Shown in pieces: positions 1-64,000 of a stretch of 64,000 nt of DNA (position 1 is its first letter; the number at the start of each line of letters is the position of its first letter). Both the position numbers and the translations under genes were made by a program. This stretch comes from Agrobacterium larrymoorei (GTDB lineage Bacteria; Pseudomonadota; Alphaproteobacteria; Rhizobiales; Rhizobiaceae). A model generated the notes under the pieces. It saw nothing but the letters and a program-made list of their open reading frames with translations. It ran no database searches and was not told where the DNA came from. Where the stretch lies: NCBI RefSeq assembly GCF_030819275.1, contig NZ_JAUTBL010000001.1, positions 1,208,501 through 1,272,500 of the forward strand. The letters run 5' to 3'.

Positions 1-423
1 AGAAAGATGCGTGCCGGTAGCGCAAACGCAGTTCGCTTCGGAGATGAAAGCAGGGTCGATATCGTCTTCGCTCAGCGCCATATCGGCGCAGTTCTCGCGA
101 TAGAAGATCAAGGGGAACTGCTGCTGGTCGCGGATGCCGAGAATGACGAGTGCGGTCAGGCGCTCCTTGTCGGTCTGCACGCCGCGAACATCGACGCCCT
201 CACGCACCAGCTGTTCGCGGATGAAGCGCCCCATGTGCTCGTCGCCGACGCGGGTAATGACGGCACTCTTCAGACCAAGCCGTGCGGCACCTGCTGCAAT
301 GTTGGTCGGAGAGCCACCGATGTATTTGTTGAAGGAGGACATGTCCTCCAGACGTCCGCCGATCTGCGCGCCGTAAAGATCGACCGACGAACGGCCGATC
401 GTGATGAGATCGAGTGTCTTCAC
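1..423 (-). CDS. iolC: 5-dehydro-2-deoxygluconokinase, N-terminal part (cut by window edge)
   Basis: PfkB-family sugar kinase of myo-inositol catabolism, which phosphorylates 5-dehydro-2-deoxy-D-gluconate. The 141 visible codons start at a GTG (423) preceded by a GGAGGAG ribosome binding site. They read VKTLDLITIGRSSVDLYG, the GGSPTNIAAGAARLG substrate-binding segment of PfkB kinases (about residues 38-52), and YRENCADMAL, a segment I associate with IolC rather than with ribokinase or fructokinase. The gene runs off the left edge, so the C-terminal half is not seen; in many rhizobia it carries an extra aldolase-like domain. It lies downstream of and in the same direction as the RpiR regulator gene. 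What is seen: the frame and motifs. Inferred: the exact substrate. Confidence 0.85.
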   Translation of the reverse strand, partial: MKTLDLITIGRSSVDLYGAQIGGRLEDMSSFNKYIGGSPTNIAAGAARLGLKSAVITRVGDEHMGRFIREQLVREGVDVRGVQTDKERLTALVILGIRDQQQFPLIFYRENCADMALSEDDIDPAFISEANCVCATGTHLS

Positions 424-461
424 GATCTGTCTCCTCCGCGCTGTTACGCGCCACAAAGGAC

Positions 462-475
462 GGAACTGTACGTCC
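462..475. promoter_or_regulatory. Possible weak IolR half-palindrome upstream of iolC
   Basis: GGAACTGTACGTCC lies between iolR and iolC, about 40 bp before the iolC start. It fits the GGAA-N6-TTCC pattern reported for rhizobial IolR with one mismatch in the second arm. The context favours it, but a 14-bp near match can occur by chance. Confidence 0.3.
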
Positions 476-541
476 GTCACTTTTCTCCCTCGTTTATATT
501 TGGACTATAAATTCTATTTTTTGCATTTTCAATACGAATAT

Positions 542-1357
542 TCAGTTTTGTCGATGAGTCCCCACCCCTACGGCCAGCGCAATCGCGATGCAGAGGGTCG
601 CCGACAAGGAACGGAATGCGCCGAAATCGACCTCTGACACCGCCAGCACTGTGGCATCGAATTGGCGCAGCGGATTGACAGCCGTATCGGTGATGGCCAC
701 CACCGGGATCTTGCGGGCACGGCTTGAGGAAACGATCTCCATCGTCTCTGCCGAATAGGGTGCGAAGGTGATGGCGAGAACCACATCGCCCTGACGGATC
801 GCATTGGCGCTCTGCAACTGGCCGACGGAGGCATGCAGCATGGAGGGCACCTGCATCTTCTCGAAGGCGTAGGCGAGATAGCTCGCGACCGGGAAGGAGC
901 GGCGCAAGCCGACGATATGGATCATCTGCGCGTCAGCCAGCACCTGGATTGCGGCCTCGAAAGCAGACTGATCGACGGTTTTCAGCAGGTTTTCCAGCGA
1001 TGCCCGCCCGGCTTCGACAAATTCCGCCAGAAGCCGACCGCCGCTGTCTTCTCCCTTATCGCGCAGGTTGGTGAGCCGGGTATCGTAATCCGGCCAGCGG
1101 CCGGAATAGCTTTCCTTGAACAGCCGCTGCATCTCCGAAAAGCCGGAGAAGCCGAGAATCTGGCAAAAGCGCATGAAGGCGGACGGCTGGACTCCAGCGG
1201 CTTCGGCCATTTCCGCCACAGTGGAAACGGCGATTCGGTCGGTATTGGCTGCGACATAATCCGCGCACTGCCGCAATCTCTTCGGCAGCTTCGGCGCAAC
1301 CTCAACAAGTCTCTCCTCGAATTCCTTCACCGTTGCCGGTGCGGCACTATCCTGCAT
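542..1357 (-). CDS. iolR: RpiR/MurR-family transcriptional regulator (inositol regulator)
   Basis: DNA-binding repressor of 271 aa with the two domains of the RpiR family: an N-terminal helix-turn-helix (about residues 15-90, with STVAEMAEAAGVQPSAFMRF and LGFSGFSEMQ) and a C-terminal SIS sugar-isomerase-like domain (about 125-260) that would sense a phosphorylated inositol intermediate. The ATG at 1357 has a GGGGGAG ribosome binding site. It sits directly upstream of iolC in the same direction, as IolR does in rhizobia, and a GGAA-N6-TTCC palindrome lies just before it, suggesting autoregulation. The family assignment is firm; the role in inositol control is inferred from iolC. Confidence 0.85.
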   Translation of the reverse strand: MQDSAAPATVKEFEERLVEVAPKLPKRLRQCADYVAANTDRIAVSTVAEMAEAAGVQPSAFMRFCQILGFSGFSEMQRLFKESYSGRWPDYDTRLTNLRDKGEDSGGRLLAEFVEAGRASLENLLKTVDQSAFEAAIQVLADAQMIHIVGLRRSFPVASYLAYAFEKMQVPSMLHASVGQLQSANAIRQGDVVLAITFAPYSAETMEIVSSSRARKIPVVAITDTAVNPLRQFDATVLAVSEVDFGAFRSLSATLCIAIALAVGVGTHRQN

Positions 1358-1399
1358 CTCGTTTCACTCCCCCACAAATGAAATCGTCTTTTCTGGATT

Positions 1400-1413
1400 G
1401 GAATATCTATTCC
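1400..1413. promoter_or_regulatory. Palindromic IolR-type operator
   Basis: GGAATATCTATTCC matches the GGAA-N6-TTCC motif described for Sinorhizobium meliloti IolR; with one more base each side it is TGGAATATCTATTCCA. It lies 42 bp upstream of the iolR start codon, where autorepression would act. The motif is seen; binding is inferred. Confidence 0.6.
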
Positions 1414-1459
1414 AGAAAAGACGCGGCAGGGAAGCAGAATCTCCACGCGTTAGGGATCG

Positions 1460-3463
1460 TCACTCAAATTCCAGAATGACCTCATCCACAGCCAGACTGT
1501 CCCCAGCCTTCACAGCCACCTTCGCGACACGGCCCTTGCGCTCGGCGCGGAGGATGTTTTCCATCTTCATCGCCTCTACGGTTGCGAGCGCCTGCCCGGC
1601 TTCGACCTCATCACCTTCCGCGACCGAGATCGAGGTGACGACGCCCGGCATGGGGCAAAGCAGCATCTGCGATGTATCTGGTGGCAACTTTTCCGGCATG
1701 AGACGCGCAAGCTCGGCGACGCGAGGGGTACGAACTTTGGCGACGATGTCTGCACCATGCCAACGTAATCTGATGGCGGATGGCGAGAGATCGATCTTCA
1801 CCGCCAGAACCACATCGCCCAGCCGGAAAGTGCCAAGGCTGCGGCCCGGCAGCCAGTCCGTTTCGACAGCCAGCCTCTCTCCGCCTTCGATCTGAGCCAT
1901 GGTGTTGTCGCCATCGAGATCAAGGTAAACGCGCCGCTCGGTCTTGCCGAGTTGAACCACCCAGTCCTTGCCGACAATGCGGCGATGATTGCCGATGGTG
2001 CCGGAGATCTTTGCTGCGCGGCTCTGCACCTGATGGTGAATGGCCGCGGCGATCGCCGCCAGCCGGTCAGCGGCTTCCGTCTGCGGCTCCACTCCGGAAA
2101 AACCGTCTGGAAACTCCTCGGCGATGAAGCCCGTGGTCAGATTGCCCGAACGGAAACGAGGATGCTGCATGACCGCAGAGAGAAAGGGCAGGTTGTGCCC
2201 GATGCCCTCCACTTCAAAGCGATCGAGCGCTTCGCCCATGGCATCGATGGCGGAGATCCGTGTCTCACCCCAGCTGCAAAGCTTGGCAATCATCGGATCG
2301 TAATACATCGAGATTTCTCCGCCTTCGAAGACGCCGGTGTCATTGCGAAGGATCGTGCCATCCTCCTGGCGGCCCTCTTCCGGGGGACGGTAGCGGGTCA
2401 ATCGACCGATGGAGGGCAGGAAGTTCCGGTAAGGGTCTTCCGCATAAAGGCGGCTCTCGATTGCCCAGCCGGTCAGTTCGATGTCCGCTTGGGACAGAGA
2501 CAGCTTTTCACCCGCTGCCACCCGGATCATCTGCTCCACGAGATCGATGCCGGTGACAAGCTCGGTGACGGGGTGCTCCACCTGAAGCCGGGTGTTCATT
2601 TCCAGGAAGTAGAAGTTTCGGTCCCCATCAACGATAAATTCCACCGTGCCAGCGGAGAAATAGCCGACCGCCTTGGCAAGCGCGACGGCCTGCTCGCCCA
2701 TCGCCTTGCGTGTCGCTTCATCGAGAAAAGGAGAGGGCGCTTCCTCGATCACCTTTTGATTTCGCCGCTGGATGGAGCATTCACGTTCGCCGAGATAGAG
2801 CACCGTGCCGTGCTGATCACCGAGAACCTGAATTTCGATGTGACGCGGCTGAGTGACGAATTTTTCGATGAAAATCCGGTCGTCACCGAAGGATGCTTTT
2901 GCTTCGTTGCGTGATGATTGGAAACCCTCGCGTGCCTCGCTATCGTTCCAGGCAATGCGCATGCCCTTGCCGCCGCCGCCGGCCGATGCCTTGATCATCA
3001 CCGGGTAGCCGATCTTCGATGCTATGCGGACAGCCTCATCCGCAGTCTCGATCAAACCCATATGGCCGGGAACGGTGGAGACGCCTGCTTCGGCTGCAAG
3101 CTTCTTGGAGGTGATCTTGTCGCCCATCGCTTCGATGGCCTTGACCGGCGGACCGATGAAGGCAACGCCTTCCTTTTCCAGAGCAGCTGCGAAAGCCGGA
3201 TTCTCCGACAGGAAGCCATAGCCTGGATGCACCGCGTCCGCGCCCGTCTCGCGAATGGCCTCGAGGATCTTGTCGATGACGATATAGGACTGGTTGGAGG
3301 GTGCCGGGCCGATATGCACCGCTTCGTCGGCTTCGCGCACATGCAGCGCGTTAGCGTCTGCATCGGAATAAACCGCGACCGTAGCGATGCCCATCTTTCT
3401 CGCGGTGCGAATGACGCGGCAGGCGATTTCGCCGCGATTGGCAATCAAAATCTTTGAAATCAC
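1460..3463 (-). CDS. pccA: Propionyl-CoA carboxylase alpha subunit (biotin carboxylase + biotin carrier)
   Basis: Biotin-dependent subunit, 667 aa, that carboxylates biotin with ATP and bicarbonate and passes CO2 to the beta subunit to make methylmalonyl-CoA. In order: biotin carboxylase N-domain (ISKILIANRGEIACRV), ATP-grasp with the SAGGGGKGMR glycine loop, EMNTRLQVEHPVTE active-site segment, biotin carboxylase C-domain, the PCC-type BT region, and a C-terminal biotinyl domain with the biotin lysine in VEAMKMEN. I use the GTG at 3463, after AGGAGG at nine bases, rather than an ATG 19 codons further up, because homologues begin at ISKILIANRG. The GTG overlaps the stop of the upstream unknown gene (GTGA), so the two are probably translationally coupled. 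The beta subunit is two genes upstream. Confidence 0.92.
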   Translation of the reverse strand: MISKILIANRGEIACRVIRTARKMGIATVAVYSDADANALHVREADEAVHIGPAPSNQSYIVIDKILEAIRETGADAVHPGYGFLSENPAFAAALEKEGVAFIGPPVKAIEAMGDKITSKKLAAEAGVSTVPGHMGLIETADEAVRIASKIGYPVMIKASAGGGGKGMRIAWNDSEAREGFQSSRNEAKASFGDDRIFIEKFVTQPRHIEIQVLGDQHGTVLYLGERECSIQRRNQKVIEEAPSPFLDEATRKAMGEQAVALAKAVGYFSAGTVEFIVDGDRNFYFLEMNTRLQVEHPVTELVTGIDLVEQMIRVAAGEKLSLSQADIELTGWAIESRLYAEDPYRNFLPSIGRLTRYRPPEEGRQEDGTILRNDTGVFEGGEISMYYDPMIAKLCSWGETRISAIDAMGEALDRFEVEGIGHNLPFLSAVMQHPRFRSGNLTTGFIAEEFPDGFSGVEPQTEAADRLAAIAAAIHHQVQSRAAKISGTIGNHRRIVGKDWVVQLGKTERRVYLDLDGDNTMAQIEGGERLAVETDWLPGRSLGTFRLGDVVLAVKIDLSPSAIRLRWHGADIVAKVRTPRVAELARLMPEKLPPDTSQMLLCPMPGVVTSISVAEGDEVEAGQALATVEAMKMENILRAERKGRVAKVAVKAGDSLAVDEVILEFE

Positions 3464-4407
3464 AACGTATCGCCTCCTAGTAATTCTCCCAATGTTTCGG
3501 GACCGGCTAATTGGCGCCATAGTACGAGGGAGGAAACCGCAATTTTTCTCCCGGTCTTGACGAAGTTCTTCAAATCAAGAAGCTCTTCATGAGAAACATC
3601 ATCAATGTATTTCTCGTATGTTTTCAGCAATGATAGATCTAGAAAGCAATGAATCATGACTCTGTATGAGCAATATCTAATTGTTCGAATTGAGAATAAT
3701 GAAAATGATGGAGATATACCTATGTCGTCTTCGTCATTTTTTTCATCGTAGTTTGGAAAAAGGCTTGCGAAGCCGGACATGAAAGAGGGGTGCGCCGCTG
3801 CGGACAACACAGTTTCTTCCTGCTTTCGAAACTCTTCGTGATGACTTAGTAGTTCTCGGAGATTCGCAGGCAGCTGCTCATTCACGTGTGATCTCGCTTT
3901 CCCCTTCGAGATATATTTGTACCAGGTCTTATTAGAATGCTCGACATCTTGGTCTTTAGCAAAATCGGAACAGAAATTGCTATCAACTGCTGCAAGACTT
4001 AGCGCATCTAAGTTCTCTGACATGGAGCGTAGTATCTGTTTAGCGGGAACATCTAGTCCACTTAATACTAATTTTCTAATCGCGATTAGTTCTGCAGTTA
4101 TTCTCCACGATATAAGATTTATAGAAATACGCTGATATTTATTTTCGTCCTGGCTGGATTGTATCAGCGCCGCTGTAAGAGCCTCCGAGTAGTAAGAGAA
4201 CCATACTATGCAATAGTCCAGCAGAAATAGATTAGAGCTTACATCTGATAATATTTCCGGCTTGCAGGGCCCTATTCGGTCCGGCAGTAGCTGTGATTTG
4301 GAGGCGAGCCAGAATTTTTCATACTCGACGCTTTGAGAGTGGCAGACTTGTAGGAACAAATGTTTTAGCTGCCTCGGAAGTTTTGGATAGATTGTCGATG
4401 TTCTCAT
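3460..4407 (-). CDS. Unknown protein between pccB and pccA
   Basis: A 315-aa protein I do not recognise. It has no signal peptide and no clear membrane segment and is rich in charged and aromatic residues (for example YKYISKGKARSHV, PNYDEKNDEDDIG). A hydrophobic helical stretch near residues 60-120 looks like a soluble helical bundle. Its DNA is visibly AT-richer and its codon choice differs (many AAA, ATT, AGA codons) from the GC-rich pcc genes on both sides, which points to acquisition by transfer. Yet it sits inside the operon: 44 bp after pccB and overlapping the pccA start by GTGA. A small orphan gene between pccB and pccA is familiar in rhizobia, but I cannot say this is the same family. 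Confidence 0.75.
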   Translation of the reverse strand: MRTSTIYPKLPRQLKHLFLQVCHSQSVEYEKFWLASKSQLLPDRIGPCKPEILSDVSSNLFLLDYCIVWFSYYSEALTAALIQSSQDENKYQRISINLISWRITAELIAIRKLVLSGLDVPAKQILRSMSENLDALSLAAVDSNFCSDFAKDQDVEHSNKTWYKYISKGKARSHVNEQLPANLRELLSHHEEFRKQEETVLSAAAHPSFMSGFASLFPNYDEKNDEDDIGISPSFSLFSIRTIRYCSYRVMIHCFLDLSLLKTYEKYIDDVSHEELLDLKNFVKTGRKIAVSSLVLWRQLAGPETLGELLGGDTL

Positions 4408-4451
4408 GAACCGCTCGCGAGAGTTCTGTTTTGATTATGGCGACTACACAC

Positions 4452-5984
4452 TCACAACGGAATCGTGTCGTGCTTCTTCCAATGCGTCGTCACCTGCTTG
4501 TTGCGCAGGGACGCAAAGGCGCGGGCGATGCGGCGGCGCGAGGAATGTGGCATGATGACTTCATCGATGAAGCCGCGTTCGGCAGCAACGAAGGGGTTAG
4601 CGAAGCGCTCTTCATATTCGCGCGTCCGTTCCGCGATCTTATCGGGGTTTGACAGTTCGGAGCGGTAGAGAATTTCCGCCGCACCCTTGGCGCCCATCAC
4701 GGCAATTTCCGCTGACGGCCAGGCATAGTTGATGTCGGCGCCGATATGTTTCGACGCCATCACGTCGTAGGCGCCGCCATAGGCCTTGCGGGTAATCAGC
4801 GTTACCATCGGCACCGTCGCCTCTGAATAGGCGAAAAGCAGCTTGGCGCCGTGCTTGATGACACCGCCATATTCCTGCGCCACGCCGGGCAGGAAGCCCG
4901 GCACATCCACCAAAGTCAGGATCGGAATGTTGAAGGCGTCGCAGAAGCGCACGAACTTCGCCGCTTTGCGCGAGCTGTCGATATCCAGGCATCCGGCCAG
5001 CACCATGGGCTGGTTGGCGACGACGCCGACCGTCTCGCCTTCAAGGCGGATGAAGCCGGTGATGATGTTTCTGGCAAAGGCCTCCTGCAATTCGAAGAAA
5101 TCGCCTTCGTCGGCAATCGCGTGGATCAGTTCCTTCATGTCATAGGGCTTGTTGGAACTATCGGGGATCAAGGTATCGAGCTTCGCCTCGAGGCGAGCCG
5201 GATCGTCATGGAAAGGCCGGGTCGGTGGCTTCTGCCGGTTATTGGCGGGGAGAAAATCGACGAGCGCGCGAACCGCTTCCAGCGCCTCGATGTCGTTTTC
5301 ATAGGCGCCGTCGGCAACGGAGGATTTCTTTGTGTGGGTGGTGGCACCTCCCAGTTCCTCGGCGGTGACGATCTCGTTGGTCACGGTCTTCACCACGTCC
5401 GGCCCAGTCACGAACATGTAGGATGTATCACGCACCATAAAGATGAAGTCGGTCATGGCGGGAGAGTAGACCGCACCGCCCGCGCAAGGACCCATGATGA
5501 CGGAGATCTGCGGCACGACACCCGACACTTCCGCATTACGACGAAACACCTCCGCATAGCCCGCAAGCGACGACACGCCTTCCTGGATGCGTGCCCCACC
5601 GGAATCGTTCAAGCCGATCACCGGTGCGCCGACGCGCACCGCCATATCCATGATCTTGCAAATCTTCTGCGCGTGGGTTTCCGACAAGGAGCCGCCAAGC
5701 ACGGTAAAATCCTGGCTGAACACATAGACCTGCCGTCCGTTGATCGTACCCCAGCCGGTCACGACACCATCGCCCGCCACCTTCTGATCCGCCATGCCGA
5801 AATCCACCGCCCGGTGGGTCACGTACATGTCGTATTCTTCGAAGGAGCCCTCATCGAGAAGTACGTCGAGGCGTTCGCGCGCTGTCAGCTTGCCCTTGGC
5901 ATGCTGCGTATCGATACGCTTTTGCCCGCCGCCAAGACGGGCTTCAGCGCGGCGGCTTTCCAGTTCTTGAAGGACTGAACGCAT
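4452..5984 (-). CDS. pccB: Propionyl-CoA carboxylase beta subunit (carboxyltransferase)
   Basis: Carboxyltransferase subunit, 510 aa, that moves the carboxyl group from biotin onto propionyl-CoA in odd-chain fatty acid and branched amino acid breakdown. It shows both crotonase-like halves: N-terminal acyl-CoA part with [13 protein letters not shown] and [12 protein letters not shown], and C-terminal part with [16 protein letters not shown] and [12 protein letters not shown]. The [18 protein letters not shown] segment favours propionyl-CoA over acetyl-CoA carboxylase. I start at the ATG at 5984, which has GGGAGG five bases before it, and not at the ATG six codons up. It is the first gene of the pccB-unknown-pccA set. 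Confidence 0.92.
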
Positions 5985-6070
5985 AAGACCTCCCATTCGC
6001 ATTCCATAGGAGTCTTAAGGCCAAAATTGTTGAATGGAAACAGCTGCCTTGGTCGCAGAGATCGCTCGCT

Positions 6071-6508
6071 TTAGCCGCGATAGGCGACGAGAACAGCGCC
6101 GCAAGCGATCAGAATGACGCCCAGCCAGTTGGGAAGAGAGAGCCGTTCGCCAAGAAAGAGAACCGCAAATACGGCGACGAAGACGACGCTGAGTTTGTCT
6201 ATCGGCGCAACGCGTGCGGCATCACCGATCTTCAGGGCACGGAAATAGCAGATCCAGGATGCACCGGTCGCAAGCCCGGAGAGGATGAGGAATAGCCAGG
6301 TGCGCGGTGTGATCGTCGCCGGGCTTTGCCAGTTCCCTGTGATGTAGACCATCAAGCCTGCAGCCAAAAGAATGACGATGGTTCGGATGAAGGTGGCGAA
6401 ATCGGAATTGACGTTTTCGATGCCGATCTTGGCGAAGATCGCGGTCAGTGCGGCGAAAGTGGCCGACAGAAGAGCCCAGACTTGCCAGGAGAGAAACAGG
6501 TTTTTCAT
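6071..6508 (-). CDS. Small EamA-family (drug/metabolite type) membrane transporter
   Basis: A 145-aa integral membrane protein with about five hydrophobic segments, equal to a single EamA repeat. Typical ten-helix EamA carriers have two such repeats in about 300 aa, so this belongs to the short class that works as a dimer. The C-terminal signature APIDKLSVVFVAVFAVLFLGERL is typical of the family. Substrate unknown. It lies beyond the dctA terminator and is probably transcribed separately. The start ATG at 6508 precedes the first hydrophobic helix (LSWQVWALLSATFAAL). Confidence 0.75.
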   Translation of the reverse strand: MKNLFLSWQVWALLSATFAALTAIFAKIGIENVNSDFATFIRTIVILLAAGLMVYITGNWQSPATITPRTWLFLILSGLATGASWICYFRALKIGDAARVAPIDKLSVVFVAVFAVLFLGERLSLPNWLGVILIACGAVLVAYRG

Positions 6509-6560
6509 CGTCGAGCACCGGTGAGGACGGGAGAGGGGTCCATCTTATCAAGTCGGGGCC

Positions 6561-6598
6561 GGAAAAGGAAAGCCCGCCTCGACTGATCGAGGCGGGCC
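6561..6598 (-). terminator. Rho-independent terminator of dctA
   Basis: An 11-bp GC-rich stem (GCCCGCCTCGA pairing with TCGAGGCGGGC) around a four-base CTGA loop lies about 30 bp after the dctA stop. Read on the minus strand it is followed by CTTTCCTTTTCC, a T-rich tail. It fits a terminator for dctA. Confidence 0.75.
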
Positions 6599-6626
6599 TT
6601 GATATGGATCGCTTTAGCTGCGCGGT

Positions 6627-7961
6627 TTACTCTGCAGGAATTCCAAGTGCCGTCGCATCGTCGACGACCTTTGGCTCGTCGCCCCTCAGCGCGGCTGCCA
6701 GCTGCTCCTGGTCGAGCTCGCCTTCCCAACGGGCAACGACGATGGTTGCAACGGCGTTGCCAATGAAGTTGGTCAGCGCGCGGCATTCCGACATGAAGCG
6801 GTCGATACCAAGGATCAGTGCCATGCCCGCGACGGGGACAGATGGGACGACCGAGAGCGTGGCGGCCAGCGTGATGAAGCCAGCGCCGGTAATACCTGCT
6901 GCACCCTTGGAGCTCAGCATGGCGACAAGTAGCAGGAGGATCTGTTCACCCAAGGACAGGTGAATGCCCGTTGCCTGCGCGATGAAGAGGGCGGCGAGCG
7001 TCATGTAGATGTTCGTACCGTCGAGGTTGAACGAGTAACCGGTCGGAATGACGAGACCGACGACGGAGCGCTTGCAGCCTGCTCTTTCCATCTTGCTCAT
7101 CAAGCCCGGAAGTGCGGCTTCCGATGAAGATGTGCCGAGAACGAGCAACAATTCTTCCTTGATGTAGCGGATCAGCGCCAGGATGGAGAACCCATTGTAG
7201 CGGCAGACGGCACCGAGAATGACGAGCACGAAGATCAGCGACGTCAGGTAGAAGGTACCGATCAGCATGGCGAGATTGGTGACCGACGAAATGCCGTACT
7301 TGCCGATGGTGAAGGCCATGGCGCCGAAGGCACCGATCGGAGCAGCCTTCATCAGGATCGCGACCAGCTTGAAGATCGGATACATCAGGGCATGCATGAA
7401 ATCGACGACAGGCTTGCCGCGTTCCCCGACGACGCCGAGCGAAATGCCGAACAGCACGGAGAAGAACAGCACCTGAAGAATATCGCCTTCCGCGAAGGCG
7501 CCGACGATCGTCGTCGGGATGATATTCATCAGGAAGCCGGTGATCGACTGCTCATGCGCCTTGGCGGCGTAGGTCGCAACGGCCTTGCCGTCCAGTGTGG
7601 ACGGATCGATGTTCATGCCCGCACCCGGCTGAACGACATTGGCAACGATCATGCCGACGATCAGCGCCAGGGTGGAGAAGGTTATGAAGTAGATCATCGC
7701 CTTGCCGGCTACGCGGCCGACCTTCTTCATGTCGTTCATGCCGGCAATGCCGGTTGCGACTGTGAGGAAGATCACGGGTGCGATGATCATCTTGACCAGA
7801 CGGATGAAGCCATCGCCGAGCGGCTTCAGCTGTTCGCCAAGAGCGGGATAAAAGTGGCCGAGCGCAATACCTGCGGCGATAGCGACGATGACCTGGAAAT
7901 AAAGATGCCGGTAAAAAGGCAGTCTGGCGTGGCTTTCGGCCACGGCTGTGCTGTCAATCAT
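6627..7961 (-). CDS. dctA: C4-dicarboxylate/proton symporter
   Basis: Inner-membrane carrier, 444 aa, importing succinate, fumarate and malate with protons or cations (DAACS family). Seen: eight or more hydrophobic segments, the serine-rich [12 protein letters not shown] re-entrant loop near residue 280, the [11 protein letters not shown] motif, and the [14 protein letters not shown] and [14 protein letters not shown] segments that define DctA. The ATG at 7961 has GAGGAGG before it; a GTG further up adds 18 codons without homology. It is divergent from dctBD and preceded by a sigma-54 promoter with DctD-type sites, so it should be induced by C4-dicarboxylates through DctB/DctD. Confidence 0.95.
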
Positions 7962-8050
7962 GTTAGTTCCTCCTCGGCTTAACCCTGCCCTGACGGCCTC
8001 CCGAGTTTGCCTCAAGTTTTGCCCGGCCCTCTGCCGTTCGGAACTACCTA

Positions 8051-8066
8051 CGCAAATAGTATGCCA
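8051..8066 (-). promoter_or_regulatory. Sigma-54 (RpoN) -24/-12 promoter of dctA
   Basis: On the minus strand the sequence is TGGCAT-ACTAT-TTGCG, matching the TGGCAC-N5-TTGC consensus at all but one base of the core. It lies about 90 bp upstream of the dctA start codon and downstream of DctD-like sites, as in other rhizobia. Confidence 0.85.
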
Positions 8067-8138
8067 GTTTGGTTTTTGAGGTTAAGCTATTGATGAAAAT
8101 TGGTTTTATTTTAAGCCATCCAATGACCACTCTTCACG

Positions 8139-8156
8139 AGTGTGTTTTTCCGCTCA
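8139..8156. promoter_or_regulatory. Second, weaker DctD-type activator site
   Basis: AGTGTGTTTTTCCGCTCA keeps one good half (TTTCCGC-CA) of the neighbouring perfect palindrome; the other half is degenerate. Centres are 33 bp apart, about three helical turns, so both sites face the same side of the DNA, as expected for tandem DctD sites. Confidence 0.55.
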
Positions 8157-8171
8157 TCATCTCTTGTCTTT

Positions 8172-8189
8172 TGTGCGGATTTCCGCACA
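8172..8189. promoter_or_regulatory. DctD upstream activating sequence (perfect palindrome)
   Basis: TGTGCGGA-TT-TCCGCACA is a perfect inverted repeat about 115 bp upstream of the dctA -24/-12 element. It resembles the DctD sites known upstream of dctA in rhizobia. It also lies about 30 bp before dctB and may affect that gene. Confidence 0.8.
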
Positions 8190-8217
8190 GTAAAACCATG
8201 ACATTTCGAGCCGCCCA

Positions 8218-10038
8218 ATGTCCGTTTTCGTGAATAGCAGCCGCTTCCGCTGGATGGCCTTCGCCCTGATGTGGGTTATCATTGCCTTCGGCGCTTTCGT
8301 GGCTGCAGACAAGATCGGCCGTGTCCAAGCGACGAAGCGGTTGATTGCCGATGCCACGACGGATGCCGAGCTGAAAACCGCTTTGCTGAATGTGGCGCTG
8401 GAACGCCCGCGCGTCCTGCCACTCGTCCTCTCCCGTGACCGAGATATCGCCGACGCATTGGAAAATGGCGGCGCTGCCGTTCAGCGTCTGGATGAAAAGC
8501 TGGAGGGGCTGATCGAAGGTACGCAGGCCTCGGTCATCTATGTGACGGATGCCAAGGGCGTCACCATCGCGTCCAGCAATTGGCGGATGCCCGAGAGTTT
8601 CGTCGGCTCTAATTATGCCTTCCGTGACTATTTTCGCAGAGCCATGGAAACGGGCATGGCAGAGCATTACGCGCTCGGCAATGTCAGCCGGCGGCCGGGG
8701 CTCTATATCTCCCGGCGGGTCGATGGTGCAGATGGAAAGCCGCTCGGCGTGGTCATAGCCAAGGTGGAGTTCAACCGGCTCGAGACGGACTGGAATATCG
8801 GCGGGCGTCCCGTCTACATCGTCGATTCCAACGGCGTGGTGCTGATGACAAGCATACCCGACTGGCGATTCAAGACGGTGGCGCCGATCAATGAAGACAA
8901 GCGACGGATGATTTCCGCCAGTCTTCAATTCGGAGAGGAAGCGCTCTCTCCCATGCCCGTGCGATTGCGCTCGAAACTCGGTCCGGATGTGGCGCTTGTG
9001 GAAGTGAGCTCCCCCTCGACGCTGAGAGGAGATTATCTTCGTCTCGAACTCCCCGTTCCGACGACCAGATGGTCCCTGCATTATCTTCAACCGGTGACGC
9101 CGGCGACGAATGCCGCCATACGCGAAAGCCGGATCATCGCTCTTGCCGCCCTTATGCCGCTCTTCGCCCTGTCGGCGATCTGGCTTCGACGCCGGCTGAA
9201 GGCAGAGCAGGCGCGCGCCGCCGCCGAAAGAGATCGCGCGGAACTCGAGCGCCGGGTTCAGGAGCGGACGGTGGATCTGACCATGGCCCGAGACAAGCTT
9301 CAGGCGGAAATCCTGCGCCACGAACAGACGGGCAAGGAGTTGCAAAGCGTCCAGCACGATCTGGTCCAGGCCAACCGGCTTTCGATCCTCGGACAGGTGG
9401 CGGCTGGCGTAGCGCATGAAATCAATCAACCCGTCGCCACCATTCGCGCCTTTGCCGACAATGCTCGCGTGCTTCTCAAGCGCAAGCGCCTGGAGGAAGC
9501 GGACGAGAATCTGGAGAGCATTGCCGGTTTGACCGAGCGCATCGGCGTCATCACCAGCGATCTGAAAATTCTGGCGCGCAAGGGCAGAACTGCCGCAGAA
9601 CCTGTCAGCATTCGCCTGGTCATCGAAGGTGCCGTGCTGTTGCTGCGCAGCCGGTTTTCGGGACGCATGGACATGCTCGATCTCGATCTTCCGGATAAGA
9701 ACCTCAAGGTCATGGGAAGCCGCATCCGGCTGGAGCAGATCGTCATCAACCTCTTGCAGAACGCGCTCGAAGCCGTCGAAGAGAAAAGTGACGGACGCGT
9801 CAACGTGATGGTGGAGCAAATGGCGGAAGAGGTGGTGCTGCGCGTTCACGACAACGGGCCGGGCATCGCGGCGCCTATTCTCGAGCAGCTCTTTTCGCCC
9901 TTCAACACGTCGAAGGAGGGCGGCCTCGGCCTTGGCCTCGTCATCTCCAGCGATATCGCCTCGGATTATGGCGGGCGGATCGAGGTCGATACATGCGACA
10001 GCGGCACGTGTTTTTCAGTCTATTTGAAGCGAGCATGA
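8218..10038 (+). CDS. dctB: C4-dicarboxylate sensor histidine kinase
   Basis: Membrane sensor, 606 aa, that detects C4-dicarboxylates in the periplasm and phosphorylates DctD. Domains in order: TM1 (about residues 12-30), a large periplasmic double-PAS-like sensor (about 31-290, including [14 protein letters not shown] and GLYISRRV), TM2 (about 300-320), a coiled coil, and the kinase core. The phosphorylated His is H400 in [19 protein letters not shown]. ATPase N box (NLLQNALEA), G1 (VHDNGPGI) and G2 (GLGLGLVIS) are present. It is followed after one base by dctD on the same strand and is divergent from its target dctA. Confidence 0.94.
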
Positions 10039-10039
10039 C

Positions 10040-11395
10040 ATGACGGGAATGGGAACGGTCTATCTGGTTGATGATGACTCGCAGCTTCGCAAGGCGATGC
10101 GGCAGACGCTGGAACTCGAAGGCATGACGGTGATGCCTTTCCCCAAGGCGGAGCTGGCTCTCGACGCTCTGGAAGAAAATTTCGATGGCGTGATCGTCAC
10201 CGATGTGCGCATGCCCGGCATGGATGGTCTGCAGTTTTTCGAGCACGTCCGAAAGATCGACGCGGACCTGCCTGTTATCCTGATCACTGGTCATGGCGAT
10301 GTGCCGATGGCCGTCAGCGCGCTTCAGAATGGTGCCTATGATTTTATCGCCAAACCCTTTCCTGCCGAGCGCATGGTGGAAAGCGTTCGCCGCGCATTGG
10401 AAAAGCGTCGGTTGGTGATGGAGAACCGCGCACTGAAGCAGGCGGCGGAGCAGTCGATCGATGACATGCCTTTGCTTGGTCAGACGCCTGCGATGGAGCG
10501 CTTGCGCAATACGCTGCGCCATATTGCCGATACGGATGTGGATGTGCTGGTGGCGGGAGAGACAGGCAGTGGCAAGGAGGTGGTGGCGACAGCTCTTCAC
10601 CGCTGGAGCAAGAAGCGCAGCCACGGAAACTTCGTGGCGTTGAATTGCGGCGCCTTGCCGGAGACCGTGATTGAAAGCGAACTCTTCGGCCATGAGGCTG
10701 GCGCTTTTACCGGGGCGCAGAAGAAGCGCATCGGCCGCATCGAATATTCCAGCGGCGGCACGCTGTTTCTGGACGAGATCGAAAGCATGCCGCCTGCTCT
10801 TCAGGTGAAGATGCTACGTGTGCTGGAAATGCGTGAGGTTTCCCCGGTCGGCTCCAACGAGGAGCGGTCCGTCGATATTCGTGTGGTGGCGGCGGCCAAG
10901 GTAGATCTCGGGGATCCCGAGCAGCGCAAGGATTTTCGCGAGGATCTCTATTACCGCTTGAATGTGGTGACGCTCTCCATCCCGCCGCTGCGGGAGCGCC
11001 GGGCAGATATCCCGCTGCTCTTCTCCCACTTCGTCAGCAAGGCCTCAAGCCGCTTTGGCATGCCGGTCCCGCAGATCGGAGCATCGATTTCTCGCTATTT
11101 GAACGAGCATGACTGGCCAGGCAATGTGCGTGAACTCGGGCATTTCGCCGAGCGTGTGGTGCTGGGGCTGGAAAGTGGACAGCCGCAAATACCCAGCCCT
11201 GCCGCGACGGTGAGTGGATCCGGTACGCTTTCGGAGCGCATGGATCGGCAAGAGGCGGACATCATTCGCGAGACACTGGAAAAGCATCAGGGCGATGTTG
11301 CCGAAACCATCGCCGCGCTCGGAATCGCGCGCAAGACATTTTACGATAAGTTGCAGCGTCATAACATTAACCGCTCGGATTACGTCCCCAAGTGA
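10040..11395 (+). CDS. dctD: Sigma-54-dependent response regulator, C4-dicarboxylate activator
   Basis: NtrC-type activator, 451 aa. An N-terminal receiver domain has acidic residues VDDDS and phosphorylated Asp55 in [11 protein letters not shown]. The AAA+ domain (about 145-375) has Walker A GETGSGKE, the sigma-54-contacting GAFTGA loop, Walker [11 protein letters not shown] and the arginine-finger region. A C-terminal Fis-type helix-turn-helix ([22 protein letters not shown]) binds DNA. The start lies one base after the dctB stop, consistent with coupled translation. It should act at the palindromes between dctA and dctB. Confidence 0.94.
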
Positions 11396-11416
11396 GTGAG
11401 GGTATTCCGAGCGGTT
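11369..11416. terminator. Inverted repeat at the end of dctD, possible bidirectional terminator
   Basis: AACCGCTCGGA (11369-11379) is exactly repeated in inverse at 11406-11416 with 26 bases between, spanning the dctD stop codon. It lies between convergent genes, where a terminator is expected, but there is no clear T-run, so the role is uncertain. Confidence 0.35.
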
Positions 11417-11444
11417 CAAATCTTTGAAATCGAGGCGGTCGCGG

Positions 11445-11927
11445 TTAGCCTGCTACGCAGAAATGGCTGTTGCCGTCATTGCCGATGTAGGTACCGCTGT
11501 TTGGATTGAAGCTGCGGTAACGCTGCGAGCAATAGTTATACCAGGTCTGGGACCACGGCTCGATCGTGCGGTAAACCTGACGCTGCTGGTAAACGGGGCG
11601 GGCCTCGTAAACCGGCTGGGCGCGATAGACCGGGCGTGGTGCGGGACGATACTCGCGATAGTCCGGATCGTCATAGGTGTAGCTTGGCTGATAGGTTTGG
11701 TAGCGGCGCACCGGAGGCGGCTCGGCATAGACCGGCTCTTCCTCATAACGCGGCTGCGACAGGGCAGAACCGACAGCAACACCGGCAGCGAGACCGAGAA
11801 CACCACCAATGATGGCTGCGTCGCGGTTTCTGTGTCGCCAGTCGCCGGCCGATGCCGTGTTCAAGGGTGCCAGGACGGTTGCAGAGACCGCAAGAGCCAG
11901 AAGAGATTTAGCTGCAATCGAAGCCAT
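11445..11927 (-). CDS. BA14K-family exported protein
   Basis: A 160-aa secreted or membrane-anchored protein with an N-terminal signal sequence (LLALAVSATVLAPLNTASA, cleavage near residue 27), a glycine-rich hydrophobic stretch (AAIIGGVLGLAAGVAVGSAL), a Pro/Tyr/Arg-rich low-complexity middle, and the C-terminal BA14K motif (YNYCSQRYRSFNPNSGTYIG followed by a Cys near the end). BA14K was described as an immunoreactive, lectin-like protein of Brucella; members are common in Rhizobiales and their cell role is not established. Convergent with dctD. Confidence 0.85.
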   Translation of the reverse strand: MASIAAKSLLALAVSATVLAPLNTASAGDWRHRNRDAAIIGGVLGLAAGVAVGSALSQPRYEEEPVYAEPPPVRRYQTYQPSYTYDDPDYREYRPAPRPVYRAQPVYEARPVYQQRQVYRTIEPWSQTWYNYCSQRYRSFNPNSGTYIGNDGNSHFCVAG

Positions 11928-12039
11928 GTTCCATTTTCCATCTAAACGGCAGTTGCCCGCCAGGTGTTATCCGATGGTTAAGAAAATAGATTCTTCAGGC
12001 TGAACGGGCGCTGAATGAATTATGGCAGGACCGGGACGC

Positions 12040-12786
12040 TCAGCCTGCCGCTATGTGCGCAGGCGAAAACGCTTCCATCAATCCAAGATAAGGCTTGTGA
12101 ACCGGGGTCGCATAGGCACCGCGCTTTGCCGTGGTAAGCCCGAGCGAGATCAGGGTCTCGGCATGTTTGACCGCCGCCGACACGCCATCGATGACCGGAA
12201 CGCCAAAGTCGTGTGAAAGCTCTGCTGCAAGATCCGCCATGCCTGCGCAGCCAAGAACGATGGCCTCCGCCTTGTCTTCGTCAAGGGCCGCGGCGATCTG
12301 GGCACGTAGCCGGGGCAAGGCGTCCGAAGCCGGATCCTCCAGCGAGAGAACCGGAATGTCAGCCGCCCGCACCTTTGCTCGCGCAGCCATGCCGTAGCGA
12401 TGCACGAGATGTTCGAGCGGCAGCCGTGAGCGTTCCATGGTGGTGACGACCGTGAAGCGCTGCGCGATGAAAGCCGCGGTCGCAACAGCCGCCTCGCAGA
12501 TGCCGATGACCGGGATGGTTGCAAGTGCGCGTGCTGCATCGAGCCCCGTATCGTCGAAGCAGGCAATCACCGCTGCTTGCGCGCCATTCTTCTCCGCCTT
12601 GGCGATCTCCAACAGAAGCCCAGGTATGGCGAAGACCTCGTCGTAATAACCCTCGATCGAGACCGGTCCCATAGACGACGTAACGGCGACAACCTCCGTC
12701 GAGGCGGAAGCGACGGCCTTGGCCGCAGCCTCGATCGTGCGGGTCATCGACTGGGTGGTATTGGGATTGACGACGAGAATGCGCAT
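12040..12786 (-). CDS. Asp/Glu/hydantoin racemase family protein
   Basis: A 248-aa cytoplasmic racemase of the cofactor-independent two-cysteine type. It starts MRILVVNPNTTQSMT, typical of hydantoin racemases, and keeps the two catalytic cysteines in VIACFDDTG (first half) and VLGCAGMAD (second half). Relatives racemise 5-substituted hydantoins or allantoin. It is the last gene after two ABC permeases, a binding protein and an ATPase, ten bases from the preceding permease, so its substrate is probably what the transporter imports. Hydantoin or allantoin is likely, but this is inference. Confidence 0.85.
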   Translation of the reverse strand: MRILVVNPNTTQSMTRTIEAAAKAVASASTEVVAVTSSMGPVSIEGYYDEVFAIPGLLLEIAKAEKNGAQAAVIACFDDTGLDAARALATIPVIGICEAAVATAAFIAQRFTVVTTMERSRLPLEHLVHRYGMAARAKVRAADIPVLSLEDPASDALPRLRAQIAAALDEDKAEAIVLGCAGMADLAAELSHDFGVPVIDGVSAAVKHAETLISLGLTTAKRGAYATPVHKPYLGLMEAFSPAHIAAG

Positions 12787-12796
12787 GATCTGCAGT

Positions 12797-13615
12797 TCAG
12801 CCTTTCGAGCGGCGGCGATTCATGGCGACAATGATGCCGAGCGTTGCGCCGATGACGATGAGAGAGAAGAAGGTGGTGACAGCACCAAGGGCGTAGAGCA
12901 CCGGCGTGGTCACGTTCGTCGTCATGCCGTAGATCTCAAGCGGCAGCGTATTGTAGGTGCCGGACGTCATCAGGGTTCTGGCGAATTCGTCGTAGGAAAG
13001 CGTGAAGCCGAACAGGCCGACGCCAATCAGGCTTGGCGCGATCATCGGCAGGACGACATTGCTGAAGGTTTGCCAGGAGCTCGCGCCCAGATCCCGCGCC
13101 GCCTCCTCATAGGAGGGCGAGAAGCGGTTGAAGACCGCAAACATGATGAGAACGCCGAAGGGAAGGGTCCAGGTCAGATGTGCGCCGAAGGCGGAGGTGT
13201 TCCACGCGGGTTCGAGGCCGAGCTGTTGAAAGAGCACGCCGATGCCGAGCGAAATGATGATGGATGGCACAACAAGGCTTGCGACCGAGAGATAGAAAAG
13301 CGGCGTGGCGCCGATGAATTTGCGGCGGAACGCAAGACCCGCCAGAAGCGAGACGAGAACCGTCACGATCATCACCATCAGGCCCAGCATGAAGGAGCGG
13401 CGGAAGGAACCGCCAAAATCGCCGACGGCCTGCTGTTCGAAAAGGTTGGCGAACCAGTGGAGCGAGACGCCGTTCAGCGGAAAGGTCAGGCCGCCATTCG
13501 GTCCCTGGAAGGCGAGGATCAGGATGGCCGAGAGCGGGCCGTAGAGAAACAGCACGAAGAGCGCAAAGAAGATGGCGAGGATGTAGAATTCGCGACCGCG
13601 TTTTTCCGAGTGCAT
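12797..13615 (-). CDS. ABC transporter permease, PotC-like
   Basis: Inner-membrane permease, 272 aa, with six predicted helices and the EAA loop (YEEAARDLGASSWQTFSNVVLP) that docks on the ATPase. It belongs to the polyamine/Fe/sulfate-type permeases (BPD_transp_1). A GGAG ribosome binding site precedes the ATG at 13615. It pairs with the permease encoded two bases upstream. The substrate cannot be read from sequence; the linked racemase suggests a hydantoin-like or amino acid derivative. Confidence 0.88.
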   Translation of the reverse strand: MHSEKRGREFYILAIFFALFVLFLYGPLSAILILAFQGPNGGLTFPLNGVSLHWFANLFEQQAVGDFGGSFRRSFMLGLMVMIVTVLVSLLAGLAFRRKFIGATPLFYLSVASLVVPSIIISLGIGVLFQQLGLEPAWNTSAFGAHLTWTLPFGVLIMFAVFNRFSPSYEEAARDLGASSWQTFSNVVLPMIAPSLIGVGLFGFTLSYDEFARTLMTSGTYNTLPLEIYGMTTNVTTPVLYALGAVTTFFSLIVIGATLGIIVAMNRRRSKG

Positions 13616-13617
13616 GA

Positions 13618-14529
13618 TCAGAGCTCCTTACGGATATCGACGACCCGCAGAATGCCTGCGACCATCAGGAGAACGAGGGCGAGAAGAACGACGGCATTTG
13701 CCGCAGCGGCCGGATATTGCAGGAGCGACATCTGGTTCTTCATCATCAGGGCAACCGAAGCGCTCTGTCCGCCCGACATGACCTGCACGGTGGAAAAGTC
13801 GGCCATGACCAGCGTCACCACGAAGATGGTACCGATCGCCATGCCGGGCTTCGCCAGCGGAATGATGACGTTCCACAGGACCTGCCAGCTGGACGCGCCG
13901 GCATCGCGCGCCGCCTCCACCAGAGACTTGTCGATGCGCATCAGCGTGTTGAAGATCGGCGTCACCATGAAGAGCGTATAGAGATGCACCATCGCGAGCA
14001 CCACGGCAAAGTCGGAATAGAGCAGCCATTCGATCGGTGCGGGAATGATGCCCATATTGACCAGCGCGCTATTCACCAGCCCGTTGCGGCCGAGCACCGG
14101 AATCCAGGAAATCATGCGGATGATGTTCGAGGTCAGGAAGGGCACTGTGCAGATAAGGAAGAGCACCATCTGCATCGTGGTGGTGCGAATATGGAATGCC
14201 AGGAAATAGGCCACCCAGAAGCCGAGAAACAGCGTAATCGCCCAGACGATGAAGGCGTATTTCAACGTGTTGAGATAGGTCTGCCATGTCACCCAGGACC
14301 CGAGCGTTTCGGTATAGTTGAAGGTAACGAAGTCCGGATACATCTGGGCGAAGTCATAATCCCAGAAGCTGACCACGACGATCATCAGGATGGGCAGAAG
14401 AAGGAAGAAGCCGAGGATCAGCGCCAAAGGTGCTGCCTGAAGATAGGCGACAACGGTTTGCGGCAGGGTAAAGGGCTTACCCGCTTTTTCTTTCTTCTCG
14501 CCAACGCCTATAAATCTGACCGTCGCCAT
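13618..14529 (-). CDS. ABC transporter permease, PotB-like
   Basis: Inner-membrane permease, 303 aa, the PotB-type partner of the next gene. An N-terminal cytoplasmic tail of about 30 residues is followed by six hydrophobic segments and the EAA loop (LVEAARDAGASSWQVLWNVIIP). The long periplasmic loop between TM1 and TM2 is usual for PotB homologues. It is separated from the binding-protein gene upstream by 235 bp holding stem-loops, probably to set different expression levels within one transcript. Confidence 0.88.
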   Translation of the reverse strand: MATVRFIGVGEKKEKAGKPFTLPQTVVAYLQAAPLALILGFFLLLPILMIVVVSFWDYDFAQMYPDFVTFNYTETLGSWVTWQTYLNTLKYAFIVWAITLFLGFWVAYFLAFHIRTTTMQMVLFLICTVPFLTSNIIRMISWIPVLGRNGLVNSALVNMGIIPAPIEWLLYSDFAVVLAMVHLYTLFMVTPIFNTLMRIDKSLVEAARDAGASSWQVLWNVIIPLAKPGMAIGTIFVVTLVMADFSTVQVMSGGQSASVALMMKNQMSLLQYPAAAANAVVLLALVLLMVAGILRVVDIRKEL

Positions 14530-14555
14530 TCATGGTGCCCTTTATTGTTGTCGTG

Positions 14556-14578
14556 ACCGGCAGCGTTAAGTTGCCGGT
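14556..14578. other. Intra-operon stem-loop
   Basis: ACCGGCA and TGCCGGT pair around a nine-base loop, 27 bp upstream of the PotB-like permease gene. On the mRNA (minus) strand no T-run follows, so it is more likely a stabilising or attenuating hairpin after the binding-protein gene than a full terminator. Confidence 0.4.
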
Positions 14579-14669
14579 TTTCGTGCGATGACGAAGGATA
14601 AAGTCTCTCCGTCGGTATGGTCCGCCCCTGATCAAACCCGAGGGTAATCCGATCATGCGTAAGCCGTTG

Positions 14670-14692
14670 ATCCTCGGGTCAGGCCCGAGGAT
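14670..14692. repeat. REP-like palindrome
   Basis: ATCCTCGGG-TCAGG-CCCGAGGAT forms a perfect 9-bp stem with a 5-base loop between two genes of one operon. Palindromes of this type (CATCCTCGGG...CCCGAGGATC) are familiar as dispersed intergenic repeats in Rhizobiales. A second CCCTCGGG segment lies about 30 bp away. Only one full copy is seen in this window. Confidence 0.45.
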
Positions 14693-14764
14693 GACGAAAA
14701 GCAAGCGCCGAGGGTGCCAGCAAGCGAAGACCGGCGACAAGTAACCGCCGGTCTCCTCTCATCA

Positions 14765-16054
14765 TCAAGCGGCGATGAACTCATTCCAGCGGCGGACCAT
14801 GTAGCGGTCTTCGTCCATGACGGAGTTCCAGCAGGCGACCTTGCCCATGCGCTCTTCGAAGGAGCCGCCATCGCGCACAGCGCCTGCCTTTTCCATGACC
14901 TTGCCGTCTGGAGCGATGATGTCGCCCTGGGCAGGCTTACCTTCCACCCAGTAACCCCACTCGTCGGCGGTCATGTAGTTCTTCGCCGTTTCCATAGCGG
15001 CGGAGTAGTAGCCCTGACGGTTGAGGTAAGCACCGACCCAGCCGGATGTGTACCAGTTGATATATTCATAGGCCGCGTCGAGCTTTGCGCCGCTCAGGTG
15101 CTTGGCAAGGCCAAGGCCGCCACCCCATGAACGATAGCCTTCCTTCAGCGGCTGGTATTTGCAGGCGATGCCCTTGGAGCGAACGGCGGCAACCGCCGGC
15201 GACCACATGGACTGAATGACGACTTCGCCGGAGGCCATGAGGTTGACGCTCTCGTCGAAGCTCTTCCAGAAGGCGCGGAACTGGCCGTCCTTCTTGGCCT
15301 TGATGAGGAAGTCGATGGTCTTGTCGATTTCCGCCTTGGTCATGTTGCCCTTGTCGGCGTACTTGATGTTGCCCATGGCTTCCATGATCATTGCCGCATC
15401 CATGATGCCGATGGACGGAATGTTCAGGATGGAGGTCTTGCCCTTGAACTTCGGGTCCATGATATCGGCCCAGGTGGTGATTTCACGACCGACAAGATCA
15501 GGACGGATGCCGAGCGTGTCGGCATTGTAGATGGTCGGAACCATGGTGAAATAGTCCGTTTCACCCTTTGCGAAGGTCTTGTCGCCAGGCTTTTCCACAT
15601 AGCCGACCGTATGAGGCGCGGTACCCTGCGCGATCACGCTGTCCGGCTTCAGCTTGCCGGTTTTGAACAGCGGCACGATCTTGTCGTAATATTTCAGCTT
15701 CTTGATTTCCATCGGCTGGATCACGCCGGCCGGATAGACCTTTTTCAGGATCCAGTATTCGATGTCCGCGATGTCGTAGGAGTTCGGCTGGGTTACGGCG
15801 CGCTGTGCAGCCGCGTCGGAATCCGTTGCCGTCATTTCAAGCGTGATGCCGAGGTCTGCCTTGCACTTTTCGGCAATCGCATTGATGTTGGAAACGCCCG
15901 TGCCGAACTGGCGAAGCGTGATCGGGTTTTGCGCCCAAATGGTGGGGAAGCCGGTGATCAGGCCGGAGCCTACGGCAGCACCCGTGGCGGCAGCGCCCGC
16001 CTTCAGGAGACCGCGTCGGGTCAGACCCTTTTTCGTCTTGGTCGTGTCGGTCAT
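14765..16054 (-). CDS. ABC transporter substrate-binding protein with Tat signal
   Basis: Periplasmic binding protein, 429 aa, of the PotD/extracellular solute-binding family 1 type. The N-terminus has a twin-arginine signal (LTRRGLLKAGAAATGAAVGS), so it is exported folded through Tat. The mature part begins near residue 38 (WAQNPITLRQFGTG). An AGAGGAGA ribosome binding site lies before the ATG. It follows the ATPase gene and precedes the two permeases. It is longer than typical PotD (about 350 aa), which suggests a ligand other than a simple polyamine. Confidence 0.88.
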   Translation of the reverse strand: MTDTTKTKKGLTRRGLLKAGAAATGAAVGSGLITGFPTIWAQNPITLRQFGTGVSNINAIAEKCKADLGITLEMTATDSDAAAQRAVTQPNSYDIADIEYWILKKVYPAGVIQPMEIKKLKYYDKIVPLFKTGKLKPDSVIAQGTAPHTVGYVEKPGDKTFAKGETDYFTMVPTIYNADTLGIRPDLVGREITTWADIMDPKFKGKTSILNIPSIGIMDAAMIMEAMGNIKYADKGNMTKAEIDKTIDFLIKAKKDGQFRAFWKSFDESVNLMASGEVVIQSMWSPAVAAVRSKGIACKYQPLKEGYRSWGGGLGLAKHLSGAKLDAAYEYINWYTSGWVGAYLNRQGYYSAAMETAKNYMTADEWGYWVEGKPAQGDIIAPDGKVMEKAGAVRDGGSFEERMGKVACWNSVMDEDRYMVRRWNEFIAA

Positions 16055-16087
16055 TTTAAAGTTCTCCTCTGGCTATTTTTGTTGAGG

Positions 16088-17170
16088 TCATTGCTCTACC
16101 CGTCCGAGCACGATGGCATCGGCCGCATTCCAGGAAAGAGGTATGGCATCGCCAACCTTGATCGGATTTTCGAAGAAGACCGCATCGGTCAAAATCACGT
16201 TGAATTCGTCGATGCCGGCACCCGTGACAACGAGCTTCACGCTGGCGCCGCGATATTCGACGTTGGAAACGATGCCAGTAAAACCAAGGCCTTCCTCCCC
16301 TTCGCCGATCCGCACGCGGTCCGTGCGCACGGCAATATCGACGTTTTCGTCGGGCGGGACCTTGCCACTGGCCTTGAAGGTGCCGCCACCTGCCACTTCC
16401 AGCGTCACGACATCGCCATCGACGGATTTCAGCCGCCCGGAGATGACATTGTGATCGCCCATGAAGCGGGCGACGAAGGCTGTCGCAGGGCGCTCGAACA
16501 CCTCACGCGGAGCGGCTGCCTGCTCGATGCGACCGTCATTCATGACAACAATGATATCGGCCAGCGCCATAGCCTCTTCCTGGCTGTGGGTCACGTGGAC
16601 GAAGGTAATGCCAAGCGACGTCTGGAGCTTCTTCAGTTCGCCGCGCATACGGATCTTGAGGAACGGGTCGAGCGCCGAGAGCGGCTCGTCCAAAAGCAGC
16701 GCTTCGGGGTCGGTGATGAGCGCGCGGGCAAGGGCAACGCGCTGCTGCTGGCCACCGGACAGCTGTGCAGGACGGCGGTTGGCATAGGGCTCAAGCTGCA
16801 TCAGCTTCAGCATCTCCAACGCTTTGGCACGGCGCGCTTCTTTCTCCACACCCTTCATCTTCAGGCTGAAGGCGACGTTGTCGATCAGATCGAGATGGGG
16901 GAAGAGTGCGTAGGACTGAAACATCATCGCCGTGCCGCGACGGGCCGGCGGCAGGTCGGTGACGACCGTATTGCCCAACCGCACGTCGCCGCTGGAGATG
17001 GTTTCGTGTCCCGCAATCATGCGCAGCGTCGAGGTCTTGCCGCAGCCGGAAGGGCCCAGCAGGCAGCAGTAGCTGCCAGCCGGTATTTTCAGACTGATGG
17101 CGTGAACGGCGGTGGTGCTTCCATAGACTTTGGTAACGGAGGCGATGTCTATCTCGGCAGCTTTGCTCAT
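16088..17170 (-). CDS. ABC transporter ATP-binding protein, PotA-like
   Basis: ATPase subunit, 360 aa. Walker A GPSGCGKTS, Q-loop in MMFQSYALFPH, signature [15 protein letters not shown], Walker B LLLDEPLSALD and the switch His in FVHVTHSQEEA are all present. A C-terminal TOBE regulatory domain (about 270-360) follows. It is the first gene of the ATPase-binding protein-permease-permease-racemase operon and has an AGGGGAAA ribosome binding site. A GntR/FCD regulator is divergent from it. Confidence 0.92.
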   Translation of the reverse strand: MSKAAEIDIASVTKVYGSTTAVHAISLKIPAGSYCCLLGPSGCGKTSTLRMIAGHETISSGDVRLGNTVVTDLPPARRGTAMMFQSYALFPHLDLIDNVAFSLKMKGVEKEARRAKALEMLKLMQLEPYANRRPAQLSGGQQQRVALARALITDPEALLLDEPLSALDPFLKIRMRGELKKLQTSLGITFVHVTHSQEEAMALADIIVVMNDGRIEQAAAPREVFERPATAFVARFMGDHNVISGRLKSVDGDVVTLEVAGGGTFKASGKVPPDENVDIAVRTDRVRIGEGEEGLGFTGIVSNVEYRGASVKLVVTGAGIDEFNVILTDAVFFENPIKVGDAIPLSWNAADAIVLGRVEQ

Positions 17171-17199
17171 GCATTTTCCCCTGCTTGTTGCAAACGAAC

Positions 17200-17352
17200 T
17201 TGCATATGCCGTGCCAGTTTCGGGGAGCTTCGCTTAAGCGATTGAAAGGAAAACGTTTTTATTTTGGGTGGCGCAGCTTTGTTCAGTGCCGTCGCTTTGC
17301 ATGCACAAAAAAGCAGCTATTGTTTTCAATAGGGCGCGACATTGTATGCAAT
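17200..17352. promoter_or_regulatory. Candidate operator region between the transporter operon and its GntR regulator
   Basis: Three related motifs occur between the divergent genes: TTGCATATGC (17200-17209), TTGCATGCAC (17297-17306) and ATTGTATGCAAT (17341-17352, symmetric at five of its six base pairs). FCD-type GntR regulators often bind short TTGTATACAA-like palindromes, so these are candidates for the divergent regulator. No binding is shown. Confidence 0.4.
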
Positions 17353-17431
17353 TTTATCGAAGACGAAGCGCGGTTAGATGTTTGCAGTCCGCAGCTTTCG
17401 CGATAGTAAGAAAGAAAATCTGGAAAAAGCA

Positions 17432-18142
17432 ATGGCACTGTCGCAACTCGAACCCGATATGGACAACGCGCCAGAGGATCGCGCGCAGGCGATCCGCGAT
17501 ACCTTGCGGGATGCGATTGCCGATAGACGCCTGACGCCCGGCACAAAACTTTCCGAAGCGGAGGTTGGCGCCCTTTTCGATGTCAGCCGCACCGTTGTGC
17601 GGGCCGCGTTGCAGATGCTGGCCTTCGAAGGGCTGGTCAAGGCGGAACGAAACAGAGGGGCCTTTGTCTCCAATCCATCGCCAGATGAAGCACGCCAGGT
17701 CTTTGCCTCTCGTCGCCTGATAGAACAGGGCATCGTTGCCGCCGCGGTTGAACGGATCACGCCGGAAGGCATTGCCAGCCTGCGCGCGCATCTCAAAGAG
17801 GAGACGCGACACCAGCATGAGCGTGGGCCTTCTGCTCGCAGAGCGGAGATCAAGGCCTCCGGCGATTTTCATCTGCTGCTGGCATCGCTTGCGGGCAACG
17901 CTATTCTGGAAAAATTCATGGGGGAGCTTGTCGCCCGCTCGTCCCTCGTTATCGCGCTTTATGGACGATCCGGCATTTCAAGCTGCGGCCACGGCGATCA
18001 TTCTGCCATTCTCGATGCGCTGGAGGCCCGCGATGTCGAAAAGGCCAATCATCTGATGATGCATCACATCGATCACATCGAGGCTGATCTCGACCTTCGC
18101 GTGAAGGAAGGCCTGGCGCTGAAGGAAGCGCTGGCGCTGTAA
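17432..18142 (+). CDS. GntR-family (FCD) transcriptional regulator
   Basis: DNA-binding regulator, 236 aa from the ATG at 17432; an ATG 18 codons up (17378) is also possible. N-terminal winged helix (about residues 15-75, with GTKLSEAEVGALFDVSRTVV) and C-terminal all-helical FCD ligand domain with metal-binding His residues in FHLLLASLAG, HSAILDAL and MMHHIDHIE. It is divergent from the PotA-like operon and is its likely local regulator, sensing the transported compound or a breakdown product. Confidence 0.85.
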   Translation: MALSQLEPDMDNAPEDRAQAIRDTLRDAIADRRLTPGTKLSEAEVGALFDVSRTVVRAALQMLAFEGLVKAERNRGAFVSNPSPDEARQVFASRRLIEQGIVAAAVERITPEGIASLRAHLKEETRHQHERGPSARRAEIKASGDFHLLLASLAGNAILEKFMGELVARSSLVIALYGRSGISSCGHGDHSAILDALEARDVEKANHLMMHHIDHIEADLDLRVKEGLALKEALAL

Positions 18143-18148
18143 CAACAA

Positions 18149-18171
18149 CCGTGCGCGCAAGTGCCGCACGG
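18149..18171. terminator. Hairpin between convergent gntR and dadA
   Basis: CCGTGCG and CGCACGG pair around a nine-base spacer, flanked by AACAA and TTGTT, in the 40 bp between the two convergent stop codons. The position fits a bidirectional terminator; the T-tracts are short. Confidence 0.5.
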
Positions 18172-18182
18172 CTATTGTTACA

Positions 18183-19439
18183 TTATGCCGCGTAGCGGCT
18201 GATTGCGAGGTCGGCGGTTTCGATCTCCGGCTTGTTGCCAGAAACCAGATCCGCCAGGACACGCGCCGAGCCGCAGGCCATGGTCCAGCCAAGCGTCCCG
18301 TGGCCGGTGTTCAGGTAGAGGTTGGCGTAGCGTGTTGCACCGATCACCGGTGTGCCATCCGGCGTCATCGGGCGCAGGCCGCACCAGAACTTTGCCTGCG
18401 ATTGATCGCCAGCTCCACCGAACAGGTCTTCCACCGAATGCCTCAAGGTCGCCTGACGCTTGGCGGGCAGATCCTTGTTGAAGCCGGCAATTTCCGCCAT
18501 GCCGCCCACGCGGATGCGGTCGCCAAGGCGAGTAATCGCCACCTTGTGCGCCTCATCCATGACCGTGGAGATCGGCGCCTTGGCGGCATCGACGATCGGC
18601 ACAGTGATCGAGTAGCCCTTGACCGGGTAAACCGGCAGGTCAAGACCGAGATGCTTGAGGAAATGCGGCGTGTAACTGCCGAGTGCGCCGATAAAGACAT
18701 CCGCTTCGACCAGGCCCTTGCTCGTCTCGACGGCCTTGACGCGGCTGCCTTCGACGATAGGGCGCATGATGCCGGTGTCGTAGATGAATTTAACCCCTGC
18801 CTGCTCGGCCAGTTTCGCAAGCTCCGAGGTGAACATGAAGCAATCGCCTGTCTCATCGCCCGGTAGGCGAAGGCCACCGACGATTTTCTCGCGAGAGGAG
18901 GAAAGACCCGGTTCTGCTACAGCGCAGGCGTCACGATCGAGGATTTCGTAAGGCACGCCACCGGCTTTGAGAACCTCCACGTCCTTGCCGATGCCGTCGA
19001 ACTGCTTCTGGGTGCGGAAGACTTCCAGCGTACCCTGCATGCGTTGATCATACTGAATGCCGGTCTCGTCACGAAGCGCCATCAGGCAGTCGCGGCTATA
19101 TTCGGCCACGCGCACCATGCGGCTCTTATTGACGTTGTAGCGCGCGGCCGTGCAGTTGCTCAGCATCTGGATCATCCAGCGCCAGGCGGCAGGATCGGCG
19201 GTGGGGCGAATGATCAGAGGCGCGTGCTCCATGAAGAGCCACTTCAGCGCCTTCATCGGAATGCCGGGTGCGGCCCAGGGAGAAGAATAGCCGGGCGAGA
19301 CTTCGCCGGCATTGGCAAAGCTTGTTTCCAGCGCCGCTGCGGGCTGGCGGTCGATGACGGTGACGGAATGTCCGGCCTTGGCCAGATACCAGGCTGAGGT
19401 AACGCCAATGACGCCGGCTCCAAGAATGGTGATGTTCAT
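18183..19439 (-). CDS. dadA: D-amino acid dehydrogenase
   Basis: FAD-dependent membrane-associated enzyme, 418 aa, that oxidises D-alanine and other D-amino acids to keto acids and ammonia, feeding electrons to the respiratory chain. The N-terminal Rossmann motif is [34 protein letters not shown] and the C-terminal [19 protein letters not shown] are DadA hallmarks. Length fits the family. It lies seven bases after the alanine racemase gene in the same direction, the classic pair for L-alanine catabolism through D-alanine, with a divergent Lrp-type regulator beyond. Confidence 0.94.
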
Positions 19440-19446
19440 GCTGGCC

Positions 19447-20613
19447 TCACAGGTTTCGAGCGATGGTGGAAGAGGCGGCGGCCTGCTTTTCCGGATAGAG
19501 GTAGGCGCGACGATAGCGCTGGCCGAGCCGCGTCAGGATTTCATAGGCGATCGTGCCTGCATCCTCGGCAATCGCCTCGAGCGTCTGGTTCGGGCCGATG
19601 ATTTCAACGACGCTTCCATGGGTCAGCGTGCCTTCGGGAAGGGCGGAAATGTCGAGCGTGATGCTGTCCATCGACACGCGCCCGGCAATGGGAAGCCGAA
19701 CGCCGTTGAAATAAGCGGCACCTCGGCTGCTCAGAGAGCGCGGCAGGCCATCCGCGTAGCCCGCGGCAATCGTTGCCAGACGGGTTTCTGCGGTGGTGCG
19801 CAGCGAGGCGCCATAGCCGACGAAGCTTTCAGCAGGCACTGTACGGGTCTGAACCACGGCAACGCTCAGGCTGACGACCGGCTTCATCGGATTGGGAAGG
19901 GCAGCCGAAGGCGCTCCACCATAAAGTGCTATGCCCGGCCGCATCAGCGCATTGTGATAATCCGTGCCAAGAAAGATGCCGCCGGAATTGGCAAAGCAGA
20001 CTGGCACGCCGGGAAATTGCTCGGTGGTCTTGCGCATGACAGTAAGCTGTAGCGCGTTGGCCTGATGATCAGGCTCGTCGGCACAGGCGAGATGGCTCAT
20101 GATGCAGGCAAGATCGATGCCTTTGAGCATGGCCGGTGCTGCCAGCAGCGCTTCCACCTCGTAAGGCGCCAAGCCGAGCCGCGACATGCCGGTGTCGATT
20201 TGCAGGGCAGCAGGCAGAGTCTTGCCGAGAACGGAGGCTTGTGCCGACCATTGGGCAATCTGCTCCAGCGAGTTGAGAACCGGAACGATGTTCAGCGCTG
20301 AGCAGGAGGTTTCGTTGCCGGGCTGGAGACCGTTGAGAACGAAGATTTTCGCATCGGGAGCGATGTGCAGGCGAAGAGCCAGCGCCTCATCGATATGAGC
20401 GACGAAGAAGTGCCTGCATCCCGCATCATAAAGGACGGGAGCGACAATATCTGCACCGAGACCATAGGCATCTGCCTTCACCACGGCGCTCGTCACCGCC
20501 TGCGGTGCCTTGGCGGCGAGCATGAGATAGTTGTCGCGAAGGGCTGCAAGATCGATGCTCAAATAGCCGCTCGCGCCACCTTGAGCTTTCTGCTGCTGGA
20601 TGGTCATGTCCAT
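19447..20613 (-). CDS. dadX: Alanine racemase, catabolic
   Basis: PLP-dependent racemase, 388 aa, interconverting L- and D-alanine. The PLP lysine is in [11 protein letters not shown] near residue 50, and the second catalytic tyrosine lies in [10 protein letters not shown]. The [11 protein letters not shown] segment and [10 protein letters not shown] are family signatures. I start at the ATG at 20613 (MDMTIQQQ) after AAAGGGA; a longer frame adds 13 codons without support. Because it is linked to dadA and dadR it is probably the catabolic enzyme rather than the cell-wall Alr. Confidence 0.92.
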
Positions 20614-20678
20614 TGTCGTTCCCTTTGTTTTTATCACAACAAGGTATTGCAATGATCCTTGAATTTAAGCAGTCTCAG

Positions 20679-20693
20679 TCGAATATTATTCGA
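20679..20693. promoter_or_regulatory. Palindromic Lrp/DadR-type operator
   Basis: TCGAATA-T-TATTCGA is a perfect 15-bp palindrome between the divergent dadX and the Lrp-type regulator gene. Size and AT-rich centre fit Lrp/AsnC family sites. A second one lies 14 bp away. Confidence 0.55.
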
Positions 20694-20706
20694 TAATATC
20701 TTCACT

Positions 20707-20724
20707 ATCGCAATTTTATGCGAT
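20707..20724. promoter_or_regulatory. Second inverted repeat before the Lrp-type regulator
   Basis: ATCGCA-ATTTTA-TGCGAT has perfect 6-bp arms with an AT-only spacer, 17 bp before the regulator start. With the neighbouring palindrome it may form the regulator's array of sites. Confidence 0.45.
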
Positions 20725-20740
20725 CATTCGGAATGAACTC

Positions 20741-21217
20741 ATGTCTTCGCTCGACGCGACCGATCGCCATATAATCCGGCTGCTGCGGCTGAATGCCCGC
20801 ATCAGCAATGCCAAGCTTGCTGCTGAAGTCGGGCTTTCGCCTTCCGCCTGTCTGCGGCGCGTGGATATTCTGGAGCGGGAAGGCGTTATTCGCGGCTACA
20901 CGGCGATCACCGGAAGCGCTGCGGGCGGAGAGGTGATCTCGGTTATCGTCCAGATCACGCTCGACCGGCAGACGGAGGATTTTCTCAATCGCTTCGAAAA
21001 TGCCGTGCGGCGTTATCCGGAGGTACGAGAATGCTATCTCATGACCGGAGGCTCGGATTATTTTCTCCGCGTCGAGGTGGAAACGGCGGGCGATTTCGAG
21101 CGGGTGCACAAAGATATTCTCTCCAAGCTGCCGGGCGTGTCGCGCATCCATTCCAGCTTCGCCATCCGCAATGCGCTCGCCGCCCCCAAGCCTCGAGCGA
21201 CGGAGCGCAAATCTTGA
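20741..21217 (+). CDS. Lrp/AsnC-family regulator, probable activator of dadAX
   Basis: A 158-aa regulator with an N-terminal helix-turn-helix (DATDRHIIRLLRLNARISN, LAAEVGLSPSACLRRVDILE) and a C-terminal RAM (ACT-like) ligand domain from about residue 65 (VISVIVQITLDR). It is divergent from dadX-dadA, as DadR/AlaR activators are, and probably switches the pair on with alanine. Palindromes lie in the shared upstream region. It ends 14 bp from the thiD stop codon, convergently. Confidence 0.85.
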   Translation: MSSLDATDRHIIRLLRLNARISNAKLAAEVGLSPSACLRRVDILEREGVIRGYTAITGSAAGGEVISVIVQITLDRQTEDFLNRFENAVRRYPEVRECYLMTGGSDYFLRVEVETAGDFERVHKDILSKLPGVSRIHSSFAIRNALAAPKPRATERKS

Positions 21218-21230
21218 TCGGGCAGGTCCG

Positions 21231-22031
21231 TCAGAGCGCCCACCAGCGGTAAAAATGGTGCACCGGCCCGTGCCCGTGCCCGACCTTCAGGTCGCGGCCC
21301 GCGGCCAGTGCACCCTGGAGATAATCTTTGGAAAGGCCGACGGCATCCGTCAGCGGCAGGCCAAGCGCCAGATGGGCGGCGATTGCCGCCGCAAGCGTGC
21401 AGCCGGTGCCATGGTCGTTCTTTGTCTCGATGCGCGGCATGGAAAATTCTTGGGGCCTCTCGCCGTCCACAAGAAGATCGACGCTCTCTGATCCGGTGCC
21501 GTGGCCGCCCTTGATCAGCACAGCCCTCGCACCAAGCGCAAGGATCATCTCCGCCTGTTTCAGCATCGCGGCACGCTCCGTGGCGATGCCGGTCCCGGTC
21601 AGTAGCGCCGCTTCGGGGAGGTTCGGCGTGGCGAGCGTTGCCTGCGGCAGCAGTTCACTTCGAAGGGTTTCGATTGCCTCTTCTTGAAGCAGCCTGTCAC
21701 CAGACGTCGCCACCATCACCGGGTCAAGGACGACCGGTTGCGGCTGGCCGCGCAGTCTTTCGGCGATCGTTCGTATCGTGTCGGTGCGCGAGACCATGCC
21801 GATCTTGATCGCCTTGATATCGAGGTCGGAAAACACCGCATCCATCTGCGCAGCAATGATTGCCGCGGAGATATCTTCAACTGCGGTCACGCCCTTTGTG
21901 TTCTGTGCGGTGATGGCGGTAATGACGCTCGCACCATAGACGCCAAGCGCGGAGAATGTCTTGAGATCGGCCTGGATACCGGCCCCGCCGCCGCTATCGG
22001 AGCCAGCAATGGTCAAAGCAATCGCGGTCAT
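21231..22031 (-). CDS. thiD: Hydroxymethylpyrimidine/phosphomethylpyrimidine kinase
   Basis: Ribokinase-fold kinase, 266 aa, that phosphorylates HMP and HMP-P for thiamine synthesis. It starts [26 protein letters not shown] with the substrate-binding [13 protein letters not shown] loop, and has the C-terminal anion hole and catalytic base in [16 protein letters not shown]. The start overlaps the end of thiE by four bases (ATGA). It is last in the thiM-thiE-thiD salvage operon, controlled by the upstream TPP riboswitch. Confidence 0.94.
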
Positions 22032-22687
22032 GGGCGTACTCCCATCGCGTCATCCACAGCACTGCGAAACGCCTTAGCCGTCGCTGCGATATCGCCCGCA
22101 CGAAACAAAGCGGAAATCACCGCTACCCCATCGGCACCGGCCGTGATCACGTCTGGAACGCGCTCCAGCGTGATACCGGCAATAGCGCCAACTGGCAGGT
22201 CTGGGCGCTCGTGACGCAGATATGTCCTGAATTGCTTCAGCCCCGCAAGCCCGACAGGCGTATCCGGATTGACCTTGGACGTGGTCTCGAACACGCCGCC
22301 AATGCAGGCATAATCGGCGGGCGCTTGCGCCACGCGCCGTGCGTCATCCATTGATTTCACCGTCAACCCGATGATCGCATCCGGGCCGAGAAGCCGTCTT
22401 GCCGTGTCGGCATCCATATCGTCTGCCCCGAGATGTACGCCATCCGCGCCGGTCGCCATGGCGACATTCAGCCGGTCGTTGATCACCAGCGGCACGCCCG
22501 TGTCTCTTAGCGCAGCGACCATGGCTCTTGTTTGTTCGATCATCTGGCGCGTGGAGGCGGTCTTGTCGCGATACTGGATGATCGTCGCACCGTTATGCGC
22601 TGCCAGAGCTGCAAGCTGGGGAAGTGTCGCGACATCTGTCAGAGAGGCATCGACAATGGCATTCAGCCGGTAATCAATCTTCGTCAT
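22028..22687 (-). CDS. thiE: Thiamine-phosphate synthase
   Basis: TIM-barrel enzyme, 219 aa, that joins HMP-PP and THZ-P to give thiamine phosphate. Seen: [12 protein letters not shown] pyrophosphate-binding segment, [21 protein letters not shown], and the C-terminal [12 protein letters not shown] start at the ATG at 22687 (MTKIDYRL), with GAGGA eight bases upstream; it overlaps the thiM end. Its partners are thiM (THZ kinase) and thiD (HMP kinase), so the operon serves salvage of thiamine precursors. Confidence 0.92.
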
Positions 22688-23411
22688 GTTCGATCCTCGC
22701 ATGAGAGAGAATGTCTCCGCTCTTCAGATTGAAGAGCGCATCCAGAAAGGCGGCCTCGAAGGATCCCGGTCCGCTGGCATGTCTGGCGGCGATCTCTGCC
22801 GAAACGCCGGTGACGGCCAGCGCCGATGCTGCTGCCAGCATCACATCCGGCTCGACAGCCATGAAGGCCGCGATGACGCCGCCGGAAAGGCAGCCGGTTC
22901 CTGTCACCTTCGCCATCAAGGCGTCACCGTTAACGATCCGAACCTTGCGGTCGGCATCTCTTAAGCGATCGACGGCTCCCGTCTGAATGCGCAATGCGCC
23001 ACCGACGTCCCCGATCACCGCCATTTCTGCTGCGTTCCCGCGCACGATCGAGGGGTGCAGGCGGCTCAATTCATGGGCGAAATCCAGGCGCGAAGGGGAG
23101 TAGTCGCAATGCACCGGATCGACGATCCAGGGTTTGCCCTGGTGATTGGCGATCGTGACGGCAATGCGGATGACCTTGCGGCGCGCTTCGTCCAGCGTTC
23201 CAAGATTGATGGTCAGCGCATCGGTCTTTGTCACGAAGCTTTCGATTTCCTCTTCGGACGATGTCATGGAAGGGATGCCGCCGATTGCGGTAATGCCGTC
23301 GGCAGTGAATTTCTGCACCACCGTATTCATCAGGCAGTGGACACGCGGTCGCCGCTCGCGCACGAGGCCCAAAAGTTCTGCTGCTTTATTCGCGGTGGGA
23401 AAGCTTACCAT
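22674..23411 (-). CDS. thiM: Hydroxyethylthiazole kinase
   Basis: Ribokinase-fold kinase, 245 aa, that phosphorylates hydroxyethylthiazole for thiamine salvage. Signatures: VHCLMNTVVQKFTADGITAIG near the start, PWIVDPVHCDYS, GNAAEMAVIG and the C-terminal KVTGTGCLSGGVIAAF anion hole with catalytic Cys. I use the ATG at 23411 (MVSFPTANK), 11 bases after GGAG, rather than a GTG seven codons up. First gene after the TPP riboswitch. Confidence 0.92.
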   Translation of the reverse strand: MVSFPTANKAAELLGLVRERRPRVHCLMNTVVQKFTADGITAIGGIPSMTSSEEEIESFVTKTDALTINLGTLDEARRKVIRIAVTIANHQGKPWIVDPVHCDYSPSRLDFAHELSRLHPSIVRGNAAEMAVIGDVGGALRIQTGAVDRLRDADRKVRIVNGDALMAKVTGTGCLSGGVIAAFMAVEPDVMLAAASALAVTGVSAEIAARHASGPGSFEAAFLDALFNLKSGDILSHARIEHDED

Positions 23412-23499
23412 GGGCCATTGATCTCCAGACACGCCATTTGCGAATCCGGGTAAGCATGGCGCATGGAAGAGAAAGCTCTGCCTGACGGCGACCGTTCCG

Positions 23500-23578
23500 T
23501 TCCTACGCCGGTATTAACCGGATCAGGTTCAAGGGTCCGGCTCACCGCCATCTCAGCATCGTTCGATGCTCCCCTCGG
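23500..23578 (-). ncRNA. TPP riboswitch (THI element) upstream of thiMED
   Basis: On the minus strand the leader contains the conserved TPP aptamer parts in order: GGGGAGC, CTGAGAT, ACCCTTGAACCTGATC and the TTAATACCGGCGTAGGAA end. The conserved bases are essentially all kept. It lies about 90 bp before thiM and should lower expression of the operon when thiamine pyrophosphate is bound. In Gram-negative bacteria this usually works by hiding the ribosome binding site; I did not fold the expression platform. Confidence 0.95.
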
Positions 23579-23796
23579 AATGCATGAAGCTAAAAGAGAA
23601 AAGCTCTGCCGTGTCAAGGTTATTGAACTTCCGCTCGTCCTAACGGGCTTGCGTGAAATTCATGAGACGCCGTCTTGAACTTCGCAATTGTTGTCGCGTT
23701 GAACCAACTGGCATAATACTCTGCCATTCGTCGACAGCGTGGCATCAGCGGGATGTGAGACCTTGAATTGTGATTGCTTGGACGGCCGTGAACATG

Positions 23797-24456
23797 TCTG
23801 ACTGGTCTTGGACGTCGTTGCGTCAGAAATATCTGACTTTCCCGACTTTGTTGCGGTCGATCCCCGTTGGCGTCGTCGTCGCGGCCGGAATTCTTGCCAC
23901 GAGCTGGACCCACGATCTGTTGAGCGACCACTACGACATGGTGGTGCATACCTATGAGGCAATCGACACGACCAAGGATGTTTTGATCGCGCTTGACGAT
24001 GCCGAAACCGGGCAGAGAGGCTACCTCGTCAGTGGCGACAAGCGCTATCTCGCCCCTTATGAAAAGGCGATGGAGCGCCTTCATTTGCTTCAGAACGAGT
24101 TGATGACCCGGATTTCGGACAATTCCGGCCAGGTAGTGCGGGTCAAAACGCTGGACCAACTGATCGAGAAGAAGCTCGAAGAGCTGAAGCAATCGATATC
24201 GCTCTACGACGATGTCGGTGCGGATGCCGCCCGACAGAATGAGATCGGCTATATGGCTGTCGGGACGATGGATCGGATCCGAGAGATCATCGGCGAGATC
24301 ACGGTTGCAGAGCACACCCTGCTGGACACACGCCACGCGGAAGTCGAGGCCGACGAATTTCGCATTCGGGTGGTTGCGATCATTGTTGGCCTGGCATCTT
24401 TTCTAACACGCGCTGTTGTGGAGATGTATCTGGCGCGACGCTATAGAAGAACCTGA
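23797..24456 (+). CDS. CHASE3-domain membrane protein without output domain
   Basis: A 219-aa membrane protein: TM1 (about residues 18-38), an extracytoplasmic helical CHASE3 sensor (about 45-190, with DAETGQRGYLVSG and YLAPYEKAMERLH), then TM2 (about 195-215) and a short basic tail (LARRYRRT). CHASE3 is normally the input of histidine kinases, cyclases or chemoreceptors, but here the protein stops right after TM2. The ATG at 23797 or a GTG nine codons up are possible starts. It converges on telA with only four bases between the stop codons. It may be a relic cut off from its output domain or a stand-alone sensor; the sequence does not decide. Confidence 0.75.
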   Translation, partial: SDWSWTSLRQKYLTFPTLLRSIPVGVVVAAGILATSWTHDLLSDHYDMVVHTYEAIDTTKDVLIALDDAETGQRGYLVSGDKRYLAPYEKAMERLHLLQNELMTRISDNSGQVVRVKTLDQLIEKKLEELKQSISLYDDVGADAARQNEIGYMAVGTMDRIREIIGEITVAEHTLLDTRHAEVEADEFRIRVVAIIVGLASFLTRAVVEMYLARRYRRT

Positions 24457-24460
24457 TGGT

Positions 24461-25798
24461 CTATTCGCCCGCAATTCCTGGAATCTGATTGACGGTGATC
24501 ATCTGGCGGATGGTGCGGTCTGCCACGCGCTCTGCGCGGGCCCGCGATTCCTGCTCGTCCTCTGGAAAAGCATAGGTCATGTAGGACAGCGATGTTTCAA
24601 GATCGTTGTTGTTATGGCCGAGGATGGCGGCGAAATAGCTGTTCTTCGTCACGTTGGCAGGCGCGAAGTTGCGATAGGCGATCTCGGCGTAGAGGTGGCG
24701 CAGGCCATAGGGCTTTGGCGGCTCTTCCTTCGGCCAGATGTCCTCGAATTTCGCCATCATCGCATCGCGCAGCGGCAACCTTGCATCCGATGAGAAGTCG
24801 TCCACATTCATCCCGAACCATAGTTTGCCGTCGCTGCTGTCTCTCAAACGCCGATAGGCATCAAGCACGATCTTTGCCTGCTCCAGCACAGGAATTTCAT
24901 AGGTGATGCCGTATTTGGTCCCTTCGCCCTGTTTCGTCTTCGCCTGGCCGTTGAACATCACGCTCCATTTGGAGACGCCATTGCCGTAAGGCGCTGGCGT
25001 GAACTCGGCCTGGGTGAAGACTTCGAAGGGGCGTCGCCCTGTGGTTCCGATCAGGCCGATGCCGATCGTCAAAGGGTCCTCGGAGTGAAGGAAGCGCCGG
25101 CATCTCCGCATCACCTCGGAATAATGTTCGAAGGTGATGAGTGAGCCGTGCTTGAGCGCAATTTTCGCCATCTTGGCCTTGCGCGCCTCATCGTAAAGCT
25201 GCGGCGTGCCAGCGGCGATGCGCAGCATGGGGTGCTGCTCGCCAAATGCTTCGCGGATGGCGTTGCGATATTTGGTAATATAGGAAATGATCGTTGCCTG
25301 TGTTCTGCCGGTCATGGCGTCCATTTCCCGGTCCCACAGCGCCTGCATCTCTTCCTTGGTGCTGACCCCATTGATGGCGGAAATGAAGTCCGAAACGCGC
25401 AGCAGGAAGCGCGGCTTTCGTCCGGCCGTGTTGTGCTCTGCCCTTTCGATCTTCTCTACAATCGACATCGCGACCCCGCTTTGCGGGTAATCGCCGCGCG
25501 CAATGTAGGTGTCGAGACGCTCGCGCAGCTTCTTCATGTTGCAGATGGCAAGCGGTGTGGTTTTTGGCCCGAACGCGTCTTTCAGCGCATAGCGGTACTT
25601 GACGATGTAGAGCTCGAGGGTTTTCGCGGTTCTGCCGTTCTCGAAGTGAAAACGGACCTCGCCGTCCCAAAGACGTCCGATCGCTTTCGTATCGAAGGTG
25701 CCATCGTCCTTGCGCGTTGTTTTGATCTTTTCGACGAACTCAGCGATGCGGTCGGCCAGGATAGGCGTTTTTGTTTTTCTTTTTTCGGCAACGGACAT
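24461..25798 (-). CDS. telA: Protelomerase (telomere resolvase) TelA
   Basis: Tyrosine-recombinase-related enzyme, 445 aa, that cuts replicated telomere junctions and reseals them as covalently closed hairpins, needed to maintain the linear replicon of biovar 1 Agrobacterium. Segments recalled from strain C58 TelA are clearly present: KRKTKTP at the N-terminus, PLAICNMKKLRERL, SYITKYRNAIREAFG, FNGQAKTKQGEGTKYGITYE and AAILGHNNNDLETSLSYMTY. Likely catalytic residues in this numbering are R256 (GRRPFEV), K287, R367 (GLRHLY), H395 and nucleophile Y406. The ATG at 25798 has GAGGAGA before it; a longer frame adds 17 codons. To my knowledge C58 telA is on the circular chromosome, so this window need not be from the linear replicon. 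Confidence 0.93.
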   Translation of the reverse strand: MSVAEKRKTKTPILADRIAEFVEKIKTTRKDDGTFDTKAIGRLWDGEVRFHFENGRTAKTLELYIVKYRYALKDAFGPKTTPLAICNMKKLRERLDTYIARGDYPQSGVAMSIVEKIERAEHNTAGRKPRFLLRVSDFISAINGVSTKEEMQALWDREMDAMTGRTQATIISYITKYRNAIREAFGEQHPMLRIAAGTPQLYDEARKAKMAKIALKHGSLITFEHYSEVMRRCRRFLHSEDPLTIGIGLIGTTGRRPFEVFTQAEFTPAPYGNGVSKWSVMFNGQAKTKQGEGTKYGITYEIPVLEQAKIVLDAYRRLRDSSDGKLWFGMNVDDFSSDARLPLRDAMMAKFEDIWPKEEPPKPYGLRHLYAEIAYRNFAPANVTKNSYFAAILGHNNNDLETSLSYMTYAFPEDEQESRARAERVADRTIRQMITVNQIPGIAGE

Positions 25799-25887
25799 CG
25801 ATTTCTCCTCAAGCTCTCTTGGGATAGAAAATATATGAATCTTACGCAAGGGCTAATATAGGTGGAGGAGAGCCTGGACGTCCGAAT

Positions 25888-27030
25888 TTAACCGAATGGC
25901 TGGACGGGCGAGTGGGCTGGCTGGGTGAACCAGTGCGGGCCGTCCGCAGCCATATAGATGTGATCCTCAAGACGGATGCCGAACTTTTGCGGATAAACCA
26001 GCATCGGTTCGTTGGAGAAACACATGCCGGCGACAAGCGGCTGCGTGTTCCCGCGCACGATATACGGGCCTTCATGGATCTCCAGTCCAAGACCATGGCC
26101 CGCCCTGTGTGGTAGTCCAGGAAGAGCGTAATCCGGCCCAAGTCCATGCCGTGCCATCACGGCGCGGGCTGCCGTATCGAGATCTTCACAAGGTGCGCCA
26201 AGCTGCGCGGCATCGAAAACTGCCTGCTGTGCTTCCCGTTCAATGGCCCAGGCGCGGGCGAAATCAGCGCTTGGCTCGTCCATCACGTAGGTGCGGGTCA
26301 GGTCGGAATGATAACCGTCGATCCGCGTTCCCGTATCGACCAGAATGACGTCGCGCGGCTGTAAGGTTTGTTCTCCGTCGGCGCCATGAGGCAGCGATGT
26401 CGCCTCACCAAAGGAGACGATGCAGAAGGAAGAGCCGCCCTCGCCGCCAAGCGCACGGTGCTGCTCGTCGATGAAGCGGACGACATCGGATGCGACCACG
26501 CCTGGCTTCATCATGGCATGAGCGCGCTTGTGCACTTCCAGCGTCAGGTTCATCGCGTAGTGAATAATGGCAATTTCGGCGCTGGACTTGAGAAGCCGGA
26601 GGCCGCGGATCACTGGGCCTCCGTCGACGAGACGATCGGGCCCGACCTTGGCGGCAAGGCTGTGATAGATGAAAAGCGGGAGTGCGTCATCCAGCGCGAT
26701 CAGGCCGGATCGACCGGCAAGGCTTGCGACGCGTGCCGCAGGGCTTTCTTCTTCCTGCCAGATGTGAACCTCGCCCTCCAGATGCGGTAGTGTGTCGACG
26801 CGGCTCTTTTCGAAGCCCGGCACGATGTAATGGAGAGCATCAGAGGTGATGACGGCACCAAGCAGGCGCTCGCTCTGGTGCCATACCAGCCCGGTAAAAT
26901 AGCGCAGGCTTTCAGTCGAGCCGAGAAGGACGGCGCTGAAGCCATGCTCGCGCATTTTCACCCGTAAGCGCTGAAGCCGCTCCTGTCGTTCGGTATGGGA
27001 AATGGCAGCGGGCTTGTTGGGAAATTGCAT
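25888..27030 (-). CDS. M24-family aminopeptidase (Xaa-Pro type)
   Basis: Metallopeptidase of the pita-bread fold, 380 aa, likely removing the N-terminal residue from X-Pro peptides or related substrates. An N-terminal creatinase-like domain (about 10-140, LLGSTESLRYFTG) is followed by the catalytic domain with metal ligands seen in VDTGTRIDGYHSDLTRT (two Asp), AGHGLGLEIHE (His), SNEPML (Glu) and RLEDHIY (Glu). I start at the ATG at 27030 (MQFPNK); a longer frame upstream lacks family similarity. Exact specificity is unknown; prolidase or another dipeptidase is possible. Confidence 0.88.
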   Translation of the reverse strand: MQFPNKPAAISHTERQERLQRLRVKMREHGFSAVLLGSTESLRYFTGLVWHQSERLLGAVITSDALHYIVPGFEKSRVDTLPHLEGEVHIWQEEESPAARVASLAGRSGLIALDDALPLFIYHSLAAKVGPDRLVDGGPVIRGLRLLKSSAEIAIIHYAMNLTLEVHKRAHAMMKPGVVASDVVRFIDEQHRALGGEGGSSFCIVSFGEATSLPHGADGEQTLQPRDVILVDTGTRIDGYHSDLTRTYVMDEPSADFARAWAIEREAQQAVFDAAQLGAPCEDLDTAARAVMARHGLGPDYALPGLPHRAGHGLGLEIHEGPYIVRGNTQPLVAGMCFSNEPMLVYPQKFGIRLEDHIYMAADGPHWFTQPAHSPVQPFG

Positions 27031-27217
27031 GTACACACACTTTGGTTGCCGTACCCACGGCGTGTCGCAATATCTCCGATATGCGCCACGTTTCGGGCCA
27101 TTGTTCTTTAGCAACGTCGCTGACACAGGTCGTTCGACCCGTTTGCACGACACGCTGTCAGAATCAGTACAAAGCCTGCCGGCTGTATTCAAGATGTCGA
27201 CAGTGACTGGAGCGGCG

Positions 27218-28582
27218 TTATTTTTGCAGTCGCTGCTTCAGCGAAGCAATGATCTTGCGCGTCAGCGCCTCATAGTCTTCATCGAAATGGTGGCCGCCTT
27301 CGATCCCGACGAGCTCCATGCCCTTGTCTTTCAGCGCAGGGCAGGCGCTTTCATCGTCATCCGTGCCATAGACGCACTGGACGATCTTGGGGTTGATCTT
27401 GGCAAGATCGTTGACGGGATCTTCCGCGCCATCCGAGGAAACACCCAGCCAGCCGCCAACCGAAATCTCATAGGAGATTTCATGCGATAGCGATAGCAGG
27501 CTCATCTGCACCACACGAGACTTATCCTTCTCAGGCAGGGCATTGTAAGCTGCTGGCAGAACGTCTGCGCCGAAGGAATAGCCGACCAGCAGGACATTGT
27601 TGACCTTCCATTCCTTACGGTAGGTGTCGATGATGCGCGCGAGATCGTTGGCCACATCCTGCGGCTTCTTCTCAGACCAGAAATAGCGCAGGGAATCGAC
27701 GCCGACGGTTGGTATGCCGTCCTGTTGCAGGAAGCCGCCGACATCCTTGTCGAGATCGCGCCAGCCGCCGTCACCGGAATAGATGATTGCCATCGTGTCC
27801 ATGGTCGGCTTGGTTTCGAGAATGGTGAGCGGCAGGCCAAGCGGGCTGTCGGAATTTGCGGCGGCATCGATCCGGTCCTGAAGAACCTGGGTCAGCGCCG
27901 TCGTCGCGTCGTCGGTGACATCCTTCACGTCGATGTCCGAATGATCTTTCAAAAGTGCATCCACATGGGCGCGGCCCTTCTGATCGGCCTTGGGCGTGAA
28001 GAGAACGGTAACCGGCGCGGGAAGCGCACCATCGGTCAGGCCGTAGATGGTGCGATCGCCGTCCTTGTCTTTCGTTGCAGGCGTGCAGAGCACCTTCTTC
28101 AAAGGAATGCTCGCCACCGGATCAACTGCGACGGCCTCACCAATGGTTGCCGCCGGGCTCTGGGCGATCATCGCCAGGACAAGCGCGCCGCCATCGCCTG
28201 TGCCGGCGATGATTGGAAGGCTGTAATTCGAGACGCCGGCCTTGCGCTGGATTTCCTGCGCGAGTTGCTCGATGTCGGAAATCATGTAGACGCAGTCATC
28301 CGGGTCGGTCTCAAGCGACTTTATATAGGCAGGAAAATCGATGCCGACGACGGCGGCACCCTTTTCGAGCAGAGCGTCTGCTTCCTTCTGCTCGCTTTCA
28401 TCCCAGCCATTGCCATCCGACACCAGGAAAACCGTGGAGGTGATATCGCCATCGGGCAGGAGAATGTGATTGGCCGGGATCATGCCGGTCTCGTATTTTT
28501 GAGCGTCCTGCGCTGGCGCGTGTGAGGGCAGCAAAACCGCTGCCGTAAGCAATGCGCCTGTGAGGCGTTTCAAAAATCTCAT
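27218..28582 (-). CDS. acvB: AcvB/VirJ-family periplasmic lysyl-phosphatidylglycerol hydrolase
   Basis: A 454-aa exported protein with a signal peptide (residues 1-24, ending PSHAPAQ). It contains two VirJ-like alpha/beta-hydrolase parts; the C-terminal one carries the nucleophile motif VGYSFGADVLP and a late His in EGGHHFDEDY. In A. tumefaciens AcvB is required for virulence and has been reported to hydrolyse the lysyl-phosphatidylglycerol made by the enzyme encoded just upstream. Its start overlaps the mprF stop (ATGA), so synthesis and breakdown of the lipid are coupled. This lpiA-acvB pair is typical of rhizobia. Confidence 0.9.
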   Translation of the reverse strand: MRFLKRLTGALLTAAVLLPSHAPAQDAQKYETGMIPANHILLPDGDITSTVFLVSDGNGWDESEQKEADALLEKGAAVVGIDFPAYIKSLETDPDDCVYMISDIEQLAQEIQRKAGVSNYSLPIIAGTGDGGALVLAMIAQSPAATIGEAVAVDPVASIPLKKVLCTPATKDKDGDRTIYGLTDGALPAPVTVLFTPKADQKGRAHVDALLKDHSDIDVKDVTDDATTALTQVLQDRIDAAANSDSPLGLPLTILETKPTMDTMAIIYSGDGGWRDLDKDVGGFLQQDGIPTVGVDSLRYFWSEKKPQDVANDLARIIDTYRKEWKVNNVLLVGYSFGADVLPAAYNALPEKDKSRVVQMSLLSLSHEISYEISVGGWLGVSSDGAEDPVNDLAKINPKIVQCVYGTDDDESACPALKDKGMELVGIEGGHHFDEDYEALTRKIIASLKQRLQK

Positions 28583-31179
28583 TTACCGATCACTCCTCTC
28601 ACGCCGCCGCTGATGAGAACCGTTGCGTCCATCAATGCCAGAGCGGCGCTCGTGCCGTTCGAGACGGCAACATACCGTGGCTCCCATTTGGGATGAAATT
28701 TAGACTTGAAGGCGCGCAGGCCTTTGAAATTGTAAAAGCGCTCGCCATGCTCGAACAAGGTGCCGCCGATACGGTCCCAGACCGGTGCGGCATCGCGCTT
28801 CGACATGCCGGACAGCGGCGCCATGCCGAGGTTGAACTGGGCATAGCCCTGTTCACGCATGTGCTCGATGATGCTGACGAAAAGAAAGTCCATGGAACCG
28901 CGCGGCGCATCCGGCGCAAAGCGCATCAGGTCCACCGTGACTTCGTTCTTGGTATCGGTCATCAGCAGATTGGCGAAGGCGGTGATCTTGCCATCCTTAT
29001 GCAGCACGGCAACCGGCTGAGAGAGGATGTAGTCGCGCTCGAAGGAGCCGAGCGAGAAGGTCTTCTCGCGGGTGTTGTGGTGCTCCAGCCAGGAATCGGA
29101 GACGCTCTTCAACTCGTCATAGATGGCCGGTACATCCTGTGTATCGACAACCGAAAAGGTCAGGCCGTCACGCGCTCCACGGCTCAGCGACTGGCGCAGA
29201 TTGGCAAGCTTGCCGCCCTTCAGTTCGAAGCGCTTGAGGTCGATCATGGCGAGTTCGCCAAGCTTGAAGGCGCGCAAGCCGGCATCTGTGCAATAGGGCA
29301 GCGACGCGGAAGAGATCTGGTAGAAGACGGCTCGTCCGCCATTGGCACGCACGGTTTCGACGAACTGCCAGATCAGATCGGAAAATTCGCTTTCGTCTCC
29401 AACAGGATCGGCGAGTGCGATCCAAGAGCGGCCACGAATACCATACATGATGAAGGCGTTGCCCTTTTCCGAGAACATGATGTGCTTATCGCCCATACGC
29501 ACGAGATTGGCGTCGGCCACGTCCTGCTTGGCGACGATTTCGGTGGCCTTCTCGATGTCGTCAGGTTTGATCTCCTCCGGCCGGTAGGTGACGGGTCGCA
29601 AAAGGCTGAAGATGGCGATGGTGGAAGAAGCGAGCACCAGACCGAGGACCGCACGAAGGCCTCGTGGCGCTTCCTCGGAAAATTCGAACTGCCACCACAG
29701 CGTCTGGCTGTAATCCGTGTCGCGATAGACGAAGAGTAGAATAGTGGCCGCACCGGCGACGATCACCGCCATGGCGGCGATCCAGGTGGGGCCAAGCGCC
29801 TGCCGCAGAAGCGAGGCGTGGCGGGTAAAGGCGCGCATGTTAAAGAACAGCGCCACGATGAAGATGCCGAGGAAGATCGCCTCGAAAATGGCGATGGCCT
29901 TGATCAGCGAGAGGAACAGGCCCCCGGATGCTGCCACCAGCGCCACCCACCATGCGCCATCCAGCCGCTGGCTCAAGCCGCGCGATGCGACGACGAGACC
30001 GAGGCCCAGGATACTGGAAAGAAAGTGCGCAGCTTCGATGATGGGAAGCGGAACAAAGTTCGAGAGGAAATCCAGGTTGCTGTTCGGCGTTGGCGTCACG
30101 GAAGAGAAGATCAGCATCGCGCCGAGGATGAGGGCGAAAGCCGAAAGAAGCGACGGCGCCAACCGACCGGCGAGATTGCCGATATCGGCCATCACCGGCT
30201 TCGCGGCAAAATGCTTCATCTCGGTGATCAGCATCAGGATGATGGCGAAGAGAAGCGGCAGGACGTGATAGATGACGCGGTAAAGAACAAGACCGCCGAG
30301 AAGCTGATCGAGGCTGATGGCATTGCCGAGACCCGCGACCATCACTGCTTCGAAAACGCCGAGACCTGCCGGTACGTGGCTGAGAACGCCGAGACCCACG
30401 GCAGTGGCGTAGATGGCAAAGAAGCTCGGCCAGCCGACATTGGTTTCCGGCAAGAGCACATAGAGCACCGAGGCCGATGCCGCGATATCGAGCGCGGACA
30501 CAAGGAACTGGCGCGAGGAAGTGCGGCTGTCGGGAAGGCGCAGTTTCAACTGACGGATCTGAACAACGCGCCCATTGCGGCCGACATAGATCAGCGTTGC
30601 CAGAACGAGGATGACGATGACCGCAGCGCCGCGAAGCCAGATCGCATCTACGCCCATGATGCTGGCGACGCGTGGCGCGACGATCAAGGTTGCGAGCGCG
30701 CTGACGGACAAGAGGCCGAGGCCGAAGGAGAGCGTGACGAAGGCGATGACGCGGGCGATGTCGGAGGGCGTCAGTCCCATACGCGTATAGGCGCGGAAAC
30801 GGATCGCGCCACCGCTCAAAGGTCCGAAACCGGCAGTATTGCCAACGGCATAGGCGATGAAGGCCGTCGCGATGACGGAAGGCTTTTTAAGGCGCTTGCC
30901 GATGAATTCGATGGCATTGAGGTCGTAGCAGATCAGCGCGGCGAAACTGAGCGCGGTGAACAGAACGGCCAGAAAGGCCGATTTCCAGCTAGTGTCGAGA
31001 AGAGCGACGACGATGTCATCGTAGCGGACCTCTGAGGTGAGGCGATAGATCGTGACCGTCATCATGACGAAGACGGCGATCACCGCAAGCGATGTCAAAT
31101 GGGGCTTGTAACGTTCGAAAAAACCGCTCAGGCCGCCTTCGGCCTCTTCAATCGGCGTGACGTCGTTCTTCTCTGTCAT
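28579..31179 (-). CDS. mprF: Lysyl-phosphatidylglycerol synthase/flippase (MprF/LpiA)
   Basis: Bifunctional membrane protein, 866 aa. The N-terminal half (about residues 25-530) has around 14 hydrophobic segments of the flippase and synthase-associated domain (GNTAGFGPLSGGAIRFR, HVPAGLGVFEAVMVAG). The C-terminal cytoplasmic half (about 560-850) is the DUF2156 domain that transfers lysine from Lys-tRNA to phosphatidylglycerol (FSEKGNAFIMYG, GMAPLSGM). The lipid makes the surface less negative and protects against cationic peptides and acid. In rhizobia the gene is called lpiA and is acid-induced. It is first in the operon with acvB. Confidence 0.93.
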   Translation of the reverse strand: MTEKNDVTPIEEAEGGLSGFFERYKPHLTSLAVIAVFVMMTVTIYRLTSEVRYDDIVVALLDTSWKSAFLAVLFTALSFAALICYDLNAIEFIGKRLKKPSVIATAFIAYAVGNTAGFGPLSGGAIRFRAYTRMGLTPSDIARVIAFVTLSFGLGLLSVSALATLIVAPRVASIMGVDAIWLRGAAVIVILVLATLIYVGRNGRVVQIRQLKLRLPDSRTSSRQFLVSALDIAASASVLYVLLPETNVGWPSFFAIYATAVGLGVLSHVPAGLGVFEAVMVAGLGNAISLDQLLGGLVLYRVIYHVLPLLFAIILMLITEMKHFAAKPVMADIGNLAGRLAPSLLSAFALILGAMLIFSSVTPTPNSNLDFLSNFVPLPIIEAAHFLSSILGLGLVVASRGLSQRLDGAWWVALVAASGGLFLSLIKAIAIFEAIFLGIFIVALFFNMRAFTRHASLLRQALGPTWIAAMAVIVAGAATILLFVYRDTDYSQTLWWQFEFSEEAPRGLRAVLGLVLASSTIAIFSLLRPVTYRPEEIKPDDIEKATEIVAKQDVADANLVRMGDKHIMFSEKGNAFIMYGIRGRSWIALADPVGDESEFSDLIWQFVETVRANGGRAVFYQISSASLPYCTDAGLRAFKLGELAMIDLKRFELKGGKLANLRQSLSRGARDGLTFSVVDTQDVPAIYDELKSVSDSWLEHHNTREKTFSLGSFERDYILSQPVAVLHKDGKITAFANLLMTDTKNEVTVDLMRFAPDAPRGSMDFLFVSIIEHMREQGYAQFNLGMAPLSGMSKRDAAPVWDRIGGTLFEHGERFYNFKGLRAFKSKFHPKWEPRYVAVSNGTSAALALMDATVLISGGVRGVIGK

Positions 31180-31326
31180 TTAATGTTCCACGAAAGCGAG
31201 GCGCAGTTTGCCAATCACAGGATTATGACAGTAATTCGTTGTGGTTTCACAAATACGAAAATTCATAACCTTTGTGAGATTATCTACAGTATGTCGTTTG
31301 TCTAAAATGCATGAGGGAATACTGGC

Positions 31327-32364
31327 TCACGCACCCCAGCTGCGCTCTAAAACCCGTAGCCAGTTGCCATGGCCGATTTTTTCCAGCGATGCCTGATCGT
31401 AGCCGGCTTTGCGAAGCTCCTCGATGAGAAGCGGCAAGTCGGACGCATCCCGCATAGCAGCTGGAATTGTCGTGCCATCGAAGTCGGAGCCGAGTGCCAC
31501 ATGGTCGATGCCGATACGCTCGACGATATAATCGACGTGGCGAACCAGCTCACGAATATCCGTATCCGGGTTCTTGATGCCATCCTGGCGCAGGAAGAGA
31601 ACGCCGAAGTTGATGCCCACCAGGCCGCCCGTGTCGCGAATGGCGTCGAGCTGCCGGTCGGTCAGGTTGCGGCTGTGGTTGCAAAGCGCATGGGCATTGG
31701 AGTGTGAGGCGACCAGCGGCGCGTCGGACAACTTGGCAATGTCCCAGAAGCCTTGCTCGTTCATATGCGACAGATCGATCATGACCTTCAGCTCGTTGCA
31801 GGTCTTGACGAGGCGCCGTCCTGCTTCCGTCAGCCCCGGTCCGATATCTGGCGAAGAGGGAAAGCGGAAGGGAACGCCATAGGCAAAGATATTGGGCCTG
31901 CTCCAGACCGGACCGAGCGTGCGAAGGCCTGCCTGATGCAGGACGTAGAGCGCTTCCAAGTCAGCGTCGAAGGCTTCGACACCTTCGATGTGGAAAACGG
32001 AGGCGAAAGCGCCGTGCGTCATGGCATCACGGATATCGGCGACATTGCGGCAGACCTTCAGCCCACCCTTGGACTGCGCTTCGATGCGAAACAGCAGACC
32101 CGCCATCGCAAGCGTCGTGGCAAGCGCTGTCTGCTGCGTCGGCGCGAGGAAATCGCCATTAGCGTCGGTTCCGCGGGGTGAGGGGATGTAGACGGCGCAA
32201 AGCCCACCGGCCAATCCGCCTTTCCTAGCCTTGGGAAGATCGATATGGCCGACGCTGTCGCCGTCGATGAAACGCTCTTCCGGGTTTGAATAGCCGGCGA
32301 GTTTCAATCGCAGCAGAACATCATTATGCCCATCGAAGACGGGCAGGACGGTTTGATCGGTCAT
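31327..32364 (-). CDS. M19 membrane-type (renal) dipeptidase family protein
   Basis: Zinc dipeptidase, 345 aa. Metal and substrate residues are in VFDGHNDVLL (His and Asp), HIEGVEAFD (bridging Glu), ASHSNAHAL and ALGSDFDGTTIP, all typical of M19. Bacterial members cleave dipeptides, often with a D-residue at the C-terminal side. The ATG at 32364 (MTDQTVL) is chosen; a start eight codons up is possible. No signal peptide, so probably cytoplasmic. It is divergent from a D-aminopeptidase-like gene, hinting at a shared role with D-amino acid peptides. Confidence 0.88.
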   Translation of the reverse strand: MTDQTVLPVFDGHNDVLLRLKLAGYSNPEERFIDGDSVGHIDLPKARKGGLAGGLCAVYIPSPRGTDANGDFLAPTQQTALATTLAMAGLLFRIEAQSKGGLKVCRNVADIRDAMTHGAFASVFHIEGVEAFDADLEALYVLHQAGLRTLGPVWSRPNIFAYGVPFRFPSSPDIGPGLTEAGRRLVKTCNELKVMIDLSHMNEQGFWDIAKLSDAPLVASHSNAHALCNHSRNLTDRQLDAIRDTGGLVGINFGVLFLRQDGIKNPDTDIRELVRHVDYIVERIGIDHVALGSDFDGTTIPAAMRDASDLPLLIEELRKAGYDQASLEKIGHGNWLRVLERSWGA

Positions 32365-32474
32365 AGGATTGCTTCCAACTGATGTCATGGCGTTCTTGCT
32401 CTATCCCCGAGAGCGGGGCAAATGCAATGCAAGAATGATTTCCGCCGCCTGGTGGAACAATGAGGATGAGACTC

Positions 32475-34007
32475 ATGGCGACGACGATGGACTGGAGCGC
32501 GGCTTCAAAAACCGCTGGGGAGTTGGTTTCGCGTTGGGGCGAAGATGAGCCGGGTGGCTGCGTGGTCGGCTTCGATCTTTCCGGCACTCGGTTTGTCCAT
32601 GCGGGTGGCGTTGAAAGTCTCTCGACTCTCGTCCCGTTCTCGTCTCAGACCGTCGCCCGCTATGCATCGCTCACCAAACATGTGTTCTGCGCGATGGTCC
32701 TTACGAATGCCGATGCGATCGGCCTCGATGATACGCTTGCCGATCATCTCCCGGAGTTGCAGTCCCCACTCCGCGACGTCACTGTCGGTCAGGCGCTGGA
32801 TATGAGCGGGGGCTTGCCGGATGTGCGTGAATGCCTCTCGCTTCTTGGGCTATCGGTCTATAGCGAGACCAGAGCGGAGCCATTGTTGGAGTATGTTGCG
32901 CGCCAGAGGCGGCTGAATTTTCCAGCTGGAACGGAAGTCTCCTATTCCAATACCGGCTACCGGCTGGTCGAGGCCGCACTGGCGCGAAAGGGCCTGCGCT
33001 TCGATGACTTCGTGCAGAAGCGGATCGCCAAGCCCTTGGGAATTGGCCTGGCCGCTCCGGATGTCTGGAATGATCCCGTTGCCGGTCTCGCGCCCGGCTA
33101 TTGGAAGTCCGATAATGGCTGGCAATTGTCCGCAGCCGGCCTTCATCTCTCTGCTTCCGGTAGTCTCGCCGGAAGCGCTGAGGCACTGGTGGCATGGCTG
33201 CAGTGCCTGTTGGAGGGAGCGAATGGTTTTTCCGGCCTGCTCGCTCAATTGTCGGCGCCGCGCCCGCTTGCGCATGGCAGGATGAGCGAATACGGCCTCG
33301 GCCTGCGTTGGACCCACCTCGGAGCGAGCCGTTTCGTCGGCCACGGCGGGTCGCATCCCGGCTACAAGAGCTATTTCCTGCTCGATCCCGAGAACGGCAC
33401 CGGCTTTGTCGTCCTCTCCAATCGTGAGGACACCAACGGCTTCAAGATCGCGCTCGAAAGCATGGCGTCACTAACGGGCTTGCCGCTGCCGAAACCTTCG
33501 GTATCCTTGCCGGATGGGCTCTACGTCACCGAGACCGGCCCCTGGTGGCTGGAGATCAAGGGCAGCACCTGCAGCTTCCTAGATGCCGAAGACACGCTCT
33601 ATGAAGATGATGATGGATGGGTCTCGTCCCGTTCAGCGTCGTCACCGATCCGTCTTCGCCTCGATGGTTCGGCACTCACTGGGGAAGTCGGTCATGCAAC
33701 CCGGCAATTTCGTCCTGTCGTGCCAACCGTCGACGTTCCGGCAACACTCGATGGACGCTGGCGCTCGGATGAGGGCGCGGAGTTCGACATCGTTGCAGGT
33801 TCGGTCGTCATGGGCATCGGCCCGCTTCGGCGCGGTAGACCGCTGACCAGTCTGGGCAGCGGGCGCTATCTGTTCACTCTCCACGACGGACCCTGGACGA
33901 AGCGGGTCTGCCTCCACATGCTCGGCGATGACCATGTGGAGCTTGTGACCAGCCGTGCCAGGATGATCGAGTATCGACGGGAAGCTGACCGGTCTGCTAG
34001 CTTTTGA
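32475..34007 (+). CDS. Serine hydrolase of the D-aminopeptidase (beta-lactamase-fold) family
   Basis: A 510-aa penicillin-recognising enzyme with catalytic Ser65-x-x-Lys68 (YASLTKH), Tyr157 (SYSNTGY) and GHGGSHPG as third motif, spaced like the D-aminopeptidase DAP of Ochrobactrum. Two C-terminal beta-barrel-like regions (about 340-500) also match that family's three-domain build. DAP removes N-terminal D-residues such as D-alanine from peptides. The ATG at 32475 has GAGGAT eight bases before it. It is the first of a group with an MFS transporter, LysR regulator and D-amino acid aminotransferase nearby. Its end overlaps the convergent MFS gene by 11 bp. Confidence 0.82.
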   Translation: MATTMDWSAASKTAGELVSRWGEDEPGGCVVGFDLSGTRFVHAGGVESLSTLVPFSSQTVARYASLTKHVFCAMVLTNADAIGLDDTLADHLPELQSPLRDVTVGQALDMSGGLPDVRECLSLLGLSVYSETRAEPLLEYVARQRRLNFPAGTEVSYSNTGYRLVEAALARKGLRFDDFVQKRIAKPLGIGLAAPDVWNDPVAGLAPGYWKSDNGWQLSAAGLHLSASGSLAGSAEALVAWLQCLLEGANGFSGLLAQLSAPRPLAHGRMSEYGLGLRWTHLGASRFVGHGGSHPGYKSYFLLDPENGTGFVVLSNREDTNGFKIALESMASLTGLPLPKPSVSLPDGLYVTETGPWWLEIKGSTCSFLDAEDTLYEDDDGWVSSRSASSPIRLRLDGSALTGEVGHATRQFRPVVPTVDVPATLDGRWRSDEGAEFDIVAGSVVMGIGPLRRGRPLTSLGSGRYLFTLHDGPWTKRVCLHMLGDDHVELVTSRARMIEYRREADRSASF

Positions 34008-35508
34008 GGGGCGCGCGGCTGTTTCCGAAGATTATGAAGCTCGCCAAGGCCAGGATCAACGCCGAGATCGCGCCGTAGAGAGTGACCCTGCAAATTCCGT
34101 GCGCCAGTGCTTCCTGAGCCAACGTGACCGACAGGCCTTGGCTTTCGCTGGCGGCGAGGTTTCCGGCCGATATCAGATCCGAGAGAATCCGCAGCGTGGC
34201 GTTGGAGAGTGTATCGGGAACCGCGTGCAGGATGTAGCCGGATACGCTGCTCGACAAGATAAGCCCCATCAGCGCAATGTTGATGGAGAGCGAGATCATG
34301 CGGGCGCTCATATCCATGCCCGATGCCATACCGCTGCGTTCCGGCGGCAGTGCTGCCGTTGCCGTGTTGGTGACAGGCGTATTGGTCAGGCCCAGTCCGA
34401 CGCCAGCCAAGACGCAACCCGGCAGCAAAGTCAGCCAGCTTGCATGCTCACTGCCGATCACCAGCATCAAGAGCATGAAGCCCGCACCGATGGTGAGGAG
34501 GCCAAGTGGGATCACAAGTCTCGGTCCCCGGTTGAGCAGCAGCCGTTCGGCAAGCGGCGGAACGACAATGGTTGGAAGCGTGTAGGCCAGTACCGTCATG
34601 CCTGCTGCGATCGCATCATAGCCAAGCACGGCCTGAAGATAGATCGGCAGATAGATGACGAAGGGCCAAAAGCTGAAATTCATGCCACTCGACCCTATGA
34701 TTGCACCGGAGAAGCGACGGACGCGGAGCGCCCGGAAATCGAACATAGGTCGGGCGACCCGTGTCTCGATGATTATGAACAGTAGGAGGCTCGCACCACA
34801 CACGGCAAGCAACGTCAACGTCACAGGACTTGCCGGTCCGAGCTGCTGGCCCTGCGTGATGAGATAGACGGTGCCGAAGACGGCAAGCGAAAGTGTTGCC
34901 ATCCCTGCCACATCGAGGCGTGTTGCGTGTGGATCGACCGACTCTTCGACGCCCTTGCGTGCGAAGATGAAGGTTGCGACTGCAATCATCACATGGATCA
35001 GAAAAACCCAGTGCCAACTTGTGAGTGTGATAAGCACTCCCCCGACGATCGGGCCAAAACCCAGGCCTATTCCGAAGATGATACCCCACCAGCCAAAGGC
35101 TTTGCCGCGCTCGGCTGCATCCTGGAACTGATGGGATAGAACCGCGACCTGGCACGCAAGCATTGCAGCAGCACTCGTTCCTTGAAGAAAGCGGGCCGCG
35201 ATCAACAGGGGCGCGCTGGTCGCCAGTCCGCAAATCAGCGAGGCGACGGCGAAGACCGTGATGCCGATCATGAAGACTCGTTTGCGTCCAAACCGGTCCC
35301 CCAGCGTCCCCATCGCCATCAGCACGGAGCACATCGCTATCGTATAGGCGTTCATGATCCACTGAAGTTGCTGGAAGTCGGCTGAAAGGACTTTCTCAAG
35401 TGTCGGCAAGATCGATGGAATGCTGGTGATTTCAAGCCCCAGCATCAATGCCGACAGACATACGGCGACGAGCGCTAGACGATTTCTGGATGGTGGATAG
35501 TTTGTCAT
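33997..35508 (-). CDS. MFS transporter, DHA2-type (14 helices)
   Basis: Integral membrane exporter, 503 aa, with about 14 hydrophobic segments. Motif A is GTLGDRFGRKRVF between helices 2 and 3, and motif C GIIFGIGLGFGPIVGG in helix 5 marks an antiporter. DHA2 members pump drugs or metabolites out with proton exchange. The ATG at 35508 (MTNYPPSRN) is preferred over one 13 codons up. A LysR regulator is divergent from it, so a compound sensed there probably induces export. Substrate unknown. Confidence 0.88.
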   Translation of the reverse strand: MTNYPPSRNRLALVAVCLSALMLGLEITSIPSILPTLEKVLSADFQQLQWIMNAYTIAMCSVLMAMGTLGDRFGRKRVFMIGITVFAVASLICGLATSAPLLIAARFLQGTSAAAMLACQVAVLSHQFQDAAERGKAFGWWGIIFGIGLGFGPIVGGVLITLTSWHWVFLIHVMIAVATFIFARKGVEESVDPHATRLDVAGMATLSLAVFGTVYLITQGQQLGPASPVTLTLLAVCGASLLLFIIIETRVARPMFDFRALRVRRFSGAIIGSSGMNFSFWPFVIYLPIYLQAVLGYDAIAAGMTVLAYTLPTIVVPPLAERLLLNRGPRLVIPLGLLTIGAGFMLLMLVIGSEHASWLTLLPGCVLAGVGLGLTNTPVTNTATAALPPERSGMASGMDMSARMISLSINIALMGLILSSSVSGYILHAVPDTLSNATLRILSDLISAGNLAASESQGLSVTLAQEALAHGICRVTLYGAISALILALASFIIFGNSRAPLKS

Positions 35509-35678
35509 GGTCTGCCTTGCTTTTCCACAATGCAAGGCACATCGCATCCAGCAGGATGCGAAGACTGGGCACGAGGGCCTTGCAAATTGATTTGTGTCGA
35601 AGCGAACCTGCCGGAGTCTTGATCATCCATCAATCGCATGTCAGAGGATTTCAGTGATAACAAAATGGGATGCTTAGT

Positions 35679-36551
35679 ATGCTGGAAGTCGATGCTGTCA
35701 GGGCCTTCGTGATGATCGCGGACCATCAGAGCTTCACACGTGCTGCAGAAGCGCTCGGTTCCACGCAGGGTGCGGTCAGCGTCAAGCTCAAACGGCTCGA
35801 AGATCGTCTTGGAAAGCGGTTGATCGAACGCACACCAAGGCAAGTCCGGTTATCGGCGCAAGGCGAAACCTTCTTGACACCAGCAAGGGAGTTTCTCGCT
35901 GCCCATGAGCGAGCAATGGCTGCATTGACCGCCGAGCGGCGACGCTTCCGGCTTGGGATCGCTGCCCATATCATGGGGCCGGAAATGCCGATCCTCTTGG
36001 CCAAGCTGAAGACGCTCGACCCCTGCCTCAAGGTCGAAGTCATGATCGACAATTCACGCGCGCTTCTCGACTCCTACGAGGCGGGTGCGCTCGATGCGAT
36101 TATCGTTCGAAGCGATGATGACCGCAGGGGCGGGGAGGTGCTGGGCCCGGAACATTTCGGATGGTTTGCCTCTGCCGATTTCGAGCATCGGTCCGGAGAG
36201 CCGATGCCGCTCGCCAGCCATCCGACCTGCTGCACCGTGCGCGAAGTGGCGACCCGCCTGCTGGACGGCGCATCAATTCCCTGGACGGAAGTCTTTATCG
36301 GAGGCACGTCCGCCGTCACTGCGGCACTTTCTGCTGGCCTTGCCGTCGCCGCATTTCCCTGCCGGTTGGCAACGCCGGACATGATCGAGGTCGGCCATGC
36401 GCTCGGCTTGCCGCCGATCCCTTCGCTATCGATCATGCTGCATTCCTCGCTCACCGACGCCAAAACGCGAGAGACACTGCGTGCGATCACCGCAGCCTTC
36501 AGTGAGCACCGCAAATCGAGCAACCGGCGGATCAGCCTTGTAAACGCCTGA
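35679..36551 (+). CDS. LysR-family transcriptional regulator
   Basis: A 290-aa regulator with an N-terminal winged helix (DAVRAFVMIADHQSFTRAAE, LGSTQGAVSVKLKRLEDRLG) and a C-terminal periplasmic-binding-like effector domain (from about residue 90). The ATG at 35679 follows GGGA at a sensible distance; an ATG three codons up is equally in frame. It is divergent from the MFS exporter, its probable target, and convergent with the aminotransferase gene. Confidence 0.87.
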   Translation: MLEVDAVRAFVMIADHQSFTRAAEALGSTQGAVSVKLKRLEDRLGKRLIERTPRQVRLSAQGETFLTPAREFLAAHERAMAALTAERRRFRLGIAAHIMGPEMPILLAKLKTLDPCLKVEVMIDNSRALLDSYEAGALDAIIVRSDDDRRGGEVLGPEHFGWFASADFEHRSGEPMPLASHPTCCTVREVATRLLDGASIPWTEVFIGGTSAVTAALSAGLAVAAFPCRLATPDMIEVGHALGLPPIPSLSIMLHSSLTDAKTRETLRAITAAFSEHRKSSNRRISLVNA

Positions 36552-36567
36552 TCGTGGGATGCAGAAT

Positions 36568-37433
36568 TCAGTTCGCGATCGGAATGCCCGTGGCGATCTG
36601 CTCGCGGATATAGATATCCAGCAGACGACGGCTGATGGGGCCGATTTCGCCGTTACCGATCGTGTCACCATCCATTTTGACCACCGGCGTGACGAAGCTG
36701 GTGGCAGACGTCACGAAGGCCTCGGATGCGGACTTGGCTTCTTCTGGGGTGAAGGCGCGCTCTTCAACGGCAAGGTCGGCCTGTCTGGCAAGATGCAGAA
36801 TGGAGCCGCGGGTGATGCCGTGCAGCAGCGCGTTCGATAGATCGCGGGTAACGAGTGTGCCGTTCTGCGTGACAATATGGAAATTGGCGGAGCTTGCCTC
36901 GGTGATGTAGCCGTTTTCGATGAAGAGGACGTCGTCGTAGCCTTCCCGGTTGGCTTGCGTCTTGCGCAGCGACGAATAGAGAAGCTGAACGGTCTTGATC
37001 TGCCGGTCCGACCAGCGGCCCTCAGGGACAGTCTTGACGGAAAGACCCGTCTTCCACTTCGGATTGTCCAGCACCTTCTTGGTCTGGGTGAACATCACGA
37101 AGGTCGGTTGCATCGTCTCTGGAAAAACGAAATCACGATCCTGAACGCCGCGGGAAACCTGCAGATAGATAAGACCATCTTCGACGCCGTTGCGCCGCGC
37201 GATTTCCTTGTGCAGTTCCAGCAATTCGGCTTCCGCCACCGGCATGGCAATACCGAGCGCATCCAGAGATCGTTTCAGGCGGGCAAGATGACCAGAGTAA
37301 TCGACGAGCTTGCCTTGAATGATGGCTGTCACCTCATAGATGGCGTCGGCAAACAGAAAGCCACGATCGAAGACCGATACTTTCGCGTCACTTCCGCAAC
37401 CCATGCACCATTCAAGTAAACCGTTCTGTTCAT
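36568..37433 (-). pseudogene. dat: D-amino acid aminotransferase, apparent 1-base deletion near the start
   Basis: Fold-type IV PLP enzyme that transfers the amino group of D-alanine and other D-amino acids to keto acids. The main frame (from 37404) has KVSVFDRGFLFADAIYEVT, the PLP lysine in RQIKTVQLLYSSL, and EASSANFHIV. The expected N-terminus MNRTVYLNGAWVAE is encoded just upstream from the ATG at 37433, but in another frame. Near 37392 the minus strand reads GCGGAAGTGACGCG, where one more A would join the halves as VAE-SDAKVSVFDRG. As it stands, only an internal ATG (37404, 278 aa) could give a protein, lacking the first beta strand. Either a real frameshift or a sequencing error. Confidence 0.78.
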
Positions 37434-37567
37434 AATCCTGCCTCTGCCTGTCCTATGCCTACCAGCCGTTATCCCTGTCTGGCATTGCGACCCTCAGGAT
37501 GCAAGGCTGGCGGCTACGAGAACCGGTAGGATTGGCGTCAGGTTGGATAACGGTCTGGACGATAGGA

Positions 37568-38872
37568 TCAGGCCGAGGTAAGGGCTGGACGGACGAGCCC
37601 GAGATGGTCGCGCAGGGTCGAGCCAGTGTACTCAGTGCGAAACAGCCCCCGTTCTTGCAGAATGGGCACGACCAGCTGCGTGAAGTCCTCAAGCCCTTCT
37701 GGGAAGAAGGGCGGCATGACGTTGAAGCCGTCGGCGGCTCGGGTTTCGAACCATTCCTGCATACGGTCCGCAACCTCGACAGGCGTGCCAAGCACGATAT
37801 GGTGGCCGCGTCCGGCAGCCACGCGCAGCGCCAACTGGCGGATCGTCAGGTTCTCGCGTCTGGCCAGCGCCGTCAAAAGCTCGGCCCGGCTGCGCAACTG
37901 GTCGGAGATCGGCAGATCCGGCAAAGGACCATCCGGATCATAATCGGCAAGGCTGTGACCGATGCGCTCTTCGAGGAGCGGCATGGCGCTTTTCAGCTCC
38001 GTCCACTGGTCGAGTTCTGCCAGTTTTTCCGCCGCTTCTTTCGACGTGCGCCCAATCACCGGCAGGAAGCCCGGCATGACGGCAACGGCATCTGGAGAAC
38101 GTCCGAATTTCTCCACGCGTGATTTCAGGCTCTTGTAGAATCCTTGAGCCTCCGCAAGGCTTTGCTGCGCGGTGAAGACCACATCTGCGGTGCGGGCGGC
38201 AAGATCCTGTCCCGGACCGGACGAGCCAGCCTGGATCAGAATCGGGTGACCCTGTGGCGCGCGCGGAATGTTGAGTGGACCTTTGACCGAGTAGTATTTG
38301 CCCTTGTGATCCAGCACATGCACCTTGTTCGGATCGGCATAGATGCCGCTCTGCTTGTCCTTGATGAAAGCGTCATCATCCCAGCTGTCCCAGAGACCGC
38401 GAACCACATCGACGAATTCTTCTGCCACCGCATAGCGCTCATCATGCTCGGGATGCGACTTGGAGAAGTTGTTGGCAGTGCGGGCATAGGAAGTCGTGAC
38501 GATATTCCATGCGGCACGCCCGTGGCTCAGATGGTCGATCGAGGAGAAGGCTCGGGCTATATGATAGGGTTCGCCGTAGGTCGTGGAGGATGTCGCGGCA
38601 AGACCGATCTTGTCGGTAACGAGGGCAAGTGCCGCTAGCAGCGTCAGCGGTTCGAAACGGGCAATGGTGGATGGATGGGCATCGACGCCACTGGTCAATC
38701 CGTCCGCCAGGAACACCATGTCGAACTTCGCCTGCTCGGCGGCTTGCGTGACGCGGCGAAGCAGGTCGAAATTCTCGCTCCCCGCTTCCGCCTTCGGGTG
38801 CCGCCAACCTGAGACGTGATGGCCCGCGCCCTGGAGAAACAGGCCGAGGTGGATTTGTCGCTTGGCAGTCAT
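37568..38872 (-). CDS. NtaA/DmoA-family FMN-dependent monooxygenase
   Basis: Bacterial luciferase-fold enzyme, 434 aa, of the nitrilotriacetate/dimethylsulfide/alkanesulfonate monooxygenase branch, using reduced flavin and O2. Seen: IHLGLFLQGAGHHVSGWRHP at the start, FDMVFLADGLTSG, RFEPLTLLAALA and the IQAGSSGPGQDLAARTADVV flavin/phosphate-binding segment. Such enzymes cleave C-N or C-S bonds of organic nitrogen or sulfur compounds. It is the last gene after an ABC transporter and an MmgE/PrpD gene, so it probably breaks down the imported compound. A separate flavin reductase is not in the window. Confidence 0.9.
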   Translation of the reverse strand: MTAKRQIHLGLFLQGAGHHVSGWRHPKAEAGSENFDLLRRVTQAAEQAKFDMVFLADGLTSGVDAHPSTIARFEPLTLLAALALVTDKIGLAATSSTTYGEPYHIARAFSSIDHLSHGRAAWNIVTTSYARTANNFSKSHPEHDERYAVAEEFVDVVRGLWDSWDDDAFIKDKQSGIYADPNKVHVLDHKGKYYSVKGPLNIPRAPQGHPILIQAGSSGPGQDLAARTADVVFTAQQSLAEAQGFYKSLKSRVEKFGRSPDAVAVMPGFLPVIGRTSKEAAEKLAELDQWTELKSAMPLLEERIGHSLADYDPDGPLPDLPISDQLRSRAELLTALARRENLTIRQLALRVAAGRGHHIVLGTPVEVADRMQEWFETRAADGFNVMPPFFPEGLEDFTQLVVPILQERGLFRTEYTGSTLRDHLGLVRPALTSA

Positions 38873-38887
38873 GGCAAAAGTCTTTCG

Positions 38888-40228
38888 TCAGAGAGAGGTC
38901 TGGTTGAGCAGCGATAGAAGGCGCACGAGATCGGCTTCGCTTTCCATGCTGCGAACGAGTTCGGGAATATCGGCAAAAGCCGGGCGCCCTAAAGTCGCAT
39001 CCTTGAATTTTTGTTCGGGGTCGGTGAGGCCCGGCAAGCCGTCGAAACGACGATGGATTGTCGTGCCATCCTTCCGCGCGATATCCAGAAGCACGAAGCG
39101 CGTGGCCGGATCGCTCGACATGCGTGGAGCGGTATTGTCGTGGCGGCGGCTGGCTTTTAGCGCAAGCGCCATGATGCGATCCTCGACCGGTCTTTCATCG
39201 AAGTGATCGAGCCTCAGTGCCCCATCAAGCAGAGCGGCAGCAAACACATATTCAGGACTGAAACGGGCTTCGATACCGTTTTCCGGTTTCGTGACCACGA
39301 GAGCTGCATCCGCGCCGGGTGGATAGGTAAAGGTGATCGCCTCTACCTGGTCTGTGGCAAGACCCTCACGATGCAGTTCGATGCCAAGGGAGGCGACCGG
39401 ATGGCTTGCCGTGCAGCAGGGGTAGGCTTTCAGCGTAAGCCCGGGTGATACGATCTGCCATGGAGCGCCCCAGTTTTCGGTCGCCAGTTCCGGACGAGAG
39501 GCACCAAAGCCGTAAGCGGAGTAGAAGCCTGTTGGATTGTCGAGAAAATCGGGCGCGCCGCTGAAGCCGGCCGCCGCCAGCCGTGCCGCAAGCAGGCCGG
39601 AGCGTGCCGCCATACCGGCATGGTAGGGCTTGGCGTCGAAGCCGAATTGCAGGCGCAGGCCCGAGCTTTGCGTTGCGGCAAGGCCCAGCGCGATTGCCGT
39701 TTCCTCGACGGAAGCGCCGGTCAGATGGCTGATGGCGGCGGCAACGCCGATCGGGCCAAGTGTGGCGGTTGCGTGGAAGCCGTTTTCGTAATGCCTGGAG
39801 CCAAGGGACAGCCCGATCCTCGCCATTGCCTCGAGACCGACAATGTAGGACGCGATGAGGGCGTCTGCCCGGATACTATGCTCGGCGGCGAATGCCAGGA
39901 GAGCTGGCAGAATGACGGTTGTCGGATGGCCGCGCACGCTGGAATGAACATCGTCATAATCCAGCACATGACCAGCATAACCATTGATGATGGCAGCCGT
40001 AAGAGGATCGGTCTTTGCGGCTCGGCCGATCAGGATCGTATTGCCCGGAAGATCGGCGCTCAAAGCCTTGGCGAGAATATCCGTCGTCCGGTCATTGGCG
40101 CCGGCGATAGCGCAGGCGAGAAAATCGACAATCGCTATCCGCGCCGCTTCCATGGCCGCGCTATCCTGACGGGGATCGGCTTTACTGATCGCCGTCGCAA
40201 AAGCTGTGGTGATAATGGCCTTGGACAT
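38888..40228 (-). CDS. MmgE/PrpD-family protein
   Basis: A 446-aa cytoplasmic enzyme of the 2-methylcitrate dehydratase-like family, with the all-helical N-terminal domain (FLACAIAGANDRTTDIL, GHVLDYDDVHSSVRGHPTTV) and the smaller C-terminal alpha/beta domain. Members dehydrate or hydrolyse polycarboxylates; besides 2-methylcitrate, iminodisuccinate-type substrates are known. Here no other methylcitrate gene is near, and the neighbours are an amino-acid ABC transporter and a flavin monooxygenase, so a role in breaking down an imported amino-polycarboxylate is plausible but unproven. GAGGG precedes the start. Confidence 0.87.
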   Translation of the reverse strand: MSKAIITTAFATAISKADPRQDSAAMEAARIAIVDFLACAIAGANDRTTDILAKALSADLPGNTILIGRAAKTDPLTAAIINGYAGHVLDYDDVHSSVRGHPTTVILPALLAFAAEHSIRADALIASYIVGLEAMARIGLSLGSRHYENGFHATATLGPIGVAAAISHLTGASVEETAIALGLAATQSSGLRLQFGFDAKPYHAGMAARSGLLAARLAAAGFSGAPDFLDNPTGFYSAYGFGASRPELATENWGAPWQIVSPGLTLKAYPCCTASHPVASLGIELHREGLATDQVEAITFTYPPGADAALVVTKPENGIEARFSPEYVFAAALLDGALRLDHFDERPVEDRIMALALKASRRHDNTAPRMSSDPATRFVLLDIARKDGTTIHRRFDGLPGLTDPEQKFKDATLGRPAFADIPELVRSMESEADLVRLLSLLNQTSL

Positions 40229-40230
40229 GG

Positions 40231-41016
40231 TTAGATGCCCTCGCCATCGCGAACGGAGCGTCCACCGGAAAGGCCTCCGACAAATTGACGGATGCGCGGA
40301 TTTTGCGACTCGTGGAAAATGTGCTTTGGCGAACCCTGCTCCACGACCCGGCCGTTTTCCGTAAAGATGACAGTATCGCTGATCTCTTCGGCAAAACGCA
40401 TCTCATGCGTGACCAGAATGCTGGTCATCCCATCGCGGATCAGGTCGCGGATGACCCATAAAACTTCGCCCACCGTTTCCGGATCGAGCGCCGATGTTAC
40501 CTCGTCGAAGAGCACCAGCTCCGGCTTCATCGCCAGGGCTCTGGCAATCGCCACACGCTGCTGCTGGCCGCCCGACAACTGGCCTGGATAGGCATCGGCT
40601 TTTTCCGAAAGCCGCACCTTTTCCAGCAACTCACGCGCGAGCTTGACGGTCGCTGTACGATCCGCGCCTAAAATGCGGGTCGGTGCCAGCACGATGTTGT
40701 CGAGCACGGTCAGATGCGGGAAGAGATTGTACTGTTGGAAAACGATGCCGACGCGCTTGCGTAGCGCGATGCGTTCGCTTTCCTTGGTCAGCTCATCCAC
40801 CCGCGTGCCAGCCACGGTGATGCGGCCCTTCTGCGGCGTAACAAGCGCGTTGATGCAGCGAAGCAGCGTGGACTTTCCCGAGCCCGAAGGGCCGATGATC
40901 GAGACGGCATCGCCCTTGTTGATGGTGAGATCGATGCCTTTTAGAACCTCGGTCTGTCCGAATGCGAGATGAACGTCTTCCAGTTTCACGATCGCGGTGT
41001 TGGTGGATGTGGTCAT
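40231..41016 (-). CDS. Polar amino acid ABC transporter ATPase
   Basis: A 261-aa GlnQ/HisP-type ATPase with Walker [11 protein letters not shown]-loop FQQYNLFPH, signature [15 protein letters not shown], Walker B LVLFDEVTSALDPE (Val where the family often has Pro) and switch His in VTHEMRFAE. It follows two permeases and precedes the MmgE/PrpD gene by two bases. A C-terminal tail of about 20 residues is a little longer than usual. Confidence 0.92.
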   Translation of the reverse strand: MTTSTNTAIVKLEDVHLAFGQTEVLKGIDLTINKGDAVSIIGPSGSGKSTLLRCINALVTPQKGRITVAGTRVDELTKESERIALRKRVGIVFQQYNLFPHLTVLDNIVLAPTRILGADRTATVKLARELLEKVRLSEKADAYPGQLSGGQQQRVAIARALAMKPELVLFDEVTSALDPETVGEVLWVIRDLIRDGMTSILVTHEMRFAEEISDTVIFTENGRVVEQGSPKHIFHESQNPRIRQFVGGLSGGRSVRDGEGI

Positions 41017-41028
41017 GATCGAAATCCT

Positions 41029-41811
41029 TCAACCCGCATTGAAACGCTGCTCGAGGCGGCGTGTCAGTCGGGAGAGCGGGTAGCAAAGCGTGAAAAAGGC
41101 GGCCATGACCACGACATAGGCGATGACGGTGAAGTCCAGCCGGCGCACGGCGGTGCTGGCATCGGTCGCGGCGTGCATGAGTTCGTGAACACCGACGAGC
41201 GACGCAAGCGACGTGCCCATGGCAATCGATGAGGCGACGTTCATCCAAGGTGGCAGGGATCGCCTGATACACTGCGGCAGGATGACGAAGCGCAGCGCCT
41301 GTAACCTTGAGAAGCCGAGCCCCTTGGTCGCCTCCCACTGCGTCGTGGGAATGGAGAGCACGGCGCCACGGGTGATCTCCGCAATGTAAGCGCTTGCAAG
41401 GATAGCAAGGCCGATCACCGCCTTGATCCAGTCGGGGAAGGGCAGGTAGTGGCCGAAGGCGACGATCTCGAAGGGAAAGATGTAGGTGGTAGCGAAGATC
41501 AGCACGAGTGCCGGCGCGTTGCGGAAAATCTGCACATAGATCGCCGCCGGCCAGCGGATGAGCCAAAGTGGTGCCAGTTGCATGAGCCCGAGAAGAACAC
41601 CCGCCACGGTCCCCAGCGTCACAGCAGAGAACGTGATGACGATGTTCATCCAGAAGCCGGACGCGAGATAGGGGATCCATTTCACCAGTTCGGCGCCAAG
41701 TGTCGGGTCGATGAGCGACCAGATGACCACCAGAAGGGGCATGGCAACAAACCCGATATAGCGCAGAATGCCGCCGCCGGACCCTGTTTGTTGTGAGGTG
41801 ACTGCACTCAT
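41029..41811 (-). CDS. Amino acid ABC transporter permease 2
   Basis: HisM-type permease, 260 aa. The true start is the ATG at 41811 (MSAVTSQQ), overlapping the stop of permease 1 (ATGA). An apparent much longer frame reaching 42459 is only an overlap with the preceding gene. Five hydrophobic segments follow an N-terminal cytoplasmic stretch; the EAA loop is WEATKGLGFSRLQALRFVILP. Works with permease 1, the ATPase downstream and the binding protein upstream. Confidence 0.88.
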   Translation of the reverse strand: MSAVTSQQTGSGGGILRYIGFVAMPLLVVIWSLIDPTLGAELVKWIPYLASGFWMNIVITFSAVTLGTVAGVLLGLMQLAPLWLIRWPAAIYVQIFRNAPALVLIFATTYIFPFEIVAFGHYLPFPDWIKAVIGLAILASAYIAEITRGAVLSIPTTQWEATKGLGFSRLQALRFVILPQCIRRSLPPWMNVASSIAMGTSLASLVGVHELMHAATDASTAVRRLDFTVIAYVVVMAAFFTLCYPLSRLTRRLEQRFNAG

Positions 41812-42554
41812 AGCCCATACCCCGGAACTGCCAGCTTGCGTTCTACCCATGTGCCGAGGCGGGCAATGAGGAAGTTGATCAGGCTGAAGAAGGCGAGCAG
41901 CACGATCATCAGTTCGACCACATTGTCGCGCTGCGTCCAGACCATGATGGAGGCGTAGGTGATTTCGCTGACCGCGATCGCGTTGCCGACAGTCGTCGAT
42001 TTGACGAGGCTGATCAGGCCATTGACGATCGCCGGCAGTGAGGAGCGGAGCGCGAGCGGGATCTGGACATAGCGGAGAATTTCGAACTGGCTGAAACCCA
42101 TGCCACGCGCAGCTTCGATCATCGATGCAGGAACCGCCTCTATACCGCCGCGGATTGCCTCCGCATGCAGGGCTGCGACATGCAACCCCACCACGGCAAC
42201 GACCCAGAAAAACGGCGACAGCGGATTGTTTACCGCACCCCCGACCATGTTGGACACGATGGTGTTCAGCACAAGGAAGCTGAACATCAATTGCACCAGC
42301 GTCGGCGTGTTGCGCGTAAGCTCGACGAAGGCGCGCACAGGCGTAGAGAGCAATGGCCTGCCAGAGGTCAGGCAGGCCGCAAAGATGACACCGAAGAACA
42401 GGCTGACCGGAATGGTGATGGCGACGAGATAGAGAGTCGTCAAAAAGCCGTCGCGCCATATCTGCGCTTCATAGCCGGTCAGGAGAAACTCATAATTGAG
42501 GCCCAGCCTGCCCGTCAGATCGACGAACAGGCTGGTCAGGTTCATGTCTTGCAT
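41808..42554 (-). CDS. Amino acid ABC transporter permease 1
   Basis: HisQ/GltJ-type permease, 248 aa, with five to six hydrophobic segments and the EAA loop IEAARGMGFSQFEILRYVQIP. FVELTRNTPTLVQLMF is a family hallmark. The first ATG (42554) or the fourth codon's ATG could start the protein. It follows the binding-protein gene after 23 bp. Confidence 0.88.
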   Translation of the reverse strand: MQDMNLTSLFVDLTGRLGLNYEFLLTGYEAQIWRDGFLTTLYLVAITIPVSLFFGVIFAACLTSGRPLLSTPVRAFVELTRNTPTLVQLMFSFLVLNTIVSNMVGGAVNNPLSPFFWVVAVVGLHVAALHAEAIRGGIEAVPASMIEAARGMGFSQFEILRYVQIPLALRSSLPAIVNGLISLVKSTTVGNAIAVSEITYASIMVWTQRDNVVELMIVLLAFFSLINFLIARLGTWVERKLAVPGYGL

Positions 42555-42577
42555 GGAGCGCTACCGCTGGCCTCCGC

Positions 42578-43414
42578 TTACTGCGCGGCAGAAAGCTTTG
42601 TCTTTTCTTCCTCGAGATACTTGGTGTTCAGCAGGCGGTTTGCCTTGGCCATTTCAAGCAGCTTGCCGGACGCGTGAAGCTTCTTGACGCTGTTGTCGAG
42701 TGCCGTCTGCGTGTCGCTTTCACCCTTGCGCAGCCAGATCACGGAGTCGGAAGGGATGAGTTCAGTGGGGAAGGGGATGGCGTAATCTTTCCATTCATCG
42801 GCGCGATCCACAAGCAGCAGGCCGACGGTTGCGCCCACATGCACAGCTGCAACGCAGTTGCCGCCCTGGAGTGCGAGCAGCGATTCCGGCTGGCTTGGCA
42901 AGCCCTTGACGATGGCGCCATATTGTTCCGCCAGTGGCTGCGCATAGTTGGAGCCCTGCGAAATGCAGACCGGCTTGCCCTTCAAATCGGCCCAATCCTT
43001 CAGTCCGCTATCCTTGCGAACCACAGCCGCGCCGCCGGCGCGATCATACGGAGTCGGCACATAATCGAGGATCTTCGCGCGCTCTTCCGTATACTGCATG
43101 TTGGCGATCAGAATATCGACCTTGCCTTGCTGCAGGAACTGGACGCGGTTGGGCGGGGTGACGGTGACGGTTTCAAGTTCGACGCCGAGATCTGCTGCCA
43201 AGGCCTTGGCAAGATCGACATTGTAGCCCTTCTGCTCCTGAGAGGCGGGATCGATGTAGCCAAATGGGGCGCCGGACAGAATGACGCCGACCGTTAGTTT
43301 ACCACGGCCCTTGATGCGGTCGAGCGTGGCATCCGCAGAAGCCTGGGTCGCCGCTAGCGTTGCGAGCGAGATGGAAAGAGCAAAAACAGCTTTGGTAAAG
43401 GCTTTGGCGAACAT
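42578..43414 (-). CDS. Amino acid ABC transporter substrate-binding protein
   Basis: Periplasmic family 3 binding protein, 278 aa, with a Sec signal peptide (residues 1-27, ending TQASA). The mature part has LTVGVILSGAPFGYIDP, QGKVDILIANMQYTEERA and a C-terminal LHASGKLLEMAKANRLL helix. The ligand-pocket segment differs from glutamine or histidine binders, so the ligand is open. It is the first gene of the transporter-MmgE/PrpD-monooxygenase operon. AGGAG precedes the start. Confidence 0.9.
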   Translation of the reverse strand: MFAKAFTKAVFALSISLATLAATQASADATLDRIKGRGKLTVGVILSGAPFGYIDPASQEQKGYNVDLAKALAADLGVELETVTVTPPNRVQFLQQGKVDILIANMQYTEERAKILDYVPTPYDRAGGAAVVRKDSGLKDWADLKGKPVCISQGSNYAQPLAEQYGAIVKGLPSQPESLLALQGGNCVAAVHVGATVGLLLVDRADEWKDYAIPFPTELIPSDSVIWLRKGESDTQTALDNSVKKLHASGKLLEMAKANRLLNTKYLEEEKTKLSAAQ

Positions 43415-43558
43415 GGGAGGCTCCTATTTCGCCGGGCAACATAGGCGAACCGCCAGTATCCCACGAGGAACGGCTTTCCTCAATGCAGCAAGAATGCAGA
43501 AAAACCTTCTCTTAGATCGGCTTATCGCGAAACGATGGTCGCAGTTGTAAGGCCGGCG

Positions 43559-44029
43559 TCAGACATTCAGGAGTTCGCGAAGGCTCTCCACGATCATGGC
43601 GTGGTCCTCAATATCCGGAAGTCCACTCACCGCGACGGATCCGACCAGGATACCACCTTTCAGGATCAGAGGAAAACCGCCGCCGCTTGCAACATAGTCG
43701 GTTACGGGTAAACCGAACTTCGCATTGAAATCATAGCCTTTGGCTTCAGCCTCGAGCCGCACGCGAAGCGAACTGCGGTGGAAGCGGTGTACGACGGCGC
43801 ATTTGCGCCTGGCCCAACCGAAATTATCGATGGTCGCGCCGGGCAGAAGCGTCGCAAAGACCACATCGTTTCCGTGTCTGACCTCGATCGCCACTGGGTG
43901 ATTGCCCTCTGCAGCCTTCTGCCGGATCAAGCTTCCGAGCGTCCAGGCAAAGGCATAATGAAATGTTGGAATCTGGAGAGCTGCTTCTTCAGCTTTCACG
44001 CTGTCGATGGTCGGTCTGGCATTCTGCAT
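43559..44029 (-). CDS. UPF0303 / HbpS-GlcG-like protein
   Basis: A 156-aa cytoplasmic protein of the UPF0303 family, related to the haem-degrading/HbpS fold. Typical features are the AWTLGSLIRQKA helix, VRHGNDVVFATLLPGAT and the glycine-rich end VASGGGFPLILKGGILVGSV. The ATG at 44029 (MQNARPTI) is chosen because family members start here; an open frame extends 49 codons further without similarity. Biochemical function is not known for most members; a link to organic acid or cofactor use has been suggested from context. Confidence 0.8.
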   Translation of the reverse strand: MQNARPTIDSVKAEEAALQIPTFHYAFAWTLGSLIRQKAAEGNHPVAIEVRHGNDVVFATLLPGATIDNFGWARRKCAVVHRFHRSSLRVRLEAEAKGYDFNAKFGLPVTDYVASGGGFPLILKGGILVGSVAVSGLPDIEDHAMIVESLRELLNV

Positions 44030-44337
44030 CGTGACATCCCCGGGGTCAAAGCTTGCGCTCAAGATCTTTGATCTGAATATGAGGAGACAGGATGTTGGAC
44101 AAGCGTTTTCAAACAATGGTGCCTTGGAGACGTCATCCTGACAATTGCTGGCATCAAAGGGCAAGACGGAGCACATATATTTTCAGTTGCTCCATGCCAT
44201 AAAAAGCGCACGGCCTTGGATTATGGCTACAGCAATCAACGTGATTCTCTCAATACCATGAGCTGCCGCAAATACTTATGGGAACCAAATAATTTATGCG
44301 GAAGTTATCACATATATAATGACTGGTTGGTGCCGCC
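44030..44337. other. Gene-poor AT-rich gap
   Basis: No convincing gene. A 36-codon frame starting at the ATG near 44092 has a GAGGAGACAGG sequence just before it, but the peptide has no recognisable feature. The second half is AT-rich and probably holds the promoter of the small gene at 44338. Confidence 0.5.
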
Positions 44338-44592
44338 GTGAACACACATGCTTCATCCTATTCGACCGTTCCCCTCTCGTCAGATGACCTGGAAGAGGTC
44401 AACCGCTTCCTGAACGCCTGGTGCGAGGAAAATGGTGTCGACAAGAGCGATGGCAGAGCGCAGGAAGTCGCCTCCGCACTCATCGATTGGTATGCCACGA
44501 GCCCGAGCTATCGGCAGAAATCGAAACTCGAACATGCGCCGCATCTGCCTGAATCCGACAAGATTTCTGCTCTGCTCGATCAGTTGAAGTGA
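44338..44592 (+). CDS. Small conserved-looking hypothetical protein
   Basis: An 84-aa acidic, helical, soluble protein from a GTG start. It has a DDLEEVNRFLNAWCEENGVD segment and ends with KISALLDQLK. The codon use matches the chromosome, and the reading frame looks protein-like, but I do not recognise a domain. Short proteins of this type (an alpha-helical pair with a conserved Trp-Cys) occur in Rhizobiaceae. No operon partner. Confidence 0.55.
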   Translation: MNTHASSYSTVPLSSDDLEEVNRFLNAWCEENGVDKSDGRAQEVASALIDWYATSPSYRQKSKLEHAPHLPESDKISALLDQLK

Positions 44593-44746
44593 GACGGCGG
44601 CGCGGTTTGGAGGCGTTAACGCTCAGTGCGCTTCAGGACGCGCTCAAGGCCAGTCTACGATGTCCTTATCGTCCAGTCCTGTAATCGGAAATACTACAAC
44701 GCCGCTTTTGCCTTCAGCACGCACCTGACCAGGCGCCGATACGCAA

Positions 44747-44785
44747 TCAAAAGCCAGAGGCAGTTCCTGCGAACGACCTCTGGCT
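44747..44785 (-). terminator. Rho-independent terminator of the PRC-barrel gene
   Basis: On the minus strand AGCCAGAGG pairs with CCTCTGGCT over a 16-base loop and is followed by TTTTGATT, ten bases after the stop codon of the PRC-barrel gene. Confidence 0.7.
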
Positions 44786-44795
44786 CTTGAAGATA

Positions 44796-45092
44796 TCAGT
44801 CGCGATGCTCGGGCATCTCCTTGAGCTGATCCTTAGTCCAGGAGGTTATCGCGTGTACGTCACCATCCTCATCGCGCATGAAGTCCAGGTCGGAAATCGA
44901 AACTGCGACCGGTTTCGCGCCAATGCCGAGAAAGCCGCCGACATCGATGATGACGCTGCTGTTTGTGCCGATACCATGGACGTGGTCAACCTTCCCGACC
45001 TTGTGATCGTCTGCTCCGTAGACCGTGGCTCCTGCGAGCACTGAAGGTCTCAGTTCATCAACGGTGAGGCGGATGTGATTGCTGTGACCCAT
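44796..45092 (-). CDS. PRC-barrel domain protein
   Basis: A 98-aa soluble protein with one PRC-barrel: VLAGATVYGADDHKVGKVDHV and the second strand pair SSVIIDVGGFLGIGAKPVAV. PRC-barrels are small beta-barrels found in photosynthetic reaction centre H subunit and RimM, and as free-standing proteins in Rhizobiales, often stress-related; function here is unknown. The ATG at 45092 has AGGAGA before it. A clear terminator follows, so it is probably a single-gene unit. Confidence 0.82.
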   Translation of the reverse strand: MGHSNHIRLTVDELRPSVLAGATVYGADDHKVGKVDHVHGIGTNSSVIIDVGGFLGIGAKPVAVSISDLDFMRDEDGDVHAITSWTKDQLKEMPEHRD

Positions 45093-45294
45093 GATCTTTC
45101 TCCTGTTGTTGGGATCAGGATAACTCATGGATTCCGCTCCTGTTCCGAGCGAAATTCATATGCTCGGAATATCGGGAATGGATTTGTCGCGTTCGGGTGT
45201 GAGCGTCAGAGACGCTGTGGCTTGTCTAAATCGCGGCACTTGCTATCGCGATGTGCCACTCTCATGCGCGTTACCGAAACCTACGGTAACCCAT

Positions 45295-46026
45295 CTAAGG
45301 ATCCAGCCCAGCGCATCGGGCTGTATTACGGATGTGCGTTTCCATTTCTGCCTTCGCCAGGTTTCCATCGTTGAGACGTAGCGCCTCGATGACACGGCGG
45401 TGCTCGGCGATTGAGTTTCTCATTCTCGCTGGATCCGTGATGGGAATGGGTTGACGTTGGGTCTCGGTAATCAGTTCACGGACAGTTTGGTACAGCGCCT
45501 GCATCATCACATTCGAGCAGGCGGATACGATGGTCGCGTGAAACTGCAGGTCGGCTTCCACATTGGAGATGACATCCTGTTTCTCCCAAGACCGCTCCAT
45601 CGTCTCGGTTGCCTGCTCCATTTCATCCAGTTGGCGCTGCGTTAAGCGACCAGCAGCCAGTTTCGCGATTTCGCCCTCAAGAAGTGCGCGTGTCTGGAAG
45701 ACATCGAAGGCGGAGTAGCTTTGGGAGTAGCGCCACGGCGCCATGTTGGCGGCAGGTCCAGCGGCGCGCTCTGCTGGCGCGGTGACGAAGGTGCCGCGTC
45801 CTGCCTCTGTCTTGACCATGCCGAGCGTTTCAAGGGTGAGCAAGGCTTCGCGAAGGGACGCGCGACTGACGCCGAATTGTTCTGACAGTTCGCGCTGTGA
45901 CTGAATTTTCTCGCCGGGCTTCAGCACACCGGTCTGGATCATGTTCTGGATTTCGCGCGCCACCGTTTGTGGCAAAAGCGTTTTGTTCAGCATTCTGCGC
46001 GCGTCCCTCTCTTCATCACTCAACAT
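45295..46026 (-). CDS. FadR-subfamily GntR regulator (FCD domain)
   Basis: A 243-aa regulator, likely a repressor. Winged helix at about residues 15-85 (GVLKPGEKIQSQRELSEQFG, VSRASLREALLTLETLGMV) and FCD ligand domain (about 100-235) with metal ligands in ADLQFHATIVSAC and EHRRVIEAL. It is divergent from an amino-acid ABC operon, and the intergenic space carries a perfect 33-bp palindrome whose centre is TGGT-N3-ACCA, the FadR-type half-site arrangement. It should therefore control that operon and itself in response to a substrate or product. Confidence 0.88.
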   Translation of the reverse strand: MLSDEERDARRMLNKTLLPQTVAREIQNMIQTGVLKPGEKIQSQRELSEQFGVSRASLREALLTLETLGMVKTEAGRGTFVTAPAERAAGPAANMAPWRYSQSYSAFDVFQTRALLEGEIAKLAAGRLTQRQLDEMEQATETMERSWEKQDVISNVEADLQFHATIVSACSNVMMQALYQTVRELITETQRQPIPITDPARMRNSIAEHRRVIEALRLNDGNLAKAEMETHIRNTARCAGLDP

Positions 46027-46071
46027 CTATTTTCAACATCACAGCTTGCCAAGACGGAAAGTCCATGCTTG

Positions 46072-46104
46072 TGTGGTCTAACTGGTCCGACCAGTTAGAC
46101 CACA
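46072..46104. promoter_or_regulatory. Perfect 33-bp palindromic operator
   Basis: TGTGGTCTAACTGGTC, a single central C, and the exact inverse complement of the first 16 bases. The core TGGTCCGACCA fits the FadR-family TGGT-N3-ACCA pattern, and the outer arms add another TGGTCTAAC / GTTAGACCA pair, so two nested sites share one axis. It lies 45 bp from the regulator start and 37 bp from the binding-protein start. Confidence 0.85.
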
Positions 46105-46141
46105 ATGTGTGATCGTGTATCAAATAACAAGGGGAACACTG

Positions 46142-46939
46142 ATGAAACGCATGACAGCGAGATTTTTAACCGCGTCATTGGCCGCGGGTATCGCTCTTAT
46201 GAGCATGCAGGCAGCGCGCGCCGCCGATTTGACGGTGGGCGCAAATATCGGCAACGTGCCGTGGGAATTCCAGGACGCTTCCGGCAAAGTGGTTGGATTC
46301 GAAGTCGACCTTGTCAACGAGGTTGCGAAGCGACTCGGCAAGTCGGTCGAGTTTGTGAACACCCCATTCAATGGACTGTTTTCAGCGGTTCAATCGGGCC
46401 GCATCAATATGGCGATCTCCTCGATCACCATTACCCCGAAGCGCCTTGAATCTGTATCCTTCGCTCAGCCTTATTACGATAGTGACCAGTCCCTCACTGT
46501 CACGGCAAAGTCTGGCATCACCGGCTTGAAAGACATGGCCGACAAGGTTGTCGGCGTTGATACCGGCTCGACTGGCGATATGTGGGCAGAGAAGAACAAA
46601 GCCGAATACAAATTCTCCGACATCCGGCGGTTCGAGGGACTGTCTCCCGCCATGCTCGATCTCGTCGCGGGCCGCATCGATGGCTACATCAGCGATATTC
46701 CTGCCCTCCTGTATTATGTCAAGGACAAGCCGGAACTGAAGGTGGTGGCCCGTATACCCACAGGTGAGAAGTACTCCATCATGTTCAACAAGGGCGATCC
46801 GCTCGCAGAGCAGGTGAATGGCGTCATCACCGAAATGAAGAAGGACGGCTCTCTGGCCAAGCTGCACCAGACCTGGTTCGGTGCGCCTGCGGAAGAGAAA
46901 ACATCGACCGTGACGGTCATGGACATGCCAAAACTCTGA
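46142..46939 (+). CDS. Amino acid ABC transporter substrate-binding protein
   Basis: Periplasmic family 3 binding protein, 265 aa, with a Sec signal peptide (residues 1-28, ending AARA). LTVGANIGNVPWEFQD, VVGFEVDLVNEVAKRLG and AISSITITPKRLESVSFAQPY are typical of polar amino acid binders. I start at the ATG at 46142 after AGGGGA. First gene of the operon behind the 33-bp palindrome. The downstream class V PLP enzyme and hydantoinase remnant suggest an amino acid derivative as ligand. Confidence 0.9.
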   Translation: MKRMTARFLTASLAAGIALMSMQAARAADLTVGANIGNVPWEFQDASGKVVGFEVDLVNEVAKRLGKSVEFVNTPFNGLFSAVQSGRINMAISSITITPKRLESVSFAQPYYDSDQSLTVTAKSGITGLKDMADKVVGVDTGSTGDMWAEKNKAEYKFSDIRRFEGLSPAMLDLVAGRIDGYISDIPALLYYVKDKPELKVVARIPTGEKYSIMFNKGDPLAEQVNGVITEMKKDGSLAKLHQTWFGAPAEEKTSTVTVMDMPKL

Positions 46940-46996
46940 TAGCGCCGCAGGCGCCAGCGGGTCTTCGATCCGCTGGCCTAAGGGAGCCTTTTCGGC

Positions 46997-47671
46997 ATGA
47001 ATCTCATCAATACCTTCTTCAATTACGATGTCCTGGTTCAGAGCCTTCCGCAACTGATGTGGGGACTTGTCATCACTCTTCAGATCGGCATTGTCAGCAT
47101 CGTCGCGGGTCTCGTGGGCGGCCTCGTCCTTGCTGTGGCAAGGCTTTACGCGCCACGGTCGATCGTGCTGCTCATCCGTGTCTATGTGGATGTCTTCCGA
47201 TCCATTCCGTTGCTCGTTCTTCTCATCGTCATCTACTACGCTCTGCCATTCGTGGGGATAAGGCTGTCGCCCTTCTTGTCGGCAGTCACCGCGCTCTCGC
47301 TTGTTTCCGCGGCTTACACGGCGGAGATCTTTCGCGCAGGCATCGAGGCCATACCCGTTGGCCAATTCGAGGCCTCGGCGGCTTTGGGACTATCGAACCG
47401 GCATACAATGGCGGACATTATTCTCCCTCAAGCGATCCGGATCGTCATCCCGCCGCTGACCAATAATTCGATCAATGTGCTGAAGGATACCGCGCTGGCC
47501 TCGGTGGTCGCCATGCCGGATCTATTGAAACAGGCGACACAGGCGCAGGCTCTGAGTGCCAATCCAACGCCTTTGATTGGCGCGGCGGTCATTTACGTCC
47601 TGTTGCTCTGGCCCATGGTTGCCGTCGTTTCCCGTCTCGAAGTGCGGTTTGGTGCAGGGAGACGCAGATGA
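46997..47671 (+). CDS. Amino acid ABC transporter permease
   Basis: HisM/GlnP-type permease, 224 aa, with five hydrophobic segments and EAA loop [38 protein letters not shown] is a family hallmark. Only one permease gene is present, so it probably acts as a homodimer. Its stop overlaps the start of the ATPase gene by four bases. Confidence 0.9.
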
Positions 47672-48417
47672 CAGACCGATCCAAGAATTTGATCCGCGTT
47701 GAAAAGCTGTTCAAGGCTTATGGCACCTATACCGTGCTACACGGCATCGATCTCGACATCGCCGAAGGTGAGGTCGTTTGTATTATCGGCCCGTCCGGGT
47801 CCGGAAAGTCGACCTTGATCCGGTGCATCAATCATCTGGAGCCTTTCTCGCCTGACAGCTTCATCACTGTTGATGGGATCAAGGTTCGTCCCGGCAAGGA
47901 CCTTGCGAAAGTTCGTGCTGAAGTCGGAATGGTGTTCCAGTCCTTCAATCTGTTCCCGCATATGACTGTGCTCAGAAACGTCATGCTGGCGCCGATGCGT
48001 GTGCGAGGGCTCAGCGAAGCGGACGCTGCTGTGAAGGCAAAAGATCTCTTGGCCCGTGTTGGGATTTCCGAACAGGCGGAGAAGTATCCGGGACAGCTAT
48101 CCGGCGGGCAGCAGCAACGTGTGGCCATCGCGCGTGCTCTCGCCATGGAGCCGAAGGTTCTCCTGTTCGATGAGCCGACGTCGGCTCTCGATCCGGAAAT
48201 GGTGGGGGAGGTCTTGGACGTCATGCGGCGTCTGGCCGGGACCGGTGTCACGATGATCGTCGTGACGCACGAGATGGGCTTTGCCAAGCAGGTGGCCGAC
48301 CGCGTCATCTTCATGGATGGCGGGAAGCTGGTCGAGATGGGTACCCCCCAGCAGATATTCGACAATCCCCAAGAAGAAAGAACGCGCAGCTTCCTGCGCG
48401 CCGTACTCAATCATTGA
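47668..48417 (+). CDS. Amino acid ABC transporter ATPase
   Basis: GlnQ-type ATPase, 249 aa. Walker [11 protein letters not shown]-loop [10 protein letters not shown], signature [15 protein letters not shown], Walker [14 protein letters not shown] and switch His in VVTHEMGFA. Overlaps the permease gene (ATGA) and is followed after 23 bp by the PLP enzyme gene. Confidence 0.93.
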
Positions 48418-48440
48418 ACTATGTCTGTGGAGGACACACG

Positions 48441-49706
48441 ATGAACAGTAAACCATCGCTCGATATGGAATTCGTGCGCAAGCAATTCCCCGGTTTGGCA
48501 AGAGGCTGGGCCTTTTTCGACAATGCTGGCGGCTCGCAGATCCTGCAGGGAGCAATCGATCGCATCAACAGCTTCCTGATCGAGCGCAATGTCCAGATCG
48601 GTGGTTCCTATGAGGTATCGCAGAAGGCTGCGGAAGCATTGTATGAGGCGCGTACCGCAGCCATGCACCTCGTCAACGCGAAGAGGCCCGAAGAAATCAT
48701 CTTTGGAAATTCGACAACGGCGCTTTTGCAGAATCTGGCGCGCGCCATGCAAAGCCAGCTTAGTCCCGGCGACGAAATCATCGTAACCGTGAGCGACCAT
48801 GAATCGAATATCGGGCCTTGGGATCGCTTGAAATCGGCCGGTGTCATAATCAAGTTCTGGCCGCTCAACAAGGAGACTTTGACCCTTGATCTGGCAGATC
48901 TTCAACCCCTGATGTCGGAGCGCACCAGACTTGTCTGTGTAACGCATGTCTCGAACATTCTTGGATCGATCAACCCGGTGCGCGAGATCGCCGACTTCGT
49001 TCATGCGCGCGGTGCCCGGCTATGTGTGGATGCCGTAGCGTACGCACCCCACCGTCTCGTTGACGTGCAGGAATTTGATGCGGATTACTACGTCTTCAGT
49101 CTCTACAAGACGTACGGTCCTCATTACGCGCTCATGTATGGGAAATACGATTATCTCCTCGAGCTCGATACGCTGTACCACTACTTCTACGGCAAGGACA
49201 AAGTTCCGGGGAAGCTTGAACCCGGCAATCCCAATTACGAGCTTGCCTTTTCCACCTGTGGCATCGTTGACTATCTCACGAAGCTTGGGGAACAGGCGGG
49301 CGACACAGGCAGCGTTCGCAGTCGTATCGCGACAGCGTTCAGTGCAATCACTGCGCAGGAAGATGCACTGACCGAGAGGCTGTTGTCCTACCTGCGCTCA
49401 CGAAATGACTGCCAGATCGTGGGGCAGAGTCATAATGGAGACAGTTCCCGCGTTCCTACGATTGCCTTCCGCTTCGATGGCCGGGACGCAGCCGAGATAT
49501 GCAGGGCGATGGATGAGCACAAGATCGCGATGCGGTTCGGCGACTTTCACTCGCGTCGGTTGGCCGAGTATCTCGGGCTCACCGACCATGGTGGGATGCT
49601 CAGAGTTTCTATGGTGCACTACAATACTTTAGAAGAAGTCGATCGCTTCACGCAGGCTCTTGACCAAATTCTTTCCGGCGAAACAGGTTTTGCAAAAGCG
49701 AGTTGA
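48441..49706 (+). CDS. Class V aminotransferase, cysteine desulfurase-like
   Basis: PLP enzyme of fold type I, 421 aa. Seen: FFDNAGGSQIL near the start, SDHESNIGPWDRL, VTHVSNILGSINP, the PLP-binding Asp in LCVDAVAYAPH, the Schiff-base lysine in FSLYKTYGPH, and MRFGDFHSRRLAEYLG late. It belongs to the cysteine-desulfurase-like branch in which SxxK is followed by TYGPH; these are not proven desulfurases, and the role may be a lyase or transaminase on the imported amino acid. GGAGG precedes the ATG at 48441; a start nine codons up also exists. It is co-directional with the ABC genes. Confidence 0.87.
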   Translation: MNSKPSLDMEFVRKQFPGLARGWAFFDNAGGSQILQGAIDRINSFLIERNVQIGGSYEVSQKAAEALYEARTAAMHLVNAKRPEEIIFGNSTTALLQNLARAMQSQLSPGDEIIVTVSDHESNIGPWDRLKSAGVIIKFWPLNKETLTLDLADLQPLMSERTRLVCVTHVSNILGSINPVREIADFVHARGARLCVDAVAYAPHRLVDVQEFDADYYVFSLYKTYGPHYALMYGKYDYLLELDTLYHYFYGKDKVPGKLEPGNPNYELAFSTCGIVDYLTKLGEQAGDTGSVRSRIATAFSAITAQEDALTERLLSYLRSRNDCQIVGQSHNGDSSRVPTIAFRFDGRDAAEICRAMDEHKIAMRFGDFHSRRLAEYLGLTDHGGMLRVSMVHYNTLEEVDRFTQALDQILSGETGFAKAS

Positions 49707-49722
49707 GAAAAGGAAGGTCTTG

Positions 49723-49949
49723 ATGCGCTTCGAACAATCATCTGCAACGGAATAGTGGACACCGCTAGCGATACCTTTGTCTGTGACATCGGTATCCTCG
49801 ACGGAAAGATCGCTACCCTTTCGAGCGGACTTGATGATGCAGTGGAGATCATCGACGCCACGGACCTTTTCGTGTCGCCGGGAGGGATAGCCAGCCACGT
49901 CCACCTCGATCAGCCGTCGGGCAAGGCGTTGTCATTGGGGGACGACTAA
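49723..49949 (+). pseudogene. Hydantoinase/dihydropyrimidinase remnant, frameshifted and truncated
   Basis: N-terminal piece of a cyclic amidohydrolase. From the ATG at 49723 (after AAGGAAGG) the frame reads MRFE, then stops; shifting by one base at about 49733 gives TIICNGIVDTASDTFVCDIG, then GKIATL and PGGIASHVHLDQPSG with the HxH zinc motif. One A appears lost (GAACA for GAAACA). Homology ends at about 49946 (LGDD, where relatives continue ADDF), just where unrelated, IS-like DNA begins. More than 80 per cent of a normal 450-480 aa enzyme is missing. It was the last gene of the ABC-PLP operon and shows that the operon once served hydantoin or dihydropyrimidine breakdown. Confidence 0.8.
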
Positions 49950-50129
49950 GAAGCGCAGGTTGTAACGAAGCGCTCCGAATGGAGGTGTCTCCTTCGTCGC
50001 CGTTCTCCGAGTATCACCGCATAAGCGCCTGCGTCGATGATACGGATCTGATTGCATCGGAGGCGTGAATGCAATCCTGACGTATGACTTAAGGCATCGT
50101 CCTCGGTTGACCCATAAGATACAAAGATT
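49950..50129. other. Unassigned junction DNA
   Basis: About 180 bp between the broken hydantoinase and the transposase fragment. No gene is supported. Frames on the minus strand are arginine-rich and read like a decayed mobile-element end, but I cannot name a family. Confidence 0.4.
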
Positions 50130-50474
50130 ATGTGCCGTGACAACGTGCCACTTCGCATTCATTCATTTGAACTGGCCCCCGCTGATCTCGACATCGAGCA
50201 CCGCCTGACTAAACCTCGCCACCTATGGACGAATAGCCAGGCCGAGTGGATGAACCGCACCATCAGGGATGCGACGGTAAAACACTTCCACCACGACGAC
50301 CAGAATCAACTTCGCAGGCACTTGAGCGAGTTTGTCGATGTCTACAATTTCGGCCGCCGGCTGAAGACACTTAGAGGCCTCACATCTTACGAATAGATCT
50401 GCAAAGTCTGGATTTCGGAGCCAGAAAGGTTCAGCCTCAATCCGCTCCATCAACGGCCTGGACTAAATATCTAG
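50130..50474 (+). mobile_element. IS481-type transposase C-terminal remnant
   Basis: The frame gives EHRLTKPRHLWTNSQAEWMN, then RTIRDATVKHFHHD, NFGRRLKTLRGLTSYE, an in-frame TAG at 50394, and ICKVWISEPERF ending PGLNI and a stop at 50472. This is the end of an rve-type (DDE) integrase core as found in IS481/IS3-like transposases, including the glutamate region. The N-terminal two thirds are missing and the rest has a nonsense codon, so it is dead. It probably marks the event that truncated the hydantoinase gene. Confidence 0.8.
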
Positions 50475-50478
50475 GTAT

Positions 50479-50501
50479 CCGCATCGTAATTGACGATGCG
50501 G
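50479..50501. terminator. Perfect hairpin downstream of hyuB
   Basis: CCGCATCGT-AATTG-ACGATGCGG: a 9-bp perfect stem with 5-base loop about 110 bp beyond the hyuB stop. No T-run follows in either direction, so terminator function is uncertain. The rest of 50475-50610 holds no gene. Confidence 0.35.
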
Positions 50502-50610
50502 GCTTTGGCTTCATCAGTATGTGTTACATCCTCCAGATAGTACCTGATATGGTCAAGCGCGACGTGAGCCTAACAAGCCACATGGATCGAGATCGCCGCG
50601 CCGCCGGCAC

Positions 50611-52281
50611 TTATTCTGTGGTAACTCCGTAAACGGCTGTCGCCCGCTCCGGGGTTACATATCCATCCCTGATATCTGCTGCTACAGATACCGGGTCACG
50701 CAATTTCGGATCTCCAAAGCCGCCACCGTTCGCGGTCACGACTCGAATGACGTCATCCCTGTTGACGGCAACATTCGTGGCAAAAGCGTAACGTTCCTTT
50801 GAGCCATTTGCGCGCCGAACCTCCACATAGTTCGTCGAACCGTCCAGCCCCCCAGCTACACCCCACGGCGGAATGCGTGAGCGTGTGTACCCGACAGAAA
50901 GGAAGTTATTGTCAGCGAGAACGCGATAATGCACGTCGATGCCTTTGCCCCCACGCCACTGTCCCTCACCTCCGGGTTCCGCATTGAGCGTCGCCTGGTC
51001 GACGCTGAGGCCATAGCGCGCCTCCGCCACCTCTGCAGGGCAATTGAAGGTTTCCCCATGGAAGCCGGAAAACTGCCCGCTTGGGCCGTCAGCGCCCTCC
51101 CATGCGCCCCAACCTCCAACTTGTGGCTCTACAATCGTATAGTGGCGGCCGGTAACAGGATGTGGCCCTCCCACAACGGTGCCGCAAATCGATGCGAAAT
51201 TTCCAGCCGGAACGGCGCCTGGGAAGTGGGCGGCCAGCGCTCTTAGAACCATATCGAAGAGCCGGATCTCGACCTCGGAATAGTACCCCAGTGCGCCAGG
51301 CTCTTGAACATGAAAAATCGTACCCGGCTTGGTCAACACTTTCAGCGGACGGAAAAAACCGCCATTCCCGGGAGCTTCGGGATCTGTGAACGACTTGAAC
51401 GCCAGCTGTATGGCGATTTCGGTACCTTCACGGCTCGAATTCGACGATCCCTTCTGTAATGGATTGTCCTGAAGATCGACCACAAATTCCTCGTCGGAGA
51501 TGGTGAGCGTCACTTTGTGAATCGCTCCGGTGTCCTGCTCCTCTTCGAAGCTATAGCTGCCATTGGGGATTGTCTTCAGCGCGGCCCGCGCCCGTCGTTC
51601 ACCGAAATCCATGAAATCTGCAACGGCGGCCTCGAACGTCTCGGTACCGTATTTCTCGACCAGCTCCAGAATTCGACGCTCACCGATACGCAGGCCAGCG
51701 ATACCGGCCCAGAGATCACCACGCAAAAAATCCGGGAGGCGTGTGTTGACATAAAGAATATCGAACACCGCCTGATTGGGGCGGGCCTCATCGAACAGCT
51801 TCACCGCGGGGATACGAATACCCTCTTGGAAAATTTCGGTCGCTTCTGAGGACATGGATCCGGGGACGTTACCGCCGACATCGTTCCAATGCGCGATATT
51901 GGCGACCCAGGCCACCAGATGCTCGTCATGGAAAACAGGCAAGGCGAGCACCATGTCGTTCAGATGCGTCACACCGCCGTAATAGGGATCGTTGGATGCA
52001 AAGAGATCTCCCGGCCTAATCTCCTCTGGCTTGAATTTTTTCAGAATACCCGCAATCGCCTTGTCGAGTACGCCAATGAAGGCCGGTATGCCAGCACCCG
52101 ATGCAGCCACCTGCCCGTGCTTGTCGAGCACGCCGGAAGAAAGATCTAGCACTTCGTAAATGATGGCGCTCATCGATGTCTTGCGCTGAGCCACGAACAT
52201 CTCATTGGCGACCGCTTCGAGGGCATTCTGGATGATATCGAAGGTAACGGGATCGAACTCTTTTTGCTGTGTTTCGGTCAT
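50611..52281 (-). CDS. hyuB: Hydantoinase B / oxoprolinase family protein
   Basis: HyuB-type subunit, 556 aa, of ATP-dependent N-methylhydantoinase or 5-oxoprolinase-like enzymes that open cyclic amides. It starts FDPVTFDIIQNALEAVANEM, and has SNDPYYGGVTHLNDMVLALPV, GNFASICGTVVGG and the C-terminal TANGGGFGDPKLRDP, all HyuB signatures. It lies three bases after hyuA. The HyuA partner is split by a frameshift here, so the complex may not be functional. Related carboxylases (acetone, acetophenone) share the architecture and cannot be excluded. Confidence 0.9.
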   Translation of the reverse strand: MTETQQKEFDPVTFDIIQNALEAVANEMFVAQRKTSMSAIIYEVLDLSSGVLDKHGQVAASGAGIPAFIGVLDKAIAGILKKFKPEEIRPGDLFASNDPYYGGVTHLNDMVLALPVFHDEHLVAWVANIAHWNDVGGNVPGSMSSEATEIFQEGIRIPAVKLFDEARPNQAVFDILYVNTRLPDFLRGDLWAGIAGLRIGERRILELVEKYGTETFEAAVADFMDFGERRARAALKTIPNGSYSFEEEQDTGAIHKVTLTISDEEFVVDLQDNPLQKGSSNSSREGTEIAIQLAFKSFTDPEAPGNGGFFRPLKVLTKPGTIFHVQEPGALGYYSEVEIRLFDMVLRALAAHFPGAVPAGNFASICGTVVGGPHPVTGRHYTIVEPQVGGWGAWEGADGPSGQFSGFHGETFNCPAEVAEARYGLSVDQATLNAEPGGEGQWRGGKGIDVHYRVLADNNFLSVGYTRSRIPPWGVAGGLDGSTNYVEVRRANGSKERYAFATNVAVNRDDVIRVVTANGGGFGDPKLRDPVSVAADIRDGYVTPERATAVYGVTTE

Positions 52282-52284
52282 GAT

Positions 52285-54355
52285 TCAATTCCGGATGTTG
52301 ATATGCGTGTTGCCGAAGTCATCGATGAAAACGGTATTGCCCGGATGGATCACGATCGTCGTACCCGGATCCTCTACGATAGCAGGCCCCTTGAACATCA
52401 TGCCCGGCTCCAGCTTGGTCGCGTCATAGATGGTTGCCTCATGTTCGCCTTCGGTCGCATAGTCCACCAAACGACGGCCTTTGATCGCACTATCGATGTC
52501 GGCTTCGTTCCTTGACAGTCTCACAAGTTCAAGCTTGCCAACTTCGCTCGACGCGATCAGATGAAGTCCTATGATTTCAACGCCTGCATCAAGACGATAA
52601 GTATACTCACGCTGATAAATCTCATGGAAATCATCGGCCACCTGTGCGGCTTCTTCCGGTCCGATACGGCCCGCGGAAATCGGCACTTCCACGGCAAATT
52701 CCTGATTCTGATAACGGCATCGAACCAGCGGACGCATGCTGATCTTGTCGGCGCCGACGCCCTCACGAAGGAATTCCGCTCTCGCCAGTTCCATCGTGCG
52801 TGAAAGCAATATGTCGAGTGACTGATAGTCCTTTTCATCAATCAACTGAGTGACGAAGTAATCGCGGCGCAGGTCACTCATCATCATGCCCCATGCCGAA
52901 AAGACAGACGCACCACGAGGAATGACGACTTTCCGAACGTTGAGCTCCTGTCCGAGAGCGACCGCGTGCATTGCACCTCCACCACCAAAAGCGATGAGGG
53001 TAAAGTCGCGTGGATCAAAACCGCGGTTGACCGGAGACGAGCTTGAGCGCATTCACCATATTCGAGTTGGCGATACGCACAATCCCGCGCGCGACATCCT
53101 TGATACTTGTCCCGAGCCTCTCGGCAAGAGGGGTCATGGCCGCGTTCAGGGCACTGATATCAGCGACAACCGAACCGCCACAGAAGTAGTCTGGATTGAT
53201 GCGACCGAGGACGAGATTGGCGTCCGTCGTCGTGGCATTCATACCTCCCCGCCCATAGGCAGCCGGGCCCGGTGACGCACCGGCCGATTGCGGTCCGACA
53301 TGCAATTTGTCAAAATCATCTACCCATGCGATGGAGCCACCGCCGTTGCCGATCTCAACCAGATCGACCACCGGAACCATGATCGGATAACCCGCAGACG
53401 TGCGGTTACGTTCGATCCAGTAATCGGTTTTGATCTTGACCTGACCGTTCTCGATAAGGGAGCACTTCGCCGTCGTGCCGCCAATATCAAGGGCGAGCAC
53501 GTTAGGTTCGCCGATGATGCGGCCCAATTCCGCAGCCCCCCAGAAGCCCGAGGCCGGACCGCTTTCGACCATCGTAATCGGGATAGCCTTCACCGCTTCA
53601 ACGGAATCCACACCGCAGTTCGATTGCATGATGAAGAGATTGCCCCGATATCCCTTGTCCTTGAGCCCAACCTCCAGCTTTTCGAGGTAACGGGCCGCTT
53701 TCGGCTGAACATACGCTGACAAAACGGTCGTATTGGTGCGTTCATATTCACGCCATTCGCGGGTGATCTGATGCGAGGCCACCGCCGAAACCTCCGGCCA
53801 AAGAGTGCGCAGCGCTTCCAGGACTGCCGTTTCATGGGCAGGGTTGGCGTAGGCATGAAGCAGGCAAACCGCGACTGCTTCAACAGCCGCAGCCTTGAAG
53901 GCGTCTACAATGGCGCCAAGCTCTGAGAGGTCGAGGGGAGTTGTTTCCTGGCCTTGATAATTTATCCGCCCAGGAACTTCCAGCCGCAGGTGCCGGGGAA
54001 CGAACGGAGCTGGTTTCTGATACATCAGGTTAAAGAAATCGGGGCGGTTTCCGCGCCCGATCTCCAGCGCGTCGCGGAAACCTTTCGTCGTGATGAGGCC
54101 AACCTTCGCGCCCTTTCGCTCCGTGAGTGCGTTGATGACCACTGTCGTTCCGTGAGCGAAGAAATCCACCCGGGTAATATCAACGTCTGCCTTTTGAAGC
54201 ACGTTCAACACGCCCATTTCGAAGTCAGGCGGCGTGGTGTCCGATTTTTCCGTTCGCACCGTTTGAAGGCCGGTCCCAGGATCAGTTTCGAAATACACAA
54301 GGTCCGTAAACGTGCCTCCTACATCCGTCGAGACGCGAATGATTTTTTCAGTCAT
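52285..54355 (-). pseudogene. hyuA: Hydantoinase A / oxoprolinase family protein, split by a 1-base insertion
   Basis: HyuA-type ATPase subunit (about 690 codons in total). The first part (54355 to 53015, 446 aa) has VSTDVGGTFTDLVYFET, DIGGTTAKCSLIENG and GNGGGSIAWVD, the ASKHA-type phosphate loops. The second part (ending 52285) resumes with VNRGFDPRDFTLIAFGGGGA and carries the rest of the domain to NIRN. At 53031-53032 the minus strand reads TCTCCGGTCAACCG; dropping one G joins KLVS to VNRGFDPRD, as in homologues. Without it the first frame ends QPRF-stop. No slippery heptamer is visible. So it is either a pseudogene or a base-call error. hyuB follows at three bases. Confidence 0.85.
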
Positions 54356-54436
54356 GACTTACCTTCTCATAGTCTTTTCAATGCATGTCCGAAGCGCTTC
54401 TGACTCCGCAGCGCGCGCGTAAACGTACAAACTCCG

Positions 54437-55408
54437 TCAGCGGCGGGGTTTGGACGCGGCCAGCGCCACTGCAATCACGATGATCACACCCGTCGTAAGA
54501 TCCTTGAAAAACGGATTGACATTGAGAATGTTGAAACCGTTGCCGATCAGAGCCATCAAGAGCACGCCAGCCACAGAGCGCCAGATCGCGCCCGCACCGC
54601 CGCTGATTGCGGTTCCGCCAAGGATGACGGCGGCAATTGCCTCCAGCTCAAAACCTGCACCTGCCTGCGGTTCGGCCATAGAAAGACGTGACACGGTAAT
54701 GACACCTGCAAGGCCCGCCGCCGCACCGCTGATTGCGAATGTAATCGTCTTGACCAGATTTGTCCGAATCCCTGAAAGGATTGCCGCCTCCTCGTTTCCG
54801 CCAACTGCGAAGACCCGCCGGCCGAAAGTCGTGCGATTGAGGAGCACCATCATCGCTATCATAAATACAACCAGTACGATCACCGCAATGTTGACCATTC
54901 CGATGCGACCGCGGCCAAGCCATGAAAATTGCTCGATCCGAACCGGGATGAGCGAGCCGCCCGTAATCAAAATCGCAATGCCACGGTAAACAAGGCTCGT
55001 TGCCAGTGTGACGAGGAAAGAATGGACATTAAAGGTCGTAATGATCAGCCCGTTGAGCGTTCCGAGCATAAGGCCAATCAATGGTCCCGAAATGATCGCA
55101 AGATAGGGATCGATATTCGTGGCGATCCAGCCTGCCGAAACAGCCGCCACACCGAAGATCGCACCTGTTGCGAGATCGAAGCCGCCCCCGATGATGACCA
55201 GCGTCAAAGCGCAGGCGATGATCATCAGCGGCGCGCTCTGATTGACGATATTCAACAGGTTACGCGGTGTCAAAAAGCTGTTCGAAGCGAAGGTCAGCAC
55301 GATGAGAAGCAGCGCAATAATAATGAGAACGCCGTACTCTCGGACGATAGCGATGGGATCGAAGATCTTGCCGTGTTTCTTTGCGGCAATGGTGCGAGAG
55401 TCGTTCAT
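54437..55408 (-). CDS. Sugar-type ABC transporter permease (RbsC-like)
   Basis: Integral membrane protein, 323 aa, of the branched/ribose permease family with 8-10 hydrophobic segments; LALTLVIIGGGFDLATGAIFG-like segment (CALTLVIIGGGFDLATGAI) and the GGTAISGGAGAIWRSV cytoplasmic loop are hallmarks. The ATG at 55408 overlaps the ATPase stop and follows GAGGAAA. It lies 81 bp before hyuA. In hydantoin and purine-related operons, RbsC-type transporters sometimes import nucleoside- or hydantoin-like compounds instead of sugars. Confidence 0.9.
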   Translation of the reverse strand: MNDSRTIAAKKHGKIFDPIAIVREYGVLIIIALLLIVLTFASNSFLTPRNLLNIVNQSAPLMIIACALTLVIIGGGFDLATGAIFGVAAVSAGWIATNIDPYLAIISGPLIGLMLGTLNGLIITTFNVHSFLVTLATSLVYRGIAILITGGSLIPVRIEQFSWLGRGRIGMVNIAVIVLVVFMIAMMVLLNRTTFGRRVFAVGGNEEAAILSGIRTNLVKTITFAISGAAAGLAGVITVSRLSMAEPQAGAGFELEAIAAVILGGTAISGGAGAIWRSVAGVLLMALIGNGFNILNVNPFFKDLTTGVIIVIAVALAASKPRR

Positions 55409-56937
55409 TGAACCTTTTCCTCGGATGGGTTTTTGCGGCTCTGGATTTCGAAGATGCGCTTGAGCGCAGTCTCGACTGTCAAAGTGCGGCAATCTTCTTC
55501 GGCAAAGATCCGCCCCTCGCTCATCAGATATCCGCGATGGGAAAGATTGATAACCTCTTCCAACTCGGAAGAGATGAGCAGCACGGCAGCACCCTCGCGT
55601 GCTATTTCAACGATGAACTCGTGAATGCGTTGGCGCGCTCCTATGTCCACGCCGCGGCTGGGCTCATCAAGGATTAACAGCTTTGGACGGGCGACCGCCC
55701 ATTTCGACAGAAGCACCTTCTGCTGGTTCCCGCCCGAATAAAAGGCGACGTCTCCGTCGATCTTCGCAGGGACAATGCCAAAATGGCGGATCATCTCTTC
55801 AACGCGTGCACGTTCGCGGCCAGTCCGGAGAAAACCGAGTGTGTTAATCCTGTCCAGCGTCGCCAGGCTTATATTTGGCCGTGTCGTTTGCGTAAGAACC
55901 AGACCCTGCTTGCGGCGGTCTTCCGGCACCAGCGCCACGCCCTGCTGAACCGCTTTGCGAACGTTCAGGCGCACCTGCGCTTTTCCCTCGATAAAATAAT
56001 CACCAGAGATGATTTCGTCCGCACCGAAGAGCGCGCGGGCCACCTCAGTTCGGCCGGAGCCGACGAGACCGATCAGACCGACGATCTCCCCTGGTCGGAT
56101 CTGCATCGAAATGTCCTGAAGCCCTGCGCGAGTACGGACGTTTCTCAACTCGGCGACCGGCTGGGTTTGCTGTGCCGGCAGGGCGGGCAGGGCAGGCCAG
56201 ATGATTTCCGAGGCTGCACCCAGCATCCCGTCCACGAGACTCTGCTTGGTTTCCCCATCGATGTCAGCCGTCCTCACGACATTCCCGTCGCGCATAATGG
56301 TTACGCGGTCGCAGTTAGCAATAATATGATCGAGAAAATGACTGACGTAGATGACGGTAACACCGCGACTTTTCAGGCGCGCTATCAACTGATGGAGTCG
56401 TCGCGCCTCGTCTTCGGTCAGAGAGGACGTTGGCTCATCCATGATGATGACGCGCGCGTCGCGGGCAATGGCCCGCATGATCTCCACTTTCTGACGGTCT
56501 GCGATACGAAGCTCGGCCACCTTCACGTTAGGGTCGAGACCGAAGTCACATGTCTTCTCAAGAGAATGAAAACGTGCAAGGTCACCACCGATCAGCAGCC
56601 CGCCTCGACTCTTTTCCTGCCCGAGAAAGACGTTCTGAACAACCGTCATCTCCGGGACAAGCTGGAGTTCTTGATGGATCATAGCGACGCCCCGAGACAG
56701 CGCCTCGCGCGGGGAATATTTGGTGACCTTCTCGCCGAAGACAAAAACTTCGCCTTCGTCTGCCGAGTAATATCCACCAATGATTTTACCGACACTTGAC
56801 TTGCCGGCACCGTTTTCACCGACAAGCGCATGCACTTCCCCAACACGGAAGTCGATATGGATATCGTTGAGAATACGCGTTCCGCCGAAGCTTTTGGCAA
56901 CGGCCTCGACGCGAACTGCAAGTTCGCGTTCCTTCAT
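55405..56937 (-). CDS. Sugar-type ABC transporter ATPase, double domain (RbsA-like)
   Basis: A 510-aa ATPase with two fused nucleotide-binding domains. Domain 1: Walker A GENGAGKSS, Walker B IIMDEPTSSLTE. Domain 2: degenerate Walker A GLVGSGRTE, signature FYSGGNQQKVLLSKWAV and Walker B LLILDEPSRGVDIGAR. The imbalance between a canonical and a degenerate site is usual for RbsA/MglA/XylG. It overlaps the permease gene by four bases and follows the binding-protein gene. Confidence 0.93.
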   Translation of the reverse strand: MKERELAVRVEAVAKSFGGTRILNDIHIDFRVGEVHALVGENGAGKSSVGKIIGGYYSADEGEVFVFGEKVTKYSPREALSRGVAMIHQELQLVPEMTVVQNVFLGQEKSRGGLLIGGDLARFHSLEKTCDFGLDPNVKVAELRIADRQKVEIMRAIARDARVIIMDEPTSSLTEDEARRLHQLIARLKSRGVTVIYVSHFLDHIIANCDRVTIMRDGNVVRTADIDGETKQSLVDGMLGAASEIIWPALPALPAQQTQPVAELRNVRTRAGLQDISMQIRPGEIVGLIGLVGSGRTEVARALFGADEIISGDYFIEGKAQVRLNVRKAVQQGVALVPEDRRKQGLVLTQTTRPNISLATLDRINTLGFLRTGRERARVEEMIRHFGIVPAKIDGDVAFYSGGNQQKVLLSKWAVARPKLLILDEPSRGVDIGARQRIHEFIVEIAREGAAVLLISSELEEVINLSHRGYLMSEGRIFAEEDCRTLTVETALKRIFEIQSRKNPSEEKVQ

Positions 56938-57007
56938 GGCTGTTCTCTTCTACCAAGCGTCAAAAAATTGGCGCGGCCAGTCTGCCGCGCCATTCGGCGA
57001 AGCGATA

Positions 57008-58006
57008 TCAGCCTGGCCATTCCGCCTTGAAATCCGGATGGGCATCGAGCCAGGCCTTGTCTACGATCATCGGAATATCGTGAAGCTTAGATTCATCGAT
57101 CCAGACGGGGACCTGCTCACCCTTCAAAGACTTCACGACGGCATCCAGTGCGGACGAACCCATCGATTCCGGGAAGTTGGCCAAGGATGCCTTGAATTTT
57201 CCTTCGCGGATTTTGTCGATCGTAATCTGATTCAGGCCACCGCCAATCAGATAGATCGATGATGGATCAATACCCGCGTCTTCCAGCGCTATCTCTACGC
57301 CAAGCAGATGCTGGTCAGCGTTGGAAAGCACAGCGTCGATTTCCGGGTTGGCCTGTAGAATATCCTGCATCGCCTTAAGGGACGTATCGGGACTGTAATT
57401 GCCTTCGCCCGTTGCGACAATTTTGATGTTCTTGTGCTGACCGAGGACTTCCTTGAAGGTTTCATAGCGCAGATTGTCGAATGGATAGATCAGTTGACCC
57501 ATCATAACGACCACACGGCACGGGTCTTTGCTCGCGCAGTATTCGACGATCTTTTCTGCCTGTGCCTTGGCGCCGATCGAAGGATCGCTGGCGACCGTGG
57601 TCGTCAGACCCTTGATCTGAGGCTGCATGTTCTTCAAGTCGGGGCCAACCGGGAAGAGCGTGGTTGCGACCTTGAGGCCGGCAGCCGTGGCGTCTTCAAG
57701 CGCAGTAGCGATACCGACCGTATCGTTTGGGGAAAGGATAATGGCGTCAAAACGTTTTGCCGCGGTTAAATCCTCGACCTGGGCAAATTGCGTCGGGGCA
57801 GAAAACTTGCCGTCAAAGATTTCGGTTGTGACATTTGGATATTGCTTGGCGGCCTTTTCTATTCCCGAATAGATCGCCTGATTAAACCCGTTTTGACTGG
57901 ATGCCGCAAGGAAGGCAATCTTGAAGGTCTTGTCCTGCCCTTGCGCGGCGGATATCAGCGATGCCCCAACCAAGAGGGTGGTGGCTGTCAACAATCTTAG
58001 TTTCAT
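57008..58006 (-). CDS. Sugar-type ABC transporter substrate-binding protein (RbsB-like)
   Basis: Periplasmic binding protein, 332 aa, with a Sec signal peptide (residues 1-23, ending SAAQG). The mature part has FKIAFLAASSQNGFNQAIYSG and FDAIILSPNDTVGIATALED, typical of the ribose/galactose cluster (Peripla_BP_4). The ligand is unknown; the linked hyuAB and M20 deacylase genes point to a hydantoin or N-acyl amino acid rather than a sugar. It precedes the ATPase gene by 70 bp. Confidence 0.9.
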   Translation of the reverse strand: MKLRLLTATTLLVGASLISAAQGQDKTFKIAFLAASSQNGFNQAIYSGIEKAAKQYPNVTTEIFDGKFSAPTQFAQVEDLTAAKRFDAIILSPNDTVGIATALEDATAAGLKVATTLFPVGPDLKNMQPQIKGLTTTVASDPSIGAKAQAEKIVEYCASKDPCRVVVMMGQLIYPFDNLRYETFKEVLGQHKNIKIVATGEGNYSPDTSLKAMQDILQANPEIDAVLSNADQHLLGVEIALEDAGIDPSSIYLIGGGLNQITIDKIREGKFKASLANFPESMGSSALDAVVKSLKGEQVPVWIDESKLHDIPMIVDKAWLDAHPDFKAEWPG

Positions 58007-58087
58007 TTAGCGCTCCGTATACTCTGAAGGTCTGATGCGGCCTTTTCGGCTCTCTTTCGATTTCTGATTTTAGGCGTGAAGGGTCGT

Positions 58088-58642
58088 TTACTCACCCTCC
58101 ATTATGGGTGCGTCCGTTATCTCTTGCCTTGACGTGAAGGTGGCGGTTTCCGCTCCTTGATGGTGGAGAAGAAGGAAAGCGAGGGTGATGGCCGGCTTCC
58201 ACAGCAATGCCATTTCTACCCGCTCGCTGGTGTAGTGCCCCTTCTTCGCCAGAAGATTGACGGAACCGATCACCTGGCCATTCAAAACTGCCGGAATATT
58301 GAGATTGGATTCGAAACCGAGATCCCGGATCTTCTCCCAGTCGAAAAACACCTCCGCAATTTCTTCGATCGTTGTAGATGAAAAGTGTTTGTTCCCGACG
58401 ATTACTTTTTCGAAATAGAGATTGCGGTCGAGACGCTTGAAATTGCCGACTGGATAAGCCTTTGGATCGTCCGAGAAAACGCGTCGCGATCTCATGTTCG
58501 GGACATCGTAAACCGAGGCTGTCATCAACTCACAACCCGCATCCCGAATGAGCCCTTGGCGGATGTAGGACAAGAGCGACGGGCCGGCATCGGGACCAGC
58601 TGCAATTTTCCATAATTCTTCGCTATCACGCGCAATGGTCAT
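58088..58642 (-). CDS. GAF-domain protein
   Basis: A 184-aa cytoplasmic protein formed by one GAF-like domain: ELMTASVYDVPNMRSRRVF, then DWEKIRDLGFESNLNIPAVL and GQVIGSVNLLAKKGHYTSER. GAF domains bind small molecules. With no DNA-binding or catalytic domain it may be a ligand sensor or a maleate-isomerase-unrelated accessory; similar orphan GAF proteins are found in catabolic operons next to amidohydrolases and M20 enzymes. It lies between the deacylase and the transporter genes in the same direction. Confidence 0.78.
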   Translation of the reverse strand: MTIARDSEELWKIAAGPDAGPSLLSYIRQGLIRDAGCELMTASVYDVPNMRSRRVFSDDPKAYPVGNFKRLDRNLYFEKVIVGNKHFSSTTIEEIAEVFFDWEKIRDLGFESNLNIPAVLNGQVIGSVNLLAKKGHYTSERVEMALLWKPAITLAFLLLHHQGAETATFTSRQEITDAPIMEGE

Positions 58643-58732
58643 AGGCTGCTCTCAAAGGTTTCCGTAAGACTCTAGGCTCGGCTTTGTCTAAATCCCATGA
58701 CTCAAGAACGATGGAAGGAGATGAGGTGGCAA

Positions 58733-60022
58733 TCATCCTATTGCATCCACCTTCTTCAAGCCGCACCACTCTGCGATGAACAATCCCAGAACACGCGTTG
58801 TTTCTTTCATGCTGGCCAGATCAGTGCGCTCTTTGGGAGAATGACTATCCTCACCGCGCCCGCCGTAACAAAGGGCCGGAATATCATAATAGAGATTATA
58901 TTGCCGCGTATCGCTGGTGGCCGTCATACTGAAGCTTTCAAGTTCAGAACCGAAGACCGTGCGATGGCTCCGAGCAAGCACAGCTTCAGCCTCGCTCCCC
59001 GGTTCAAAAACATGTCCGTCGGCCTGAAAGCCGATCCACGTATGTTCAGGCACGCGGTCAGCGCCGAGACGTTTTGCTGTTTCTTCGACACGGTTGAGGA
59101 TTCGCTGACGAACCTCGTGCAGCGGGTGCCCCGGCAGGACGGAAAGTCTGCATTCAATCTCGCACCAGGAGGGCACTGAACCGAGCCAGTCGCCGCCTCG
59201 AATTTTCCCGAGACTGAACTTCACAGGGTTGTCGATATGACTGAACCAAGGGTGATTTTTCGCCTCACCATTGACCTCCTTAGTGAGTTTTTCCAGGTCT
59301 TCAACATACTTATAGGCCGCGAGGATAGCGTTGGATGCGCGATTGAAGTTCAGTACGTGCCCGGGCTTGCCAAGTATCCGCAACCTGAACCACACAGATC
59401 CAAGCTCTGCGCGAATAAGGCGATTGTTAAGTGATTCCGGAATAAGAACGGCATCGGCTCTATAGCCTCGCTGAAGCGTAGCCAGGGCGCCATTACCCGT
59501 ACATTCCTCCTCACTCACCGTCTGGACCAACACCTTGCCATCCGGTACGTAACCCAGCTTCTTCAACGCATCCAGCGCGAAGACCATCTCGGCGATGCCA
59601 ACCTTCATGTCGTTCGCGCCTCGTCCCCACATGAAGCCGTCTTCGATATGAGGAACGAAAGGAGGTCGGTCCCAAAGCTCACGTGCGCCAGGAGGCACAA
59701 CGTCAATATGTCCCTGGAGAATGAGGCTTCGACCCGGCAAATCGCCAGCCTCAACCGTTGCAACCAATTGAACGGCCTTGGAGTAGTCCGCGTCTATGAC
59801 GGGCGAAAAACCACGCTTTCCCTCAATATCGACATCTGCGATCGTGAAGCTGTCCAAGCCCCAGCCACGCTTTGAAAATTCAGTCGCCAACCATTCCTGG
59901 CACGGCCCCTCATTTCCACGAACCGAATCAAAGGATACAAGCTTGGCAAGCCACGCGACTTGAGCATCGAAATTTGTCTCGATGACATCTTCAAGCTTAG
60001 CATCAAGATCAATCAGTTCCAA
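58733..60022 (-). CDS. M20-family deacylase (ArgE/DapE type)
   Basis: Two-zinc amidohydrolase, 429 aa, cleaving an N-acyl or N-carbamoyl group from an amino acid. Metal and catalytic residues: ILQGHIDVVPPG (His, Asp), GRGANDMKVG (Asp), VSEEECTGNG (catalytic Glu pair) and GRGEDSHSPKERTDL (last His). A dimerisation domain sits at about 210-320. The frame starts at a TTG (60022) eight bases after GAGG; no ATG is available near the expected N-terminus. In this operon it could take the role HyuC plays elsewhere, hydrolysing the N-carbamoyl product of the hydantoinase; that is inference. Confidence 0.87.
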   Translation of the reverse strand: MELIDLDAKLEDVIETNFDAQVAWLAKLVSFDSVRGNEGPCQEWLATEFSKRGWGLDSFTIADVDIEGKRGFSPVIDADYSKAVQLVATVEAGDLPGRSLILQGHIDVVPPGARELWDRPPFVPHIEDGFMWGRGANDMKVGIAEMVFALDALKKLGYVPDGKVLVQTVSEEECTGNGALATLQRGYRADAVLIPESLNNRLIRAELGSVWFRLRILGKPGHVLNFNRASNAILAAYKYVEDLEKLTKEVNGEAKNHPWFSHIDNPVKFSLGKIRGGDWLGSVPSWCEIECRLSVLPGHPLHEVRQRILNRVEETAKRLGADRVPEHTWIGFQADGHVFEPGSEAEAVLARSHRTVFGSELESFSMTATSDTRQYNLYYDIPALCYGGRGEDSHSPKERTDLASMKETTRVLGLFIAEWCGLKKVDAIG

Positions 60023-60385
60023 TTCTTCAACCTCAGCTAGCCGCCACTCTGTTTCAAGGCGCCGAACAACGCCGCCCCTCTGTCATATCGACGAACACTT
60101 CGCGCTCGATAGCTGATGCTGCTGCAGATAAGGCAAGCTGGCAGCATATGGTCGTCCACTCAATTAATTTCGTATCGGAAATTATTGTGCCTATAGTAAT
60201 GACAAGATTGCAGTTGTCAATCATTGTCCATGTAAAATATGAAATTCCTTTGCTAGCCCAAAAAATCAGACTTCCATAGTAATTTCAATTAAATATGCTC
60301 AAAGTGAATATGCATCCCTAATTGGGGCGGGAAGAAACTTTCTTCTTGAAAATGCATTCATCGCAAAATATGTTTCCTATCGGAA
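60023..60385. promoter_or_regulatory. Divergent promoter region between the M20 operon and dpkA
   Basis: A 363-bp AT-rich gap without a gene. It must hold promoters for both directions. A short inverted repeat TTTCC-TATC-GGAAA (60373-60386) abuts the first possible dpkA start, and ATCGGAAA recurs at about 60174, so these are candidate sites for the XRE-cupin regulator encoded after dpkA. Confidence 0.45.
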
Positions 60386-61456
60386 ATGGACGCTATCAAC
60401 ATGACGATTAACAGTTTTTACGCTTCGGAAGGCGAGCCTTCGGAATCGAAAGTCACAACGGATTACGATACCCTGCGTGAGCTCTTGCGGAGCATCTTCA
60501 TCCGCGTGGGCGCGAGCTCTGCGGTTGCCGCACTTCTGTCATCGAACTGTGCCAACTGCGAGCGCGATGGGGCGCTGTCACACGGAATTTTCCGCATTCC
60601 GGGATACGTGAGCTCGATCCGGAGCGGGTGGGTAGATCCTTCGGCGGTCCCTTCCGTGGAAGACGTTGCAGCGGCATTTTTGCGCGTCGATGCCATGAAC
60701 GGCTTTGCCCTGCCAGCACTTGCCGCTGCGTCTCCTCTCCTCATAGAGAAGGCACGTCGCAATGGTATCGCAATAGCGGCGATCCGCAATTCGCACCATT
60801 TCAGCGCATTGTGGCCGGATGTGGAGACTTTTGCTGAAATGGGCTTGCTGGCCGTGAGTATGGTCAACAGCTTTGCCTGCACTGTTCCCTTCGACGGAAA
60901 AAAGCCGACCTTCGGTACAAATCCGATTGCGTTCGCCGCACCGCGTGGCGCTGGCAGCCCTCTCGTAGCCGATCTTGCGACAAGCGCAATCGCTAATGGC
61001 GACGTTCAGATTGCTGCGCGTCAGGGCTTTACGCTTCCTCCTGGTTACGGAGTGGACCGAGATGGCAAAGCGACAACCGATCCCAACCGCGTTCTGGACG
61101 GCGGGGCGCTCCTGACATTCGGAGGCTACAAAGGTTCCGCCGTTTCGATGATGATCGAGCTATTCGCCGCCGCTCTGACTGGCGGCAAGTTCTCCTATGA
61201 GGTCGACTGGTCTGACCATCCCGGCGCGCAGACACCCCACACGGGTCAAGTCGTTATCGTCATTGATCCTGACTGCGGCAGAAAAACGGTTTTCGCGCAA
61301 AGGGTAAATGCGCTCACCGAGCGCCTAATGAAAGTTGGTGTTTCCCGTCTGCCCGGTGACCGGCGGCACACAAGTCGCGCTCTATCCATGAAAAATGGAA
61401 TTTTGCTTCAGCTTGCCGATTGGCAACGCCTGAATGATATGGCTAATCAGGGCTAA
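60386..61456 (+). CDS. dpkA: Delta1-piperideine-2-carboxylate/pyrroline-2-carboxylate reductase-type enzyme (Ldh family)
   Basis: NAD(P)H-dependent oxidoreductase, 356 aa, of the malate/L-sulfolactate/L-lactate dehydrogenase fold. ERDGALSHGIFRIPGYVSSI (with conserved His), AIRNSHHFSALWPDVE (catalytic His), FGTNPIAFAAPR and FGGYKGSAVSMMIEL are close to Pseudomonas DpkA, which reduces the cyclic imines made from D-lysine or D-proline to L-pipecolate or L-proline. Relatives include ureidoglycolate dehydrogenase AllD, so the substrate is not certain. The ATG at 60386 or one at 60401 may be the start; neither has a strong ribosome binding site. Divergent from the hyu/M20 operon. Confidence 0.85.
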   Translation: MDAINMTINSFYASEGEPSESKVTTDYDTLRELLRSIFIRVGASSAVAALLSSNCANCERDGALSHGIFRIPGYVSSIRSGWVDPSAVPSVEDVAAAFLRVDAMNGFALPALAAASPLLIEKARRNGIAIAAIRNSHHFSALWPDVETFAEMGLLAVSMVNSFACTVPFDGKKPTFGTNPIAFAAPRGAGSPLVADLATSAIANGDVQIAARQGFTLPPGYGVDRDGKATTDPNRVLDGGALLTFGGYKGSAVSMMIELFAAALTGGKFSYEVDWSDHPGAQTPHTGQVVIVIDPDCGRKTVFAQRVNALTERLMKVGVSRLPGDRRHTSRALSMKNGILLQLADWQRLNDMANQG

Positions 61457-61522
61457 CAACCATGGAATTATAATGCTTAGGTTGACTCAACCTCTAGGCA
61501 GCTCCAACCGAGGTAAAAACCA

Positions 61523-62167
61523 ATGGCGATTTTGAAGAATGATCAGACCGACAGGGCTTCCGATGATGCACCGGATCGCGGATCGCGCCCTCATTCTCGG
61601 TCGCTTTCTACCACCTTGCGGCGCCTGCGGCAGGACGGCGGCTTCAGCATCGGCGAGCTTGCAGAACGTAGTGGCCTCGCGCCCTCGACGCTTTCTAAAA
61701 TAGAAAACGCGCAGATGTCGCCGACTTACGAAACGATCCTTAGCCTCGCACACGGCCTTGATATAGATGTGTCGGAGCTCTTTTCTCACAAACCGTCCAC
61801 CCCCATTAGTGGCCGCCGCGCAATAACCCGCAAAGGCGAAGGTGCAGTCATGACCGTCGGTAATTATACCTATGAGCTTCTGTGCGCGGACATCGCAAAC
61901 AAAAAACTCGTCCCGCTTCTCACCCGCATAGAGGCGCGGTCCGTTAAAGAATTCGAGATGCTGGTCACACATACAGGTGAGGAGTTTGTCTATGTCCTCG
62001 AAGGTTGCGTCACGCTGCATACCAGTCTCTATGCCACGACCGTGTTGAATGCGGGCGACAGCTGTTATTTCGACAGCATGATGGGGCACGCGCTCGTCAG
62101 CACCTCCGAGAATCCAGCGGTGATCCTCTGGGTATGTTCTAATGTTATAAGCCCCCTTGCGGGATAA
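61523..62167 (+). CDS. XRE-family regulator with C-terminal cupin
   Basis: A 214-aa regulator: N-terminal helix-turn-helix (about residues 28-85, LRRLRQDGGFSIGELAERSG, LAPSTLSKIENAQMSPTYET) and C-terminal cupin_2 ligand domain (about 125-205, HTGEEFVYVLEGCV, AGDSCYFDSMMGHALVS). Such proteins often control amino acid or polyamine catabolic operons (PuuR-like). It follows dpkA by 66 bp on the same strand with its own GAGGT site, and probably regulates dpkA and/or the divergent operon. Confidence 0.88.
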   Translation: MAILKNDQTDRASDDAPDRGSRPHSRSLSTTLRRLRQDGGFSIGELAERSGLAPSTLSKIENAQMSPTYETILSLAHGLDIDVSELFSHKPSTPISGRRAITRKGEGAVMTVGNYTYELLCADIANKKLVPLLTRIEARSVKEFEMLVTHTGEEFVYVLEGCVTLHTSLYATTVLNAGDSCYFDSMMGHALVSTSENPAVILWVCSNVISPLAG

Positions 62168-62288
62168 GCGAAAGCATTGCGCGTGTCGCAAAACGACGCG
62201 CTTGCAATTGAACGGACCCCCCGTCGCGGGTGGTGGCATGGTGAGTGTCATCGCAAAGATGACCACCTCACCGAGTGCTACGCCTTTA

Positions 62289-62957
62289 GAGCGTTTCCCC
62301 TTCACGCTGGATCATATCCACATGAGTTGAGGTAGTTCCGGGCTTTTTGTGGCTGGACCTGACCAATCAGCGTGCCGAGGCGATCCCATAGGCGGGTTAC
62401 GGTTTTCTCGGCAGCTTTTCATGGGAGTGCCCTCAGCTTGGAGAAGGCCTTTTCTATGGGATTGAAGTCCGAGCTATATGGCGGAAGGGCATCATGGTCG
62501 CACCTGCCGCTTCGATCATTTCTCGCGCTGCAGGTTGTTTGTGGCTGGATAGATTATCGAAAATGAAGGGCTGACTTGCTCGCGATGATTTCCTGGGCTG
62601 CAAGAGCGTCACGAAGCTCAAACAACGTCCCATCCCGGTGCTCTGCAAGCCAGGCCATGATGAGAGGGCATGAGCTTCGATCTTGTGGGAGCTGCGGTCG
62701 CCACCAAGCAGACCGGAACGAACGTTCCCCTACCGGATTTGCAGGCTATGCCAACGGCTTACGCTGGCCGCACTGACGCCGAAACCCTCCGCAGCCTCCC
62801 TATGCGAAGCGCCGCCGTCAACTGCGGCAAGCACGCGCATGCGAAGACCAACGGAAAGCGCTTTCGACATATCTGCCGACCTCCATCGGCAGATAGTTTG
62901 AATCAGAATGAAAGTGAGTTGAGAATCAATTTGATTCAATCCGTCAGGGAAACGCTC
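62289..62957 (-). mobile_element. Internally deleted IS630-family element with intact ends
   Basis: The ends are GAGCGTTTCCC and GGGAAACGCTC, perfect inverted repeats, each flanked by TA (62287-62288 and 62958-62959), the target duplication of IS630/Tc1-type elements. Inside, on the minus strand, are a transposase N-terminus (MSKALSVGLRMRVLAAVDGG, EAAEGFGVSAASVSRWHS) at about 62872-62735 and a C-terminal piece (FIFDNLSSHKQPAAREMIEA, AFSKLRAL) at about 62570-62400, in different frames with the middle missing. At 669 bp it is much shorter than a full element of about 1.1 kb. It cannot make its own transposase but could be moved in trans. Confidence 0.85.
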
Positions 62958-62968
62958 TAGGCGCGACT

Positions 62969-63223
62969 TTAGTGCGATGCTCCGGAGATGAAGCTCGGCA
63001 CGTAATCCCCCTCACCGGTGCCTTCAGCACCATCCACTCCGCGTTTGCTGATTTCCTCAACCAGCGAACCTAAAGCCAAATCGAGGCAGTAGGTCGGAAA
63101 CTCAAGCTCGAGTTCCTTGGCACTGTTGCGCGCATATGTGACAAGCCGAGCAATCGAAACCAGCTCGTGTGCGATATCGCCGTTTTCGCCAGCATTTTTT
63201 TCAAGAGTGTCGAGCGCCATCAT
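62969..63223 (-). CDS. Unknown small protein next to tfuA
   Basis: An 84-aa acidic, mostly helical protein (ATG at 63223; a TTG one codon up would give 85). Middle part HELVSIARLVTYARNSAKEL and YCLDLALGSLVEEISK, then a flexible Gly/Glu tail (GAEGTGEGDY) ending SFISGASH. AAGGA precedes the start. It lies 119 bp after tfuA on the same strand. I do not recognise the family. Position and the leader-plus-tail look allow it to be a precursor or accessory of a TfuA/YcaO locus, but no cysteine- or glycine-rich core is evident, so this is only a possibility. Confidence 0.6.
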   Translation of the reverse strand: MMALDTLEKNAGENGDIAHELVSIARLVTYARNSAKELELEFPTYCLDLALGSLVEEISKRGVDGAEGTGEGDYVPSFISGASH

Positions 63224-63345
63224 CAATCCTTCATTCCAAACCGAAATTCTACGGCGAAGGATAAATTAGAACTTCTGCGATTGCGCGTGACATAGGCGTG
63301 ACACAGCTTGGAGTGCCGTACAGGATCAGATTACAACCTGCGACG

Positions 63346-64000
63346 TTAAAGGATTTTCCGCCACTGCATTGTCGAGGCGAAGGTCCAGTCCGCGGGAACT
63401 TGCACGCACTTGTCGTCAGCCGCCGCTATGGCGTCCAGCAATTTTAATCCATCGAGCCGTTTCTGGTTGATAGCGTTAGTCCGCAACAACACTTCTAGGC
63501 GTTCTCGCGATGAATGTTCCGGCAGGTTGGCATTGGCGACGATCGCCCGGTAAGTCCGCTCCTTAAAGAACATGAGTTCAGCGCTTGCCCTGAGGCTCGC
63601 ATATTCCGCGTGGTCAAGTTCACGCCGCAACGACAGGTCATCGAGTGTTGCGAAGACATTCACCAAGGGCTCGGACAGCGACACATAGTTCATCTCCCGT
63701 GGACCATGGATTTGGGCGACATCGGAATCGTCAACCCGTTCGCCACTGGCATAACGGCTATAAATTTTGCCAATCCCGATCATCCCGAATGCTGCACATT
63801 CCGCAGCCCTCAGAGCGCCCATACTGCTTGAGCCATAGACGCGAGCGCCCTGAGAGAGAGCAAATAGGATTTCCTTATGCCAGATCGGAGCTACATCCTC
63901 AAAATTACCGTCGATCAGGCCGATCACAGTCGCGCCGTCATTAACCGCGGCCAGGATATCTCTGTGCTTGGCCGGCCCGCGGACTTCGACGTCCGCCGGG
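63346..64000 (-). CDS. tfuA: TfuA-family protein, N-terminus beyond window edge
   Basis: About 218 codons of a TfuA core-domain protein. From the edge the frame reads PADVEVRGPAKHRDILAAV, then VIGLIDGNFEDVAPIWHKEI, LSQGARVYGSSSMGALRAAE and CAAFGMIGIGKIYSRYASGE, the conserved TfuA core. The frame is open to 64000, so an internal GTG (63927) is not the start; about 15-20 residues should be missing. TfuA proteins are partners of YcaO enzymes: tfuA is named from trifolitoxin production in Rhizobium leguminosarum, and YcaO-TfuA pairs have been linked to peptide thioamidation. A YcaO gene should lie just to the right. Confidence 0.88.
   Translation of the reverse strand, partial: PADVEVRGPAKHRDILAAVNDGATVIGLIDGNFEDVAPIWHKEILFALSQGARVYGSSSMGALRAAECAAFGMIGIGKIYSRYASGERVDDSDVAQIHGPREMNYVSLSEPLVNVFATLDDLSLRRELDHAEYASLRASAELMFFKERTYRAIVANANLPEHSSRERLEVLLRTNAINQKRLDGLKLLDAIAAADDKCVQVPADWTFASTMQWRKIL

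Follow-up and report, generated by a model that had tools for sequence, protein, structure and literature searches.

A YcaO-TfuA locus of Agrobacterium larrymoorei with a candidate 72-residue substrate and a putative operator for a single small gene

Which molecule does the YcaO-TfuA chemistry of Agrobacterium larrymoorei act on, and what is the small gene behind tfuA for? The stretch of DNA that we analysed (the window; 64,000 nucleotides, C1:1208501-1272500 of a two-contig genome of 4.88 Mb) ends on its right in a tfuA gene, followed by a frame of 84-85 codons and a mobile element. The original prediction, made from the window alone, had proposed a YcaO-TfuA locus here and had considered the small frame as a possible substrate. 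The locus and the linkage of the small protein to it were confirmed; as substrate, a second small gene (s72) upstream of ycaO fits better, and the small gene behind tfuA (s85) resembles a regulated output gene.

Reading to the right of position 64,000 revealed the genome's sole ycaO gene, directly upstream of tfuA and overlapping it by 4 bases. The two belong to a unit of six genes on the minus strand that runs inwards in the order XRE regulator, TPR regulator, s72, ycaO, tfuA and s85 (Table 1), with s85 coming about 120 bases after tfuA. In genome searches YcaO, TfuA, s85 and s72 gave one match each. Compared with the A. cavarae copy (locus L033), all six genes have dN/dS ratios of 0.09 to 0.23 and DNA conservation ends at the s85 stop codon; together with its own dN/dS of 0.23 and 23 database relatives, this indicates that s85 is a real gene. 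The mobile element that was expected behind it is a degraded insertion sequence (IS) with perfect 13-bp inverted repeats (62287-62299 and 62947-62959), whose internal frame matches HTH_23 (E 3.5e-6) and, below the cut-off, an IS630-type family (PF01710, E 0.005). A gene of the malate/L-lactate dehydrogenase family (PF02615; window 60386-61456) near the IS and an HTH-cupin regulator adjoining it (window 61523-62167) are apparently unrelated. At L002 (9155-13616), inspection by eye suggested a TonB-dependent receptor, a FecR-like gene and an ECF sigma factor upstream of the system.

Table 1. Positions of the genes and sequence elements described in the text (window, numbering of the 64,000-nucleotide stretch; C1, genome contig)
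Feature	Position	Strand	Remarks
XRE HTH regulator	C1:1276060-1276521	-	outside window; 153 aa; HTH_3 E 3.2e-15
SARP-like/TPR regulator	C1:1274053-1276008	-	outside window; 651 aa
s72, candidate precursor	C1:1273804-1274022	-	outside window; 72 aa; between TPR regulator and ycaO
ycaO	C1:1272547-1273773	-	outside window; 408 aa
tfuA start ATG	C1:1272550	-	50 bases right of window edge
tfuA, 3' part	window 63346..64000	-	217 of 234 residues within window
Putative s85 operator, TGTCACGC-CTA-TGTCACGC	window 63285..63303	-	heptamer direct repeat, 11-bp period
Candidate -10 hexamer, TATCCT	window 63258..63263	-	22 bases after second heptamer
s85	window 62969..63226	-	83-85 aa; likely start 63220
Degraded IS	window 62287..62959		9 bases beyond s85 stop; not part of system

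Both enzymes could be assigned to their families. As predicted, the gene at the edge encodes a TfuA protein (PF07812, E 1e-40; 138.7 bits, cut-off 30); its nearest solved relative by sequence is 6xp8 (E 2.7e-23), and the segments SMGALRA and GxGKxY are common to both. YcaO matches PF02624 (E about 6.7e-64 to 9e-64), with 6pe3 (MJ1094) as the nearest solved chain (E 1.2e-35). The best curated models for both enzymes are those of thioglycine formation in McrA (methanogenesis marker 1 YcaO with TfuA; PMC5589413), with glycine again the proposed site; unlike in that system, YcaO (TIGR03266, 202.2 bits, cut-off 365) and TfuA (NF033432, 165.4 bits, cut-off 235.2) both score below the curated cut-offs, and the proposed substrate is a small protein, not McrA. 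TfuA is described as a hydrolase that acts with thiocarboxylated carriers of the ThiS type (PMC13063428). YcaO has in addition a match to the SagD cyclodehydratase model that stays under the cut-off (116.6 bits, cut-off 219.25). No azol(in)e partner, E1-like or ocin-ThiF with an RRE, had a Pfam match among the six conserved genes, a search that a divergent RRE could escape, and domain searches of the same genes gave no protease, peptidase or exporter. A YcaO enzyme and a TfuA protein encoded side by side are the gene content of a YcaO-TfuA pathway, so that the locus is probably such a system, with a thioamide as the product predicted from sequence.

We collected 112 loci by their YcaO gene, namely that of the window, 31 from related genomes, and the best 80 of 324 database contigs, these 80 being nearly all from Rhizobiaceae or Phyllobacteriaceae; L068 duplicates L033 and was left out of the YcaO-tree, operator, linkage and s85 last-residue counts. 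Among the 112, s85 was found in 96, the TPR regulator in 96, TfuA in 92, the XRE regulator in 90 and s72 in 88, and all six genes occurred together in 68 of 111 (L068 removed). The position of s72 is largely fixed, directly downstream of the regulator in 82/87 loci and directly upstream of the YcaO frame in 84/87. Where genes were missing from the locus they were found elsewhere in the genome: TfuA in 19/19 genomes queried (those of 18 of the 19 loci with no TfuA match among the 80 from database contigs, the short L107 being the one left aside, plus that of L106), and s72 in 10/10 genomes whose YcaO locus in that set of 80 had none, the best match always lying beside a regulator gene. At 20 TfuA places that were fetched, eight had an XRE gene upstream, seven were divergent from a regulator gene and three adjoined YcaO, while two had none of these three within the fetched 1.5 kb.

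The link between s85 and YcaO is strict in 101 related genomes, whose YcaO matches we divided into a group I and a group II of our own definition. The s72 and s85 profiles drew in part on the same loci, which makes presence in these genomes partly a matter of construction: in 39/39 genomes with group I (18) or group II (21), s85 has a match on the contig of YcaO and no more than 3 kb away from it, and one was found in 1/62 others, as a weak match of 31 residues (Fisher p 3e-27, ignoring the kinship of the genomes), and s72 is present in 18/18 genomes with a group I YcaO, with a strong match in 0/83 others (four of which gave weak matches, E > 1e-4, within long frames). The proposed tie between the small protein and the tfuA locus thus held up, as did that between tfuA and an adjoining ycaO. 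In 385 genomes drawn evenly from the class, a sample with few close relatives in which up to 15 first-look candidates were scored per genome, only the window's own s72 was found at E 1e-5. In the seven group II loci L056-L062 a frame of 142 aa occupies the s72 position between the TPR regulator and YcaO, some 0.5 kb upstream of the latter; both the YcaO and the TfuA match of L062 are split into two pieces.

In a quick YcaO tree the window's protein groups with L033 and with loci of Rhizobium, Pseudorhizobium and Neorhizobium (SH-aLRT 100, seven rows), whereas the remaining group I copies of Agrobacterium, which are 45-48% identical to it, fall elsewhere. Because of this placement, the window's version probably either came in by horizontal transfer or represents a different paralogue.

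Which of the two small proteins is the substrate? The s72 family, for which we assembled 200 unique precursors using the best 120 of 320 database relatives (P0092 being nearly L049, and P0129 nearly P0138), combines a conserved front, MAKVVVIGxPGExGLWxADLDAGTVTPL...KGVDFAVAV, with a tail whose length is exactly 15 residues in 156 of the 195 that could be parsed. Glycine, any residue, a mostly hydrophobic residue and mostly Asp/Glu follow one another in 187/195 parsed tails; five of the 200 had no parsed tail. In 16/200 the tail unit is repeated, for example as four copies of FSGKLE (L034), three of GLHE (L049), three of SGGFMD (L141, Shinella granuli), about six units of the GRMDE type (L079), AFSG units with longer linkers (L108, L119, L123) and four longer units with SGHxD-type ends (L142). 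The count started from 17/195 tails with at least two matches of a regular expression, from which four were dropped by eye (L071, L098, P0055, P0110; their extra match precedes the core, and they remain in the position frequencies) and to which L076, L108 and L119, which the expression could not score, were added. Three AFSG units also occur in L180, outside the 200-member set. In the window's own precursor the core is single, repeated cores being found in relatives. The label of single or multiple cores changes at least seven times on a quick YcaO tree of the rows with a precursor, and with all rows included, strongly supported branches require at least five changes. Separately, a frame 401-691 bases upstream of a distant YcaO match (L051) carries four copies of a VTPTQVCGKISPKA-type unit and is possibly an unrelated repeating precursor.

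Repetition of a short unit in the tail is a signature of RiPP cores, and we therefore read the s72 tail as such a core. A conserved leader, a short and sometimes tandem core and a gene beside the modifying enzyme characterise RiPP precursors, and the s72 family has all of them, which makes s72 the likelier substrate of YcaO-TfuA on sequence grounds. A repeating core modified by a YcaO-TfuA pair has a proven precedent in thiovarsolin (varA/varY/varT, Streptomyces varsoviensis; PMC6511847), where a YcaO and a TfuA likewise accompany a precursor with a varying number of core repeats and no specific protease is found in the cluster; unlike there, where the core is APR, the core here is Gly-x-hydrophobic-Asp/Glu (the two were compared by core motif alone), and the locus is tied to s85 and to two regulators, one SARP-like/TPR and one XRE. 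Pathways of the thiovarsolin type are further characterised by accessory genes for heme oxygenase-like, amidinotransferase and ATP-grasp proteins. In the proposed pathway, a part of about 57 residues would serve as leader or recognition region and the 15-residue tail, ending ...DDAFSGHLDG, would hold the core; YcaO would activate a backbone amide in this tail and TfuA would help deliver sulfur, giving a thioamide. The near-invariant Gly68 is the most likely site, as suggested by the conservation of this glycine and by the thioglycine of McrA.

The serine before this glycine bears on an alternative in which YcaO forms an azoline or other ring at Ser67 or elsewhere, and no thioamide. SG is a typical azoline site, and Ser precedes the motif glycine in 128 of 218 counted motifs, to which the weak SagD match of YcaO may be added. 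However, Ala (40) or Gly (37) takes the place of Ser in 77/218, and a dispensable Ser speaks against oxazoline as the general product; heterocyclisation of Ser in that general role was rejected for this reason. The presence of TfuA in the window's genome and in all 19 others queried, the McrA-type model as the best NCBIfam match of YcaO, and MJ1094 as its nearest solved chain also argue against ring formation, which we regard as improbable.

A different question is whether the tail is ever released. The predicted structure of s72 has strands at residues 4-8, 15-19 and 24-28, a helix at 35-44 and no regular structure from residue 45 on. Since the front is predicted to be partly structured, s72 may function as a whole modified protein from which no peptide is cut, its thioamidated tail staying attached as does Gly465 of McrA, for instance as a partner of the TPR regulator. 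The front is conserved almost as a domain is, no protease or exporter was found among the six conserved genes, and McrA and uL16 offer precedents (PMC5589413, PMC13063428). Against this stand the tandem tail units in 16 of the 200 precursors, as in RiPPs, and the modest confidence of the model (pLDDT 76, pTM 0.50), and we hold an attached tail to be possible, with the odds against it. The s72 profile matched no solved structure and no Pfam family, and NCBIfam searches for s72 and s85 gave matches of three families to a single member each, which we take as chance.

The s85 protein looks different. Its start is probably the second ATG, giving 83 aa, because of the spacing of the ribosome site (judged by eye) and the lengths of its relatives, 20 of the 23 in the database being 83-84 aa long. 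Its predicted structure is a hairpin of two helices, at residues 3-36 and 40-66, with pLDDT blocks of 93-98 over residues 21-60, followed by a disordered tail. Its profile matched no Pfam family, and six matches among solved structures (E 0.11-0.98) were not convincing. As first choice of precursor, s85 was rejected because of its variable tail, its apparent own promoter and the predicted hairpin. Its last residue (window 62972-62974) is nonetheless confined to H (44), C (29), Q (16) or N (6) in 95/95 loci, with at least seven changes on a quick s85 tree, and His is the last residue of 21 of the 23 database relatives, the exceptions being P0022 (Ser) and P0023, a 50-aa piece. This constrained end could mark a modified or processed terminus of s85 as a substrate or second substrate, and s85 still adjoins YcaO in loci with neither TfuA nor s72; but each of positions -2 to -8 holds 10-16 kinds of residue, no repeated unit was seen by eye, and the promoter and hairpin speak against it as well, so that we consider this role very improbable.

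The gap upstream of s85 pointed to its regulation. This gap, which begins at tfuA or, in loci with no tfuA, at ycaO, contains a direct repeat of a heptamer, TGTCACG-N4-TGTCACG or TGCAACG-N4-TGCAACG, with N5 and hence a 12-bp period in 12 loci. A first scan of 63 parsed gaps yielded 41 exact repeats at the 11-bp period against 0.7 in shuffles, and the repeat was eventually found in 87/88 group I loci with s85 against 0.66/88 in shuffles (one of the 87 is doubtful by its letters, and a slightly different pattern again gave 87/88). The seven group II loci L056-L062, in which the motif was not seen, were left out of the operator and -10 counts. A hexamer [TC]ANNNT follows the repeat at 21 or 22 bases in 75/87 loci, against at most 15 at any other scanned offset; the window's version, TATCCT, is weak in itself, and its position is conserved in relatives. 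With this offset, the repeats sit where an activator overlapping the -35 region would bind. Scans for consensus promoters and terminators gave no excess over shuffles (2 vs 2.8 and 1 vs 6.2, respectively). From these sequence patterns, s85 seems to have its own promoter.

The repeat is also rare outside this context. The window's genome holds one perfect site, the one upstream of s85, and three with two mismatches, compared with two matches for a reversed control. Across the 101 related genomes, 15 sites fit the TGCAACG form with CGC after it perfectly, and 15/15 lie just upstream of s85 matches, including two s85 copies away from YcaO (G020:C15 and G047:C23); none of five one-mismatch variant sites in these genomes stands before s85. 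Of the two distant copies, the one on G047:C23 (L165, 4422-7658) comes with XRE, TPR regulator, s72, s85 and a perfect operator and with no local YcaO or TfuA, and that on G020:C15 (L168, 5195-6636) consists of an XRE gene, then s85 with a perfect operator, none of the other four genes being found in the fetched 11 kb.

A candidate for the protein that reads this site is the 651-aa regulator of the cluster, which has an N-terminal DNA-binding and BTAD-like region and C-terminal TPRs (TPR_19 in 14/15 regulators; the BTAD model PF03704 matches 1/15, at E 1.5e-8, which is not the window's own). SARP sites are heptameric direct repeats with spacers of at least 4 nt, classically at 11 bp, that overlap the -35 region (PMC10972967). 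The s85 repeats follow this design as far as sequence geometry goes, with the 12-bp period of 12 loci as a variation. With the SARP family of Streptomyces the system shares heptamers with a 4-nt spacer and perhaps the N-terminal arrangement (the BTAD-like region being found by Pfam in one of 15 relatives); unlike that family, the regulator is alphaproteobacterial, ends in a TPR region and apparently has one target gene, which is not an enzyme gene.

Because of the geometry and the recurrence of the repeat, we infer that the TPR regulator binds it and activates s85 alone; the operator could also be bound by another protein. The operator type tracks residue 66 of the recognition helix in 77/77 typed loci (Ser with CA in 24/24, Lys or Gln with TC in 53/53), and L135, the sole group I locus with s85 and without the operator, has a Thr there. 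On the regulator tree this match corresponds to a single change, so that it is not independent evidence, and an independent co-evolution of operator and regulator was not supported.

Taken together, these results suggest that the locus is likely a YcaO-TfuA modification system with s72 as its substrate, coupled to its own one-gene switch for s85. In this arrangement the SARP-like/TPR regulator would bind the heptamer repeat upstream of s85 and activate that one promoter, and since it would act on this promoter alone, s85, a small helix-hairpin protein, would be the regulated output. Features that count against this reading are the single core of the window's own precursor, the partly structured s72 front, the rare BTAD match among the regulators, the group II loci and L135, in which the repeat was not seen, the loci L165 and L168, and the SagD match of YcaO. 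A further and weaker step would make the modified s72 tail the ligand of the TPR regulator. Such a closed intracellular circuit, widespread in Rhizobiaceae, with s85 alone as regulon and no exported product, we put forward tentatively, as a reading that may well prove wrong.

The opposite view takes the product for an exported peptide that resembles trifolitoxin and serves antibacterial action or competition, with the regulators merely controlling its production; it would agree with a YcaO-TfuA pair and repeating cores, which fit a natural product. One survey counted more than 500 TfuA clusters in Rhizobium and describes glycosyltransferases and ABC transporters as common in the dominant proteobacterial families (PMC8120280). 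On the other hand, the six conserved genes gave no exporter or peptidase, every perfect operator copy found stands before s85, and the core motif varies little, which we would not expect of a weapon. An exported peptide is accordingly unlikely in our judgement. No trifolitoxin-like partner was recognised among the six genes, as judged without tfx query sequences. The tfx locus of Rhizobium is itself a case of YcaO/TfuA-type chemistry.

YcaO-TfuA clusters have already been catalogued in bulk, Agrobacterium being among the dominant families, with 7,799 precursor candidates predicted and listed in supplements (PMC8120280), among which s72 may be found. The main text of that survey contains neither "repeat" nor "tetratricopeptide", and no statement of what the TfuA clusters modify or control was found there. 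In the literature searched, which was that accessible without subscription, we found neither s72 nor its core nor the operator described, and no report of a signalling role of backbone thioamidation. What would set the system apart is a precursor family of its own and a regulon of one gene. Now that a candidate substrate has been named, its short core and probable modification site predicted and an operator with one site located, a common but unexplained rhizobial cluster becomes testable. Should the modified tail indeed feed the regulator, thioamidation of a peptide backbone would serve in signalling.
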